Origin: a virus
Virus record (IMG/VR): IMGVR_UViG_3300046471_000259
Location: 1 to 47,497 of that record
Strand: one strand, 5' to 3'
Length of the DNA: 47,497 nucleotides
Shown here: in pieces, positions 1-47,497 of the stretch
How positions within the stretch are numbered: position 1 is the stretch's first letter
Layout of the letters: the number at the start of each line of letters is the position of its first letter
Translations under genes and position numbers: made by a program
Notes under the pieces: generated by a model
What the model saw: only the letters and a program-made list of their open reading frames with translations
Database searches by the model: none
Told to the model about the DNA's origin: nothing

Positions 1-1368
1 ATGATCCATGGTAACGACCATGGAAAACATGGTATCGAGGTCGACGTGCTCACAGACGCAAAAGTGAAGGCAGCCCGCCCCCGCGACGCGGCATACAAGC
101 TGGCCGATTCCAACCAGCTTTATCTCCATGTGTCCCCGGCTGGCGGCAAGCACTGGCGGATGAACTACACCTATGGCCGCAGCGCCAAGAACCCGAATGC
201 CCCCGCTCAGAAGACACTGACGTTCGGGCCCTACCCCGCCGTCACCCTCGTCGAAGCACGCCGCCGCCGTGACGAGGCCAAGGCGATGCTGCTGGAGGGT
301 CGCGACCCCGCCACCGAACGCAGGATCGCGGCGAAAGCGCAGACGTCGGCCACGGGCAATACGTTCAGGTCCGTGGCGACATCCTGGTACGACAAGAAAA
401 AGGGAACGTGGGCACCGCGCCATGCGACCAAGGTCTGGGAGAGCCTCGAGGAAAACGTGTTCGATGAAATCGGATCGCTGCCGATCACGTCGATCGACGC
501 ACCCCGGCTGCTCGACCTGCTGACCGTGGTCGAGAACCGCGGCGCGATCGAGACGGCCCATCGCCTGCGCCAACGTATATCCGCCGTCTTCGTCTACGCG
601 ATTGCGGCTGGCCTCGCGGCCAATGATCCAGCCGCCAGCCTGGGCAAGGCACTCAGTCCGAAACCTCGGGCCCGGCGCCAGCCAGCCTTGACCGACCTGA
701 CCAGCATCCGCGAGATGCTGGTTGCATGCGAAGCCGAGCGAAGCAGGGCCGGCACGAAGCTCGCCCTTCGCCTTCTCGCCCTCACCGTCGTGCGTCCGGG
801 CGAGCTTCGCCACGCGCGTTGGGCGGAGATCGAAGACCTGAATGGGGCTGAGCCGGTCTGGCGCATCCCCGCCGCGCGCATGAAAGGCGACGAGGATCGC
901 AAGGCGGAGGTCGGCGGCGACCATATCGTGCCGCTGTCGACCCAGGCAGTCGCCGTGCTTCGCGCACTGCACCCGCTCACCGGCGATCTCGAGTTGATGT
1001 TCCCCAGCGAGCGGCATCTGCACAAGCCGATCTCGGAGAACACCCTCAGCCAAGTGCTGATCCGGTCGGGGTATTTCCAACGGCATGTGCCCCACGGCTT
1101 CCGCGCCGCCTTCTCGACGATCATGAACGAGCGGGCGGACGCGGCTGGCCGGAGTGGGGATCGCGCGATCATCGACCTTATGCTGGCGCACATTCCCAAG
1201 GATAAGGTGGAGAGCGCCTACAACCGCGCGGCGTTCATGCCGCGCCGCCGTGAACTCGCGCAAGAGTGGGCCGATCTGCTGCTGGAAGGTGCCGCCGCGC
1301 CCGATTCGTTCGTCGGCCAGCCCATGCGGCGATCCATCGGCAATCCGAAGATCAGGGAGCCTGCTTGA
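1..1368 (+). CDS. int: Tyrosine-type prophage integrase (P4/DUF4102 family)
   Basis: Site-specific recombinase that would insert and excise the prophage. An N-terminal DUF4102-like arm-binding domain is followed by a core-binding domain and a C-terminal catalytic domain. Counting from the ATG at base 1, the visible catalytic residues are Arg265 (VRPGEL), His365 and Arg368 (HGFR), His397 (LAH) and nucleophile Tyr407 (AYNR). The start is uncertain. The first 45 bases contain an inverted repeat, and a GTG at base 46 is preceded by a GAGG site at 37-40 with 5-base spacing, so the protein may really be 440 residues beginning V/M-L-T-D-A-K. The 3' end overlaps the convergent AlpA-like gene by 17 bases. 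The family call is firm; the start codon is not. Confidence 0.95.
   Translation: MIHGNDHGKHGIEVDVLTDAKVKAARPRDAAYKLADSNQLYLHVSPAGGKHWRMNYTYGRSAKNPNAPAQKTLTFGPYPAVTLVEARRRRDEAKAMLLEGRDPATERRIAAKAQTSATGNTFRSVATSWYDKKKGTWAPRHATKVWESLEENVFDEIGSLPITSIDAPRLLDLLTVVENRGAIETAHRLRQRISAVFVYAIAAGLAANDPAASLGKALSPKPRARRQPALTDLTSIREMLVACEAERSRAGTKLALRLLALTVVRPGELRHARWAEIEDLNGAEPVWRIPAARMKGDEDRKAEVGGDHIVPLSTQAVAVLRALHPLTGDLELMFPSERHLHKPISENTLSQVLIRSGYFQRHVPHGFRAAFSTIMNERADAAGRSGDRAIIDLMLAHIPKDKVESAYNRAAFMPRRRELAQEWADLLLEGAAAPDSFVGQPMRRSIGNPKIREPA
6..23. repeat. Perfect inverted repeat at the integrase 5' end
   Basis: CCATGGT at 6-12 and ACCATGG at 17-23 flank a 4-base loop, and a further half-copy ACATGGT lies at 27-33. 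It lies upstream of the better-supported GTG start at base 46. It could be a regulatory or recombinase-binding site, or the 5' end of the coding region. Function is inferred only from position. Confidence 0.4.
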
Positions 1369-1543
1369 CGCTGGCGACCCAGTCGGACACCTCGCGCAGG
1401 CTCCACCGGGACGATGCTCCACCCGGCTTGTACGGCTTCGGAAAGGTCCCTGCCCGTATCTTCCGGTAGATCATCGCCTTGCAGTAGCCAACGATCTCGA
1501 TGACTTCGGAAAGGCGGATGAGGCGGTCAGGTGCGTAGCTCAT
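1352..1543 (-). CDS. AlpA-family DNA-binding regulator / excisionase-like
   Basis: A 63-residue winged-helix protein of the AlpA family. The pattern LIRLSEVIEIVGYCKAMIYR followed by IRAGTFPKP and a WSLREVSDWV tail is diagnostic. AlpA-type proteins activate integrase genes or act as directionality factors, and its position against the integrase 3' end, convergent and overlapping by 17 bases, fits that role. Its ATG overlaps the stop of the BRO gene (ATGA), so it is the last gene of the reverse-strand early operon and would be translated by coupling. The family is clear. The choice between transcriptional regulator and excisionase is inference. Confidence 0.88.
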   Translation of the reverse strand: MSYAPDRLIRLSEVIEIVGYCKAMIYRKIRAGTFPKPYKPGGASSRWSLREVSDWVASVKQAP

Positions 1544-2316
1544 ATCGGGTCCACCAGTCTCAAGCGACCTTGGCCGCGCTTGCCGGCGACATACATCTCG
1601 ATAGCTTTACGCCCGCCCTCTATCAGCCAGCGCCGGGTCATAGCCTCGCCATAGATGAGGACTTTAGCCGAGCCGTAGGGCGTGCGTTCGGGAATAATGC
1701 CGCGGTCATGGTGGTAGCGGGTCAGCTTCCGGGTGATAAACTGCGTGAGCCCGCGCGGGCGCTTGCCCTTAGTGTAACCAGCCATCTCCGCCACCTCCAG
1801 GGCGCTGATGCCGTTCACGAGCTTGCGGCTTTCGGTCAGCAGCCGCGCATTGACCATCCGCTCCAGCAGCGGCTCCACGAGGGCCGGAAGTACCTGCACG
1901 AACGCCTCCTCGATCTCGGCGTGCGTGACGCGCTTGACGATCCCGCCCAGCGTAGACCGCGCGGCTGGTCCGAAATTCGTGACCATGCCGTCGGAGGTGT
2001 AGGAGCCGGTCCTGATGACTGTCGGAAGCACCTCTTCGAACATCCAGCGTTCCATGCGCTCGGCATCGGGCAAGGTGCTGCTTGCAATGAGACGAAGAAC
2101 ATCGGGCATGAACAGGATCCTCGCTTGCTGCACTCCGCCTGCCGTCTGAAGGGGGTATCGTTTCGTTACCCCCTTGCAGTGGTCCTTCATTGCCTTGTTC
2201 GGGTTGGTATAGCCCAGCCGCTCGCAGACATCCTTGCCGACGAAGCCTGGTTCACCGTCCATCACGACGGAGCGGATTTGAGAGCCCTCAAAGCTAAGGT
2301 CTATGACGGCGGTCAC
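1540..2316 (-). CDS. BRO-N domain antirepressor-like protein
   Basis: 258 residues. The N-terminal ~105 residues form a BRO-N (antirepressor) domain: F-EGSQIRSV, D-GEPGFVGKDVCERLGY, then the PLQTAGGVQQARILFMPDV block and a W-FEEVLPTVIRTGSY end. Downstream is a helical linker and a C-terminal part carrying LEVAEMAGYTKGKRPRGLTQ, which looks like a second DNA-binding segment. The GTG start at 2316 overlaps the upstream stop (GTGA). A longer reading frame with an ATG at 2418 exists but would run deep into the previous gene. Phage BRO proteins commonly counteract the CI repressor, and that role is inferred here. Confidence 0.88.
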   Translation of the reverse strand: MTAVIDLSFEGSQIRSVVMDGEPGFVGKDVCERLGYTNPNKAMKDHCKGVTKRYPLQTAGGVQQARILFMPDVLRLIASSTLPDAERMERWMFEEVLPTVIRTGSYTSDGMVTNFGPAARSTLGGIVKRVTHAEIEEAFVQVLPALVEPLLERMVNARLLTESRKLVNGISALEVAEMAGYTKGKRPRGLTQFITRKLTRYHHDRGIIPERTPYGSAKVLIYGEAMTRRWLIEGGRKAIEMYVAGKRGQGRLRLVDPI

Positions 2317-2702
2317 AGCGCGCCTCCCACCACGTTCGGCCGACCCGCTGCTCCAGACCTGTGGTCTCGCGTCACTTTGGCTGTGGCCAGTTCGACCTTC
2401 TCGAATAGCGCGCCGCATGCGTCGGCCTGATCTTTCAAGAGATCAAACAAATTGGAGACCACGGCCCATTCCCGCATATTCGTAACGGGGCCAAGGTCGA
2501 TACCCGCGCCCGGACGCGATGTAGCACCAACGTGGCGAGCCATCGCTTCATTCGCGACGCCGTCCAGCGCTATGGTGATCGCGTAGGCGAGGCTGCTGAT
2601 GCGTTCGACGGCTACGGTGCCGTCCCAGGAGCGATCCCGAATCTCGCGTAGAAAATCCGGGGCGACAACGATGCCCGGTGCCGCTATATCAATCTTGTTC
2701 AT
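2313..2702 (-). CDS. Conserved hypothetical phage protein (129 aa)
   Basis: I do not recognise the family. The protein is mostly helical, with no signal peptide, membrane segment or cysteine cluster. The start ATG at 2702 was chosen because an AAGGAAAG site sits 5 bases upstream. An upstream in-frame ATG at 2723 lacks one. Its stop overlaps the GTG of the BRO gene. Repeated 4-base overlaps and early-operon position make it a real gene, possibly helping in antirepression or host take-over, but nothing in the sequence shows which. Confidence 0.7.
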   Translation of the reverse strand: MNKIDIAAPGIVVAPDFLREIRDRSWDGTVAVERISSLAYAITIALDGVANEAMARHVGATSRPGAGIDLGPVTNMREWAVVSNLFDLLKDQADACGALFEKVELATAKVTRDHRSGAAGRPNVVGGAL

Positions 2703-2767
2703 GTAGCTTTCCTTGCTGAACAAGGTCGGGGATGCGGCTGGAATCCGCGTCCTCGACCGCCTTCCTA

Positions 2768-2950
2768 TCAGACAGATATGGTTTCGGATCGGAACGCCGC
2801 TTCGATCTCGCTCTTACGGAAGTAGAGCTTCCGCCCCTTCCGGATGCAGGGAAGGGTGCCCTTTTCCGCCATGTTATAGACGGCTCGGGTCGTCTCCCCG
2901 ATGTAGTCGGCGGCGGCTTTCGCCCCGCAAAGCAAATCTGCATTAAGCAT
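2768..2950 (-). CDS. Small helix-turn-helix (HTH_17-like) DNA-binding protein
   Basis: 60 residues. The segment GAKAAADYIGETTRAVYNMAE, then KGTLPCIRKGRKLYFRKSEIEAAF, is the classic excisionase/MerR-type HTH_17 layout, with a recognition helix followed by a short beta wing. A strong GGAGGT lies 6 bases before the ATG. It probably regulates recombination or early transcription. Two 18-base direct repeats just upstream (2972-3042) are candidate binding sites. An overlapping longer frame (2689-2943) is a shadow with arginine-serine-rich composition. Confidence 0.82.
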   Translation of the reverse strand: MLNADLLCGAKAAADYIGETTRAVYNMAEKGTLPCIRKGRKLYFRKSEIEAAFRSETISV

Positions 2951-2971
2951 TTCGTTACCTCCGTGGATTAC

Positions 2972-3042
2972 AGGTGTATCCGTGTCCCTCTATGCGCTTG
3001 CGGATAATTGCCGTCAAGAGCTAGAGGTGTATTCCTGTTCCT
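2972..3042. repeat. Two 18-base direct repeats between divergent genes
   Basis: AGGTGTATCCGTGTCCCT at 2972-2989 and AGGTGTATTCCTGTTCCT at 3025-3042 match at 15 of 18 positions. They are spaced 53 bases, about five helical turns. They fill the gap between the reverse HTH gene (2768-2950) and the forward gene at 3055, so they look like operator sites for a regulator encoded next to them. Confidence 0.5.
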
Positions 3043-3054
3043 AGGAGTGTCGCC

Positions 3055-3714
3055 GTGTCTAGATTCGCGTTATCGTTCGGGCGGCTTGAGGCTGTTCTGT
3101 CGGCCTATTTCCGCATCGATCCCGAGCGCGGCGGCACTTTTCGTGCGCGGATCAAGCAGTTGCAGCGCTTGAATTTTCCCGGCGGCGTGAATGTTGGCCG
3201 AGGGGTCAAATTCGAGTACGGTCTCGATCATGCGCTGAAGCTGGTAGTTGCGCTGGAATTAATGTCATTCGGCTTGCCAGCCAAGTTTGTGTCAGAACTT
3301 GTTGAGGCAAGCTGGCGGCGCATCGCGATCGCCTTTCAGATATCTCCGATAGGCATGGCTGAGCCGTTCGGCGCGAGTGAAATTTTCGGCAGGTTCAACA
3401 TTGATGTGCTGGGGGATGCGTTTGATCATTCCGATTGCGTTGAAGTATATGATCAAGTCGATTTCCAATTTCATATCGTAAACAAGGGGGAAAATGCCTT
3501 GTTTTTAAACATGACGGCCATATTCAAAAGATTTGTTTCCGTGTTAGACTTAATAAGAATGAAAAATACAACGTTGGGCTTTACTGCAAGAAAATGGGAT
3601 ACAGGTTATCAAACTTTGTCAGAAGAAGTCCCATGGGATATTCCTTGGCTGCATGTTTCTGATGAGCGATTGTCGTACTTTACCCAGTCATATTTTGATA
3701 ACAGTTTTAAGTAG
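3055..3714 (+). CDS. Unknown protein with putative HTH-like N-terminus (219 aa), AT-rich cargo gene
   Basis: Forward gene lying inside the otherwise reverse-strand early operon. It starts at a GTG with AGGAG about 8 bases upstream. Residues ~25-85 (RIKQLQRLNFP, GGVNVGRG, ALKLVVALELMSFGLP) resemble a MerR/HTH-like region I have seen in alphaproteobacterial hypothetical proteins; this is recall, not a computed match. The C-terminal ~110 residues are unfamiliar and the corresponding DNA (about 3430-3714) is clearly richer in A+T than its neighbours, a sign of separate origin. It converges on the small gene at 3718-3840. A cargo gene (moron) or regulator is likely; function unknown. Confidence 0.65.
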   Translation: MSRFALSFGRLEAVLSAYFRIDPERGGTFRARIKQLQRLNFPGGVNVGRGVKFEYGLDHALKLVVALELMSFGLPAKFVSELVEASWRRIAIAFQISPIGMAEPFGASEIFGRFNIDVLGDAFDHSDCVEVYDQVDFQFHIVNKGENALFLNMTAIFKRFVSVLDLIRMKNTTLGFTARKWDTGYQTLSEEVPWDIPWLHVSDERLSYFTQSYFDNSFK

Positions 3715-3717
3715 TTT

Positions 3718-3840
3718 TTACCGCAAGGTTTCTTCCCCGATGGCGGCCGCCTCGGCACGATCATGCAGAATGCCGAGCGCAATGTCGGCAAGCGAGTGGG
3801 CTAATCCGTCGATGCGGGCCTCGCGAGCTTCGGTGCTCAT
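3718..3840 (-). CDS. Small hypothetical protein (40 aa)
   Basis: Short gene beginning MSTEAREARIDGLAHSLADI. Its ATG overlaps the stop of the upstream gene as ATGA, the pattern used throughout this operon, which is the main support. It is helical and acidic/alanine-rich, with no recognisable family. The stop lies 3 bases past the end of the convergent gene at 3714. Confidence 0.5.
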   Translation of the reverse strand: MSTEAREARIDGLAHSLADIALGILHDRAEAAAIGEETLR

Positions 3841-4127
3841 GACGACAGAGCCTCCCCCAGCTCGTCGAGCCGTTCGACCATGATCCTCGCATCCCATTCG
3901 TCGTCATATTCCGGGTCGTTGAACTTCCCGGAACGGTGGTAATCGTGGGCTCGTTCGGCGGCGGCCTCGACGCGGCGCAGGTACGCGACCTCTTCGTCTT
4001 CTTCGGTCACGCGGGCCCGCAGCCCCTCGATCAGCGCAAGCATGGCGTCCAGCAGCGCTGGCGCGGTGCCCGCAGTCTGCGCCTTGACGATCTCGATCGT
4101 CGCTTCGTGCTCGATGGCGCTGGTCAT
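3837..4127 (-). CDS. Hypothetical phage protein (96 aa)
   Basis: Starts MTSAIEHEATIEIVK at 4127, where ATGA overlaps the stop of the preceding gene. A longer frame to 4211 would extend into that gene. The middle is helical (ALLDAMLALIEGLRARV, then EEDEEVAYLRRVEAAAERAHDY) and could form a coiled coil. No family recognised. Early-operon position suggests a non-essential host-interaction role, which is inference. Confidence 0.65.
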   Translation of the reverse strand: MTSAIEHEATIEIVKAQTAGTAPALLDAMLALIEGLRARVTEEDEEVAYLRRVEAAAERAHDYHRSGKFNDPEYDDEWDARIMVERLDELGEALSS

Positions 4128-4591
4128 TGGCGGGTCGCTGCAGGACGGATCGGCACCACCTTCCGATCCAAAGGCACCTTCACAATTGGAAGCCCGATCT
4201 TCGCCTGCCATTTCACGGCCCTGGCCTCGGCTTCCTCAAGCGTCACGGCCATGTCGCAGTCGCGGTATTCGTCGCGTGATCCGTCGGGCTTCTGGACATC
4301 GATTATCCAGCGCCAGGACACAGAAACCGGCTTGCCGTTGCAGGTCCAACCGTCGCCGGTGATCTCGGTGATGCGGATCGTACCGCTGGGCGGCGTCCAG
4401 CCTGTCGGTTTCGGCCAAGGCTCGGGAAGATCGACCCATCCCGCAACCTCGACGCCGCTCCCACCTTCATCGTGAAATCCATCATCGCAGCGGGTCGCCA
4501 GCACCCATGGACGCGATGACACGAACTCGGAAAGCGTCGGGTCGTAGGCCAGTATCCAGCGGCCATCCATGGGCGGCGGAGTGATGTTCAT
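4124..4591 (-). CDS. Hypothetical phage protein (155 aa), DUF551-like start
   Basis: Begins MNITPPPMDGRWILAYDP, which recalls small phage proteins of the DUF551 type with a P-x-DGRW-ILAY opening. It is tryptophan-rich (WVDLPEPWP, GWTPPSG, WRWIIDVQ) and ends with a helix followed by a basic tail. The ATG overlaps the upstream stop (ATGA), so it is coupled to the small membrane protein at 4588-4707. The function of such proteins is not known. Confidence 0.65.
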   Translation of the reverse strand: MNITPPPMDGRWILAYDPTLSEFVSSRPWVLATRCDDGFHDEGGSGVEVAGWVDLPEPWPKPTGWTPPSGTIRITEITGDGWTCNGKPVSVSWRWIIDVQKPDGSRDEYRDCDMAVTLEEAEARAVKWQAKIGLPIVKVPLDRKVVPIRPAATRQ

Positions 4592-4707
4592 GGTTCTTTC
4601 CTTGCGAGCTTGCGCAGTGCGCGAATGTCGGTGGCGATGCTGTGGAGGGGCCAGCCGATCCAGATCAGGGCGACCAGCGCGACGCAGATGACGGAATCTT
4701 CGCTCAT
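4588..4707 (-). CDS. Small single-span membrane protein (39 aa)
   Basis: Sequence MSEDSVICVALVALIWIGWP followed by a basic helical tail. One hydrophobic segment covers residues ~6-20 with a positively charged C-terminus, predicting an N-out/C-in inner-membrane microprotein. Both ends share ATGA overlaps with the neighbouring genes, which strongly supports translation despite the short length. Role unknown; small early membrane proteins often modulate host or superinfecting phage. Confidence 0.55.
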   Translation of the reverse strand: MSEDSVICVALVALIWIGWPLHSIATDIRALRKLARKEP

Positions 4708-4946
4708 GTCGCCACCTCGTTTAAACACGGCACCAGGCCGACCACGTCGGACCGGCAAACCGCGCAGCCGCAGGAGCGAGCAAGCGTCCTGCCCCGCTTG
4801 ATGCCGGCGAGCGTAGCGCGGACCGTCTGTCCGTTGTCCCAGCCGCCCGCGTCGATCTCGGCGCGGCAGTTGCAGCGGCGGTGACTGCTGGCCTTGAGCG
4901 TCGATTTCACGATCTCGCGCGCTTCTATCAGGTCCGGGTCGATCAC
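4704..4946 (-). CDS. Cysteine-containing hypothetical protein (80 aa)
   Basis: GTG start at 4946 forms a GTGA overlap with the stop of the upstream gene. The sequence has a CNC pair near residue 26 and a C-G-C-x2-C cluster near residue 60, plus a late cysteine, so a small zinc-binding fold is possible. No named family recognised. Confidence 0.55.
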   Translation of the reverse strand: MIDPDLIEAREIVKSTLKASSHRRCNCRAEIDAGGWDNGQTVRATLAGIKRGRTLARSCGCAVCRSDVVGLVPCLNEVAT

Positions 4947-5164
4947 AGTCCGGGCTCCTTCCTCAATGCCCTGCACGGAGCCGGAAGCGTCGACGGCTCG
5001 ATGCCAACGCGAACGGCCTCAAGGCACATCTCTATGTCGGCTGTGTCGGCCACCCGCTTGCTGTTCTCCGCCATGCGGCTGGTGTCGACGCCTATCGCCA
5101 CGAGCGCACCCGTGATGCCGAAGAGGCTCGCGACGATGAAGCCGGTACGATCACTATCGGTCAT
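4943..5164 (-). CDS. Small membrane protein (73 aa)
   Basis: Starts MTDSDRTGFIVASLFGITGA. One transmembrane helix spans about residues 8-26, followed by a soluble tail containing two cysteines (C46 and C63 approximately). ATGA overlaps with the ParB-like gene upstream. No known family; probably an inner-membrane protein anchored by its N-terminus. Confidence 0.6.
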   Translation of the reverse strand: MTDSDRTGFIVASLFGITGALVAIGVDTSRMAENSKRVADTADIEMCLEAVRVGIEPSTLPAPCRALRKEPGL

Positions 5165-6534
5165 GCTGCCTCCTCGGCCGTGGCCGGCACTTCCTCGTAA
5201 GCCATCAGCAAGACCTCCCGCAGCTGGGCGGCGCGATCGTCCCCGCCGCCCTTCGTGGCGCTGAGGAAGCTCGCCCATTCTTTCTGCGCGCGGGTCAGCA
5301 GCGTGCGGAACATTCGGTCGGGGTCGTAGCCTTCGGGCGGGTTGATCGAGAGCTTGGTGAGCGCCGTGAACATGCTCGCGCCCGCGTTCAGCACCTCATC
5401 GGGGAACGCCTCTGCCATGGTGGTGAGCGCCGACGCGCAAATCGCCGCGCCATGCTTGCGAAGCACCTTGGCAATGGCGCTGGTAAAGGCGACCTCGCCA
5501 GGCACCCAGCTTTGCGAGCCGGTCTTGCGCGAGACGGTGAAGCCCGCCTCGGTGATGATCTGCCGGATCTGCAACGCCTCGGCATCGCCGCCGGCGATCG
5601 CCGCGTGGAAATCGTCCAGCCGGTTCATCGGCTTGCGCGCCCGGTTCATGGCGACGAACATCGCCGCCTCGTCCGCGACGCTGCCGTAGACGCCGACGCA
5701 GCAAGGCAGGAACGGGATGTCCCCGCGCAGCTTGGCGGCCGCGAGACGGTGCTGCCCGTCGATCACCCACAAGGTGCCGTCATCACGCTTGGACACGACC
5801 AGCGGCAGGCACATGCGCCAGTCCCAGGTCTGGGCGATCCTCTTGATGAGTGCGATGCTTCCGCCGTTGTCGGTCGACCGCTGATAGCTGTCATCGAGGT
5901 GTAATTCCGACGGGTTGCGGTTCTCGACCGAAGGCGGGTTTCCCTTGGCGACTGGCCATTTTTTAGGGGTGGTGCTCGCCTGGGCGGGCGGCGGGGTGAA
6001 AGCGGCGGATTTCTGCGGCTTTTGGGAGGTGCTGGCACCTTTTCCCGACAGGGTAGAGGGGGTGATTTCCTTCGCTGTCGACTCACTCTGAAATTCGGCA
6101 GATTTCTGCGGGGTTGAGGATGATTTCCCGACCGATTTGCCTGTTTCGATTCGCGCCCCCTGCTGCGCCCTTATCCGGCGCGTGATGTCGTCGGTCACGT
6201 CGTCGCGCGGGGCTACATCTGCCTCGCGCTGCAGGCCCGGTGTGCCTTTATCCAAGGCTCCGTAGGCACCGCTCTCCTTCTCATCCAACTCGGCCAGCAG
6301 CGGGCGAGCCTCAACTGGCGGGCAGGTATACAGCACGCCCTTTCGATCAATGACGATGTTGCCGACGAGAACGCGGGCCTGCACCTTGTCGCTGCCGATC
6401 CTAGTGTGGATCATGAACGTGCCGTTGGCGTCACGCTTGCCCGCCATCTTCGGCTTGATCCAGTCGGCGATGTCGTTCCGGCCCTTGTTGATCCAGGACT
6501 GGACCGTGAGGGTGCCGTTCGGCTGATCGGTCAT
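5161..6534 (-). CDS. ParB-like nuclease-fold protein (DUF6551-like), 457 aa
   Basis: Three parts are visible. Residues 1-90 form a compact N-terminal domain of unknown type. Residues ~130-205 are a low-complexity Ser/Thr/Pro/Lys linker with two copies of a PQKSA-x-F motif. The C-terminal ~250 residues resemble ParB/sulfiredoxin fold proteins, with the hallmark VIDGQHRLAA at residues 257-266 (Asp259-Gly-Gln-His-Arg263). In this fold, DGQHR-type motifs bind nucleotide (CTP or ATP). The start at 6534 is set by an ATGA overlap; an open frame to 6891 overlaps the previous genes. The linker makes it unlike a plain ParB. Role unknown, possibly DNA binding or a host-directed modification. Confidence 0.75.
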   Translation of the reverse strand: MTDQPNGTLTVQSWINKGRNDIADWIKPKMAGKRDANGTFMIHTRIGSDKVQARVLVGNIVIDRKGVLYTCPPVEARPLLAELDEKESGAYGALDKGTPGLQREADVAPRDDVTDDITRRIRAQQGARIETGKSVGKSSSTPQKSAEFQSESTAKEITPSTLSGKGASTSQKPQKSAAFTPPPAQASTTPKKWPVAKGNPPSVENRNPSELHLDDSYQRSTDNGGSIALIKRIAQTWDWRMCLPLVVSKRDDGTLWVIDGQHRLAAAKLRGDIPFLPCCVGVYGSVADEAAMFVAMNRARKPMNRLDDFHAAIAGGDAEALQIRQIITEAGFTVSRKTGSQSWVPGEVAFTSAIAKVLRKHGAAICASALTTMAEAFPDEVLNAGASMFTALTKLSINPPEGYDPDRMFRTLLTRAQKEWASFLSATKGGGDDRAAQLREVLLMAYEEVPATAEEAA

Positions 6535-6779
6535 GACGACTTCCTTCGGGCGGCCTTTACGGCGCTCAGCCGGGCAGCGAGGCGGTCGACCTTCTCGACG
6601 GCTTCGGCGAAATCCTCGGACCACTTCTGATCGCGGTTCGACTTGCGCACCGCGGCCAGCATGGCGCGTTCGCGGGACCACCAGTCCAGCATGATCGTAA
6701 GCCGCAGGGCCTCGCGGCAATCGCTCTGCATGACCGGCTGGCGCGCGCGGTGGAGCGGGAAACGGATCACCTCGCCCAT
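6531..6779 (-). CDS. Hypothetical phage protein (82 aa)
   Basis: Starts MGEVIRFPLHRARQ, a frequent opening of small phage proteins, followed by a long amphipathic helix region (SEDFAEAVEKVDRLAARLSAV) and a basic tail. It overlaps the upstream gene by 13 bases and the ParB-like gene by 4. Function unknown. Confidence 0.65.
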   Translation of the reverse strand: MGEVIRFPLHRARQPVMQSDCREALRLTIMLDWWSRERAMLAAVRKSNRDQKWSEDFAEAVEKVDRLAARLSAVKAARRKSS

Positions 6780-7087
6780 CGTGCGCTCCGGCGCTTGGAG
6801 CGCACGCCCGTGGCGAGCACGATCTTGACCGCGGCTGGTAGGCCCGGCGTGTCGAGCAGTTCAGCCACCAGAACCGTCGCGCAGTCGTCATCTGCGCAGC
6901 CGATCTCCGGATGAAACCACGGATAGATCATACCATCCGTGCCGATGGTGACCGCGCCGCCGATCTTGCCCCAGGCAAGCAGCCAGGCTTCGGCCAGCAA
7001 CGGCGGGGCGGGGGGGCATGACCCCGCCGTTGCTGACACTCCCGCCCAGGGGGCGCCGGCGGGAACTGGATAGGATTGTACGGTCAT
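6767..7087 (-). CDS. Hypothetical phage protein (106 aa)
   Basis: Starts MTVQSYPVPAGAPW at 7087 by ATGA overlap with the upstream stop. The middle reads as a soluble alpha/beta protein with a CADDDCATVLVAELLD segment. No recognised family. It sits in the tightly packed reverse early operon. Confidence 0.6.
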   Translation of the reverse strand: MTVQSYPVPAGAPWAGVSATAGSCPPAPPLLAEAWLLAWGKIGGAVTIGTDGMIYPWFHPEIGCADDDCATVLVAELLDTPGLPAAVKIVLATGVRSKRRSARWAR

Positions 7088-8019
7088 GCTGCGCCCGCCC
7101 GAGCATGCGCCTGGACATGGCAAACCAAATCGGGCCGCTCCTTCGAGATCAAGTCGGATACAGCAAGCCAGCGGAGGTGATGATCGAATGCGAGAATGCG
7201 CTGTAGCCGGCGCTGCTCTCGCTGAAGGCGAGGGTCGTCGCTGTCGACCATGCTAATCGCGAGACTGCGCTCGCCGCATGCTCTCGCAATGACGGAGACA
7301 GCCATGCCAATGCTCTCAGCGCGTTCAAGCCATTTGCGCGCGTCGAAAGCGATCAGGCCCGTCGCGAGCAGGCAGCATCCGAGGTCGGAATGATTGAGGT
7401 CATCGTAGACTGACCGATAATATTCGTCAGTGACCAGACTGTCGGAGTCGATCCCGCCGTGATTGATGTCGAAGAAACTACCCGTCCCCGTTCCGCGAAT
7501 TTCCCGAGTGTTCGTGTGGGTCGCATGCCAGAGCAAATGAGCATACGACTTGACCAGGAAGTCGCCCGCCGTCGTGCACGGCGCGCGAAATACCGATAGC
7601 ATCGTGCTGTAAACGATGTCCGAAAGCCGTGAGGCTTCCGCGTCAGTGTATCCGTCGGACGCATCATACTCGCCCATTGCCACCCATGCAGCGCGCCATG
7701 CATCGAACGCAGAGCACACGGCCGGGCCTGGCTCGGGACGGTCTACGGCGGTAAGGTCTTTCCCGATCGATGTCCAACCGAAGCCGGCATCGGAGTGCTC
7801 AAGTACGACCCCAATTTTTGCCAGGATGTCCTTGCCGGTCAGCGCTCGCGTCTTAACCAACGTTTCAGCGCTCGAGGAATGGTTGTCCTTTAACCGCTTA
7901 ACATCAGCGGCAGTGAACCGCTCGTCGCGCACTAGTTCTGCGCGGCTGGACCAAGCTGCTGCGGTACATTCATAATTTTCTCTCGCATCCGAGAATGCGG
8001 TCGTTGTGCGAATGCGCAT
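7084..8019 (-). CDS. Large unknown early protein (311 aa)
   Basis: Starts MRIRTTTAFSDARENYE at 8019, preceded by AAGGAGG with ideal spacing and one base after the upstream stop. It is soluble and acidic, with a segment SYAHLLWHATHTNTRE, an acidic/Tyr-rich stretch around DINHGGIDSDSLVTDEYY, and a late ACGERSLAISMVD. No membrane segment or known motif. Together with the next two genes it forms the promoter-proximal part of the early operon, the position where phages often keep host-modifying or counter-defence genes. Confidence 0.65.
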   Translation of the reverse strand: MRIRTTTAFSDARENYECTAAAWSSRAELVRDERFTAADVKRLKDNHSSSAETLVKTRALTGKDILAKIGVVLEHSDAGFGWTSIGKDLTAVDRPEPGPAVCSAFDAWRAAWVAMGEYDASDGYTDAEASRLSDIVYSTMLSVFRAPCTTAGDFLVKSYAHLLWHATHTNTREIRGTGTGSFFDINHGGIDSDSLVTDEYYRSVYDDLNHSDLGCCLLATGLIAFDARKWLERAESIGMAVSVIARACGERSLAISMVDSDDPRLQREQRRLQRILAFDHHLRWLAVSDLISKERPDLVCHVQAHARAGAA

Positions 8020-8020
8020 G

Positions 8021-8782
8021 TCAGACCTCCTTGGTTTCGCTGGGGACAGGGGCAACGGAGATGCGTGCGTCGATCCACGCTGCCGCTGCCCGGCGGGCAG
8101 CCGTGTAGTCTTCCGTCATCACCTCCATGCCGAGTAGTCGCTGCGCATCGGCGCAAAGCAGCGCGTCGCCGGTGTCGGGATCGCTCAAGGCAATCGCGCA
8201 CTTCAATGCGAACTCCGTCAGCGACGGCGCGGGCATTTCGATGAGGACGCCCTCGGCGTCGATGCGAACACGCTGCAAGCGCTCGATGTTGGCATCCACG
8301 TTTGGGGGGATCTGAGGGCCGCCCGCCTCATGCCGCTGGAAGGCGGGCGTCCAAAAGGCTTGATCGTATGCCGTCTCGGCAGCCAGTGCCTGGCTCCACG
8401 CAAGATAGGCATCGGACCATTGCCGCGGCAGCTGCGCGTACAACGCGTCGAGCACGACTGCCGCGAATTCAATTTCCGCCGTGCTGGCGTCGGAGCTTTC
8501 GGTGATGACGAGCTCGCCATCGTCACTCAGTCCGCGACGGTTGAAATGAAGCTGGTAGACGACCTTGGTGATTACGTCCGGCAGGCCATCCGCCTCGAAG
8601 GCCTTGATCGCCATATACGCTTCGTCTTCGGCGCCGTCGGGGCCGTTGATGACGGCCACCGTGTATTTCGCGATATACTCCTTGAGTTTCCAGCTGACAC
8701 CGGCGGGCAACTCGGGGAGATAATAGGCAACGCGTGCCGCATCACCGGTTGCGGTTGGGTGAACCTTGAAGAAGAAGGCCAT
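8021..8782 (-). CDS. Unknown early protein (253 aa)
   Basis: Starts MAFFFKVHPTATGDAARVAY, only 3 bases after the upstream gene. It looks like a soluble alpha/beta protein with an acidic middle (DDGELVITESSDASTAEIEF) and an alanine-rich C-terminal helix bundle. Length and composition resemble the neighbouring gene at 8786-9493, but I see no convincing homology between them. No family recognised. Confidence 0.62.
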   Translation of the reverse strand: MAFFFKVHPTATGDAARVAYYLPELPAGVSWKLKEYIAKYTVAVINGPDGAEDEAYMAIKAFEADGLPDVITKVVYQLHFNRRGLSDDGELVITESSDASTAEIEFAAVVLDALYAQLPRQWSDAYLAWSQALAAETAYDQAFWTPAFQRHEAGGPQIPPNVDANIERLQRVRIDAEGVLIEMPAPSLTEFALKCAIALSDPDTGDALLCADAQRLLGMEVMTEDYTAARRAAAAWIDARISVAPVPSETKEV

Positions 8783-8785
8783 GCG

Positions 8786-9493
8786 TCAACCCTCCTGCGT
8801 CAGATGGTCGAGGTATGCGCGACGCGCCATTTTTTCGGCGTCGGTCAGCTTCGGCGGCGTGCGGCCGATCTCAAATGCGACATGGAGCCCCAGCCACTGG
8901 ACGTCGACACGGGGAACACTGCCGTAGCTGTCGGCCGTGTAGTGCCCGCCCCAACTTTCGAGGCGCAGGACATCGGTGGAGGCGATGTTCCACCACGGCG
9001 TGATGGCGGTGAGACCGCGCTTGATGAGCGCCTTTGCACTGACAGCGACGTCGCGGACGGTCGGTACCATGACGGCGCGCTTGGAAAGTGCGTCGACATC
9101 GGCGAGCAGTGCTTCGAAGTATCCGTCAGCTTGATAGGTGCCTGTCTTGTCGATGAGGCGCATCTTTTCCGCGAGAGCGGCCAAGTCGGGGGCCCGCGTT
9201 TCGACCAACACATCCAGACGATCGCCAGCCAAGTCGAAGATTTCGTCTTGCTCAGCGTCGGGAAGACCCGAGATGTCGACGTCCTCGGCGTGCTGATACT
9301 CTTCGACCCGATTGCGCCATTCCTGGCGCTTAAGCGCAACGTGGCGCGCGACCGGAGAAGCCTTCGCAGCACCTAGCGTGAGGTCGTCCTGCGCAACCTC
9401 ACCTTCGACCGAAAAAAATCGGCCTTCGTCATCGACCCACGCCAGAAGGCCAGAGTGATCCTCGTCGGGGTCGTATTGAATTGTTGAACACAT
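8786..9493 (-). CDS. Unknown first gene of the early operon (235 aa)
   Basis: First gene downstream of the proposed PL promoter. It is acidic (pattern YDPDEDHSGLLAWVDDEG near the start; YQHAEDVDISGLPDAEQDEI in the middle), with no membrane segment or known motif. Its ribosome site (GGAGGG, 9498-9503) is buried in a perfect 9-bp hairpin, so translation may be regulated. First-gene position would give immediate expression after induction or infection. Confidence 0.65.
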   Translation of the reverse strand: MCSTIQYDPDEDHSGLLAWVDDEGRFFSVEGEVAQDDLTLGAAKASPVARHVALKRQEWRNRVEEYQHAEDVDISGLPDAEQDEIFDLAGDRLDVLVETRAPDLAALAEKMRLIDKTGTYQADGYFEALLADVDALSKRAVMVPTVRDVAVSAKALIKRGLTAITPWWNIASTDVLRLESWGGHYTADSYGSVPRVDVQWLGLHVAFEIGRTPPKLTDAEKMARRAYLDHLTQEG

Positions 9494-9496
9494 GAT

Positions 9497-9587
9497 GCCC
9501 TCCTGCGGGTGACGCAGGAGGTTGGCGGCTGTTTGGTCCGTGAGTTCTACGGACGCAAAGCGTTTCCCTACCTGCGGATCAGGAGGT
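9497..9587 (-). promoter_or_regulatory. 5' leader with two related Shine-Dalgarno hairpins
   Basis: Next to the ATG at 9493, CCTCCTGCG (9499-9507) and CGCAGGAGG (9513-9521) form a perfect 9-bp stem with a 5-base loop, hiding the ribosome site of the first early gene. About 65 bases upstream in the transcript is a diverged copy (9566-9587), ACCTCCTGATC then CGCAGGTAGGG. Segments of one copy can pair with the other (CGCAGG with CCTGCG; CCTCCTG with CAGGAGG), so mutually exclusive folds are possible. The pairing is seen; regulation is inferred. Confidence 0.55.
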
Positions 9588-9620
9588 CAGCGGCCCGGAG
9601 GCGATCATTCCTGATGCCCC

Positions 9621-9649
9621 GAGTATGTCCAATCTGGAAATGTTGTCAA
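9621..9649 (-). promoter_or_regulatory. Putative early promoter PL
   Basis: Reading the reverse strand, a perfect TTGACA (9649-9644) is followed by a -10-like CATACT/ATACTC at 16-17 bases. A predicted CI operator (9626-9640) lies in the spacer and reaches the -10. It would drive the reverse early operon from 9493 down to 1352. Confidence 0.6.
9626..9640. promoter_or_regulatory. Putative CI/Cro operator OL1
   Basis: TGTCC-AATCT-GGAAA, a 15-base pseudo-palindrome matching the TGTCC-N5-GGACA pattern of the five sites around this switch. It lies between the -35 and -10 of PL. Confidence 0.6.
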
Positions 9650-9658
9650 TGCAGTTCG

Positions 9659-9673
9659 TGTCCGCATTGGAAA
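9659..9673. promoter_or_regulatory. Putative CI/Cro operator OL2
   Basis: TGTCC-GCATT-GGAAA, 33 bases (about three turns) from OL1 and just upstream of the PL -35. It sits 6 bases beyond the cI stop codon. Confidence 0.55.
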
Positions 9674-9678
9674 ATCGT

Positions 9679-10284
9679 CTAAAGTGGCACAAATGCGCCC
9701 CTAGCCATTCCGATCACGGTGAATTGCTCTCGCCCTAGGCTGATCGGCTGGTGCTCTGGGTTCGTTGAGCAGGGTTCCAAGCGCGCTGGGTCAGAGCGAA
9801 AGCGCTTAATCGTCGTCTCGCCCTCGGAGTTCATCACCGCGTAGACCTTGCCTTCCCGAAGGTCGGCCTCGCCCGGGTCAATGACGACATATCCACCGTC
9901 GGGGATAACCCGATCCATGCTGTCTCCCCTGGTGCGAAGGGCGAAGGCCGCCTTGCTCAAACCATCGACAGGCGGGAAAATCATCTCTTCATAATGCTGA
10001 ATGGCTTCACGCCAGTTCCCGGCAGCAATCTCTCCAACCAACGGAATGAGGAAGGGATTAAGCGGCAAATGATCGGCTTGCCCCATGAGTTCGCCGGTCG
10101 GTATCCCAAACGCCTTCGCCAGGCGCTCGATCCAATTGAGGTCCAGCTTCCGCTGTGACTTCTCCAGCTTCATGATCTGCGATGCTGTCGTGCCTGCGCG
10201 GTCCGCTAGCTCCGCCAAAGACCAGCCGCGCTCCGCGCGCAAGGCGCGCACGCGGTTCGGGATCGCTTCGCTCAAATTCGACAT
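9679..10284 (-). CDS. CI-type phage repressor, XRE HTH plus S24 peptidase domain
   Basis: 201 residues. An XRE helix-turn-helix covers residues ~8-62 (WSLAELADRAGTTASQIMKLE). The S24/LexA-like C-terminal domain has the self-cleavage site Ala88-Gly89 (IAAGNW), nucleophile Ser122 (RGDSM) and Lys160 (TTIKRF). RecA-stimulated autocleavage is therefore expected, so the prophage should be SOS-inducible. The ATG at 10284 is preceded by GAGGAA at 6 bases; a TTG one codon upstream is less likely. It is divergent from the Cro-like gene and transcribed in the same direction as the early operon it is expected to repress. Confidence 0.93.
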   Translation of the reverse strand: MSNLSEAIPNRVRALRAERGWSLAELADRAGTTASQIMKLEKSQRKLDLNWIERLAKAFGIPTGELMGQADHLPLNPFLIPLVGEIAAGNWREAIQHYEEMIFPPVDGLSKAAFALRTRGDSMDRVIPDGGYVVIDPGEADLREGKVYAVMNSEGETTIKRFRSDPARLEPCSTNPEHQPISLGREQFTVIGMARGAFVPL

Positions 10285-10312
10285 CAAATGTTCCTCATCA
10301 GATGTCTTCTTT

Positions 10313-10327
10313 TATCCAATACGGATA
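10313..10327. promoter_or_regulatory. Putative operator OR3-like site
   Basis: TATCC-AATAC-GGATA, a perfect palindrome in its half-sites, close to the cI start and the likely cI promoter. It fits the TGTCC-N5-GGACA pattern with one symmetric change per half-site. Confidence 0.55.
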
Positions 10328-10338
10328 TTAAGAAACAG

Positions 10339-10353
10339 TGCACAAAATGGACA
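10339..10353. promoter_or_regulatory. Putative operator OR2-like site
   Basis: TGCAC-AAAAT-GGACA. The right half-site is perfect and the left is degenerate. It is spaced 26 bases from OR3 and 31 from OR1. Confidence 0.45.
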
Positions 10354-10361
10354 TAAGGTCA

Positions 10362-10390
10362 TTGCGAGGTGACCAAAACGGACATATGAT
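10362..10390 (+). promoter_or_regulatory. Putative promoter PR
   Basis: TTGCGA (10362-10367), 17-base spacer, TATGAT (10385-10390). The spacer contains a predicted operator, mirroring PL. The expected transcription start is about 10397, directly at the ATG of the Cro-like gene. Confidence 0.55.
10370..10384. promoter_or_regulatory. Putative operator OR1-like site
   Basis: TGACC-AAAAC-GGACA, 9 of 10 half-site bases matching the pattern. It fills the PR spacer, where bound repressor would block RNA polymerase. Confidence 0.55.
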
Positions 10391-10397
10391 CAGCGCC

Positions 10398-10598
10398 ATG
10401 AAGCTGAAGGACTATCTTGTCGAGGCGGAGATCACCTACGACGAATTCGCCAAGCAGATCGGTGCGGCCAACGCCGGGGTGATCGCGAAATACGTGGCCC
10501 GCAAGCGCGTGCCGCGTCCTCATTTCATGGCGGCGATCGCCAAGGTCACGGAAGGGAAGGTTCAGCCGAACGACTTCTTCACCAACGAGGTCGTTTGA
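10398..10598 (+). CDS. Cro-like HTH protein, probably leaderless
   Basis: 66 residues, starting MKLKDYLVEAEITYDEFAKQ and continuing through a helix-turn-helix (FAKQIGAANAGVIAKYVARK). It is divergent from cI and first in the rightward operon, the standard place for cro. There is no Shine-Dalgarno before ATG 10398, and the PR -10 ends 7 bases upstream, so the mRNA probably begins at the AUG. An in-frame ATG at 10386 overlaps the -10 and could not be used from this promoter. One base separates its stop from the helicase ATG. Confidence 0.8.
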   Translation: MKLKDYLVEAEITYDEFAKQIGAANAGVIAKYVARKRVPRPHFMAAIAKVTEGKVQPNDFFTNEVV

Positions 10599-10599
10599 C

Positions 10600-11997
10600 A
10601 TGCTCGCTAACGTTGAGGCCGAAGCCGCCCTTCTTGGTGCCCTGATGCAGGGCGGCGCCGAGATCATCGACATGGTCGCGGAGCAGCTGAGGCCAGTCGA
10701 TCTGGCTGAGCCTGTGCACGAGCGTATCTACCAAGCCATTCTCGATGGGCACGCGATGGGGAAGCCCGTCACTCCGATCTTACTGAAGCCGCTGTTAGCA
10801 GACGACGAGGGTCTGAAGGCGTTCGGCGGGTTGGCCTACCTTGCTCGGTTGACCGGCGACGGGCAAGGCTTGCTCGCGCCCCGTGAAATAGCTGAGCAGA
10901 TCGCGGACCTTTCGGCGCGACGCAAGATGCAAGCCCGTTTCGCCTCCGCGGCTGGAGCGTGCGCGGACCTGAGCCTCTCCGTTGATGCGATTGCCGCTCA
11001 GGGCGAGATGCCACCCGAGGCGACACCGGGGCTCGACTCTCGCACCTACACACTTGGGCAGGCGTTCGCCGCCGCCAATGACCGCATCGACGACATCGCG
11101 GCGGGGACTATCGCGCAGGGCGTTCGGCTCCATCAGTTGCAGGACTGGGACGACATCACCGGTGGCATGATGCCCGGCGCGTACATCCTCGTCGGCGGCC
11201 GGCCCAGCGCGGGGAAGACCGCCCTGACCCTGTGCGTCTCGCGGCGCGCAGTCATGGCGGGACACGGCGTGCTGTACATCAGTCGCGAAATGGACATCGT
11301 AGAGCTGATGCCACGCATACAGGCGGATATGCTGGCTGAGGCAGGCGGTGAGGCGGGCATGAAGGAAATCCGCGAGGGTCGGCTTTCCGCGCGCGACAAG
11401 GCGCTTCTTCGAGGGATCGAGCGCGAGGTGCAGGACTGGCCGCTGGTCATCATCGACCCGGAGACGTTTAGCGCCGACCAAATCAATCTCGTCATCCGAC
11501 AGCAGGCCCGGCAGTTCGAGCGCCGCGGCGACAAGCTCGACCTAGTCGTCATCGACTACCTGGGGCTCATCGACCCGCCGCCTGGTCGCGTGAACCGGGA
11601 ACAGGAAGTGTCCATAATCAGCAAGGCGATCAAGCACGCTGCGCGCAGTAATCGCATCCCGATCATCGTGCTGTCCCAGCTGAGCCGCGCCGTCGAGCAG
11701 CGCGAGGACAAGCACCCCCAGCTTTCCGACCTCCGCGACAGCGGCACCTTAGAGCAGGACGCCGACATCGTCATCTTTGTGTATCGCGATCAATACTATC
11801 TCGAGCGATCCGAGCCCGATGTCTCCGACGTAAAGCGCCGCCCCAAGTGGGAGGAAGACATGGCCGCGGCGAAGGACAAGATGGAGATTTACTCCGCGAA
11901 GAACCGGCAGGGCGCACTGTGCCGGCGCAAGCCGTGGTTCTTCGGCCGCAACCAGGCTGTGCGAGATCACGACTTCTACCAGCGTGAGGGCTTCTGA
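10600..11997 (+). CDS. DnaB-family replicative helicase
   Basis: 465 residues. An N-terminal DnaB-type helical domain (EAEAALLGALM, AFGGLAYLARL) is followed by a RecA-like motor domain with Walker A GGRPSAGKT (residues 199-207) and Walker B around LVVIDYLGLI. A C-terminal LSQLSRAVEQRED and SGTLEQDADIVIFVYR are characteristic DnaB motifs (H3/H4 region). It would unwind the phage origin as a hexamer. It is coupled to cro (1-base gap) and to the DUF1376 protein (TGATG overlap). Phages encoding their own helicase usually need only a loader and the host primase/polymerase. Confidence 0.95.
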   Translation: MLANVEAEAALLGALMQGGAEIIDMVAEQLRPVDLAEPVHERIYQAILDGHAMGKPVTPILLKPLLADDEGLKAFGGLAYLARLTGDGQGLLAPREIAEQIADLSARRKMQARFASAAGACADLSLSVDAIAAQGEMPPEATPGLDSRTYTLGQAFAAANDRIDDIAAGTIAQGVRLHQLQDWDDITGGMMPGAYILVGGRPSAGKTALTLCVSRRAVMAGHGVLYISREMDIVELMPRIQADMLAEAGGEAGMKEIREGRLSARDKALLRGIEREVQDWPLVIIDPETFSADQINLVIRQQARQFERRGDKLDLVVIDYLGLIDPPPGRVNREQEVSIISKAIKHAARSNRIPIIVLSQLSRAVEQREDKHPQLSDLRDSGTLEQDADIVIFVYRDQYYLERSEPDVSDVKRRPKWEEDMAAAKDKMEIYSAKNRQGALCRRKPWFFGRNQAVRDHDFYQREGF

Positions 11998-13070
11998 TGT
12001 CGGAGGCGCTTCCCGATCCCCTGACGCCTGCTGAGTGCGATCTGCGCGACTTCTCACGGCTGATGATCGACATCACTCGCCTGTTTTCGTCCACGTTTAA
12101 TGCGAAGGCGTCGAAGAACCCGCTCGCATGGATGATCGGCCATAAGCTCTGGTATCGAAGCTGGCATCAAGTGCCTGCGGCATCACTGCCCGACGACGAT
12201 GAGGAGCTTTGCTACCTCTCGGAGATGGGCTTCGACTTGAAGTCGTTCGCGAAAGCGAAGCCTCTTGCCATGCACGGCTGGGTCAAGTGCGCCGACGGTC
12301 GCCTTTATCATCCGGTGGTTGCTGAAGCCGCTCGGGACGCCTGGCAAAGCAAGCTTAGGCGCAAGCACAGCACCGAGTGCGCACGCATCAAAAAACACAA
12401 CCAGCGGCACAAAACCGAGCATTCAATGCCGACATTCGAGGACTTTCTGGCCGGCGGTTGTCAGCCGGTCACGTTGGACACACTTCGAGACACGCGACAG
12501 AAGTCCCCAGGCTGTCCATCGGGACAAGAGGGGCTGTCCCCAAGGACAACGAGCGATGTCCCTCGGGAAAACACCTCCAAGGGAAAGGGAGAGGGAAAGG
12601 GAGATTCTAATAGTAGTGCTACGCACTCGTCGATTAGCGATGCTAATCTCCCGGTCCCCGTGTTCCTACCAGCCGTGACCGACGCGCCTGACGATGTCCA
12701 GGTGGCGTTCGAACGCCACGACATGGTGCGCCGCGAATTCGTGCCGAACGCCCGCGCCGTCGATCTCAGTCCCGACCGCAAGCGGAAGCTTGGCACCCGG
12801 CTCAAGGAGATCGGCGGCATCGGTGGCTGGGACGAGGTCCTGTCCATCATCCGCGCATCGCCGTTCCTGCGGGGTGACACATCTCGTGATGGGTTCGTAG
12901 CCAAGATCGACTGGCTGCTCGCGCCCGCCAACCTCCGCAAGGTCCGAGAAGGAAACTACGATCATGACGAAAGCGACCAGCATCACCTTGGCCGGAGCAA
13001 CAGCCGCAGCTTTCCCCGGAGCCCCATCGATGGCATCCTTGCCGCCCACGCTGGCCGAGACCCTGACTGA
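11997..13070 (+). CDS. DUF1376-like replication initiator protein with embedded origin
   Basis: 357 residues. The N-terminal ~120 residues match the DUF1376 pattern (W-hK-WYRSW, VPAASLPDDDEELCYLSEMG, then DGRLYHPVV), a winged-helix domain seen in phage replication proteins. A Gln/Ser/Lys-rich linker (residues ~160-215) is encoded by DNA with three 22-base-spaced iteron-like palindromes and a purine tract. The C-terminal part (LSPDRKRKLGTRLKEIG, FLRGDTSRDGFVAKIDWLLAPANL) resembles the C-termini of DUF1376/DnaD-like proteins. The layout parallels lambda O. Overlaps: 1 base with the helicase gene, ~107 bases with the next gene. Confidence 0.82.
   Translation: MSEALPDPLTPAECDLRDFSRLMIDITRLFSSTFNAKASKNPLAWMIGHKLWYRSWHQVPAASLPDDDEELCYLSEMGFDLKSFAKAKPLAMHGWVKCADGRLYHPVVAEAARDAWQSKLRRKHSTECARIKKHNQRHKTEHSMPTFEDFLAGGCQPVTLDTLRDTRQKSPGCPSGQEGLSPRTTSDVPRENTSKGKGEGKGDSNSSATHSSISDANLPVPVFLPAVTDAPDDVQVAFERHDMVRREFVPNARAVDLSPDRKRKLGTRLKEIGGIGGWDEVLSIIRASPFLRGDTSRDGFVAKIDWLLAPANLRKVREGNYDHDESDQHHLGRSNSRSFPRSPIDGILAAHAGRDPD
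12513..12652. other. Putative phage replication origin (iterons, purine tract, hairpins)
   Basis: Three copies of TGTCC-N4-GGACA/GGAAA start at 12513, 12535 and 12557, exactly 22 bases apart. They are followed by 26 consecutive purines (12579-12604). A nested inverted-repeat region comes next: GTGC/GCAC at 12616-12626, GATTAGC/GCTAATC at 12632-12648, and an outer GGGAGATT/AATCTCCC pair at 12599-12606 and 12645-12652. It lies in the linker-coding part of the initiator gene, as in lambdoid phages. Repeats and spacing are seen; origin function is inferred. Confidence 0.6.
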
Positions 13071-13572
13071 CACGCCGAAGGAATTCATCTTCGACGGCGG
13101 CCCGGCTTGGCGTCCAGAAAGAGCGCTCGATGCCGCAGACCGTGCGGGGCATGAAGGCCTCATCACAGAATTCCGCGGTGCACTTCATGCAGCGATGGCG
13201 CAGCCGCCGCGCAAGTGGTTGAGCCAGCGGCTGGCGTCATTCTTTGTCCTGTTCAACCCGACGCGCGGTGTGGACGGGAAGGCCTTCGGGATCTGGAACG
13301 ACGAGATGACGCGGTTGCTGATCGACCTACCGCACGACATCCTCGCGCATGCCGTTGACGAAGCAACCCGCAAGGCGCCGCACGGCTTCATGCCCTCCGT
13401 GGGTGAAATCAGGCGTCACGCCGATCCGCTAGTGGCCGAACGCGTGCAACAAATCGAGCGGCTGGGGCGAATGGAAGTCGCTCTTGCCGACCCAATCGCC
13501 ACCACCGAGCGCGCGCGCCGCCGTCATGATTCGACCGCGCACGCCCGCGCCACCGCAGGAGCATCACGATGA
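12964..13572 (+). CDS. Replication-associated phage protein (202 aa), possible helicase loader
   Basis: After a low-complexity N-terminus, residues ~75-165 carry RKWLSQRLASFFVLFNPTRG, then AHAVDEATRKAPHGFMPSVGEIR. This is a pattern I associate with a conserved alphaproteobacterial prophage protein next to DnaB and DUF1376 genes. Position after the initiator suggests a helicase-loader or lambda P-like job, but no ATPase motif is visible. It overlaps the previous gene by ~107 bases and the next by 4. Confidence 0.65.
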   Translation: MTKATSITLAGATAAAFPGAPSMASLPPTLAETLTDTPKEFIFDGGPAWRPERALDAADRAGHEGLITEFRGALHAAMAQPPRKWLSQRLASFFVLFNPTRGVDGKAFGIWNDEMTRLLIDLPHDILAHAVDEATRKAPHGFMPSVGEIRRHADPLVAERVQQIERLGRMEVALADPIATTERARRRHDSTAHARATAGASR

Positions 13573-13937
13573 CCGACCAACGATCAGCCTACGACATCAC
13601 CGACGGCCTCGACCTCGCGTTTCTCGAGGACGTGGCCGAAGACGACATGCTCGAACTCGCCCGCCTGATGGCCCGCGCGGCCGAGCGGTCGTACCGTCGG
13701 GGCTTTCAGCAGGGCGCGACGATCGCGCGGAATCGACCGTCTGTCCTGCCCGTCGATCTCCACGCCTGGCGCTACGGCACCACGACGGACATAAGCCCGT
13801 GGGCGGATGCACCGCGCGCCGAAACCTCGCTGACGCGGCTCCACGTCGAGAACGACCGGCTCTGCGCCCTCGGACTGCCGACGTCGACGCTCACCGACCA
13901 GCACGAGGTCTTCGTCTGGCCGCCGAAGGAGGGCTGA
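13569..13937 (+). CDS. Hypothetical phage protein (122 aa)
   Basis: ATGA overlap with the preceding gene. Acidic N-terminal helix region (DLAFLEDVAEDDMLELARLMA) followed by a basic segment (ERSYRRGFQQG), then a Pro/Trp-rich C-terminus. No family recognised. Part of the forward early operon. Confidence 0.65.
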   Translation: MTDQRSAYDITDGLDLAFLEDVAEDDMLELARLMARAAERSYRRGFQQGATIARNRPSVLPVDLHAWRYGTTTDISPWADAPRAETSLTRLHVENDRLCALGLPTSTLTDQHEVFVWPPKEG

Positions 13938-13938
13938 G

Positions 13939-14448
13939 ATGGCCACTGGCATCCCCTTTCCCGAAGCGAATGACATCCTGCGCGCGCCGACCCCCGAAGA
14001 TGCAGCGGCGGGCACGGTCTACGACCTCCACATCCACCGTTACGCTGACCTGGACGGCAACCCGAACGTCATCAGCAAGTGGCAATTTTCGCCCGACGAG
14101 CTGGCCCAGGTCGTCGCGGCTGGCGGAACTTTCTGGTTCCACGCGTGGGGCCACACGCATCCGCCAGTCGGGATCGAGGGGGCAACTCCGTTCGTGAGGG
14201 GCGCGCGTTCTCCCGCAGACGCTCCTGACCTGCCAGCCGATGCGGTGGTCGCCGCGCGAGAGGCGATCCTCAAAAGCCTACGGGATCGTCGCTTGCTCAA
14301 GTATCTGTTCGCGGAGGAGCCCGAAACTCGTGCTGCTTACGGCTACGTCGACGCACCGATTGATCTCGATACCCAACTCGAGTGCGCGGAGGACCTCGCG
14401 CGGCTGGCGATCGCGGCATTCTTGGCCAATCCGGCGCCCCAAGCGTGA
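13939..14448 (+). CDS. Hypothetical phage protein (169 aa)
   Basis: Starts one base after the previous stop. Soluble protein with a DLHIHRYADLDGNPNVISKW stretch followed by FWFHAWGHTHPPVG (several His and Trp, possible metal or ligand site), then a helical C-terminus. No family recognised. Its stop overlaps a GTG start (GTGA). Confidence 0.65.
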   Translation: MATGIPFPEANDILRAPTPEDAAAGTVYDLHIHRYADLDGNPNVISKWQFSPDELAQVVAAGGTFWFHAWGHTHPPVGIEGATPFVRGARSPADAPDLPADAVVAAREAILKSLRDRRLLKYLFAEEPETRAAYGYVDAPIDLDTQLECAEDLARLAIAAFLANPAPQA

Positions 14449-14606
14449 GCCGGCGCGCACCTGCAGCTGCGGCATATGATCTTGCCCAGCAGGTGCGCCG
14501 CCTTCGGCCTGACTGGAGCAACCCCGAACGCTTCTTTGAAAACCGCTCCGAAATCGAACACCAATTGCGCCGGCTGGCGCGAGACCTGGACAAGCCCAAT
14601 GCGTAA
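14445..14606 (+). CDS. Small hypothetical protein (53 aa)
   Basis: GTG start by GTGA overlap. Sequence includes AAAYDLAQQVRRLRPDWSNP and EIEHQLRRLARDLD, predicted helical and basic. Conserved spacing and overlaps on both sides support translation. Function unknown. Confidence 0.6.
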   Translation: MSRRAPAAAAYDLAQQVRRLRPDWSNPERFFENRSEIEHQLRRLARDLDKPNA

Positions 14607-14772
14607 GAACACGACTGCCGACATCACCGCCCGGCTCACGGCCATTAAGCTGATGATCCTGGGCACGTCAGACGCGATGCCGAGCATGGCCCGCGAACTG
14701 CGGCGAGAGGCCTGCGAAAGCATCGACGACGTGATCGCGGACCTGGGGTCCATTCTCAAGAAGGGGAATTGA
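14599..14772 (+). CDS. Small hypothetical protein (57 aa)
   Basis: ATG at 14599 overlaps the previous gene by 8 bases. Predicted helical (DITARLTAIKLMILGT, AMPSMARELRREACESIDDV). No recognised family; possibly a small DNA-binding or adaptor protein. Confidence 0.55.
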   Translation: MRKNTTADITARLTAIKLMILGTSDAMPSMARELRREACESIDDVIADLGSILKKGN

Positions 14773-14774
14773 AG

Positions 14775-15434
14775 ATGGCTCGCAAGGGCAGGCCGAGCAA
14801 GCCGGGCAAACGGCAACCGAACGGCAAGCGCAAGACGGCGGTAAAAACGGTAGACCCGACCGCCAAGATCGCCACGGCGAAGCGGCGGTTCGGGTCGCAT
14901 TACGCGTCCGCGCTCGGGCGGTTCTTCGCATCGGGGCTGATGGGCGAGATCGACGTTGCCAAAGGCCGCTTCGATGGAGCCCAGCGCTACCTGCGCATCT
15001 ATCGCGCGGTATTCGGCGCGCCGGGCTATCACTGCCCGCTCGACCAGACGCCGAAGGGCGCTGGCGGGCATCGGGACAATCCCTTCGCCGAGCAGGACCG
15101 CGAGTGGATGCGGTCGGCCATGAAGGCGCTCGACGCGTCCGGCTGCTACCCATATCTCGAGCAGGTGCTGAGCATCAACCACGTGGATGCAGGGCCGGCC
15201 TGGCTCGATCGGATGCTGGATGTGCAGCGGTGGAACGCCGAACTGGCGGGGCTCAACACCCAGGTGCGGGACAAGGCAAAGCGCGAAGATGCGGCGTTCA
15301 CGCCTATGGAGCGAAAGACCGTCGATCCGCGCGACAAGATGATCGCTGACGCTGCGATCAGGGCGCTGGACATCCTTGCCCCGGAACCTGTGCGTTCGCG
15401 CATCCTCGTGGAATTTTACACCGATGCCGCTTGA
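14775..15434 (+). CDS. Conserved prophage protein with basic N-terminus (219 aa)
   Basis: ATG at 14775 follows AAGGGGA at 7 bases. The first ~30 residues are strongly basic (MARKGRPSKPGKRQPNGKRK), suggesting nucleic-acid binding. The rest is helical, with RRFGSHYASALGRFFASG and AKGRFDGAQRYLRIYRAVFG. It is the last gene before a strong terminator and the late region, so a late-gene regulator or antiterminator is one possibility. I do not recognise a named family. Confidence 0.65.
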   Translation: MARKGRPSKPGKRQPNGKRKTAVKTVDPTAKIATAKRRFGSHYASALGRFFASGLMGEIDVAKGRFDGAQRYLRIYRAVFGAPGYHCPLDQTPKGAGGHRDNPFAEQDREWMRSAMKALDASGCYPYLEQVLSINHVDAGPAWLDRMLDVQRWNAELAGLNTQVRDKAKREDAAFTPMERKTVDPRDKMIADAAIRALDILAPEPVRSRILVEFYTDAA

Positions 15435-15486
15435 CGGCGCGCGCCAGCTGTGGTTGATTATTGACGGTAAATGATATTTAAAGTTG

Positions 15487-15519
15487 CGCCCGCAGCCGGA
15501 AACGGCGAGCGGGCGTTTT
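15487..15519 (+). terminator. Intrinsic terminator ending the early rightward operon
   Basis: CGCCCGC (15487-15493) pairs with GCGGGCG (15509-15515). An inner GCCG-GAAA-CGGC hairpin with a stable GAAA tetraloop fills the middle, and TTTT follows (15516-15519). It separates replication genes from the tRNA and late region. Confidence 0.8.
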
Positions 15520-15524
15520 CGTAT

Positions 15525-15734
15525 CTACCGCCTTGGCTTCCCCGCCATGAACTCCTCAACCCCCAGGTTCCGCTTCGCGCGATCTATTACGTTCTGGTCG
15601 AGTTGCTGGCGCCACTCCTTGACGGTGTAGAGGCGTGCATCGCAATTTCCGCACGTGAACCAGCCTTCCTCGTGACCGATCGCTGGTTCGTTGATGCCGC
15701 ACTGGTAGCACATGCCGCTGAGTTCTTCTGCCAT
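15525..15734 (-). CDS. Small zinc-ribbon protein (69 aa)
   Basis: Four cysteines in two CxxC pairs (MCYQCG near residue 8; FTCGNCDARLY near residue 26), spaced like a zinc ribbon, then a helical tail (EWRQQLDQNVIDRAKRNLG). It points away from the tRNA gene, against the surrounding late genes. Small zinc-ribbon proteins of this type in phages are usually uncharacterised; a transcription-related role is possible. No strong ribosome site is seen, so an internal start at residue 8 (MCYQC) cannot be excluded. Confidence 0.6.
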   Translation of the reverse strand: MAEELSGMCYQCGINEPAIGHEEGWFTCGNCDARLYTVKEWRQQLDQNVIDRAKRNLGVEEFMAGKPRR

Positions 15735-15755
15735 ACCGGATCATACCACTAAAAC

Positions 15756-15829
15756 GCGGCCATCGTCCAACGGTAGGGCCTCAGCCTTCCAAGCTGATGA
15801 TGTCGGTTCGAACCCGACTGGCCGCTCCA
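15756..15829 (+). tRNA. tRNA-Gly (anticodon TCC)
   Basis: Complete 74-base cloverleaf. The acceptor stem GCGGCCA/TGGCCGC is perfectly paired. The anticodon arm is CAGC-CTTCCAA-GCTG with anticodon TCC. The T-arm is GTCGG-TTCGAAC-CCGAC. A discriminator T and an encoded CCA end the gene. It would read GGA and GGG glycine codons. It stands alone between the early and late regions rather than at a prophage end, so it looks phage-carried. Confidence 0.95.
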
Positions 15830-15846
15830 ACAACGTGAGGCGCACG

Positions 15847-16500
15847 ATGTTCACCATCACCGCGAACCTCGAACTCTCCGGTCTTCAGCGCGCCGCCAAG
15901 GCGCTCGGCGCGAAGCAGATCCCGTTCGCTACTGCGCTGGCGCTGACCCGCCTGGCGCAGGGCGTATCCGCCGCCGAGACGGTAGCTGTCATCGACACGT
16001 TCGACAGCCCCACCCCGTTCACGCAGAAGGGCTTCCGCGTCACCCCGGCGACGAAGCGCGAACTCGTCGCCTACGTCAACGCCAAGGACATCGTGGCTCA
16101 GTACCTCGCGCCTTACGTCGCTGGCGGCAACCGCTCCCTCGGCGCCAAGCAAGCCATGCTCGTTCCTCGCGGGGTTGCCACCAACCAGTACGGCAACCTG
16201 TCGCGGAACAAGCTCAAGACCCTCAAGGGAAAGCCGAACGTGTTCGTCGGTCAGATCAAGACTCGCAAGGGCAAGCTCATCAACGGCGTGTGGCAGCGTC
16301 CAACGGCGGCCGCCCGCAAGGGCAAGGCCAGCCGCTCCGCTCAGTCAGGGCTCAAGCTCCTGATCCAGTTCGAGGATACGACCGAGGCTCCGAAGCACTT
16401 CCCGTTCTTCGAGCGTGCCCGCGCGTACGTCGCTGCCAATGCCAAGGACGAGTTCGCCGCCGCCCTGCGGCAGGCGTTTGCGACGGCGAGGACGCGGTAA
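15847..16500 (+). CDS. Conserved phage protein upstream of terminase (217 aa)
   Basis: Starts MFTITANLELSGLQRAAKAL 17 bases after the tRNA. A GTGAGG precedes the ATG. The first half resembles head-tail or minor-tail-type proteins (helix AKALGAKQIPFATALALTRLAQ), with a basic C-terminal half. I recall similar proteins beside terminase genes in other proteobacterial prophages, with no assigned function. The open frame continues upstream across the tRNA, but translation is unlikely to begin there. Confidence 0.7.
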   Translation: MFTITANLELSGLQRAAKALGAKQIPFATALALTRLAQGVSAAETVAVIDTFDSPTPFTQKGFRVTPATKRELVAYVNAKDIVAQYLAPYVAGGNRSLGAKQAMLVPRGVATNQYGNLSRNKLKTLKGKPNVFVGQIKTRKGKLINGVWQRPTAAARKGKASRSAQSGLKLLIQFEDTTEAPKHFPFFERARAYVAANAKDEFAAALRQAFATARTR

Positions 16501-16559
16501 TGATCCGCTGCCCGCCGTGATGGGAGGCCAAGGTCGGGTTGACCGAAACGCTGACCATA

Positions 16560-16780
16560 AATGTCTACTTTGCGTAATATTCCGTCTTTTCGCGCAACAT
16601 TAATACGCGCATCATTATTACGTCATGGTTAAAACTGGCGTAACATTGTTTCGCGTAATAATGTTGCTTCATATTGGTCTTTTGGGTCCTTCCTGCCCCC
16701 TCACGCATCGAGGGTATTGCGCGCCCCGATGTCGCGGTAGCTCCAGCCCCTAAAAGTTGGTTGTCGGTTGTCGGTTGTCG
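16560..16780. other. AT-rich, repeat-containing cos-like region
   Basis: Non-coding stretch upstream of the small terminase gene, as in lambda. Four short repeats are visible: GCGTAATATT (16572), GCGCAACATT (16592), GCGTAACATT (16638) and GCGTAATAAT (16653). An inverted copy AATGTTGC (16660-16667) matches GCAACATT (16594-16601). A tandem 7-mer GGTTGTC x3 lies at 16759-16779. Lambda cosB has gpNu1-binding R sites and IHF sites here, so these are candidate terminase/IHF sites. The exact nick site is not identifiable by eye. Confidence 0.55.
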
Positions 16781-16792
16781 GAAGGAGCGGCC

Positions 16793-17404
16793 ATGGGCTT
16801 GTTGTCGGTCTCCGCCTACGCCGCGACGCACGGCGCTTCGAAACAGGCCGCCGCGAAGTGGAAAGCCCGAGGATTACTGGTTCTCAGCGGCGCGCTCGTT
16901 GATGTCGCCGCCTCCGACGCGAAGATGAAAACGGCGGCGATGGGCCGCTTCAAGATTGCAAAGCCGGGCGCCGCGAAGCACCAGCCGAAGGTCCGCGCGG
17001 TTGACGCGCCCCTGGTTGACCCGGTTGTCGCTGGTGCCGGCGAAGAGGTTGACGAGGCGGCACTCGGCCAGTTCGCCGAGCAGCTGCTGCAGGGCCAGTT
17101 CGCATCGATCGCGATCGCCACCCAGGTGAAGGAAAATGCCCTCGCCCTGAAGCACCTCGTCGCGGCGCGCATCGCGGCTGGCGCGGTGGTCGAGATCGAG
17201 GTGGCCGAAACCGTGCTGTTCGAAATGGCGCGGCAGCAGCGGGATGCATGGATGAACTGGCCCAGCCAGATCGCCCCGCTCCTGGCCACCGACCTCGACC
17301 TCGAAGCAGATCGGGTGCTGGAGGCGCTGACGCAATATGTCCAGCAGCACCTCCAGCAGCTCGGAGAGCCCAAGCCCGACTTCAACGTCGAACGAGAAAG
17401 CTGA
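16793..17404 (+). CDS. Terminase small subunit (gpNu1-like)
   Basis: 203 residues, with ATG preceded by GGAAGGAG. The N-terminal segment VSAYAATHGASKQAAAKWKARG is a winged-helix-type DNA-binding motif (MerR/Nu1-like), followed by a long Ala-rich helical region and a C-terminal acidic helix near LTQYVQQHLQQLG that would contact the large subunit. It is directly upstream of, and overlaps by 68 bases, a GpA-type large subunit. It would recognise the adjacent cos-like repeats. Primary sequence is divergent, so the call leans on motif and position. Confidence 0.82.
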   Translation: MGLLSVSAYAATHGASKQAAAKWKARGLLVLSGALVDVAASDAKMKTAAMGRFKIAKPGAAKHQPKVRAVDAPLVDPVVAGAGEEVDEAALGQFAEQLLQGQFASIAIATQVKENALALKHLVAARIAAGAVVEIEVAETVLFEMARQQRDAWMNWPSQIAPLLATDLDLEADRVLEALTQYVQQHLQQLGEPKPDFNVERES

Positions 17405-19460
17405 TCGCCTCCGGCTCGCCTGGAGCAAAGGATATACCCCGCCGCCCCGCGACAGTCTTCCCGACTGGGCCGATGCGGAGCGCATACTGCCGAAGGAGGC
17501 GGGCAACGTCAGCGGGAAGTGGCGGACGGGCCGGGTCGAGATCGCGCGCGGGCCGATGCTCGCCGTCACCGAACCCGGCGTGCACGTCATCACCGCCATG
17601 GTCGCGACACAGCTGCTCAAGACCAGCCTGATCGAGAACATCGTCGGGTACCACATGGATCGCGATCCCTGTCCGATCCTTCTTGTGCAGCCGAAGGACG
17701 AAGCCGCCGAACAATTTTCGAAGGAGCGTATCGCCCCGTTCATCAAGGCGACGCCGGTCCTGAAGAAGCTGGTCGGCTCGACCAAGACACGCGATTCCGG
17801 CGACACGCTGACGTACAAGTCGTTCCCTGGTGGCTTCCTTGCCATCGCTGGCGCCGGCAGTCCCGACAACCTGGCGCGCCGCCCGGTGCGCATCGTGCTC
17901 TACGACGAGACGAACAAGTATCTGCCGATCAAGGAAGGCGACCCGATCGACATCGGCGACGAACGTCTTGCCACCGCCGTGAACTGGCTCAGCGTCCGCG
18001 TCTGCTCCCCGACGATCGAGGGGGAAGGACGCATCGAGGCCAGCCATGCCGAATCGGATATGCGCCGGGCATCGGTCGAATGCCCGCACTGCGCGCACCG
18101 GCAGTTTCTGGAATTCGAGCAAGTCGAGTGGGAGGGCGGCAAGGGCGACGGAAAGCCGCACCGGACCGAGACCGCGCGCCTGCATTGCGAGGCGTGCGGC
18201 GCGGCCTGGACTGAAGGCCAACGCATCCGATCGCTGGCAACAATCCGCTGGCACCAGACACGGCCGTTCGATTGCTGCGATGTTCACCAGACCCCGCTGG
18301 ATGCATACGCCGCGGCGTGGCGCGCCAACACCGAGGATCCGATCACCGCAATATGGGATTGGTGGCATGGCCCTCGCCACGCCGTGTACCGCGCCCGGTG
18401 CGCGGTCTGCGGCACATGGGCGGTGCCGAACGAGCATGCCGGCTTCCAGGCCAGCAAGCTCTACAGCCCCTGGCCGAAGGATACGCCGGCGCAGATCGCG
18501 AAAAAGCGCGTCGCCGCATCCGGCAACGAGCGAAAGCTGCAGGTCTGGTGGAATACCCAGATGGCGAAGAGCTACCGGGCGAACAGCGGGAAGAACGTCG
18601 GGATCGACATCCTGCTGGCCCGGCGCGAGGTCTGGGAAGCGGAGGTTCCGGACGGCGTCGCGATCATCACGATCGGCGTCGACGTCCAGGATTATCGCGT
18701 CGAGGTCGAGGTGGTCGGCTGGGGGCGCGACGAGGAATCGTGGTCGATCGACTACGAGGTGTTTGACGGCGAATTTGACGACAAGGGGTTGCAGGAGCGG
18801 CTGGACGCATACCTGCAGCGCCTATGGTACCGCGCAGATGGCCGGGCGTTCAAAGCCGAGGCAACCTGCATCGACTCCGGCGGCCACCATACGACGTCGG
18901 TCTACGATTTCTGCAAGGCGCGGCTCGGGCGCTTCGTCAACGCGATTAAGGGCGAGAGCGCTCAAGGCGGGCAGCGCAACCCGGTCTGGCCGACCAAGCG
19001 ACCGACCTCGCGCACGAAGAAGACCTATCGCCCAGTCGTCTTGGGCGTGAACGCGGCGAAGGATTTCATTCGCGGCGCGCTGGCGAAGGACAAGCCGGGC
19101 CCTAGCTACATGCACTTCAAGCAGGACCGGGATAGCAACTACTTCGCCCAGCTCACCGCCGAACGGATCGAGGTCCGCGAAGCAGCCGGCCACAAGTACC
19201 GGGTCTGGGTGCTGCCGGACGGCAAGGCGAACGAAGCGCTCGACGTGCGCGTCTACGCTTACGCCGCTCTCCACGGGCTGATGCACATGGGGCTTGGCTT
19301 GAACAAACGGGCAGACAAGGTCGGCGCGGCCGCCACGGTTGTGGAGGGCTCCGCCCCTCCCCCCACCGCGGAAAATGAACCGTCCGAGGTTATCACGATC
19401 GGTCCGACCGAGCCGGCGGCCCCGGTCAAGAAAAGCCGGGCCTCCCGGCTCGCATCGTAA
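17337..19460 (+). CDS. Terminase large subunit (lambda GpA family)
   Basis: 707 residues. It packages and cuts DNA at cos. ATPase motifs: ATQLLKTSL with Lys95 (GpA-type Walker A), LVQPKDEAAEQFSKERI, and IVLYDETNKY with Asp190-Glu191 (Walker B). Two Cys pairs follow (CPHC and CEAC, then CAVC). The C-terminal nuclease region has GVDVQDYRVEVEVVGWG, CIDSGGHHT and GVNAAKDFIRG, the acidic motifs of the GpA nuclease. The GpA type with an upstream AT-rich site predicts a cos-type phage with cohesive ends. The first ~25 residues are Ser/Thr-rich and the start is not well fixed. Confidence 0.95.
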   Translation: MSSSTSSSSESPSPTSTSNEKADRLRLAWSKGYTPPPRDSLPDWADAERILPKEAGNVSGKWRTGRVEIARGPMLAVTEPGVHVITAMVATQLLKTSLIENIVGYHMDRDPCPILLVQPKDEAAEQFSKERIAPFIKATPVLKKLVGSTKTRDSGDTLTYKSFPGGFLAIAGAGSPDNLARRPVRIVLYDETNKYLPIKEGDPIDIGDERLATAVNWLSVRVCSPTIEGEGRIEASHAESDMRRASVECPHCAHRQFLEFEQVEWEGGKGDGKPHRTETARLHCEACGAAWTEGQRIRSLATIRWHQTRPFDCCDVHQTPLDAYAAAWRANTEDPITAIWDWWHGPRHAVYRARCAVCGTWAVPNEHAGFQASKLYSPWPKDTPAQIAKKRVAASGNERKLQVWWNTQMAKSYRANSGKNVGIDILLARREVWEAEVPDGVAIITIGVDVQDYRVEVEVVGWGRDEESWSIDYEVFDGEFDDKGLQERLDAYLQRLWYRADGRAFKAEATCIDSGGHHTTSVYDFCKARLGRFVNAIKGESAQGGQRNPVWPTKRPTSRTKKTYRPVVLGVNAAKDFIRGALAKDKPGPSYMHFKQDRDSNYFAQLTAERIEVREAAGHKYRVWVLPDGKANEALDVRVYAYAALHGLMHMGLGLNKRADKVGAAATVVEGSAPPPTAENEPSEVITIGPTEPAAPVKKSRASRLAS

Positions 19461-19469
19461 GGGGTGAGC

Positions 19470-19733
19470 ATGACGATCATCACCTCGGGCATTTTTGCCG
19501 GCATGACCCAGCCTGACCTGCAGGCGGCGTTGGGCCAGGCCCAGGCGGCGTACCTCGCGCTCAGCACCGGGTCGAAGGTCGAGACGGTCAGCTACACGCA
19601 GGGCGACGGCGCGAAGTCCGTCACCTACAGCCGGACGAACATCGGGCAGCTGGCGGCGCTGATCGGGCAGCTGCAACAGGCCTTGGGGATTTCATGCCGG
19701 CCGCGCCGGACCATGCGGTTCCTGCATCGATGA
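19470..19733 (+). CDS. Head-tail joining protein (lambda gpW-like)
   Basis: 87 residues. It matches the gpW pattern: an N-terminal helix with QAAYLALSTGSKVETVSYTQ, then SVTYSRTNIGQLAALIGQLQ. gpW plugs the packaged head and prepares the connector for the tail. AAGGGG precedes ATG 19470 by 5 bases; a GTG at 19464 overlaps that site and is less likely. It sits between terminase and portal exactly as in lambda. Confidence 0.85.
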   Translation: MTIITSGIFAGMTQPDLQAALGQAQAAYLALSTGSKVETVSYTQGDGAKSVTYSRTNIGQLAALIGQLQQALGISCRPRRTMRFLHR

Positions 19734-21373
19734 CCGTTCAGATCCTCGACCTCTACGGCAATCCGATGTCCGCAGCGCCCAACCGGGCGACGGCGCTGGT
19801 CGGCGGCGGTGGCTCGCCCTACGACGCGGCCGACATGGTCTCGGACCACATGGCGGGGTGGCAGCCGTTCCTGACCTCGCCCGATGGCGCTTTGAATGGA
19901 TACCGCGACACCATCGTCGCGCGCGTGCGCGACGTGGTGCGCAACGACGGCTGGGCATCGGGCACCATTACCCGCATCCTCGACAATGCCGTCGGCGCGA
20001 ATTTCCGGCCGATCTCGAAGCCCGACTACAAGCACCTCGCCCAATATTCCGGGATTTCGGCGTTCGACGAAGGGTGGGCCTACGAATTCGCCCAAGCCCT
20101 CGATGCTTCGTACCGCAACTGGGCGCTCGGCCGTGGGCGCTGGTGCGATGTCAGCCGCAACCTGACCGTCCCGCAGATGTTCCGCCTCGCGTTCCGCCAC
20201 AAGATCGTTGACGGCGATGCCCTTGGCCTGTTGCGGTGGATGCCGCAGCGCATTCGCCCCGGCCGCGCGCAGTATGCGACCGCGCTGCAGATCCTCGACC
20301 CCGACCGCCTTTCGAACCCGACGCTCAGCTTCGACCAGCGCGACCTGCGCGGCGGCGTCGAGATCGACGACGACGGGGTCGCCGTTGCCTACCATATCCG
20401 CCGCGCCCACCAGAACGACATCTGGTCGGCTGGCGACAGCATGATCTGGGACCGGATCGAGCGCGAAACCGAGTGGGGTCGCCCGATCATCGTGCACGAC
20501 TATGAGCATGACCAAGCCGCCACCCACCGCGGCGGTGCGGGCATTCTCGCCCCCGTCCTGCATCGGCTGAAAATGCTGTTCCGCTACGATGTCGCCGAAC
20601 TCGACGCGTCGCTCCTGAACGCCATTTTCAGCGCCTACATCGAAAGCCCGTTCGATCAGGAGTTCGTCGACGGCGCATTCGGCGGCGACGAGAAGCTGAA
20701 CGCGTACCAGCAGGAGCGCGCCGACTTCCACAAGGAGAACCGCATCACGGTACCCGGCTCGGGCGCGTCGATGACCAAGTTGTTCCCCGGCGAGAAGATG
20801 GGCCAGGTGCAGGCGGCACGCCCGAACAGCAATTTCGACAAGTTCGAGGGCGCCGTGCTGCGCAACGTTGCCGCCGCTGCCGGCGTGTCGACCCAGCAGG
20901 TCTCTAACAACTGGGCCGACGTCAACTACTCGAGCCATCAGGGCGCGCTGCAGGAATTCTTCAAGACCCTCAACCGCCGCCGCGACGACTTCGCTAACGG
21001 GTTTTGCCAGCCCGTGCGCGAGGGCTTCGTCGAGGAAGCGATGGAGATGGACGAGCTCCCCCTCCCCGCAGGCGCGCCCGAGTTCATGGAATGCGCCGCG
21101 GCCTATGCGCGCGCGAAGTGGATCGGCCCGCCCAAGGGTTGGACCAACCCGGTCGACGAAGTGAAGGGCGCGGTCCTGGGGATGGACGCGGCGCTGATGG
21201 ACTACGACGAGCTCTGCGCCGAACAGGGTTTCGACGGCGACGACATGATCACCGCCCGCAAGCACGTGATCCGGCGCTTCAAGGAGGCCGGCATCCCGCT
21301 CCCGACGTGGTCGGGCATGAACCCGACGGGCGAGCCGGCCGGTAAAACCATTCAAGATCCGCAGGTGCAATGA
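19730..21373 (+). CDS. Portal protein (lambda gpB family)
   Basis: 547 residues from ATG 19730, which overlaps the gpW-like stop as ATGA; an upstream in-frame ATG at 19694 with a GGGGA site is the alternative. Family signatures include VVRNDGWASGTITRILDNAVG near the start, QILDPDRLSNP, GVAVAYHIRRAH, and ELDASLLNAIFSAYIESPF. It forms the dodecameric portal through which DNA enters and to which the tail joins. The N-terminal MTVQILDLYG region is short compared with lambda gpB, as is common in alphaproteobacterial members. Confidence 0.93.
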   Translation: MTVQILDLYGNPMSAAPNRATALVGGGGSPYDAADMVSDHMAGWQPFLTSPDGALNGYRDTIVARVRDVVRNDGWASGTITRILDNAVGANFRPISKPDYKHLAQYSGISAFDEGWAYEFAQALDASYRNWALGRGRWCDVSRNLTVPQMFRLAFRHKIVDGDALGLLRWMPQRIRPGRAQYATALQILDPDRLSNPTLSFDQRDLRGGVEIDDDGVAVAYHIRRAHQNDIWSAGDSMIWDRIERETEWGRPIIVHDYEHDQAATHRGGAGILAPVLHRLKMLFRYDVAELDASLLNAIFSAYIESPFDQEFVDGAFGGDEKLNAYQQERADFHKENRITVPGSGASMTKLFPGEKMGQVQAARPNSNFDKFEGAVLRNVAAAAGVSTQQVSNNWADVNYSSHQGALQEFFKTLNRRRDDFANGFCQPVREGFVEEAMEMDELPLPAGAPEFMECAAAYARAKWIGPPKGWTNPVDEVKGAVLGMDAALMDYDELCAEQGFDGDDMITARKHVIRRFKEAGIPLPTWSGMNPTGEPAGKTIQDPQVQ

Positions 21374-22263
21374 TGCAGCAGTTCGCCCATCTGGCCACCC
21401 GGCTGTTCAACACGCCGATCGCCATCCACCCGCGCAAGGCGGAGATCGCCATGGGCGCGCTTGCCGAGCGCCTGGGCATTGCCAGCATGGAGCGGCTGGG
21501 CGGCGGCGTCATCCAGCCCGTCGCCTGGGACGATGACGATGACGTCGTCTTTTCAGGGCGCCGCGAGACGCGGTCCGACTGCGGTTACGATGTTCTTGGC
21601 GGTGTCGCCGTCATTCCCGTCACCGGCACGCTGGTGCACAAGCTGGGGTCGCTTCGCCCCTTCTCCGGGATGACCGGCTATGACGGCATCCGCCAGGCGG
21701 TCCTGACGGCGCACGCCGACCCGGACGTCAAGGCGATTGCCGGGATTTACGATTCCGGTGGCGGCGAAGTATCCGGCTGCGCGGACCTGTTCGAAACGCT
21801 GCTCGAAACGCGGGGCAACAAGCCGACGTGGTCGATCCTGTCGGAGAGCGCCTATTCCGCCGCCTACTGGCTGGCATCCACGGCAGACAAGGTCATCGTG
21901 CCGCGCACCGGCGGTACCGGCTCGATCGGCGTCATCTGCATGCACGTCGATATGTCGGATGCCCTAACCAAGGCTGGCCTCAAGGTCACCTTCATCACCT
22001 CGGACGGCGCCGACCGCAAGGCCGACGGCCATTCCGAGATCCCGCTGAGCGCCGACGCACTTGCGGCTTTTCAGGTCGAGATCGATGCCATGGGCGAGAT
22101 ATTCTACGATTCGGTGGCCCGCGCACGCGGGCTTTCCGTCGATACCGTGCGCGGGCTGAAAGCCGGCACGTTCATGGGCGCCGCCGGCGTCGCGGCCGGC
22201 CTCGCCGATACCGTGATGGCGCCCGACGCGGCATTCGCCGCGCTGCTTGCCGAAATCTCGTAA
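21370..22263 (+). CDS. Head maturation protease, S49 (SppA-like, lambda gpC-like)
   Basis: 297 residues. S49 fold: GVAVIPVTGTLVHK, IYDSGGGEVSGC, SAYSAAYWLAS with probable nucleophile Ser163, and GADRKADG with probable general base Lys217, 54 residues later as in SppA dyads. The family end GLKAGTFMGAAGVAAGLAD is present. It would process scaffold and portal during capsid assembly. It is ATGA-coupled to the portal. Unlike many relatives it stops before the scaffold domain, which is a separate gene. Confidence 0.92.
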   Translation: MMQQFAHLATRLFNTPIAIHPRKAEIAMGALAERLGIASMERLGGGVIQPVAWDDDDDVVFSGRRETRSDCGYDVLGGVAVIPVTGTLVHKLGSLRPFSGMTGYDGIRQAVLTAHADPDVKAIAGIYDSGGGEVSGCADLFETLLETRGNKPTWSILSESAYSAAYWLASTADKVIVPRTGGTGSIGVICMHVDMSDALTKAGLKVTFITSDGADRKADGHSEIPLSADALAAFQVEIDAMGEIFYDSVARARGLSVDTVRGLKAGTFMGAAGVAAGLADTVMAPDAAFAALLAEIS

Positions 22264-22283
22264 TCGCAACCGGAGATACCCCG

Positions 22284-22961
22284 ATGTCGAAGACCAACAC
22301 CGCGGCGCGGACCTCCGCGTTCGCCCACCTGCTGTCGAGCACCGCCGCCCTGGCGGGCATCAAGACCGGCGCCCGCGCCGAAGAGGACGAGGACGATGAG
22401 GGCCGCAAGGCGCGTCGTGCCGAAGAGGACCAGAAGCGCGAAGAGGAAGATGCCCGCCGCGCCGAGGAAGACCAGCGCCGCGACGACGAAAACGCGCGTC
22501 GTGCCGAAGAAGATGGCGGCCCCGCCGACGACAAGGACGACAAAGCCCCTGCCGGCAAGAAAGCCGAGGACGACGAAGACGATGACGCGAAGGCCGAAAA
22601 CCTCGCCGAAAGCGACGACGACGACGAAGAGATGGCCAAGGCCCGCCGCGAGGGTTTCCTCGCCGCACAGGCGCGCGGCCGTCGCATCTTCGGCGCCGCA
22701 TCGGCTGGCGTCCGTCCTGACGTCGCCGCGCACCTGGCGCTGAGCGAGGACCGTCCCAGCGCCGAGGCCATCGCCATGCTCGACATGGTGGCCGGCGGCG
22801 CAGCGCCTTCGACGGCGTCCGGCAGCCGTCTCGGCCGTCGCATGGCGCGCGTCGTCATCCCCAATCCCGGAACCGGGCCCACGGGCAAGAAGCCGGACGA
22901 AATGTCGTTCGGCGAACTCGCCAAAGCAGCCGCCGTGAAGGCCGGCATCCTCACGGCCTGA
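22284..22961 (+). CDS. Capsid scaffold-like acidic protein (Nu3 position)
   Basis: 225 residues starting MSKTNTAARTSAFAHLL, with CGGAGA 7 bases upstream. Residues ~30-125 are extremely charged, with repeats of RRAEEDQ/ARRAEED and Asp/Glu runs. Then REGFLAAQARGRRIFGAA and HLALSEDRPSAEAIAMLDMV resemble the C-terminal tail fused to some S49 proteases. The protein therefore looks like the scaffold domain encoded as its own gene. The same frame stays open back to 21828 inside the protease gene. Confidence 0.75.
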   Translation: MSKTNTAARTSAFAHLLSSTAALAGIKTGARAEEDEDDEGRKARRAEEDQKREEEDARRAEEDQRRDDENARRAEEDGGPADDKDDKAPAGKKAEDDEDDDAKAENLAESDDDDEEMAKARREGFLAAQARGRRIFGAASAGVRPDVAAHLALSEDRPSAEAIAMLDMVAGGAAPSTASGSRLGRRMARVVIPNPGTGPTGKKPDEMSFGELAKAAAVKAGILTA

Positions 22962-22991
22962 GCGGCCCTCTTTCGGACAGGAGTTTTTCTC

Positions 22992-23405
22992 ATGGTTACC
23001 ACGACGAATTATGGCGCCCCGCCCTTTCAGCCGGGCATGACCTCCGACGCCTTTATCCCCGATCAGCTGATCGGCGGCGACATGAAGATCGTCACCAAGA
23101 CCGAGACCATCACTGGCGGCGCGATCTACAAGCGCGGAACGGTGCTCGGAATGATCACGGCGAGCAGCAAATGGACCCTGTCGCTTTCGGCTTCGGCCGA
23201 TGGCTCGCAGACCCCGAAGCGCATCCTCGTCGACGATGTCGACACCACGGCCGGCGACGCGCTCGGCGGCACGTACCAGATGGGCGAGTTCAACGCGAAC
23301 GCGGTGATCCTCGGCACCGGCATTACCCTCACTGCCGCCACCGCCGCGCTCGAGGCGCAGAACATCTACCTCAAGACGCCCGTCAGCGCGTCCGACCCCA
23401 CCTGA
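22992..23405 (+). CDS. Head decoration protein (lambda gpD family)
   Basis: 137 residues. gpD features: a short N-terminal extension, then GDMKIVTKTETITGGAIYKRGTVLG, a Ser/Thr-rich beta region and ILVDDVDTTAGD. Trimers would stabilise the expanded capsid. A terminator follows, so transcription is probably modulated between decoration and major capsid genes. Confidence 0.88.
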   Translation: MVTTTNYGAPPFQPGMTSDAFIPDQLIGGDMKIVTKTETITGGAIYKRGTVLGMITASSKWTLSLSASADGSQTPKRILVDDVDTTAGDALGGTYQMGEFNANAVILGTGITLTAATAALEAQNIYLKTPVSASDPT

Positions 23406-23428
23406 TCCCCGCAACCAACTGGAATAGC

Positions 23429-23452
23429 GCCCGCCATTGTGCGGGCTTTTTT
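23429..23452 (+). terminator. Intrinsic terminator between decoration and major capsid genes
   Basis: GCCCGC (23429-23434), 6-base loop, GCGGGC (23441-23446), then TTTTTT (23447-23452). It ends 15 bases before the major capsid ATG. Late transcription must read through or restart, so it may set the relative dose of gpD and gpE. Confidence 0.8.
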
Positions 23453-23466
23453 ATCGGAGCCCCACA

Positions 23467-24516
23467 ATGGTAGATTCAATCGCCTACACGACCATGAAGC
23501 TGGTCCAGGTTGTCCCGAACCTGAAGACCTCGCAGAACTTCCTGCTGGACCGCTTCTTCCCCAACATCGTCGAGTTCGACACCGAAAAAGTCGCCATCGA
23601 CGTGGACGTCGGCATCCGCCGCATGTCGCCGCTGGTGTCGCCCCTCGTCGAGGGCAAGCTCGTCGAGCAGCGCCGCTACCAGACCAACGAGTTCAAGCCG
23701 CCCTACATCAAGGACAAGCGTGCGCCGGACCTGCGCAAGCCCGTCCGTCGCCAGATCGGCGAGCGCATTGGCGGCGAACTGACCGGCCAGGAGCGCGAAC
23801 TCGCCAACCTGCAGCTGGAGATGGCCGACCAGGTCGACATGGTGAACCGCCGCCTGGAATGGATGGCGGCGAGCGCCCTCTCGACCGGTACCGTCACCCT
23901 CACCGGCGAGGGCTTCCCCACCACCCTGATCGACTTCGGCCGTTCGTCCACCTTGACCATCGCTCTCTCCGGCGCCGCGCGCTGGGGCCAGACCCTTAAC
24001 GCCGCCGGCCGCGATACCAACATCGTGGGTCAGCTGACGACCTGGGCGGCTGCGATCCTGAAGGGCTCGGGCGCGGTGACCACCGATCTCGTCTTCACCC
24101 CCGGCGCATGGGCCAAGTTCCTGATGGCCGAGGGCGTACAGGGCGCGATCTACTACCCGAACCAGGCCAACAGCGGAAACCAGGTCAACCCCGGTACGAT
24201 GGTGCAGAAGGGCGGCATCTACATGGGGCGCTGGGGTCAGTTCGACCTGTGGCTCTATAACGACTGGTACGTCGACGCGAACAACGTCGAGCAGCCGATG
24301 CTCGCCGATGGCACCGTCATCATGAGCGGGCAGCAGCTGATGGGCACCCGCGCGTTCGGCATGATCATGGATCCGCGGTTCAACTACAAGCCGATGGCTT
24401 ACGCCCCGAAGACCTGGATCCAGGAAGACCCTGCCCAGCGCATCATCATGATGCAGTCCTCGCCGATCGTCATTCCGAGCCGGGTCAACGCCGCGCTCGC
24501 CGTGACCGTCCTCTAA
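23467..24516 (+). CDS. Major capsid protein (lambda gpE family)
   Basis: 349 residues from ATG 23467; an upstream in-frame ATG at 23437 lies inside the terminator hairpin and is rejected. Family features: VPNLKTSQNFLLDRFFPNIV near the start, RRMSPLVSPLVEGK, RRLEWMAASALSTG, and RAFGMIMDPRFNYKPMAYAPKTW near the end. It builds the icosahedral shell with HK97 fold. Preceded by gpD-like and followed by two small head genes, as in lambda. Confidence 0.94.
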   Translation: MVDSIAYTTMKLVQVVPNLKTSQNFLLDRFFPNIVEFDTEKVAIDVDVGIRRMSPLVSPLVEGKLVEQRRYQTNEFKPPYIKDKRAPDLRKPVRRQIGERIGGELTGQERELANLQLEMADQVDMVNRRLEWMAASALSTGTVTLTGEGFPTTLIDFGRSSTLTIALSGAARWGQTLNAAGRDTNIVGQLTTWAAAILKGSGAVTTDLVFTPGAWAKFLMAEGVQGAIYYPNQANSGNQVNPGTMVQKGGIYMGRWGQFDLWLYNDWYVDANNVEQPMLADGTVIMSGQQLMGTRAFGMIMDPRFNYKPMAYAPKTWIQEDPAQRIIMMQSSPIVIPSRVNAALAVTVL

Positions 24517-24541
24517 CCCCACCGAACGAAAGGATACTGTC

Positions 24542-24820
24542 ATGGCAGCTGCCACCCAGAGCACCGCGCCGGCATCGACCAGCGCGACCGCGGCGTCGAC
24601 GGACAAGGTCGCCTCGACCGAGAAGGACTACACCGTGGCCAAGGGCCGCACGGTCACCGCCGATCGCGACTACGGCCCCGGCGAGACGATCACCCTCAGC
24701 ATCGACGAGGGCAAGTCGCTGCAGAAGCGCGGCTTCCTCGTCTCCGACGATGGCGACGTGGTGATCGACGAGACCGCCGGCCCGGCCGTGGTCAACGGCG
24801 TCGACATCAAGGAAGCCTGA
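24542..24820 (+). CDS. Small head-module protein (92 aa), FI position
   Basis: AAAGGA precedes the ATG. The first ~25 residues are Ala/Ser/Thr-rich and disordered; the rest (KDYTVAKGRTVTADRDYGPG, SIDEGKSLQKRGFLVSDD) reads as a small beta-rich domain. It occupies the slot of lambda gpFI but shows no similarity I can see. A role in packaging or head completion is inferred from position. Confidence 0.65.
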   Translation: MAAATQSTAPASTSATAASTDKVASTEKDYTVAKGRTVTADRDYGPGETITLSIDEGKSLQKRGFLVSDDGDVVIDETAGPAVVNGVDIKEA

Positions 24821-24823
24821 TCG

Positions 24824-25162
24824 GTGTCGATCGACTGGGATAGCCTCGTCCTCAAACCCGTCATGGCGGTGTTTGGCGACGAGGTCATCTACACGCCGCG
24901 AGGCGGGAGCCCAGTGACGATCACCGACGCCGTGTTCGACGAAGAGGCGATGGACATGCAGCTCGAGGTGGACGGTCAAACGTCCACCCAGCATCGTCCG
25001 ACCCTGGGTATCCGCCTGGCGGCATTGTCGCCCGACCTGTCGATCGAACCCCGCCAAAGCGATCGCGTCCAGATCGTGAAGACCGGAAAGGTCTACGTCG
25101 TGCGCGAACCGATCCCCGATGGACATGGTCACGTGCTTCTCAAGCTGATGGCCACCGCATGA
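24824..25162 (+). CDS. Head-tail attachment protein (lambda gpFII-like)
   Basis: 112 residues from GTG 24824. Pattern KPVMAVFGDEVIYTPRGGSP, ITDAVFDEEAMD, then SDRVQIVKTGKVYVVREPIPDG fits the Phage_attach (FII) family, small beta-barrel proteins that sit below the gpW ring and accept the tail. It is the last lambda-type head gene; the next gene overlaps it by 4 bases and begins the Mu-type tail block. Confidence 0.8.
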   Translation: MSIDWDSLVLKPVMAVFGDEVIYTPRGGSPVTITDAVFDEEAMDMQLEVDGQTSTQHRPTLGIRLAALSPDLSIEPRQSDRVQIVKTGKVYVVREPIPDGHGHVLLKLMATA

Positions 25163-25701
25163 CCACCTCGCTCGACCTGCTCGATCTGGTAGAAGCGGCG
25201 ATTGTCGGCGCGAACACCGACGCTGGCACGCGAGTTTACCGCCCCGGCACCTGGCCGTCGCAGGCGGAGACGGTCCCGCAGGTTAAGTTGCGCATCGTTG
25301 CAGAAAGGCGCGCCGCGCTGGGCCGCTCGGGTGCCCCACAATTCACGACTACGGCCACCATTCGCGCCTTCCTAGAAGTGCAGGAGCCTGCCTCGGAAGC
25401 CGACGCCGGTGCCGGCGTGGCGGAAGCGGCCGTCTGGGCTCTCAAGCGCCAGGTCGAGATCGCCGTCGTCAATTCCTACCCGCTGACGCGCCAGATCCAG
25501 CAGATCGCGGCCATCCGCGCGGACATCGGCTTCAACTCCGAAGGCGCGAAGCACGTCGCCATCGTCCAAATGGATTTCGACCTTGAGTTCTACGAGGGCA
25601 CGGACAATTTCGCGCCCGTCCAGGCGGACGATCTCGACGAGATCAGCCTGACCGCCACCAACTACCCGCCCGTCACCGTGACGGCGGACCTCACCGAGTA
25701 A
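25159..25701 (+). CDS. Tail terminator-like protein (Mu gp37 position)
   Basis: 180 residues, ATGA overlap with the FII-like gene. N-terminal helix (SLDLLDLVEAAIVGA) followed by an alpha/beta core with VPQVKLRIVAERRAALG and HVAIVQMDFDLEFYEG. Size and place, just before the DUF2635 and sheath genes, match Mu gp37, the presumed tail terminator that caps the tube and sheath. Sequence similarity is weak by eye. Confidence 0.7.
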   Translation: MTTSLDLLDLVEAAIVGANTDAGTRVYRPGTWPSQAETVPQVKLRIVAERRAALGRSGAPQFTTTATIRAFLEVQEPASEADAGAGVAEAAVWALKRQVEIAVVNSYPLTRQIQQIAAIRADIGFNSEGAKHVAIVQMDFDLEFYEGTDNFAPVQADDLDEISLTATNYPPVTVTADLTE

Positions 25702-25711
25702 GGAGACCGCC

Positions 25712-25891
25712 ATGCGCGTAGTCAGCGTGCCGGGCCGACGCATTGTCGACCCGATCTCCCGCCGCGTCGTCGACGAGGTCGGGATCGATGTCAGCGAATT
25801 CGATCCGCTGTGGAACCGCCTGGTCGATGACGGCGACGTCGCCGTCTCGCCCGCCCCGGCGGCGGCCAAGACCTCCAGCAGCAAGGAGTAA
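25712..25891 (+). CDS. DUF2635 family small protein (Mu gp38-like)
   Basis: 59 residues with AGGAG 6 bases upstream. MRVVSVPGRRIVDPISRRVV, then FDPLWNRLVDDGDVAV, is the typical DUF2635 layout (P-G-R-x-V-x-D-P, then W-x-R-L-x-D-G-D-V). DUF2635 genes sit immediately before the Mu-type sheath gene, as here. Function unknown. The short 3' end contains the ribosome site of the sheath gene. Confidence 0.85.
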   Translation: MRVVSVPGRRIVDPISRRVVDEVGIDVSEFDPLWNRLVDDGDVAVSPAPAAAKTSSSKE

Positions 25892-25897
25892 GCTGCC

Positions 25898-27379
25898 GTG
25901 ACCATCAACTTCAACAGCATCCCGGCGAACCTGCGCGTACCGCTGTTCTACGCGGAACTCGACCCGACTTACGCCAATACCACCGCGGAAGATCAGCGCG
26001 GCCTGCTGGTCGGCCAGATGACGGCGTCCGGCACTTACGCCCCCGGCGTGCCGGTCCGGCTGACCTCGAAATCGGACGGCATCGTCGGCGCTGGCGCTGG
26101 TTCGGTGCTCGCGCAGATGATCGAGGCATGGCGCGACAACGACGATAGCGGCGAGGTCTGGGTCCTGCCCGTCTCCGACGCCGGGTCCGCGACCGCCGCG
26201 ACCAGCACTGCGACCGTCACCGGCACTGCCACGGCAGCGGGTTCGATCCCCCTCTACGTCGGCGGCAAGCTCGTGTCGGCCGCCGTGGCGGCTGGCGACA
26301 CCGCCGCAGTCGTGGCGGCGAGCATCGTTACGGCAATCACCGCAGCCGGGGTCGCGGCTACCGCCGCCGCCGCGCTGGGCGTCGTCACTCTCACGGCGCG
26401 CAACAAGGGCACCGTCGGCAACGAGATCGACGTGCGCATGGCCTTCAAGGGCACGGCGGGCGGCGAGGTCCTGCCGACGGGGATCACGATTGCGATCGTC
26501 GCCATGACCGGCGGCGCGACTGACCCGGTGCTGACCACGCCGATCGCGGCGCTGGGCGACAAGACCTTCGACTTCATCGTCTCGGGTCTGAACGGCACCA
26601 CGGCGCTGGACGCGCTCAAGGGCCTGCTGTCCGACAGCGCGGGCCGCTGGTCGCCGATGCAGCAGCTATACGGCCACGTCTTCACGGCGATGCGCGGGAC
26701 GGCGGGCACGCTCGCTGCGTTCGGCCTGGCACGCAACGATCAGCACCTCTCGATCGTCGGCTTCACCGATTCGCCTTCGCCCTACTGGATCTGGGCCGCG
26801 GCGATCGCTGCCAAGGCGTCGGTCAGCCTGCGCGCTGACCCCGGCCTCCCGCTCCAGTACCTTGCGGTCGCGAGCATCCTCGCGCCGCCGATCGCATCGC
26901 GCTTCCCGATCACGGTGCGCAACGCGACGCTGCTCTACAACGGCATCTCGACCTGGTCGGTGAATGCCGCGGGCGCGGTCGTGATCGAGAACATCGTCAC
27001 GACCTACGTGACCAATGCGCAGGGCAACAGCGACAACTCGTATCTCGAAGTCGAGACGATGTTCCTGCTGATGTACGTGATCCGCTTCATGCGGGCGCGC
27101 ATCCAGAGCAAGTTCGGCCGCATGAAGCTGGCGGCGGACGGCACGCGCGTCCCCGCCGGCAGCAACGTCGTCACGCCGTCGTCGATCAAGGCCGACCAGA
27201 TCGCGGCGTACCGCGAACTGGAGGAAGGCGGCTTCGTCCAGAAGGCGGACGCGTTCGCCGCGAACCTGATCGTCGAGAAGGACCCGACGAACCCCAACCG
27301 CGTCAACGTGCTCTGGCCGGGCACCTTGATCAACCAGCTGCGCATCTTCGCCATGCTGGTCCAGTTCCGGCTGAATTGA
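25898..27379 (+). CDS. Contractile tail sheath protein (Mu gpL-like)
   Basis: 493 residues from GTG 25898, with AAGGAG about 9 bases upstream. Mu-type sheath signatures: INFNSIPANLRVPLFYAELD at the start, PLQYLAVASILAPPIASRFP, and a C-terminal MYVIRFMRARIQSKFGRMKLA with a final TLINQLRIFAMLVQFRLN. It forms the contractile sheath, so the phage is a myovirus. An Ala/Thr-rich insertion at residues ~95-170 is typical of the family's surface domain. Confidence 0.93.
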   Translation: MTINFNSIPANLRVPLFYAELDPTYANTTAEDQRGLLVGQMTASGTYAPGVPVRLTSKSDGIVGAGAGSVLAQMIEAWRDNDDSGEVWVLPVSDAGSATAATSTATVTGTATAAGSIPLYVGGKLVSAAVAAGDTAAVVAASIVTAITAAGVAATAAAALGVVTLTARNKGTVGNEIDVRMAFKGTAGGEVLPTGITIAIVAMTGGATDPVLTTPIAALGDKTFDFIVSGLNGTTALDALKGLLSDSAGRWSPMQQLYGHVFTAMRGTAGTLAAFGLARNDQHLSIVGFTDSPSPYWIWAAAIAAKASVSLRADPGLPLQYLAVASILAPPIASRFPITVRNATLLYNGISTWSVNAAGAVVIENIVTTYVTNAQGNSDNSYLEVETMFLLMYVIRFMRARIQSKFGRMKLAADGTRVPAGSNVVTPSSIKADQIAAYRELEEGGFVQKADAFAANLIVEKDPTNPNRVNVLWPGTLINQLRIFAMLVQFRLN

Positions 27380-27389
27380 GGAGCATCCC

Positions 27390-27755
27390 ATGGCCGACAA
27401 TCTCATCGCGGGCTTCGCCTACATCACCATCGACGGCCGGTCGTATGCGATCGCGGGCGAAGGCAATTACCGCGTCTCGACCAACAAGCGCGAGACGCTG
27501 ATCGGCCAGGACGGTGTTCACGGCTATGCCGAGACGCCTACCGCTGGCATGATCAGCTGGAAGGGGCGCGATAGCGGCTCGCTCAGCATCACCGCCCTCA
27601 ACGATGCGGTCGACGTCACCGTCCAGCTGGAGCTTGCCAACGGCAAGAACGTGATCGCTCGCAACGCCTGGCGTGCCGGCGATCCCATCGAAGTGGCCAG
27701 CGAGGACGCATCGTTTCAGGTGCAGTTCGAAGCTGCCGACGTGACGGAGAACTGA
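27390..27755 (+). CDS. Tail tube protein (Mu gpM-like)
   Basis: 121 residues. Starts MADNLIAGFAYITIDGRSYA, then GEGNYRVSTNKRETLIGQDG and DSGSLSITALNDAVDVTVQL, the Mu gpM (tail tube, PF10618-type) pattern. Hexamers would form the inner tube. It lies directly after the sheath, as in Mu. Confidence 0.92.
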   Translation: MADNLIAGFAYITIDGRSYAIAGEGNYRVSTNKRETLIGQDGVHGYAETPTAGMISWKGRDSGSLSITALNDAVDVTVQLELANGKNVIARNAWRAGDPIEVASEDASFQVQFEAADVTEN

Positions 27756-27756
27756 C

Positions 27757-28041
27757 ATGACCGAGATCACCACCGACACCGCTGCGCCCGTCGACGATAT
27801 TCCCGAAAGCCTCACGATCACGCTCCGCAAGCCGATCGAGCATGGCGGCCTGACCTATGAGACGATCCAGCTGCGCGAGCCAACGGCGGATGAGTGGGCC
27901 CGCTGGGATGGCAAGTCGGGGGTGGAGGCTGACATCATCGCCGTGTCAACCGTGGCGGGCATTCCGCAGGCCGCCGTGCGCAAGCTAACTGTGCGCGATC
28001 TCCTGCAGGCATCGCGGTATCTCGGTCGTTTTTTGGACTAA
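27757..28041 (+). CDS. Tail assembly chaperone, short form (Mu gp41-like)
   Basis: 94 residues ending GRFLD. ITLRKPIEHGGLTYETIQLR and PTADEWARWDG match the FluMu gp41 / P2 gpE-type chaperone. It helps load tube protein on the tape measure. The 3' end carries a T TTT TTG slippery heptamer at 28029-28035, so a longer -1 product is expected. Confidence 0.9.
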   Translation: MTEITTDTAAPVDDIPESLTITLRKPIEHGGLTYETIQLREPTADEWARWDGKSGVEADIIAVSTVAGIPQAAVRKLTVRDLLQASRYLGRFLD

Positions 28042-28166
28042 GGCCTCTCGACTGGCGCCGTAGGCTCGTGATCCTCGGCCGCATGTTCGGCAAGCTGCCA
28101 GATGAAGTCGCGACGCGGCCCTGGTCTATCCTAAACCAATGGCTGGAGTGGTCGGATGGTGGATGA
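27757..28166 (+). CDS. Tail assembly chaperone, -1 frameshift product (136 aa)
   Basis: Ribosomes reading CGT TTT TTG at 28027-28035 can slip -1 on T TTT TTG. After the slip the frame continues GGA CTA AGG and stays open to TGA at 28164-28166, adding 43 residues (LDWRRRLVILGRMFGKLPDE, then WSILNQWLEW). The extension overlaps the tape-measure start at 28156. Phage P2 uses the same heptamer for E/E+E'. The Trp-rich C-terminal extension in this position is the usual design for long tail chaperones. Confidence 0.82.
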
Positions 28167-29868
28167 AGTCGCGAGGGTCGGCGTTGGCATTGTCGGCGAC
28201 GATCGCACGGCCGATGCCTTCAAGTCAGTCGAGAAGCAGGCGAAGCAGACGCAGAAGCGCGTTGGCGAGATCAACCGCAAAGCGATAAATGACAACCAGC
28301 GGCAAACCGCGAGTTCGGCCAAATCGATCATTGGGTCGATGGCTCGGGTAGAGAAGGCCACGGCCAGCGCATTCGGCGGCAGGTCGATGCTCTCGGCCAT
28401 GGGCGGCCGAATTGGCGCGCTGACTGATGCGGCTTCTGCGCTGGGTGAAGGGCTCGCGGGGGCGTCGGTTGCTGGTAGCGGACTTGCCGCCGTCGCTGGC
28501 GGCGCGGCAGTTGCGATCGGTGCTGTTGCCGCTGCAGCTGCAGCAGCCGCCTACGCCACATTCAAGATGGGCGAAAATTGGGCCAAGGGTGCCGCTCAGC
28601 TATCCCGTGCCGCCGAGTCGATCGGTGTATCGACGAAGACGCTTACCGAGTTTCGTGCCGCAGCTCAGGCATCCGGGATAGATGAGGGCACGGCAGTCAG
28701 CACCATGGCCAGCCTGTCTCAGACGATCAACGATGCCCATTATGGACGCAACGTCCAGGCAACCGAGGTGATGCGCCGGCTGGGCATCGGGATGAAGCTC
28801 AACAAAGACGGGACGGCCGACGTCGACGGCATGATGGAGAGTGTCGCTGACGCGATCACGCGCCAGAACTCCAGCGGCAGGCGCACTGCCGCCCGTGCTT
28901 TGGGCATCTCCGATGCGGCCCTGCCAGCTTTTACCCGAGGCGGAAAAGCCCTGCGTGCCGATATGAACGACGCATCCAAGAAGGGCGTCGCATTTGATGG
29001 TAGTGTCGGTCAGAAAGCCCGCGACGCCGATCGTAAGCGCGTTGAGCACGAGCAGAACATGGAGGCTGCGAAAAACAATCTCGGGCAACGCGCATCCGAT
29101 ATGATGAGCGGAAACGTTGCGGATGCGGTGGTTTCGGCAACGGCAGCATGGAACGAGGTCACCAAGGGAGACTACAAGGCTGCATCTAAAAAGCTGGGCG
29201 AAGCCGGGACTTCGTTAAACAAAGCATCCGAAACGCTGGGCGAGAAAATCTGGCATGTTACCGATCCGGTCATGGGACATCTCGCGGCGATGGGGCAGAC
29301 TGCCCGCGTTTGGGGCAGCGGAGCCGCACCGTCATTTGGATCCGATACAGCCAAGAATGCTGCGGCAGCCCTTTCTGACTGGATGCGGATGGGATGGAGC
29401 AAGGAAGATGCTGCCGCGATGGTCGCCAGCGAAATGGCTGAAAGTTCTTTCAACTCGAAGGCTGTCAACGGCAATCACGTTGGTCTTTATCAATGGGACC
29501 CAAAGAGACAGGCCGACTTCAAGAGGCTGACGGGAAAGAACCTCCTTTCTGTGCCGGCCAGAGAACAACGGGCTTTCGCTAACTGGGAACTCCACAATAC
29601 TGAAAAATCAGCCGCCACCGCGCTCCGAAAGGCAAAGTCGGTCGAAGAAAAGGCGGCCGTTGTTTCACGCCTTTATGAGCGCACCGACAACGGAGATTAT
29701 GAAGCCGCCAAGCGGGCTGATCTCGCAACATCAATCGCGCAAACTCCGACAGCCGAGCCGCACCCAGTGAAAGTCGAGATCAAGGTTGAGAACGGCAAGG
29801 CCACCAGCGTGAAAACCACTTCCGGCAAAGGCGCAAAGGCGGCAGTCAGTCACGCGATGGTGAATTGA
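28156..29868 (+). CDS. Tape-measure protein with tail-lysozyme-like C-terminus
   Basis: 570 residues. The N-terminal helical coiled region (FKSVEKQAKQTQKRVGEINR) is followed by a hydrophobic Ala/Gly segment (about residues 95-130), then a helical central region with Asn/Lys repeats. The C-terminal ~150 residues read as a tail lysozyme: WSKEDAAAMVASEMAESSFN, HVGLYQWDPKRQADF, and AVVSRLYERTDNGDYEAAKR. It sets tail length and cuts peptidoglycan during injection. It is short for a contractile-tail phage. GC content is lower toward the 3' end. Confidence 0.88.
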   Translation: MVDEVARVGVGIVGDDRTADAFKSVEKQAKQTQKRVGEINRKAINDNQRQTASSAKSIIGSMARVEKATASAFGGRSMLSAMGGRIGALTDAASALGEGLAGASVAGSGLAAVAGGAAVAIGAVAAAAAAAAYATFKMGENWAKGAAQLSRAAESIGVSTKTLTEFRAAAQASGIDEGTAVSTMASLSQTINDAHYGRNVQATEVMRRLGIGMKLNKDGTADVDGMMESVADAITRQNSSGRRTAARALGISDAALPAFTRGGKALRADMNDASKKGVAFDGSVGQKARDADRKRVEHEQNMEAAKNNLGQRASDMMSGNVADAVVSATAAWNEVTKGDYKAASKKLGEAGTSLNKASETLGEKIWHVTDPVMGHLAAMGQTARVWGSGAAPSFGSDTAKNAAAALSDWMRMGWSKEDAAAMVASEMAESSFNSKAVNGNHVGLYQWDPKRQADFKRLTGKNLLSVPAREQRAFANWELHNTEKSAATALRKAKSVEEKAAVVSRLYERTDNGDYEAAKRADLATSIAQTPTAEPHPVKVEIKVENGKATSVKTTSGKGAKAAVSHAMVN

Positions 29869-29925
29869 GACATTGAAGGAAATCACCTGAGACGGTTAGA
29901 TGCCCGGACGTCGCAGGGGATAGAT

Positions 29926-30531
29926 ATGCTGAAAGTATCCAGAAGACTTACATTTTGCGCGCTAACGATCATACTTTCTGCCTGCTCTTCGCAGGGGGCA
30001 AAGGGCGAATCCAAGAGCGATGGCGTTTGCGGTGGGCCTGAAATTCGGAAAATGTTTCTCGATCAGATTTATCAACGCGCTCTACCTAAGGCGCAGGAAG
30101 TATTGGGCGATACGTCCGCAATTGACGACAATCACGGTGCTGATATCGCAACTGAGTTGCAAGCCCTTCGAAGCAAACCACTTATGACGATTGAAAGCAT
30201 AAGGGGCATCGGGCCCGGTTCATGCTTGGCAGAGATCGCATTTCACACCGGCGCACACGTGCGCAATCCGCTAGACGGAACGGCACCGGGCGTAAGGCTA
30301 AGGGGCATTGATGATGACCCGCCGCCGGAGTTGTTTCAAGGCAAGGCAGCGCCCCAGCAGATTGAGTTCACCGTTCTACCAAATCCATCGGATGGGACGA
30401 GGGAAGTCTCACTGGTTTCAGGATGGCACGCCGCAGTCGCTGCAGCAGCGCTGCTCGCGACAAATCGCTATTATGACAGGGCGATGTCGGACCTTATTCC
30501 TGCAGAGCCGCCCACCGAAACGTCAGATTAG
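29926..30531 (+). CDS. Putative lipoprotein cargo gene (201 aa)
   Basis: Signal peptide with basic N-terminus (LKVSRRL), hydrophobic core and lipobox Leu17-Ser-Ala-Cys20, so the mature protein begins with lipidated Cys20. The remainder is soluble, with LPKAQEVLGDTSAIDD, IGPGSCLAEIAFHTGAHV and IEFTVLPNPSDGTREVSLV. No family recognised. It interrupts the tail operon between tape measure and gpN, where no structural gene is expected, and its base composition is lower in GC. Likely a moron acting at the envelope (for example exclusion or fitness), which is inference. Confidence 0.75.
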   Translation: MLKVSRRLTFCALTIILSACSSQGAKGESKSDGVCGGPEIRKMFLDQIYQRALPKAQEVLGDTSAIDDNHGADIATELQALRSKPLMTIESIRGIGPGSCLAEIAFHTGAHVRNPLDGTAPGVRLRGIDDDPPPELFQGKAAPQQIEFTVLPNPSDGTREVSLVSGWHAAVAAAALLATNRYYDRAMSDLIPAEPPTETSD

Positions 30532-30594
30532 GGACCGGCTCCGGCTTCCACAGCCCTTTGCTCATGCCGTTACTCAAAAATCCGAGGCTCACTC

Positions 30595-31896
30595 ATGATC
30601 CGATCCGCTTCCTTTCGGGGCGTTCCCTTTGCTGTGACCAGCTCGGACATGAGCGGTGGGCGGCGGCTCGCGGTCCACCAGTATCCTGGCCGCGACACCG
30701 CTTGGGCGGAAGATATGGGCCGGTCGGCGCGCCGCTTCCGCCTGCGCGGCTTTATCCTTGATGGCGACATCGTCATTTCCGGGGACACCATCGATCTGCA
30801 GCGGTCGAATCTCGTCGCCGCAATCGAGAAGGCTGGCATCGGCACGCTCATCCATCCCACGCTTGGGTCACTGAACGTCGTGCTGGATCGCGGTGCCATC
30901 GGCGAAGGCCTGGGAGCTAACAGCTATTCGGAAATCGAACTCGAGTTCGTCGAGAGCGGCGAACAGACCTACCCGAGCGCAAACGCAAGTACCTCGTCCG
31001 ACGCAGTCACCGCCGCCGAAGATCTGGACGATGTGTCTGCGGACGCAGCTAACCAGGCGTTCTCGGATGGGTTCGACCTGGGCGGCACGGTGGAGCAGGC
31101 GCTTGCGGCAGCATCATCGTGGACTGCGGTGATCGAGAGCGCCGTGACCGATGCGACTGCGATGTATCGCCTGGCTGCGCGGCTGGTGGGCTCTTTCGGC
31201 CGATATAGTGCCGGCGCGAACTCCGGCGTTTCGGGCATCAACAATTCGCCCTATGCGTTCGGAACCACCGTCGCCGAAATCGTCCCGACCGCCTCGATCA
31301 ACCGGCAGGATGCCATCGAGGCGGCTCACAATTTTGTGACCGTCGTCGCTGTGATGAGCCCGACGCGTACTGTGGATGTTGCGGCGGCCGCCCGCGCTAT
31401 GATTGCGGCGCTGGTCGCAGCCTGCGCCGATCCAGCAGATGCCATCCGTCTCCTGCTCTCCCTGCTGCAGCACGAAGTCGCTGGTCTTGCGTCGGACATG
31501 GCAACCGCCATCAATCGCCTAGTGCTGCGCATCGCGGCTGCTGCGTTGACGCAGGTCGTTACCCAGTATCAGCCGCAGAGCGCGGACGACGCCGCATTGC
31601 GAATTTCCGAGATCGGCAGCGCTCTATACGATCTGATGACCACGGCCGCAGATGCTGGGGAGGACGACTGCTTCACCACGTTGCGCCAGTGCCGCGGCGC
31701 GATCGTGACTGACCTGCGCACCCGCGGCGTCACGCTCGCTCGCTTGCGCACTTTCACATTCGCCGCACCACTGCCGTCGCTGGTCCTGGCGCAGTCGATC
31801 TACGCTGCCTCCACGCGCGCCGATGAACTCGTGACCCAGACGAACCCCGTCCACCCGCTGTTCATGCCCACGGCTTTTCAGGCGCTGGCGGCATGA
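30595..31896 (+). CDS. Mu gpN-like tail/DNA-circularisation family protein
   Basis: 433 residues. Starts MIRSASFRGVPFAVTSSDMS, and the region up to residue ~120 (GRRLAVHQYPGRDTAW, EDMGRSARRFRLRGFILDGD) is the DNA_circ_N domain of Mu gpN. The remainder is helical and Ala-rich. In contractile-tail phages this protein joins the baseplate hub to the tube. Its start follows the lipoprotein gene by 63 bases, and its stop overlaps the gpP-like gene by 4 bases. Confidence 0.9.
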   Translation: MIRSASFRGVPFAVTSSDMSGGRRLAVHQYPGRDTAWAEDMGRSARRFRLRGFILDGDIVISGDTIDLQRSNLVAAIEKAGIGTLIHPTLGSLNVVLDRGAIGEGLGANSYSEIELEFVESGEQTYPSANASTSSDAVTAAEDLDDVSADAANQAFSDGFDLGGTVEQALAAASSWTAVIESAVTDATAMYRLAARLVGSFGRYSAGANSGVSGINNSPYAFGTTVAEIVPTASINRQDAIEAAHNFVTVVAVMSPTRTVDVAAAARAMIAALVAACADPADAIRLLLSLLQHEVAGLASDMATAINRLVLRIAAAALTQVVTQYQPQSADDAALRISEIGSALYDLMTTAADAGEDDCFTTLRQCRGAIVTDLRTRGVTLARLRTFTFAAPLPSLVLAQSIYAASTRADELVTQTNPVHPLFMPTAFQALAA

Positions 31897-32984
31897 GCGA
31901 CGAGAACGAGATCGTCGTCACCGCCACAAGCCGCGATAAGGACCAGCTGACGCTGAAGATCGAGGGAACCGAATATGCCGGATGGGAGGAGGTCGAAGTA
32001 GCGCTTCGCGCCGAGGCCTTCCCGAACAGCTTCGACATCAAGGCCAGTAAGCCGCCCACCGTCACCATCGGCATCAACCCGGGCGACGAGTGCATCGTTC
32101 TGCTGGGCGACGACCGGGTCATCACGGGCTACGTCGACCGGGTGCTCGAGAGCGGCGACGCCGACAGTCATGCGATCGTGGTCCAGGGTCGAGGCTATAC
32201 GCAGGATTTGGTGGACTGCAGCGCGGAATGGCCCTCGCACCAGCTCATCGGCGGCAATGCGCAGACGATCGCGACCAAACTGGCGTCACCCTATGCAATC
32301 GGCGTGGTCATGATGAACGGGGCTTCCCCCGGCGCTGACGTGGCCCAGTGGCCGCTCAACTACGGCGAAACGGCAGCTGAGATCATTCAGCGCCTCGCGC
32401 GCAACGCGGGGCTGCTCGCCTATGAAAACGGCGAGGGCAAGCTCGCCTTGGCCGCAGTCGGGTCTACGACTGCGGCCAGCGGCATCCGGTATGGCGAGAA
32501 CGTGCAGGCTTGGTCGGTCGAGCGATCGATGGATCAGCGGTATTCGGACTACGTCTGCACCCTGCAGTCCATGGATGCCCTCATGGAACTGCCGGGATCT
32601 GATTTTTTCTTCAAGGCAGCCGACGTCAACGTGCCGCGGCACCGCCTGATTTATCTGATCGCCGAAGCCGTCGCGACAGACGTCGCTGAGTTTGTGAAAA
32701 AGCGGGCGCTGTGGGAGGCGCAACGGCGCGCTGGCCGCGCCTTCGTCGCTAGGGCCAATGTAGACAGCTGGCGCGACAGCGCAGGTGTCCTCTGGGGACC
32801 CAACACGCTGGTTCCGGTCAGTTTGCCCAACATGGATGCGGAGGAGAGCCTGGTTATCTCCGAAGTCACTTTCCGCCGCAACGGACAGAACGGCACGACG
32901 GCGGAGTTGACGTGCATGCGCAAGGAAGCCTTCACGCCAGCGCCGATCGTCCTATCACCCGTAAACACGGCAGAATTCCGGTGA
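31893..32984 (+). CDS. Baseplate hub protein (Mu gpP / gp44-like)
   Basis: 363 residues. The beta-rich N-terminus (DQLTLKIEGTEYAGWEEVEV, KPPTVTIGINPGDECIVLLG) followed by ITGYVDRVLESG and VVQGRGYTQDLVDCSAEWPS is the gp44 signature. It forms the trimeric hub on which the spike sits. ATGA-coupled at both ends. A normal-length member. Confidence 0.92.
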   Translation: MSDENEIVVTATSRDKDQLTLKIEGTEYAGWEEVEVALRAEAFPNSFDIKASKPPTVTIGINPGDECIVLLGDDRVITGYVDRVLESGDADSHAIVVQGRGYTQDLVDCSAEWPSHQLIGGNAQTIATKLASPYAIGVVMMNGASPGADVAQWPLNYGETAAEIIQRLARNAGLLAYENGEGKLALAAVGSTTAASGIRYGENVQAWSVERSMDQRYSDYVCTLQSMDALMELPGSDFFFKAADVNVPRHRLIYLIAEAVATDVAEFVKKRALWEAQRRAGRAFVARANVDSWRDSAGVLWGPNTLVPVSLPNMDAEESLVISEVTFRRNGQNGTTAELTCMRKEAFTPAPIVLSPVNTAEFR

Positions 32985-33568
32985 TCCCCCGCGCCCTGCA
33001 AAACCTGCTCGGGATCGGTCGCGCGACCACCATCGACGACAGCAACGAAGTCCAGACGATGCAGGTGACCGAAGGCGCGGCCGGATCGGGCTTCGCCGAT
33101 CGCGTGATCGACAAGGTCAAGCGGGTCACCGAGTTTGGCTTCAGTTCGGCGCCACCCATCGACGCCGAGGTCGTCATGTTTCGGCGCGGTGGGGACAGGT
33201 CGTGCTCGATGGTCATCGGGACCAGTCACCGCCCTTCCCGCCCGCGTGGCCTGCAGCCGGGGGACACCGTGCTTTATGACGTTCGCGGTGCGGTCGTGAA
33301 GCTCACCGCAGGGGGTCTGCTGATTGATGCGGCTGGCCTGCCGGTAGTGATCCAGAACGCCAGCGAGGTGACGATCGATGCGCCGACGGTCCATTTGACG
33401 GGCAATCTCGTAGTCGACGGCACCATCGCCGCCGCCGGCACTGTGACCGGCCTCAGCGAGGGGTCGGAAGTCGAGATCGGCGCACTTCGGGACGCCTACA
33501 ACGCCCACAAGCACACCGGGGTCAGCAGCGGGTCTGCTTCAACCGGCGCGACGGACCACGCCGCATGA
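32981..33568 (+). CDS. Baseplate spike protein (Mu gp45 / P2 gpV-like)
   Basis: 195 residues from GTG 32981 (GTGA overlap). An N-terminal OB-like domain (PPIDAEVVMFRRG, VIGTSHRPSRP) is followed by a beta-helix stem (VVIQNASEVTIDAPTVHLTG, then LVVDGTIAAAG). Near the C-terminus, His176-Lys-His178 (NAHKHTG) matches the HxH motif that coordinates iron at the needle tip of gpV/gp45 spikes. It would pierce the outer membrane. An upstream ATG at 32912 would extend into the previous gene and is rejected. Confidence 0.92.
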   Translation: MIPRALQNLLGIGRATTIDDSNEVQTMQVTEGAAGSGFADRVIDKVKRVTEFGFSSAPPIDAEVVMFRRGGDRSCSMVIGTSHRPSRPRGLQPGDTVLYDVRGAVVKLTAGGLLIDAAGLPVVIQNASEVTIDAPTVHLTGNLVVDGTIAAAGTVTGLSEGSEVEIGALRDAYNAHKHTGVSSGSASTGATDHAA

Positions 33569-34074
33569 CCGACATCATCACCAGCTGGGATTCCGCAGCT
33601 GGCGCCGGCGACTGGTACTTCGCCCCGGACAACCCCGCCATCTGGGTCGACGAGAACGGAGATCCGATCGTTGACGAGCACGGTGGGCTCATCAACGCGA
33701 TCCTCGCACCCGGCCTGCCAACCTCGAGCGATCTGGCCACCGCCGTTCTGATCAGCCTGTTCAGCGATGAGGTCGCGAGCGATGACGACGCGTTGCCCGA
33801 CCCTTCCGGGGATAAACGCGGCTGGTGGGGCGGTCCGATCGGCTCGAAACTGTGGCTGCGACATCGATCGAAGCCGACCACCACGTTGCTCGCCCAGATC
33901 AAGAGCGACATCCAGACCGCGCTGGCCTGGCTCGTCGCCGATGGCGTCGCCGGGTCGATCGACGTGACTGTCGAATACACACGACCGGGCATGCTCGGCA
34001 CGAAGATCGTGATCCACCGGGCCAGCGGGACCGACCTGGCCCTCCGCTTCGCCAATCTCTGGGATGCCGCCTGA
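33565..34074 (+). CDS. Baseplate wedge protein (Mu gp46 family)
   Basis: 169 residues. DGLINAIL-type block (DEHGGLINAILAPGLPTSSD), then TAVLISLFSDEVASDDDALP and GDKRGWWGG, are diagnostic of GP46 (gp25-like wedge). It nucleates sheath assembly at the baseplate. The stop overlaps the gp47 start (TGATG). Confidence 0.92.
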   Translation: MTDIITSWDSAAGAGDWYFAPDNPAIWVDENGDPIVDEHGGLINAILAPGLPTSSDLATAVLISLFSDEVASDDDALPDPSGDKRGWWGGPIGSKLWLRHRSKPTTTLLAQIKSDIQTALAWLVADGVAGSIDVTVEYTRPGMLGTKIVIHRASGTDLALRFANLWDAA

Positions 34075-35210
34075 TGCCATTTTCGCGTCCGACCCTGACC
34101 GAACTGCGCAAGCAGGTTTCAGCCGATATTGCCGCAGGGCTTCCCGGCATCAATGCCCTGCTGCGCTACAGCAACCTCGGCGTCCTCGGCGATGTCGAGG
34201 CGGCCGTTGCGAACGGCCTGTACGGGTATCTCGACTGGATCGCACGGCAGTCAGTGCCATTCACCGCGACTGACGAATATCTGGAAGGCTGGGCAGCGCT
34301 CAAGGGAGTCACGCGCAAGCCCGCCATCAAGGCGATCGGCAGCGTCACGTTCAACGGCACCGGAGGTACCATCCCGGCCGGGGCCGCGCTTTCGCGCTCC
34401 GACGGGGCAACCTTCACCGTCGTCGCCCCGGTCACGCTGGTCGATAGCCTGGCGGTGGTGACGGTGACCGCAGATGTTGCTGGGATTGCGGGAAACACGG
34501 CCGCCGGCACGACCCTTTCACTCGACTCTGCAATCTCCGGCGTAAACGCGCAGGGAACTGTCTCCACGGCGATCGAGGGCGGCACTGCCGTCCAGGGTGA
34601 CGACGACTTGCGCAACAGGATGATCGCGGCCTATTCCAGCCCCGCCTCCGGAGGGTCGGCCTCGGACTATGTGGACTGGGCGCTGGCGGTGGACGGTGTG
34701 ACGCGAGCCTGGTGCTCGCCGAACCTCTACGGCGCCGGGACCATCGGCCTGCTGTTTATGATGGACGAAACTCGTGCAGCCTACGGCGGCTTCCCGCTGG
34801 GCACGAACGGTGCTGCTGCCCTCGAAACGCGCGCCGGCACCGCAAGTGGCGATCAGCTGATCGTCGCGAACGCCATCTATGTCGACCAGCCCGTCACCGC
34901 CTTGGTTTATGCGGTCTCACCGGTGGCCAACACCATAGGCCTCACGATCGCCGGCCTCTCCGGTGCATCGGACGCGACCAAAGCAGCGATAGCGGACGCC
35001 TTCGAGGCCGCGTTGCGCGCCGCTGCTACGCCCGGCGGCGAGACGCCGCTGAGCAGCATCGAGGGCGCGATCGCGGATGTCTCGGGTGCCGCTGGCTTCG
35101 TCATCACCGCCGTCACGGCATCCGCCGGCACGGTGTCGCCGTTGCCCGTTGGCAACATCACCTCCGACCCCGGCGCGTTGCCGGTGGCGGGCGCGATCAC
35201 GTACCTCTAA
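34074..35210 (+). CDS. Baseplate J-like wedge protein (Mu gp47-like)
   Basis: 378 residues from ATG 34074. The family start is PFSRPTLTELRKQVSADIAA, then ATDEYLEGWAALKGVTRKPA and the beta domain FNGTGGTIPAGAALSRSDGA. Also present are DLRNRMIAAYSSPASGGSAS and CSPNLYGAGTIGLLFM. It builds the wedge ring that opens on contraction. A longer frame (from 33825) overlaps gp46 and is a shadow. Confidence 0.93.
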   Translation: MPFSRPTLTELRKQVSADIAAGLPGINALLRYSNLGVLGDVEAAVANGLYGYLDWIARQSVPFTATDEYLEGWAALKGVTRKPAIKAIGSVTFNGTGGTIPAGAALSRSDGATFTVVAPVTLVDSLAVVTVTADVAGIAGNTAAGTTLSLDSAISGVNAQGTVSTAIEGGTAVQGDDDLRNRMIAAYSSPASGGSASDYVDWALAVDGVTRAWCSPNLYGAGTIGLLFMMDETRAAYGGFPLGTNGAAALETRAGTASGDQLIVANAIYVDQPVTALVYAVSPVANTIGLTIAGLSGASDATKAAIADAFEAALRAAATPGGETPLSSIEGAIADVSGAAGFVITAVTASAGTVSPLPVGNITSDPGALPVAGAITYL

Positions 35211-35746
35211 TGCCTTACACCGCAGACGATTATGCCGGAGCGATCCGAGCGCTGCTCCCGCGCGGGCGCGTCTGGCAGGTAGAGCAGGGATCGGCGCAGC
35301 AACGCCTCATCCTGGCCCTCGCGCAGACGTGGGCGAGGCTGGACGCATCAGCGCGCGCTTTGCTCGACGATTCGCTGCCGGGCAGCAACCTCGATTTAGT
35401 GGAAGAGTGGGAGGCTACGCTCGGCCTGCCCGACCCCTGCGCCGGCGAGGACGCCACAATCGTGCAGCGCGCTGCCCAAGTGCTGTCGCGCTTCGTGGCG
35501 GGAGGCGGTCAGAGCATCGCTTTCTTCGTGTCGTTCGCCGCCGCGCTGGGGTTCGAAATCACGATCTCGATGGTTTCCCCTTTCCGCGCCGACGTGAGCA
35601 CGGTCGAGACGCCGCTCTACGGCGAAGAATGGCTCTACGTCTGGGTCGTGACGGTGATCTCGAGCACCAGCGGTCTCGGCAACGACGTCCTGCTTTGCGA
35701 GCTAAACTCCCTGAAGCCCGCCCACACCTCAGTTATGATTGCATAG
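35210..35746 (+). CDS. Baseplate protein (Mu gp48 / YmfQ-like, DUF2313)
   Basis: 178 residues from ATG 35210 (TAATG overlap). YTADDYAGAIRALLPRGRVW, EEWEATLGLPDP and AAQVLSRFVAGGGQSIAFFV fit the DUF2313 family, which links baseplate wedges to fibres. C-terminus LLCELNSLKPAHTSVMI is typical. Placed before the fibre gene, as in Mu. Confidence 0.92.
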   Translation: MPYTADDYAGAIRALLPRGRVWQVEQGSAQQRLILALAQTWARLDASARALLDDSLPGSNLDLVEEWEATLGLPDPCAGEDATIVQRAAQVLSRFVAGGGQSIAFFVSFAAALGFEITISMVSPFRADVSTVETPLYGEEWLYVWVVTVISSTSGLGNDVLLCELNSLKPAHTSVMIA

Positions 35747-35755
35747 GGAGGCCCC

Positions 35756-36325
35756 ATGTTTCGTATCGACAATTCCAGCGCCGTAGCCGTTCGCCCGGCG
35801 CCGATCGCAGCCGGCACTCCTGGCTTCTTTGGCCGGGGCGACGCCGCCCATGGCCTGATCCCAACCATCATGTCGGCCGACTGGGCCAACATGATGCAGG
35901 AGGAGAATATCTCCCTCCTGACCGCGGCTGGCATCGCGCCCAGCAAGACAGACACGGGCCAGGTCCTCGCCGCGCTGCAGAAGCTGTTCCTTGCGCGCGC
36001 CGAGAGCGCTCAACTGCTCGCCGCGAACGGCTATTTCCAGTTCCCCAAGCCGGACCCCGCTGCGAACAGCCTCATAATGCAGTGGGGATCCACGTCGGCT
36101 TTCGCGGCGGAAGGATCGGTCTCGGTGTCCTTCCCGATCCAGTTTCCGAACGCGTGCCTGGTTGGGTTCGCTTCGACCACGCTTCCGGGCGCTAACCTTG
36201 GGCAGGACGCTTGGGCACAGACCTTCGGTAAGACCACCACGACGCTCGGCATCTACATGCAGAAAGCGTCCGGTGGTGACGTTGCCTGGGGCATGAGTGC
36301 GAGCTGGCTCGCCATCGGATATTGA
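35756..36325 (+). CDS. Tail fibre protein (gp53-like C-terminal domain)
   Basis: 189 residues. The N-terminal part (GFFGRGDAAHGLIPTIMSAD, AKTDTGQVLAALQKLF-like region) is a baseplate-binding segment. The C-terminal part (SVSVSFPIQFPNACLVGFAS, then YMQKASGGDVAWGMSASWLA) is the phage gp53-like receptor-tip fold ending in W-x-A-I-G-Y. It is short for a fibre; the adjacent SGNH proteins may form the main appendage. Confidence 0.85.
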   Translation: MFRIDNSSAVAVRPAPIAAGTPGFFGRGDAAHGLIPTIMSADWANMMQEENISLLTAAGIAPSKTDTGQVLAALQKLFLARAESAQLLAANGYFQFPKPDPAANSLIMQWGSTSAFAAEGSVSVSFPIQFPNACLVGFASTTLPGANLGQDAWAQTFGKTTTTLGIYMQKASGGDVAWGMSASWLAIGY

Positions 36326-36335
36326 GGATAGCCTT

Positions 36336-36716
36336 ATGAAATTCAGTATCTCGACGGGGTGTTTCTACCCCGACAACGTCACTTACGAATCACTCCCCGA
36401 AGATGTCGTTGACGCAACCGTCGAGGACTTCGAGTTCTGCATGGCTCGCGCGTCTGATGAGACGATCGCGTACGCAGACGGCAACTTTTCATTGGCAAGA
36501 CAGCCAGGCCCAACCGACGACGACCGGAAGGCGGCTACCAAGGCCAAGGCTCGCGCACTCCTTGCGGCCACCGATTATACGCAGCTGCCCGACGTCGCTG
36601 CATCGATCTCCAACGCGGAAGCCTTCGCAGCGTATCGCGCGTTGGTGCGGGCGATTTTCAAAACGCCCATCGCCGAGCCGGAATGGCCTTCGGTGCCCGA
36701 CCCTAGCTGGTCCTGA
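36336..36716 (+). CDS. Tail fibre assembly-like protein (126 aa)
   Basis: ATG 36336 with GAGGA 7 bases upstream. Central DDRKAATKAKARALLAATDY and DVAASISNAEAFAAYRALVR followed by a Pro/Trp-rich end (PEWPSVPDPSW) matches the phage tail assembly chaperone family found after fibre genes (Tfa/APC-like). It would help fold the fibre. A strong terminator follows. Confidence 0.82.
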   Translation: MKFSISTGCFYPDNVTYESLPEDVVDATVEDFEFCMARASDETIAYADGNFSLARQPGPTDDDRKAATKAKARALLAATDYTQLPDVAASISNAEAFAAYRALVRAIFKTPIAEPEWPSVPDPSWS

Positions 36717-36740
36717 CATCCTTCAGCCCGTCGTTTCCCA

Positions 36741-36761
36741 CCCCGCCACGGCGGGGTTTTT
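36741..36761 (+). terminator. Intrinsic terminator after the tail fibre genes
   Basis: CCCCGCC/GGCGGGG (36741-36756) with TTTTT (36757-36761). It is a compact, very GC-rich hairpin. It ends the main tail operon, so the following SGNH genes need read-through or another promoter; I see no clear one. Confidence 0.85.
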
Positions 36762-36773
36762 CATGGACCTGCT

Positions 36774-38894
36774 ATGACCACATTGCCGAACTACCCGGCC
36801 GCGGTGACGCCGTTGGCCGGCTCCGAACTCGTGCCTATCTGGCAGGACGGTGCTCAGCGCTCGGCCACCGCGAACCAGGTCCTCGGTCTTGGCCTTGCTC
36901 TGATGCAGGAGTATGTGGGTGCCACGGTCCAGCTGTCTTGGGCCGCACTGTCCGCGGTCGCAGGTACCCGAGACGGCCAAGTGGGTGTCGTACCCACTCA
37001 GACAGGTGAACACGTCGACCCCGTGTCGGGCGACACCGTCCCAAACACCGGATTCTATCGTTGGGTGGAGGACTACTCCGCTTGGCAGTGGGTAACGGAC
37101 ACCCAAGCCGGCGCTGCGCTGGCGTTGCTAGCCGGCGTCCCTCGTTCGGGCACCATCGCCGAGCGCGAAGCCATCCCGTTGGATCAGCGCAAGCGAGGCC
37201 TGCGCTTCCTGGTGACGAGCATCGTGCCTTGGCGCGTATTCGAATGGCGCGTGGCGGGCGACACCGATAGCGACGGCGGCCTGGTAACTACGACCGACTG
37301 GGTCGGCCTGATGACGCAGACCGAGCTGCTGACGCGGGGGAACCACCGCGGTACCCAAGCGATCAGCACGATCGTCGGGCTGCAGGACGCGCTCGACGCT
37401 GCGAACGACCTCTCCAGCAAGAGCATCAACCAGAATCAGGTCAACGGCCTGCCTGGTTCGCTTGATGCTATTCGCGGTGCAATCGACACCGCGAACGGCC
37501 ACCTGGAGGACATCCTCGCCGAGCAGCCGGTGCAGAACGCCGCGATCGACGTGCTCGCCTCGATCCAGATCGCCGACTTTCGCGTCGTCGCCCTGTCGAG
37601 CAATGTGAACCCGACCGTGCAGGCCAGCTGGGCCTTGAACGTGCCGGCGACGCGCCTGGTCTATTCCTGGGACGGCACCGCGATCACACTGCCGGGCACT
37701 GCGCGCACCTTCACGCCGAAAGACTGGGAGACCCCGACGGCGCTGTTCATCTACGGCGACAGCCAGGCAGACGAAAACGACATCGACAAGTGGCCCAAGT
37801 TCGTCGCGGCGCTGCTAGGCCTCAATCCGGTCGACGACGTGCACAACGTTGCCCGGTACTCGGGCGATGCGCGCCAGCCCTACCGGGGCGGCGTCACCCC
37901 GATCCTGCTGACGTTCGCGAGCAACCAGCTGCTGGCAGGCGGCACCGCTTCCAGCGTCACCGGCATCAATGGCGTCTCGCCGGTCGACATCTCGCAGCCG
38001 AGCGCGTTCCTGTCGCCCGGCGACGCCGGCGTCGTCACCGGAATGTCGATGCCCGGCATCATCATCGATGGAGCGACGGTTCGCCATGGCATCGCATCGG
38101 CTCCGAACGGCGCGAGCAACGCCTATAAGTTCACGCAGGATGCTGGCCTGGGCGCTCTCACGCTTTCCGGGCAGGTGCAGTTCGTTCCGGACATTGCCCG
38201 GTACCGCACGCGGTCGTGGAACCTGGTCGACGTCGGCGCCAACATGTTCAACTCCGGCGTGCCGGGCGGCTTCGGCGATTACACCAACCCGTTCTTCTGG
38301 ACGACGGTCCTCGACCCGATCGTCGCCGCCGCTGACGGCAATCGCACGCTGCTGATCGAGATCCTGCCGTCGACCGACTTTACGACGACGGGCGTGGGCA
38401 ACGCCTACGATTCGATGCTGGCGGCGAACGCCCGCACGGACACCCGCTATCCCGGCCTGCGCCTCGCGCGGTCCGCCAATGGCCGCACGCTGCTCAAGTA
38501 CCTGCAGGACGCCTGCAACCCGGCCTACCCCGGCAACACGGACGACATCGCCGCAGGCATGGTGCCGCGCGAGTATCGGTACGACGCGCTGCACCTCAAC
38601 GACGCCGGCAACCACGTGAAGGCGCAGTTCGTGTTCGAGGCGCTCCAGGCGCAGACGATGCCCGCCGCGATCACGCAGGACACCGTCTTCACGCTGACCG
38701 CCTACGCAGTGAACCCGCGCACGGCGGAAGAGCTGGGCCCCGTCGTCGCCGTGTCCGGCGTGACCGTCGCTCCTGCGGCGTTCCTGCCGGCGATCACCAG
38801 CGACGAAGAGCCTTCCGTCACCTCCGCCGCGCTGTGGTTCAAGACCACGCCGGGCAGCACCATCGCCACGCTCTGGATCAAGGGAGCTTCTTGA
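36774..38894 (+). CDS. Large tail protein with SGNH hydrolase domain (706 aa)
   Basis: The N-terminal ~250 residues are fibre-like, with a GTQAISTIVGLQDALDAAND motif typical of phage fibres. The central/C-terminal part is an SGNH/GDSL hydrolase: block I ALFIYGDSQADE with Ser330, and the catalytic Asp604-x-x-His607 in DALHLNDAGNH. The C-terminal ~70 residues form a beta domain (TLTAYAVNPRTAEELGPVVA). Such domains on phage tails remove acetyl or acyl groups from surface polysaccharides. Specific substrate unknown. Confidence 0.85.
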   Translation: MTTLPNYPAAVTPLAGSELVPIWQDGAQRSATANQVLGLGLALMQEYVGATVQLSWAALSAVAGTRDGQVGVVPTQTGEHVDPVSGDTVPNTGFYRWVEDYSAWQWVTDTQAGAALALLAGVPRSGTIAEREAIPLDQRKRGLRFLVTSIVPWRVFEWRVAGDTDSDGGLVTTTDWVGLMTQTELLTRGNHRGTQAISTIVGLQDALDAANDLSSKSINQNQVNGLPGSLDAIRGAIDTANGHLEDILAEQPVQNAAIDVLASIQIADFRVVALSSNVNPTVQASWALNVPATRLVYSWDGTAITLPGTARTFTPKDWETPTALFIYGDSQADENDIDKWPKFVAALLGLNPVDDVHNVARYSGDARQPYRGGVTPILLTFASNQLLAGGTASSVTGINGVSPVDISQPSAFLSPGDAGVVTGMSMPGIIIDGATVRHGIASAPNGASNAYKFTQDAGLGALTLSGQVQFVPDIARYRTRSWNLVDVGANMFNSGVPGGFGDYTNPFFWTTVLDPIVAAADGNRTLLIEILPSTDFTTTGVGNAYDSMLAANARTDTRYPGLRLARSANGRTLLKYLQDACNPAYPGNTDDIAAGMVPREYRYDALHLNDAGNHVKAQFVFEALQAQTMPAAITQDTVFTLTAYAVNPRTAEELGPVVAVSGVTVAPAAFLPAITSDEEPSVTSAALWFKTTPGSTIATLWIKGAS

Positions 38895-39230
38895 ATGCCC
38901 GACCCGCAGTTCGCTCAAATCAGCCTTGCCCAGTTGGGCTCCGCGTTCGCCGACGTTTCAGTCGCTTTGCTCAGCGCTGGGCAAGCTGCCGGCACCGCAC
39001 CAGTTTTGGTCGCTGACGAGACCCGCACCGCCATTTTCATCAATCCTAACGTCGACGGCAGGCTCTACTTCACCGGCCCGGCGACGGGCAGCTCGGGCAC
39101 TTACGATGGCCCCTACTTCAATCTTTATTCCGGGGTGCCGTTCGTGCGCACTGGCGCAGAGTGCCCGACGGGCGACCTGTACGTCACCGGACAGGCGCCC
39201 ACGACCAAACTGCGCATCGGGAAGGCTTGA
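38895..39230 (+). CDS. Small virion-associated-like protein (111 aa)
   Basis: AGGGA precedes the ATG, one base after the previous stop. Sequence QISLAQLGSAFADVSVALLS, then DETRTAIFINPNVDGRLYFT and GTYDGPYFNLYSGVP, looks like a beta-sandwich domain. It lies between two SGNH genes, so it may be part of the same host-recognition apparatus. No family recognised. Confidence 0.65.
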   Translation: MPDPQFAQISLAQLGSAFADVSVALLSAGQAAGTAPVLVADETRTAIFINPNVDGRLYFTGPATGSSGTYDGPYFNLYSGVPFVRTGAECPTGDLYVTGQAPTTKLRIGKA

Positions 39231-39232
39231 TC

Positions 39233-40672
39233 ATGGCGGAAGCAGAAATCCTTGTCGGGCCGGCAAAGGCGCAGATGGTTCGCGCCGGCGAGCCGACGCT
39301 GACTGCATGGAGCCTAACTCCTTCCAATATGTATCGCTTCGGACTCGCAAAGGGTCGGCTGCTTGGCGACAACGAAGACTTCTCGATTTTGATGATCGGG
39401 GACAGCACGACTGTAGGCCAGGGCGGGATTGTGGGCGCACAGGTCACCGCAAGTCTCACCAGCGGCAGCCCGACCATGACGGCGACGGACCTGCGCGGCG
39501 ATCCGCTGGAAGTGGGCATGCTCGTGTCTGGCACGGGCATACCTGCCGGCGCGACCATCTCCGCTCTAGGAACCGGCACGGGCGGCATCGGCACGTACAC
39601 CATGAGCGCAAATGCGACGGCCACCGGAGCAAGCGTGGCGGTGTCTGCGACCGGCCCGTTTGCGACCAGCGGTGCTCGCCGCTACTCCGTTCCATGGCTT
39701 CTGGCCAAGTACCTGACGGCACGCGGCCTGAGCGCTTGCACTGATGCTGTATTCGGGACCAACAACGTGGGCGCGACAGGCGGTGGCGCTGCTGCCCGTT
39801 ATGCCGATTACAACCGCGCGATTAACCCCGGAAATTGGAACGCTGACGCGAACTATTCGGTTGGCGGCCCGATGTGGACCAATGCCGCCCTGGACACTAG
39901 TGTCCTGTCGATTACAGCAACCCAGGCCTTCGACAGTGTCGAGGTTTACTACGCTCGCAATTCCAACACGCCGGACATGGAAGTTAGTATCGGCGGCGGG
40001 GCGTATACCACTCTGACCGGCGCGACGGGTGGCGTGCAGGTCATCAGTAGGGTCGTGATCGCGTCGGGCGCCGCGCCAGCCATCCAGTCGGTCAACATGC
40101 GCAGAAAGGCCGGCGGTGCGACCGGCAACATCCGCGTCGTCGGCGTGGCGTTCCACAACTCCCAAGCCCCACGCATCAACATCATCAACCTGGGATGGAA
40201 CGGGTCCACTACCTTCGACCACGTCGCCGCCGACAACGCTTGGAGCCCGATCAACGCGCTGCCCATCCTGGCCGCCGGTGCGAACGTTAAACTGGCGATT
40301 ATCAATCTGGGCTTGAACGATACCTGGCCTAGCAATCCGCGTGGGCAGTCAAGCACAGCGGCTGAGTACAAGGCGAACCTACGCACGATCGTGCAAGCGG
40401 CTTTGGCAAATGTCGGCTCCTGCATCCTGGTCAAGCCGACGCCTCAACAGCTGTCCACGCGAGATCCGAACAACCTCATGCCAGCCTACAGGACCGCGAT
40501 CGACGAGGTGGCGGCCGAGTTCGGCTGCGGCATCTTCGACCTGCAGGCGATGTTCGTCGACTACGCCACGGCCAACGTCGCGGGCGGCTACATGGCCGAC
40601 GACGTGCACCTGCGCAAACGTGGTTACGCCCGGATCGCTGATCTCGAAACCCGCGCTCTTTTGACGGTGTGA
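39233..40672 (+). CDS. SGNH hydrolase tail protein with inserted beta module (479 aa)
   Basis: Catalytic blocks: SILMIGDSTTVGQGG with Ser58, INLGLNDTW (Asn block), and DDVHLRKRGYARI with Asp456-x-x-His459. Between block I and the rest, residues ~66-140 are a Gly/Thr/Ser-rich beta module (VGAQVTASLTSGSPTMTATD, GMLVSGTGIPAGATISALG) seen repeatedly in phage tail proteins. It probably binds surface sugars. A second beta module spans residues ~200-300. Likely deacetylase/esterase; substrate unknown. Confidence 0.82.
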   Translation: MAEAEILVGPAKAQMVRAGEPTLTAWSLTPSNMYRFGLAKGRLLGDNEDFSILMIGDSTTVGQGGIVGAQVTASLTSGSPTMTATDLRGDPLEVGMLVSGTGIPAGATISALGTGTGGIGTYTMSANATATGASVAVSATGPFATSGARRYSVPWLLAKYLTARGLSACTDAVFGTNNVGATGGGAAARYADYNRAINPGNWNADANYSVGGPMWTNAALDTSVLSITATQAFDSVEVYYARNSNTPDMEVSIGGGAYTTLTGATGGVQVISRVVIASGAAPAIQSVNMRRKAGGATGNIRVVGVAFHNSQAPRINIINLGWNGSTTFDHVAADNAWSPINALPILAAGANVKLAIINLGLNDTWPSNPRGQSSTAAEYKANLRTIVQAALANVGSCILVKPTPQQLSTRDPNNLMPAYRTAIDEVAAEFGCGIFDLQAMFVDYATANVAGGYMADDVHLRKRGYARIADLETRALLTV

Positions 40673-40676
40673 GCCC

Positions 40677-40982
40677 ATGACCACCACAAACCCCTTCATC
40701 ATCTTCGTCCACGGTCCCGACCATGAGGGCAAGGACGAGTACCTGCCGCAGCTGGCCGCCCACTACGGCGCGGCCCGCACTCTCGACGCCTGGAATGGTA
40801 TCGAACCGCTCGAGCCCGGTGACCTAGTTGTCGTTGGCGAGCTTCCTGCCCTGAACACCATCGCATCCAACGTGCTGCTACTGCCCGCGGCGATCGAGGG
40901 CGGCGACCCGCGCGGTGTGCTCTTCCGCGCGATCGCGCTGGAGGACGCGCTGGCCGAGCTCGCGGGAGAATCCCTGGCATGA
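40677..40982 (+). CDS. Small protein with degenerate P-loop (101 aa)
   Basis: FIIFVHGPDHEGKDEYLPQL resembles a Walker A (GPxxxGK[ST]) but the Thr/Ser after the Lys is Asp. Then HYGAARTLDAWNGIEPLEPG and GDLVVVGELP complete a mini-NTPase-like fold reminiscent of small phage GPQGCGKT-type proteins. It is probably an inactivated NTPase relative. Function unknown. Confidence 0.6.
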   Translation: MTTTNPFIIFVHGPDHEGKDEYLPQLAAHYGAARTLDAWNGIEPLEPGDLVVVGELPALNTIASNVLLLPAAIEGGDPRGVLFRAIALEDALAELAGESLA

Positions 40983-41061
40983 CAAACCCCATCAGCTTCG
41001 CCGCCGAAGCCATCGCCCGCGGCCCTCGCACGCTCGCCTCGTCCAGCGTCGGGGGACATGG

Positions 41062-41568
41062 ATGGCTGACATGACCGACCTCGCGCCCGTAGCCGAAGCT
41101 GTCGTACAGACCACGAACGGCAGTTCCATCCGTGCGGCCACCTGGGTCACGGCGGTATTGTCAGGAATCGGCGTCCTTTCCCTCGTCATCAAACAATGGG
41201 GACCTTGGCAAATCATCGCAGGAAATCAGCGCAGGGCTGACATCGAGGGCATGGGCAAGCGCATCGCGGAACTGGAAGCCAGGCTCGATCGGCAGACCAC
41301 GGAATACGCCGCCAAGATAGAGCAGAAGGACGTCGCCCACGCGGCCGAACTACAGGTCATGCGTCACCGCATGAACAACATCGACCAGTGCTTCACGATG
41401 CTGCTCGCCCTGATCGAGCTCGATCCTTCCCGCGCTGCCGAGGCGGCAACCCGCGTCCGGCAGATGCGGGAGCGGCAAGAAGCCAATGAGGCCGCCGAAA
41501 AGAGCACCATCACGGCTGCGCGCATCGCCCCGATGGCGACCGCCCCGGAAAGCCCCCCTCAGGCCTGA
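41062..41568 (+). CDS. Membrane-anchored coiled-coil protein (168 aa) before lysis genes
   Basis: One transmembrane helix (ATWVTAVLSGIGVLSLVIK, about residues 23-42), then a long helical region with IEGMGKRIAELEARLDRQTT and RVRQMRERQEANEAAEK. Start 41062 has GGGGGA 6 bases upstream; ATG 41071 is an alternative. The architecture is spanin- or holin-accessory-like, but separate spanins exist downstream. It may be an additional lysis or injection protein. Confidence 0.6.
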   Translation: MADMTDLAPVAEAVVQTTNGSSIRAATWVTAVLSGIGVLSLVIKQWGPWQIIAGNQRRADIEGMGKRIAELEARLDRQTTEYAAKIEQKDVAHAAELQVMRHRMNNIDQCFTMLLALIELDPSRAAEAATRVRQMRERQEANEAAEKSTITAARIAPMATAPESPPQA

Positions 41569-41595
41569 CGGCCTCCCTCCCGAAAGGAAAATCAG

Positions 41596-42060
41596 ATGCC
41601 CTATTCACTGGGCCAGCGTTCGCTGGCGCAGCTCGTTGGCGTGCACCCGCTCCTCGTGAACGTCGTACACCGCGCGATCGCCATCACGACGCAGGATTTC
41701 ACCGTGCAGGAGGGCTTGCGCTCGATCGCGACGCAGAAGCTCTACGTCCAGAAGGGCGTCTCGAAAACGATGGCGTCCAAGCACCTGAAGCAGACGGATG
41801 GCCTTGGCCATGCCGTCGACCTCGTGCCGTGGATCAACGGCCAACCTCGCTGGGAATGGGAGCCGATCTGGAACATCGCGCAGGCGGTCGATCAGGCGAG
41901 CACCGAACTCGGCGTCAAGCTCACCTGGGGCGCCGTCTGGGATCGTCGTATGGATCAATACGGCGGTGGGGCCGCGGCGCTGAAGGCCGAGGTCGAGGCG
42001 TACAAGAAACGTCACCCCGGCCCGGATTTTCTCGATGGCCCGCACTACCAGCTGGCTTGA
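41596..42060 (+). CDS. Endolysin: M15-type L,D-endopeptidase (VanY/T5-like)
   Basis: 154 residues. Zinc-binding motifs: KHLKQTDGLGHAVDL with His63 and Asp75, and DGPHYQL with His150. LGVKLTWGAVWDRRMDQYGG matches the Peptidase_M15_4 endolysins (L-alanyl-D-glutamate type) of phages such as T5. It cleaves peptidoglycan peptide stems. AAAGGA precedes the ATG. No signal peptide, so it needs the downstream holin to reach the cell wall. Confidence 0.92.
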   Translation: MPYSLGQRSLAQLVGVHPLLVNVVHRAIAITTQDFTVQEGLRSIATQKLYVQKGVSKTMASKHLKQTDGLGHAVDLVPWINGQPRWEWEPIWNIAQAVDQASTELGVKLTWGAVWDRRMDQYGGGAAALKAEVEAYKKRHPGPDFLDGPHYQLA

Positions 42061-42067
42061 CGTGAGC

Positions 42068-42397
42068 ATGGCCAGCAAATGCGACCGGGACGGCGACCGC
42101 CTCGTCCTGATCCTGATCGGCGGCGGTATCATCCTGATCCTGCTGTGCGTCATCGCCACGATCGCCTTCGCGCGGAACATGCCGGATTGGGCCGAGAGCG
42201 TAATGTCGGCGATCGTCGGCGCCGCGACGGTCAAACTTGCCGATGTGCTCTCCGCGCTGGTCACCCTGTCCGGTGGACGTGAGCGCGAGAAACTGACGGA
42301 CCAGCTTTCGCAGTCGACCCCCATCACCGACACGCCCCAGCCTGTCGAGGTCATCAATGCGGCCGACAATCCGGTGCCAGTGGAAGGCAAACCATGA
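42068..42397 (+). CDS. Holin-like membrane protein (109 aa)
   Basis: Two hydrophobic segments: LVLILIGGGIILILLCVIAT (about residues 12-34) and an AESVMSAIVGAATVKLAD-like segment (about residues 42-68), with a charged C-terminal tail. Size, topology and place between the endolysin and spanins indicate a holin. A GTG two codons upstream (42062) is an alternative start. The 3' end overlaps the i-spanin by 4 bases. Confidence 0.78.
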   Translation: MASKCDRDGDRLVLILIGGGIILILLCVIATIAFARNMPDWAESVMSAIVGAATVKLADVLSALVTLSGGREREKLTDQLSQSTPITDTPQPVEVINAADNPVPVEGKP

Positions 42398-42840
42398 TCG
42401 AAGCATTCTTTCTCCGTGCCGCCTCGCGCTTGGTGCCGGAGCGATTCCAGCGCTTCATAGCATGGATGCTCGCCGGCTTTGCCCTGCTGGTGCTCGTGGC
42501 GGCGCTGGTAGCCGCCGTCTGGGCCGGTACCAAGCTCTGGCTGCACTTCCACGATGCGAAGGTTGTGGAACAGCATGAGGATGCGCGCCAGGCCGCCGCC
42601 ACGGACGCGACGGTTAAATCCGCCGAAAAGCGGTCGGCCGATGCGATCCAAGGCCTCGTGGTCGAGCAGGCGCGCGAGACGGCGATCGCGAAAGCGGAGG
42701 CCTCGGAAGCGGCCAGGCCGATCGAGCAACGCGCTATCCTGCCGCCGACGACGATCGCCCTCAACTGCGCGCGGTTGCTGCACGCCTACAGTTCGACCGA
42801 GCTGGCCAAGATGCCAGCCTATCAGGAGCATTGCCGATGA
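42394..42840 (+). CDS. Inner-membrane spanin (Rz-like, i-spanin)
   Basis: 148 residues with one N-terminal transmembrane helix (LAGFALLVLVAALVAAVWAG, residues ~26-45), then a long periplasmic coiled-coil region (EQHEDARQAAATDATVKSAE, AIAKAEASEAARPIEQRA). Overlapped at its 3' end by the o-spanin gene (ATGA). It would connect the inner membrane to the outer-membrane lipoprotein during the final lysis step. Confidence 0.82.
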   Translation: MIEAFFLRAASRLVPERFQRFIAWMLAGFALLVLVAALVAAVWAGTKLWLHFHDAKVVEQHEDARQAAATDATVKSAEKRSADAIQGLVVEQARETAIAKAEASEAARPIEQRAILPPTTIALNCARLLHAYSSTELAKMPAYQEHCR

Positions 42841-43133
42841 GACGAACTAACCGGAATTTCCGGGCAGTTGCCCGCGCCGCCCTCGTTATCGGAATACCGA
42901 TATCGGTCGCAGCATGCGCAACGACAGGCGCCTACCCGCCATCTGCCGACATCGCCTCTGTCACCGAGGCCAAGCCTCGACCTCCTGCCGAGATCCTGAC
43001 CGACCCCGCCGCGAACGACCGATACAACAGCGCGATCGAGGCGCGCGGGGATCGGCTCTATGCCGCCGGGGCGCGGTTGTGCCGGTTCTTTGCGCGGACC
43101 GGTATGTCTGGGCTTACCTGCCCCAAGGAATGA
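42837..43133 (+). CDS. Outer-membrane spanin lipoprotein (Rz1-like, o-spanin)
   Basis: 98 residues. Signal peptide (RAVARAALVIGIPISVAAC) with lipobox ending at Cys27, followed by a Pro-rich segment (YPPSADIAS, AKPRPPAEIL) and a C-terminal helix. The ATGA overlap with the i-spanin and Pro-rich mature part are typical of two-component spanins. It ends the lysis cassette. Confidence 0.85.
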   Translation: MRRTNRNFRAVARAALVIGIPISVAACATTGAYPPSADIASVTEAKPRPPAEILTDPAANDRYNSAIEARGDRLYAAGARLCRFFARTGMSGLTCPKE

Positions 43134-43139
43134 CCCGCC

Positions 43140-43307
43140 CTATCGCTCCGGACCTAGTCTCCGCCACGTTCTGTGCGTGACCCGGTAGACCGGCCGGCCG
43201 CACCTTTTGCACTGGCTGACATAGTGCAGCCCATCCCACTTTGCGCGCAAGCGATCGGCGTCGTGTCGGCAACCGCGCCTCGCGCGGCTGGCGATCGCGG
43301 ACGCCAC
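43140..43307 (-). CDS. Possible small zinc-ribbon protein (55 aa)
   Basis: Reverse-strand frame from GTG 43307 with CRH near residue 13 and QCKRCG (CxxC) near residue 34, followed by PVYRVTHRTWRRLG. The C/H-x...-CxxC layout and the WDGLHYVSQCKRCGRPVYR motif look like a zinc-ribbon protein, similar in style to the one at 15525-15734. It faces the lysis genes. No ribosome site is obvious, so this is tentative. Confidence 0.35.
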   Translation of the reverse strand: MASAIASRARRGCRHDADRLRAKWDGLHYVSQCKRCGRPVYRVTHRTWRRLGPER

Positions 43308-43343
43308 AGGCGGCGGGACTGGGCTGCACTGCTCTAGCTAAGG

Positions 43344-44480
43344 GTGACATGGGAATATCGTAGACTCCCCGCTGCGAGCCCCGCTAATCGATTAGAGGGA
43401 ACAGAATGGGGCAGTAGTTTGACGCGATTCGGATCGGCGAGAAGCCGCGGCGCATGGTCAGCGGGCAAGCGTCGGGCTTTTCGCAAAATATGGAGCACCG
43501 AGAAGCAGCGCATCCGGCGGGGAAGGAAACCGCGAGAACATCTAAAGCGTCCAGGAAAGCTGCATTGGGTGACGGTCAGAGCACCTCACGCTCTCGACAT
43601 TTTCAGTCAGGATCAGCGTGGCCCGTCTGTTCGGTTTTTCGAAAGCCTCCGCGCAAATTCCCGACGCGCCGGCATCGGGGTAAAAATCGATCTGAGTTTG
43701 ATAGACTTAATCCGACCTAGCGGTGCAGTCATGCTGCTCGCAGAAATGAGTCGCATGGCATTCGGCCAGCCAGCGTCGACCTATCGGATACTCCACGCGA
43801 AGGATCCCGTCGTCCATGCTGTGATGTGCCAGGTCGGCGTATATGACGCGAGCTCGCCTGTCCCAGAGAAAGATAGGGAAGATGTGCGGCACTGGAATTC
43901 AGCGACGGGGGTATTGTCCGAGGGTGAAAAAGGCGGGTCGATTTTGCAGGCGTACGAAGGCCGGATGGCCGATAAACTGACAGGCGATCTATATGCCGGG
44001 ATCGTTGAAGCAATGACCAACACTGTCCACCACGCTTATCGGTCGCCAGCGGGCGAAAAGCTAAAGAAATTCATCGGTCGCCGTTGGTGGGCCCTTTCGC
44101 AGGAACGGAATGGAGAGTTAACCGTCACAATTTGCGATCTTGGCATTGGCATTCCGCGCTCACTTCCGAGGAGTTCAACCTTCGAAAATGCGGCTGTTCG
44201 CGCGGTGTGGATCGCCTTGGGCCTTGACCGCTCGGATGCTAGCGCGATTAAGGTCGCGATCGAACTGGGACGCACCCGCACTGGGCAGGCCGGCCGAGGG
44301 CGCGGGCTATCCGAAATTGTCGACGCGGCGAACCTTTCCAAAGACGGCCGGGTGCTTATATCGAGCAACAAAGGTGTGTTTGTATCGACAGACAGTGCGG
44401 TTAAAGCGCACAATCATTCTCACTCGATTCGCGGGACCCTAATCCATTGGGTCGTCCGCCTGTCGAAGGAGGAAACCTGA
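43344..44480 (+). CDS. STAS-like plus GHKL (histidine-kinase-type) ATPase, cassette gene 1
   Basis: 378 residues. A strongly basic N-terminus (residues ~35-75) is followed by a STAS-like block (GVKIDLSLIDLIRPSGAVML, residues 112-131) and a GHKL ATPase domain with N-box Glu222-x3-Asn226 (VEAMTNTVHHAY), G1 box Asp265-x-Gly-x-Gly (CDLGIGIP) and G2 box GRGRGL (317-322). It resembles STAS-ATPase regulators of the anti-sigma/stress type, here with no kinase phospho-acceptor domain. The GTG start at 43344 has only a weak ribosome site; a TTG at 43419 is possible. It is coupled by one base to the next gene. Confidence 0.85.
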   Translation: MTWEYRRLPAASPANRLEGTEWGSSLTRFGSARSRGAWSAGKRRAFRKIWSTEKQRIRRGRKPREHLKRPGKLHWVTVRAPHALDIFSQDQRGPSVRFFESLRANSRRAGIGVKIDLSLIDLIRPSGAVMLLAEMSRMAFGQPASTYRILHAKDPVVHAVMCQVGVYDASSPVPEKDREDVRHWNSATGVLSEGEKGGSILQAYEGRMADKLTGDLYAGIVEAMTNTVHHAYRSPAGEKLKKFIGRRWWALSQERNGELTVTICDLGIGIPRSLPRSSTFENAAVRAVWIALGLDRSDASAIKVAIELGRTRTGQAGRGRGLSEIVDAANLSKDGRVLISSNKGVFVSTDSAVKAHNHSHSIRGTLIHWVVRLSKEET

Positions 44481-44481
44481 C

Positions 44482-44799
44482 TTGGAGGCCTCTGTGCTTG
44501 ATATCGCTGCGAGCTTTACCCGGTTCCCGGCTGGGCGCTATCGCGAGGATGGACCATACTCTGGACAGCGCTTTCGCGATGATATTCTGATTCCCGCGTT
44601 GCACGCGCATAGCAAAGTCACCATCCTCCTTGATGGGACTATCGGCTATGGATCGTCATTTCTCGAAGAGGTGTTTGGCGGCCTCATTCGGTCCGGACAA
44701 TTTGATGCCGCTGATTTGATGTCGAGAATCGAGCTCGTATCTCGCGATGCGTCGCTCATCAGCGAGATCAAGGACTATCTGTCCACTACTCATCATTGA
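44482..44799 (+). CDS. DUF4325 STAS-like protein, cassette gene 2
   Basis: About 105 residues. GRYREDGPYSGQRFRDDILI followed by LLDGTIGYGSSFLEEVFGGL matches the DUF4325 (STAS-like) signature. Two starts are plausible: TTG 44482 after AAGGAGGA (44466-44473), or GTG 44494 after GGAGG (44484-44488). DUF4325 genes often sit next to GHKL ATPases; the STAS fold suggests it is the ATPase's partner or substrate. The third cassette gene overlaps its 3' end. Confidence 0.85.
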   Translation: MEASVLDIAASFTRFPAGRYREDGPYSGQRFRDDILIPALHAHSKVTILLDGTIGYGSSFLEEVFGGLIRSGQFDAADLMSRIELVSRDASLISEIKDYLSTTHH

Positions 44800-45286
44800 A
44801 CGCGCTGCAGCGGCCCCGCCGCCGTCGTGGTCGTTGTCGCCGCTCCTTGGGCCGGTTGTTGCCGGCCTAATCGTTGTCGCTGGCTGGCTGGTAGTCGAAC
44901 GCTTTGCCCGCCGCCGGGAACACCGCACCGATCTCCGCAGCGCCGTCGCCAGTCTGTCGCTGGCAATTGAGGAAGTGAGAGACGCTGCAATCGTCTTTTA
45001 CCAGCTTCCTGGAAATGACCCTCAATCTTTGTCGCTCGCAGCAACTATCCGGGCGAAAATCGCATCGTTGTCCGATCAGCTAGATATCCTGAAGGGAGCT
45101 AGCTTGAGCATCGATAGTGACGAATTGCTCAAGCGCTTCCGGCAATCCGTGACCGGCGGGGACTTCGACAGCCTCATTCGACAGCCGCTCACGCCGACAT
45201 CCCCTACATTTGTGCGGATGGCAGCTGACGCGCAGGCACTCAATCGAACCGTTCAAATGGCAATGTTCAAGCTGCTTTTGAAATAA
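44747..45286 (+). CDS. Membrane-anchored helical protein, cassette gene 3
   Basis: Up to 179 residues. One transmembrane helix (LLGPVVAGLIVVAGWLVVE, residues ~33-51) with an Arg-rich inside anchor (RFARRREHR), then a cytoplasmic helical domain (LSLAIEEVRDAAIVFYQLPG, IRAKIASLSDQLDILKG). The ATG at 44747 lies inside the DUF4325 gene and has no good ribosome site. A TTG at about 44837 just before the transmembrane helix may be the true start. It is a candidate effector for the ATPase/STAS pair. Confidence 0.7.
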   Translation: MRRSSARSRTICPLLIIERAAAAPPPSWSLSPLLGPVVAGLIVVAGWLVVERFARRREHRTDLRSAVASLSLAIEEVRDAAIVFYQLPGNDPQSLSLAATIRAKIASLSDQLDILKGASLSIDSDELLKRFRQSVTGGDFDSLIRQPLTPTSPTFVRMAADAQALNRTVQMAMFKLLLK

Positions 45287-45288
45287 TG

Positions 45289-45325
45289 ACGCCGCAGCGC
45301 TCAGCCGATCAGGTCACGGCGTTTT
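45289..45325 (+). terminator. Possible terminator after the ATPase/STAS cassette
   Basis: ACGCCG (45289-45294) can pair with CGGCGT (45317-45322), followed by TTTT, with a 22-base loop. Weak, but suitably placed 3 bases after the last cassette gene. Confidence 0.35.
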
Positions 45326-45431
45326 GCGTCCCAGGCTGACGTCGCGGCTGGCATCGTCCCAGGCATCGCGCGCTGATCGCGGCGCGCGCTTAGACCTCGG
45401 CATGTTCGGGATCAAGGCTTCCAGCTTCGAC

Positions 45432-45682
45432 TCACCCGACCTGGATCCGGCCGAGTATCTCTTTGCTGACCTTGAAATGCGGGACCCGCGTTGCCGGGAC
45501 GGCGACGCTTTCACCCGTCTTCGGATTACGGCCTACGCGGGCAATCCTACTGCGTGTCGAAAAAACGCCGAACCCTCGGATTTCTACGCGGCCACCATCC
45601 ACGAGACGGCGGCTGCGACTTCTTGGGCAGTCCATGCCGGATTATCCTGGGCAAGCACCCGCCACAGATCTCGCTTTGTCAT
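45432..45682 (-). pseudogene. ihfB: IHF-beta-like (HU/IHF family) pseudogene
   Basis: Reverse strand. The 5' part encodes [20 protein letters not shown] then EVAAAV, the N-terminal helices of an IHF-beta protein, but soon meets a stop. A second frame carries [20 protein letters not shown] and [20 protein letters not shown], the IHF arm and body. Aligning with E. coli IhfB from memory, 11 codons between Val26-equivalent and Leu37-equivalent are replaced by 2 bases, implying a 31-base deletion that shifts the frame. The gene is therefore broken. Confidence 0.75.
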
Positions 45683-46062
45683 CGTGGCATTCCCCCATGA
45701 ATCCCTGATATCACTATCCTGCGCGGCGCAATGCCTGCGCACTCAGTCTCGCGCAATACCTATGATCGCAGCGGTGATTTGCGATGCAATGATAACGCGA
45801 ACCTTCACCCAACAGGGCCCTGACTCCACTCCAGAGGGCGTGCACCCTATGAAAGGTGGCTGCGGGAAGTGGTAGTTTGGGGACTGACAAGCCCCGCAGC
45901 CAAGAGCACCTTGCCTCCCGCAACTGCGAGCGTCAAGCGGACGTGAAAAAGCCCGGCGCGGGTTGGGATCTGGCCGGGGCTTCTATGCCGCAGAGACTGC
46001 CCCTCGCTGCGATGCAACATTAGCATCTCGGGCGTCTGCACTCAGTCATGCTAGTCGATCGT
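45683..46062. other. 380-base gene-free region with a reverse terminator
   Basis: No open frame here has convincing composition. It contains the reverse intrinsic terminator at 45946-45982, listed separately. The rest shows no repeat, tRNA or promoter I can support. It lies between the IHF pseudogene and the small-gene operon, a possible prophage/flank boundary. Confidence 0.4.
45946..45982 (-). terminator. Reverse intrinsic terminator for the right-end operon
   Basis: On the reverse strand, AAGCCCCGGC (45982-45973) pairs with GCCGGGC(TT) (45957-45949) around a loop, with one bulged base, followed by TTTTT (45950-45946). It would stop the operon read from 47497 to 46063. Confidence 0.6.
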
Positions 46063-46299
46063 TTATTCTGGGCTGTAGGTGAGCAGGCAGGCTGCCCGAG
46101 CCCTGTCTTGCCATCTGCGGCTGGCAGCGCCGTCTTGGTTCTTTTCCGCATACGTCTCAGCGACACGCTGCGCCGCGGCGCACACCTGTGCCGGTGTGCC
46201 GCCGTCGGCGACAAGGTTTTCGTAATCCTCCTGGGCGCGCTCCGCCTTGCTCGCGCAACTTGCCAGCGCCATCGCGCATAGAAGAATTAACGGCCTCAT
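46063..46299 (-). CDS. Small lipoprotein (78 aa)
   Basis: MRPLILLCAMALASCASKAE: signal peptide with lipobox Leu12-Ala-Ser-Cys15, then a helical mature domain (DYENLVADGGTPAQVCAAAQ, RRWQDRARAACLLTY) with two further cysteines that could form a disulfide. Last gene of the right-end reverse operon. An ATG four codons upstream (46311) is an alternative start. Function unknown; envelope-anchored. Confidence 0.65.
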   Translation of the reverse strand: MRPLILLCAMALASCASKAERAQEDYENLVADGGTPAQVCAAAQRVAETYAEKNQDGAASRRWQDRARAACLLTYSPE

Positions 46300-46340
46300 C
46301 GAGCGAACCATACACCGTCGCGCCCGGCACGCACGTCCCG

Positions 46341-46586
46341 TCAGTGTAGCGGCTGCTCGGCCTGCGCGAAGAGCAACACTGCGACCTTCGCGAAGACCGT
46401 GCGCCAATGGTCCATGGCGGCGAAGTCTCGAGCCTCACTCAGGCGTTGGATATGCTGGCCGACGACGCAGGCGGCATGCGCGCCGAGTTGCGCCGTCAGT
46501 TCCCCGGCATAGATCCAGTCCGCCGCATCCTTCGTACGAATTTCGTCCGATGCGGTTGACTGCGCACGAATTTCGTTCGCGCTCAT
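46341..46586 (-). CDS. Hypothetical protein (81 aa)
   Basis: Starts MSANEIRAQSTASDEIRTKD (two copies of NEIRAQS/DEIRTKD-like sequence), then AADWIYAGELTAQLGAHAAC and a helical end. ATGA overlap with the upstream gene fixes the start; a frame to 46844 overlaps it. No known family. Typical size for accessory phage or mobile-element genes. Confidence 0.6.
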   Translation of the reverse strand: MSANEIRAQSTASDEIRTKDAADWIYAGELTAQLGAHAACVVGQHIQRLSEARDFAAMDHWRTVFAKVAVLLFAQAEQPLH

Positions 46587-46777
46587 GCTGCCACCTGCGC
46601 GCGGCTTCTGTCGGTCTGCAGTTCGACCGGCACCGCCAGGAACCATTCCCGGCGGCTGGCGTCCCACGATGCAAGGTCCAGGCGGACCGCGTCGGCGATT
46701 GCTTCTTCGACGCTGGCCCGCCAAGGGGCTCGCGGCCGTCGAAACGTGGCGATGCGATACCGATTGGCCATCGTCAC
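46583..46777 (-). CDS. Hypothetical protein (64 aa)
   Basis: Starts MTMANRYRIATFRRPRAPWR at an ATGA overlap, then ASVEEAIADAVRLDLASWDA and a C-terminal REWFLAVPVEL. Basic N-terminal half with a helix in the middle. No family recognised. Confidence 0.6.
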   Translation of the reverse strand: MTMANRYRIATFRRPRAPWRASVEEAIADAVRLDLASWDASRREWFLAVPVELQTDRSRAQVAA

Positions 46778-47049
46778 AGGTGCAGCAATGAAAGCTGTAG
46801 CTGCTCGTCATCACGCCGCTGATTGTCCGCCAGAAGCCGCGCAACCGCCGCCCGGTCGTTCAAGTCAATTTCCTCGATCATCACCAGATCGCGGGTAATC
46901 TCGACTTTCTCGCGCAGGCGCTGCAGCACGGCCGGGAAGATGTCTCGCAGCTGCCGGCAATCATCGGGTCCGGCACCCCCGCGTTCGGCCTGGTCGAAGC
47001 GGTGCTGAGCCAGCGCGATCAGCGCGTCGTCGCTCATCGGATCGGTCAT
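46774..47049 (-). CDS. Hypothetical protein (91 aa)
   Basis: Starts MTDPMSDDALIALAQHRFDQ by ATGA overlap with the upstream gene, followed by a helical body (DCRQLRDIFPAVLQRLREKV, LADNQRRDDEQLQLSLLHL). No family recognised. It is acidic in the N-terminus and Leu-rich in the C-terminus. Confidence 0.6.
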   Translation of the reverse strand: MTDPMSDDALIALAQHRFDQAERGGAGPDDCRQLRDIFPAVLQRLREKVEITRDLVMIEEIDLNDRAAVARLLADNQRRDDEQLQLSLLHL

Positions 47050-47231
47050 CGTGATGGTCCTTCCAGTGCAGCCAGGGCGGCGATGAGACAGCGCCGCGCC
47101 CAGCGTATTTCGGTATCGGTAGGCGGACGGTCCTGAAAACGCCTGAGTATCGCCGTGGCATGCTCGACCTGCTGCCATGCTGGCATAGCCGGGCCGTTGT
47201 CGTTCCGGCCCGGATAGGCTGCGCCGATCAC
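47046..47231 (-). CDS. Hypothetical protein (61 aa)
   Basis: MIGAAYPGRNDNGPAMPAWQ then a helical part with ILRRFQDRPPTDTEIRWARR. Overlaps both neighbours by 4 bases. No family recognised; a small accessory protein by position. Confidence 0.55.
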   Translation of the reverse strand: MIGAAYPGRNDNGPAMPAWQQVEHATAILRRFQDRPPTDTEIRWARRCLIAALAALEGPSR

Positions 47232-47497
47232 AGTGTCGACCAGTCCAGTTCAGCGTCGTCTACAGCGTCGAACATCTCCGGATCCGCGCCGGTGTCGCCC
47301 AGCCGCTTGCGCACCGCATCGGGCCCGCCTTCCTTGGGAAAACCCCGGTCCGACTTTGCGATCGTGGCCAGCTGCCCGAGGAACCCGCCCCGGCTGGTCT
47401 GTTCGAGAACCCAGCGCCCGAACGGGATCGCCTGCAAGGGAGCGTCCGCGACATTGATGCGGGCATCGGTCCAGTCGTGCGTCGAAAGATTGGCCAT
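47228..47497 (-). CDS. YozE-like SAM-domain small protein (89 aa), at window end
   Basis: PFGRWVLEQTSRGGFLGQLA, DRGFPKEGGPDAVRKRLGD and a C-terminal acidic Asp-rich end match the YozE SAM-like pattern. Its start codon is the last base triplet of the window, so promoter and upstream genes are outside. First visible gene of the right-end reverse operon. Function of such domains is not established. Confidence 0.7.
   Translation of the reverse strand: MANLSTHDWTDARINVADAPLQAIPFGRWVLEQTSRGGFLGQLATIAKSDRGFPKEGGPDAVRKRLGDTGADPEMFDAVDDAELDWSTL

Follow-up and report, generated by a model that had tools for sequence, protein, structure and literature searches.

What do three genes for a kinase-like protein, a small STAS-like protein and a membrane protein do in a phage? 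The question is raised by a linear IMG/VR virus record of 47,497 bases, which is referred to below, over its whole length, as the window. The three genes, hereafter the triad, lie in the forward (+) direction near its right end, 3' of the lysis genes (Table 1). Our annotation agrees with the anatomy given in the original prediction, namely a gene combining STAS-like and GHKL domains, a DUF4325 gene and a gene for a helical membrane protein with one span, and the GHKL motifs are as described there. None of the three window proteins matched PADLOC or NCBIfam.

A triad beyond the lysis genes of a phage record

Besides a tyrosine integrase, the window encodes a DnaB-like helicase, a GpA-type terminase and a lambda-type portal. 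The genes just 5' of the triad, read by eye from a lipobox and overlapping frames, are what we take to be endolysin, holin-like, Rz and Rz1 genes; their order is matched by homologues in other phages, and the endolysin gene matched no Pfam family at E 1e-3. In keeping with the cargo position that had been proposed for the triad, nine viral contigs sharing the endolysin or Rz gene with the window at 40-86% identity contained no kinase, DUF4325 or gene 3 profile match in the flank examined, which spanned 1.1-6.0 kb past the last shared lysis gene. Furthermore, the window gene at 47228-47497 has a relative in contig L305 that lies immediately next to Rz1, whereas in the window ~4.1 kb, triad included, separate the two. 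Cargo may also enter between Rz and Rz1, as the homologues of these genes are separated by ~1.3 kb in the related phage L299 (7233-8499).

The G+C content of positions 44001-45000 (57.5%) is low for the record but is not its lowest bin, and promoter and terminator patterns in the triad region occurred at chance level. An IHF/HU-like coding sequence seen by eye downstream of gene 3 appears to be broken, as its frame, which starts near 45688, stops after ~32 codons and the remainder lies in another frame.

Table 1. Positions of the triad, its motifs and other features in the window.
Feature	Position	Strand	Description
Tyrosine integrase	1-1368		
tRNA-Gly (tcc) gene	15756-15829	+	Inside the phage record; overlaps ORF 15712-16500
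Gene 1	43344-44480	+	378 aa; STAS-like and GHKL, probable serine kinase (VapK/CapK-like); start GTG 43344 or TTG 43419
STAS-like domain of gene 1	43563-43889	+	Residues 74-182
N-box of gene 1	44007-44033	+	EAMTNTVHH (E222, N226, H230)
G1 box of gene 1	44136-44156	+	DLGIGIP, residues 265-271
G2 box of gene 1	44295-44309	+	RGRGL, residues 318-322
Shine-Dalgarno-like AAGGAGG	44466-44472	+	By eye; ahead of gene 2
Gene 2	44482-44799	+	105 aa; DUF4325 (STAS-like), probable phospho-switch/antitoxin (VapS-like)
Ser58 and Ser59 codons of gene 2	44653-44658	+	Ser58 aligned with the VapS phospho-site serine
Gene 3	44747-45286	+	One-span membrane protein with helical domain, probable effector; start uncertain (ATG 44747 or TTG 44834), stop end 45286
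Membrane span of gene 3	44846-44902	+	About residues 34-52 of the 179-aa reading; followed by basic RFARRREHRTDLR
IHF/HU-like coding sequence	45432-45705	-	By eye; seemingly broken

A kinase-like protein and its candidate phospho-switch

The closest known system to the triad is VapKSC, a three-gene anti-phage toxin-antitoxin system made of a kinase, a STAS antitoxin and a PIN toxin, as described by Chambers et al. (EMBO J 2026, PMC13373217). According to the same paper, VapS inhibits the VapC toxin, the S48E substitution at the phospho-site serine stops inhibition, and the ~2-log protection against phage Bas42 is lost in VapC, VapS S48A and VapK F54A mutants. The authors also describe CapK, an HTH-STAS-GHKL kinase activated by ssDNA that phosphorylates the STAS repressor CapS (PMC13373217).

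Gene 1 matched Pfam HATPase_c_2 at E 1.8e-4, under the family cut-off, and phrog_3364, a family of unknown function, at E 1.1e-46, while no Pfam HTH family matched at E up to 1. Its AlphaFold2 model, built from 97 sequences (pLDDT 84.8), has strands and helices in STAS-like order at residues 74-182, followed by a GHKL domain (184-372); we call the N-terminal part STAS-like on the basis of this order of elements and of alignment with the kinases of the PIN-type triads described below. The best solved matches of residues 183-375 were SpoIIAB (1th8_A; Z 13.4, 2.7 A over 127 residues) and RsbW (6m37_C; Z 11.1), both of which are kinases of STAS proteins, in line with the anti-sigma-style kinase fold that had been foreseen. 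E222, N226, D265, G267, G319 and G321 are invariant in all 139 different kinases compared.

Residues 1-25 of the model have a pLDDT under 50, so gene 1 may start at the second of its alternative codons, the TTG. Ahead of the STAS-like domain lies a basic stretch with 18 K/R in residues 26-72, modelled as a single long basic helix at 31-58. In kinases of the window branch this N-terminal extension has a median length of 44 residues, ~35% of them K/R, and the N-box is followed by a WW segment, whose two tryptophans occur in 137 (W248) and 133 (W249) of 139 kinases. Both the extension and the segment are absent from the eight PIN-type kinases aligned, and they distinguish the triad kinase from that of VapKSC.

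The TTG start of gene 2 lies 9 bases behind AAGGAGG. The protein matched Pfam DUF4325 (E 1.4e-12) and no other family, and consists of the STAS-like domain alone; when the profile of gene 1 was compared directly with that of DUF4325, no relation was detected. Position 58 is occupied by Ser in 146 and by Thr in 4 of 164 different DUF4325 proteins, and Ser occupies position 59 in 163 of them, partly by search design, since the pattern of the genome scan required Ser59 and thereby fixed it in the 80 genome loci. In sets free of that constraint, Ser59 is found in 76 of 76 different viral-contig sequences and in 11 of 12 annotated ones. The window branch has its near-invariant serine at position 59, directly following the residue that aligns with the VapS phospho-site. 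The remark in the original prediction that gene 1 lacks a phospho-acceptor domain is fair as far as that gene goes; the likely phospho-acceptor of the triad is gene 2.

Like the triad, CapK and CapS combine a GHKL kinase that has a STAS domain with an adjoining STAS phospho-acceptor; however, CapK carries an HTH, for which gene 1 has no match, and CapS has a DNA-binding wHTH and represses a downstream operon, whereas gene 2 is only a 105-aa STAS-like domain. SpoIIAB/SpoIIAA and RsbW/RsbV share with the triad the GHKL kinase fold, the N-box and the idea of a serine phospho-acceptor in a STAS protein, but the triad has no sigma factor gene and its third partner is a membrane protein.

Linkage, spread and PIN-type sister triads

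Single-sequence searches found no relatives of gene 1 in viral or genome contigs, whereas an alignment of DUF4325 did find loci, 398 confirmed in genomes and 202 confirmed in viral contigs, of which the best 80 of each were kept. Linkage was counted at the 145 loci, near copies included, where the flanks of gene 2 reached 1.4 kb or more upstream and 0.7 kb or more downstream. At 134 of these, a kinase match upstream was accompanied by an ORF of at least 110 aa downstream, and by these criteria one partner was missing at the other 11; the three-gene linkage proposed for the cassette is therefore conserved in its homologues. The downstream ORF had a strong N-terminal hydrophobic span (a 17-residue stretch with a mean hydropathy of at least 1.3 within the first 60 residues) at 125 of these 134 loci. 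A stricter 19-residue test found an N-terminal span in 112 of 169 third ORFs; among other ORFs of comparable length at the same loci, 68 of 721 had one. Exceptions to the triad include Vibrio vulnificus L012, which has no kinase gene, and Pseudomonas L008, which has neither partner; furthermore, gene 1 is cut short and adjoins an IS element in A. wuhouensis, and is short (174 aa) in an Aeromonas copy.

Hosts of the 80 genome loci (the best 80 of 398) were 75 Pseudomonadota, 2 Thermodesulfobacteriota, 2 Bacteroidota and one unplaced. The triad was also found on plasmids of Novosphingobium, Vibrio alfacsensis, V. scophthalmi, Acinetobacter and Leptospira, in a Helicobacter prophage and, beside an XRE repressor, in a Pasteurella record. 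Two phages carry the same gene order and kinds of protein as the window: Marinobacter phage AS1 (AS1_41, AS1_40 and AS1_39, beside a Cro/CI regulator) and Francisella phage KIRK (Fhv_0046-0048, between CI and the integrase in the published gene table, PMC7924643). Their triads adjoin a repressor, whereas that of the window follows the lysis genes. In the literature passages covering these phages, the triad genes are annotated only as hypothetical, DUF4325 or TM and are neither named nor tested. Relatives of the window integrase lay near 3 of the 80 genome loci and none of the 80 viral loci (the best 80 of 202), so by that test the cassette is not regularly integrase-adjacent. A PADLOC scan confined to ORFs neighbouring the cassette (E 1e-10; 124 of 130 ORFs, six short ones being left out) matched AriA (3 members), mad3 (3), mad8 (2), HEC-01A and MzaA, as well as a type II methyltransferase and type I specificity subunits.

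All three triad genes are under purifying selection. Across twelve close pairs, several of which have high dS, dN/dS was 0.04-0.19 for gene 1 (8 computable), 0.03-0.14 for gene 2 (10 computable) and 0.05-0.20 for gene 3 (8 computable).

Sixty places were picked for a short open frame, which was present as an ORF in 59 and lay behind a motif-defined kinase gene in 35. The third position behind those 35 kinases was taken by a PIN-motif protein in 13 cases, by a member of the gene 3 family in 7, by another span protein in 4 and by something else in 3, and the remaining 8 had no third ORF; Pfam confirmed PIN in 9 of the 26 third proteins scanned. Among six Bacteroidota third genes tested, five matched PIN (one below the cut-off) and one, which lies behind a gene fusing GHKL and DUF4325, matched RhuM. 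In these PIN-type triads a PIN nuclease takes the place of gene 3. By hhalign, the match of the window's kinase family to 12 PIN-type kinases extended across the STAS and GHKL parts alike (99.4%, E 6.1e-22), and its DUF4325 family matched 14 PIN-type switches with serine aligned on serine (96.3%, E 1.5e-9). Judged by these profile alignments, genes 1 and 2 are homologous to the kinase and switch of the PIN-type triads. A quick kinase tree was built from 93 rows, with a random sample supplying 50 of the gene-3-type ones. Its 13 PIN-type rows fell within one group of 14 (SH-aLRT support 97), and 65 gene-3-type rows together with 3 of 4 other-span rows formed a group of 68 (SH-aLRT 95).

VapKSC resembles the triad in its gene order of kinase, STAS protein and third gene, in a kinase with STAS and GHKL domains and no HTH, in the membership of VapS in DUF4325 with a serine at the matching place, and in its mobile, phage-related settings. 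The printed fragment of Escherichia VapS, the antitoxin of solved structure 9Z7O, matched Pfam DUF4325 at E 8.6e-14. A search with the DUF4325 profile did not significantly match VapS among solved structures (E 0.27, and E 0.39 with a larger alignment), so the link to VapS runs via the Pfam family and the PIN-type set. The two systems differ in the third gene, which encodes a PIN nuclease in VapKSC and a one-span helical membrane protein in the triad, and in their kinases, those of the triad forming a separate branch. Furthermore, columns aligned to the PIN-type phenylalanine are mostly K/R or aliphatic in the window branch, and the aromatic ssDNA contact (VapK F54, CapK W68) seems not to be conserved there, the mapping of these columns being uncertain.

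The membrane protein and the role of the triad

Gene 3 matched no family in four libraries (best PHROG E 0.23), including no Pfam PIN match at E up to 1, and tblastn found no match to it in phages or plasmids. PIN was likewise absent from the 17 families found for 112 relatives of gene 3 (E up to 0.01), among which no Pfam family occurred in more than two members, and PADLOC gave these relatives weak scattered matches only (LeoBC in 6, best E 2.5e-4). The AlphaFold2 model of gene 3 (pLDDT 90.5) is an all-helical bundle with one hydrophobic span, in which a long helix at 34-86 starts in the membrane and folds back with three more helices into the bundle. In the window protein, six K/R flank the span after it and none before it, and basic residues follow rather than precede the span in 139 of 144 non-redundant third proteins; by the positive-inside rule, the helical domain should therefore be cytoplasmic. 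A structural search of gene 3 gave no significant match (best Foldseek E 0.0097) and no known toxin domain. Against BFVD, Foldseek found none at E 0.001; the top row, A0A3G2YTK2 (159 aa, E 0.0032), has the length of AS1_39, an agreement in length only. Coiled-coil matches from a PDB sequence search with the gene 3 profile were unconvincing, and SLATT_4, a 2TM effector family, was matched weakly by one other third gene (E 0.0045, under the cut-off) and was not relied on. This third gene lies behind kinase and DUF4325 genes (L280 1578-2090, minus strand; L235 is the same place).

We propose, with a probability of about 0.6, that the triad works as a VapKSC-type switch of three parts, carried by the phage and ending in a membrane effector. 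Its linkage, homology, conserved residues and topology are observed or strongly indicated, whereas we infer that phosphorylation, binding and release take place, that gene 3 is toxic, that the system serves defence and what signal it answers to. At rest, gene 2 would bind the cytoplasmic helical domain of gene 3 and keep it inactive. Upon infection or damage, the STAS-GHKL kinase encoded by gene 1 would phosphorylate gene 2 at Ser58 or Ser59, and phosphorylated gene 2 would release gene 3, which would then act at the inner membrane, either arresting or killing the cell or blocking the incoming phage. Descent from the same kinase-switch pair leads us to expect that gene 1 phosphorylates gene 2 and that gene 2 first restrains the third protein and later lets it go. 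Likewise, since the third protein is membrane-anchored here and a PIN toxin occupies its place in the sister triads, the likely end is membrane damage or a block that stops the infected cell. The switch is probably anti-phage, and gene 2 may best be read as a phosphorylated switch and antitoxin. The original prediction stands in part: the unit, the fold and the cargo position hold, the supposed coupling of a switch to a membrane protein has a direct published precedent in VapKSC, and superinfection exclusion and stress control are candidate roles, but the DUF4325 protein is better read as the phosphorylated switch or antitoxin.

Gene 3 could instead be a sensor or membrane anchor that feels a change in the membrane and recruits or activates the kinase, with gene 2 acting on a host target elsewhere as the output. 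The closest structural neighbours of its bundle are four-helix receptor sensor domains (QseE, NarQ and chemoreceptors; Z up to 12.8), and gene 3 is a constant partner, whereas an effector might be swapped more often within a branch. However, such sensor domains are periplasmic and lie between two spans, while gene 3 has one span followed by basic residues that place its domain inside, and Z under ~13 for helical bundles may reflect only a common arrangement. Moreover, the sister-triad slot holds PIN nucleases, which are toxins in the published case, and gene 2, with its 105 aa, has no DNA-binding extension for acting elsewhere. We consider this role of gene 3 unlikely.

The probability is smaller still that the triad is an ordinary bacterial regulatory or stress partner-switch, acquired by phages by chance and without a role in phage conflict, as might be supposed from the anti-sigma kinase fold of gene 1 and from the many genomic DUF4325 proteins that are regulator-like single chains of HTH, GHKL and DUF4325. 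The window triad has no sigma factor, HTH or wHTH, copies occur on phages and plasmids of distant hosts, next to the repressor in AS1 and KIRK, and related phages lack it. Finally, a device serving the phage itself, with the membrane protein acting in the timing of lysis or induction, would suit a triad that directly follows the lysis genes in the same direction and the fact that DNA damage both induces prophages and activates CapK, but is highly improbable given the triads near the repressor in AS1, KIRK and the Pasteurella record, plasmid copies that have no lysis to time, and the nine phages with related lysis genes but no triad.

Under the three-part switch with a membrane effector, a trigger by ssDNA, for which there is precedent, would also let prophage induction fire the switch, and the contact residue seems to differ. 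We advance more tentatively, as a possibility that is less likely than not, a distinct and mainly proteobacterial kinase-DUF4325 immunity branch in which the phospho-switch would directly gate a membrane-killing protein, the kinase would respond to a cue other than the ssDNA of CapK and VapK, perhaps via its basic N-terminal extension and WW segment, and phages and plasmids would carry the system as a portable weapon against competitors.

The kinase-switch core has been known since June 2026. The membrane-effector branch was not found in the passages searched of the literature (PMC13373217, the one relevant paper, and PMC7924643, PMC7824862 and PMC9341999), where it has neither a name nor a test; in the text of PMC13373217, 'transmembrane' and 'pore' are absent and 'membrane' occurs four times, never for an effector. 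The statement that no known system has this exact triad agrees with these sources but has to be tempered by VapKSC as a close published relative. If our reading is true, a membrane effector joins the transcription repressor and the RNA-cutting toxin as another output of the GHKL-STAS phospho-switch published in 2026, which would make this switch a general, exchangeable trigger. The membrane branch is common (398 genome and 202 viral loci confirmed) and forms an orderly family with conserved residues.

DUF4325 also occurs in other architectures. Whole-genome family searches found it in 54 of 369 genomes of the class of genome G001 and in 50 of 296 genomes of the phylum of genome G003. A common form is a single chain of ~340-350 aa (e.g. 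L180 685-1701 and L196 318-1361, the two tested), in which the kinase-like domain and its STAS-like partner are fused behind a DNA-binding HTH domain. Fusions of GHKL and DUF4325 without HTH (415-428 aa) were found at L213 514-2888 and L230 508-1755, and the RhuM-family gene next to the former is perhaps another kind of third gene.
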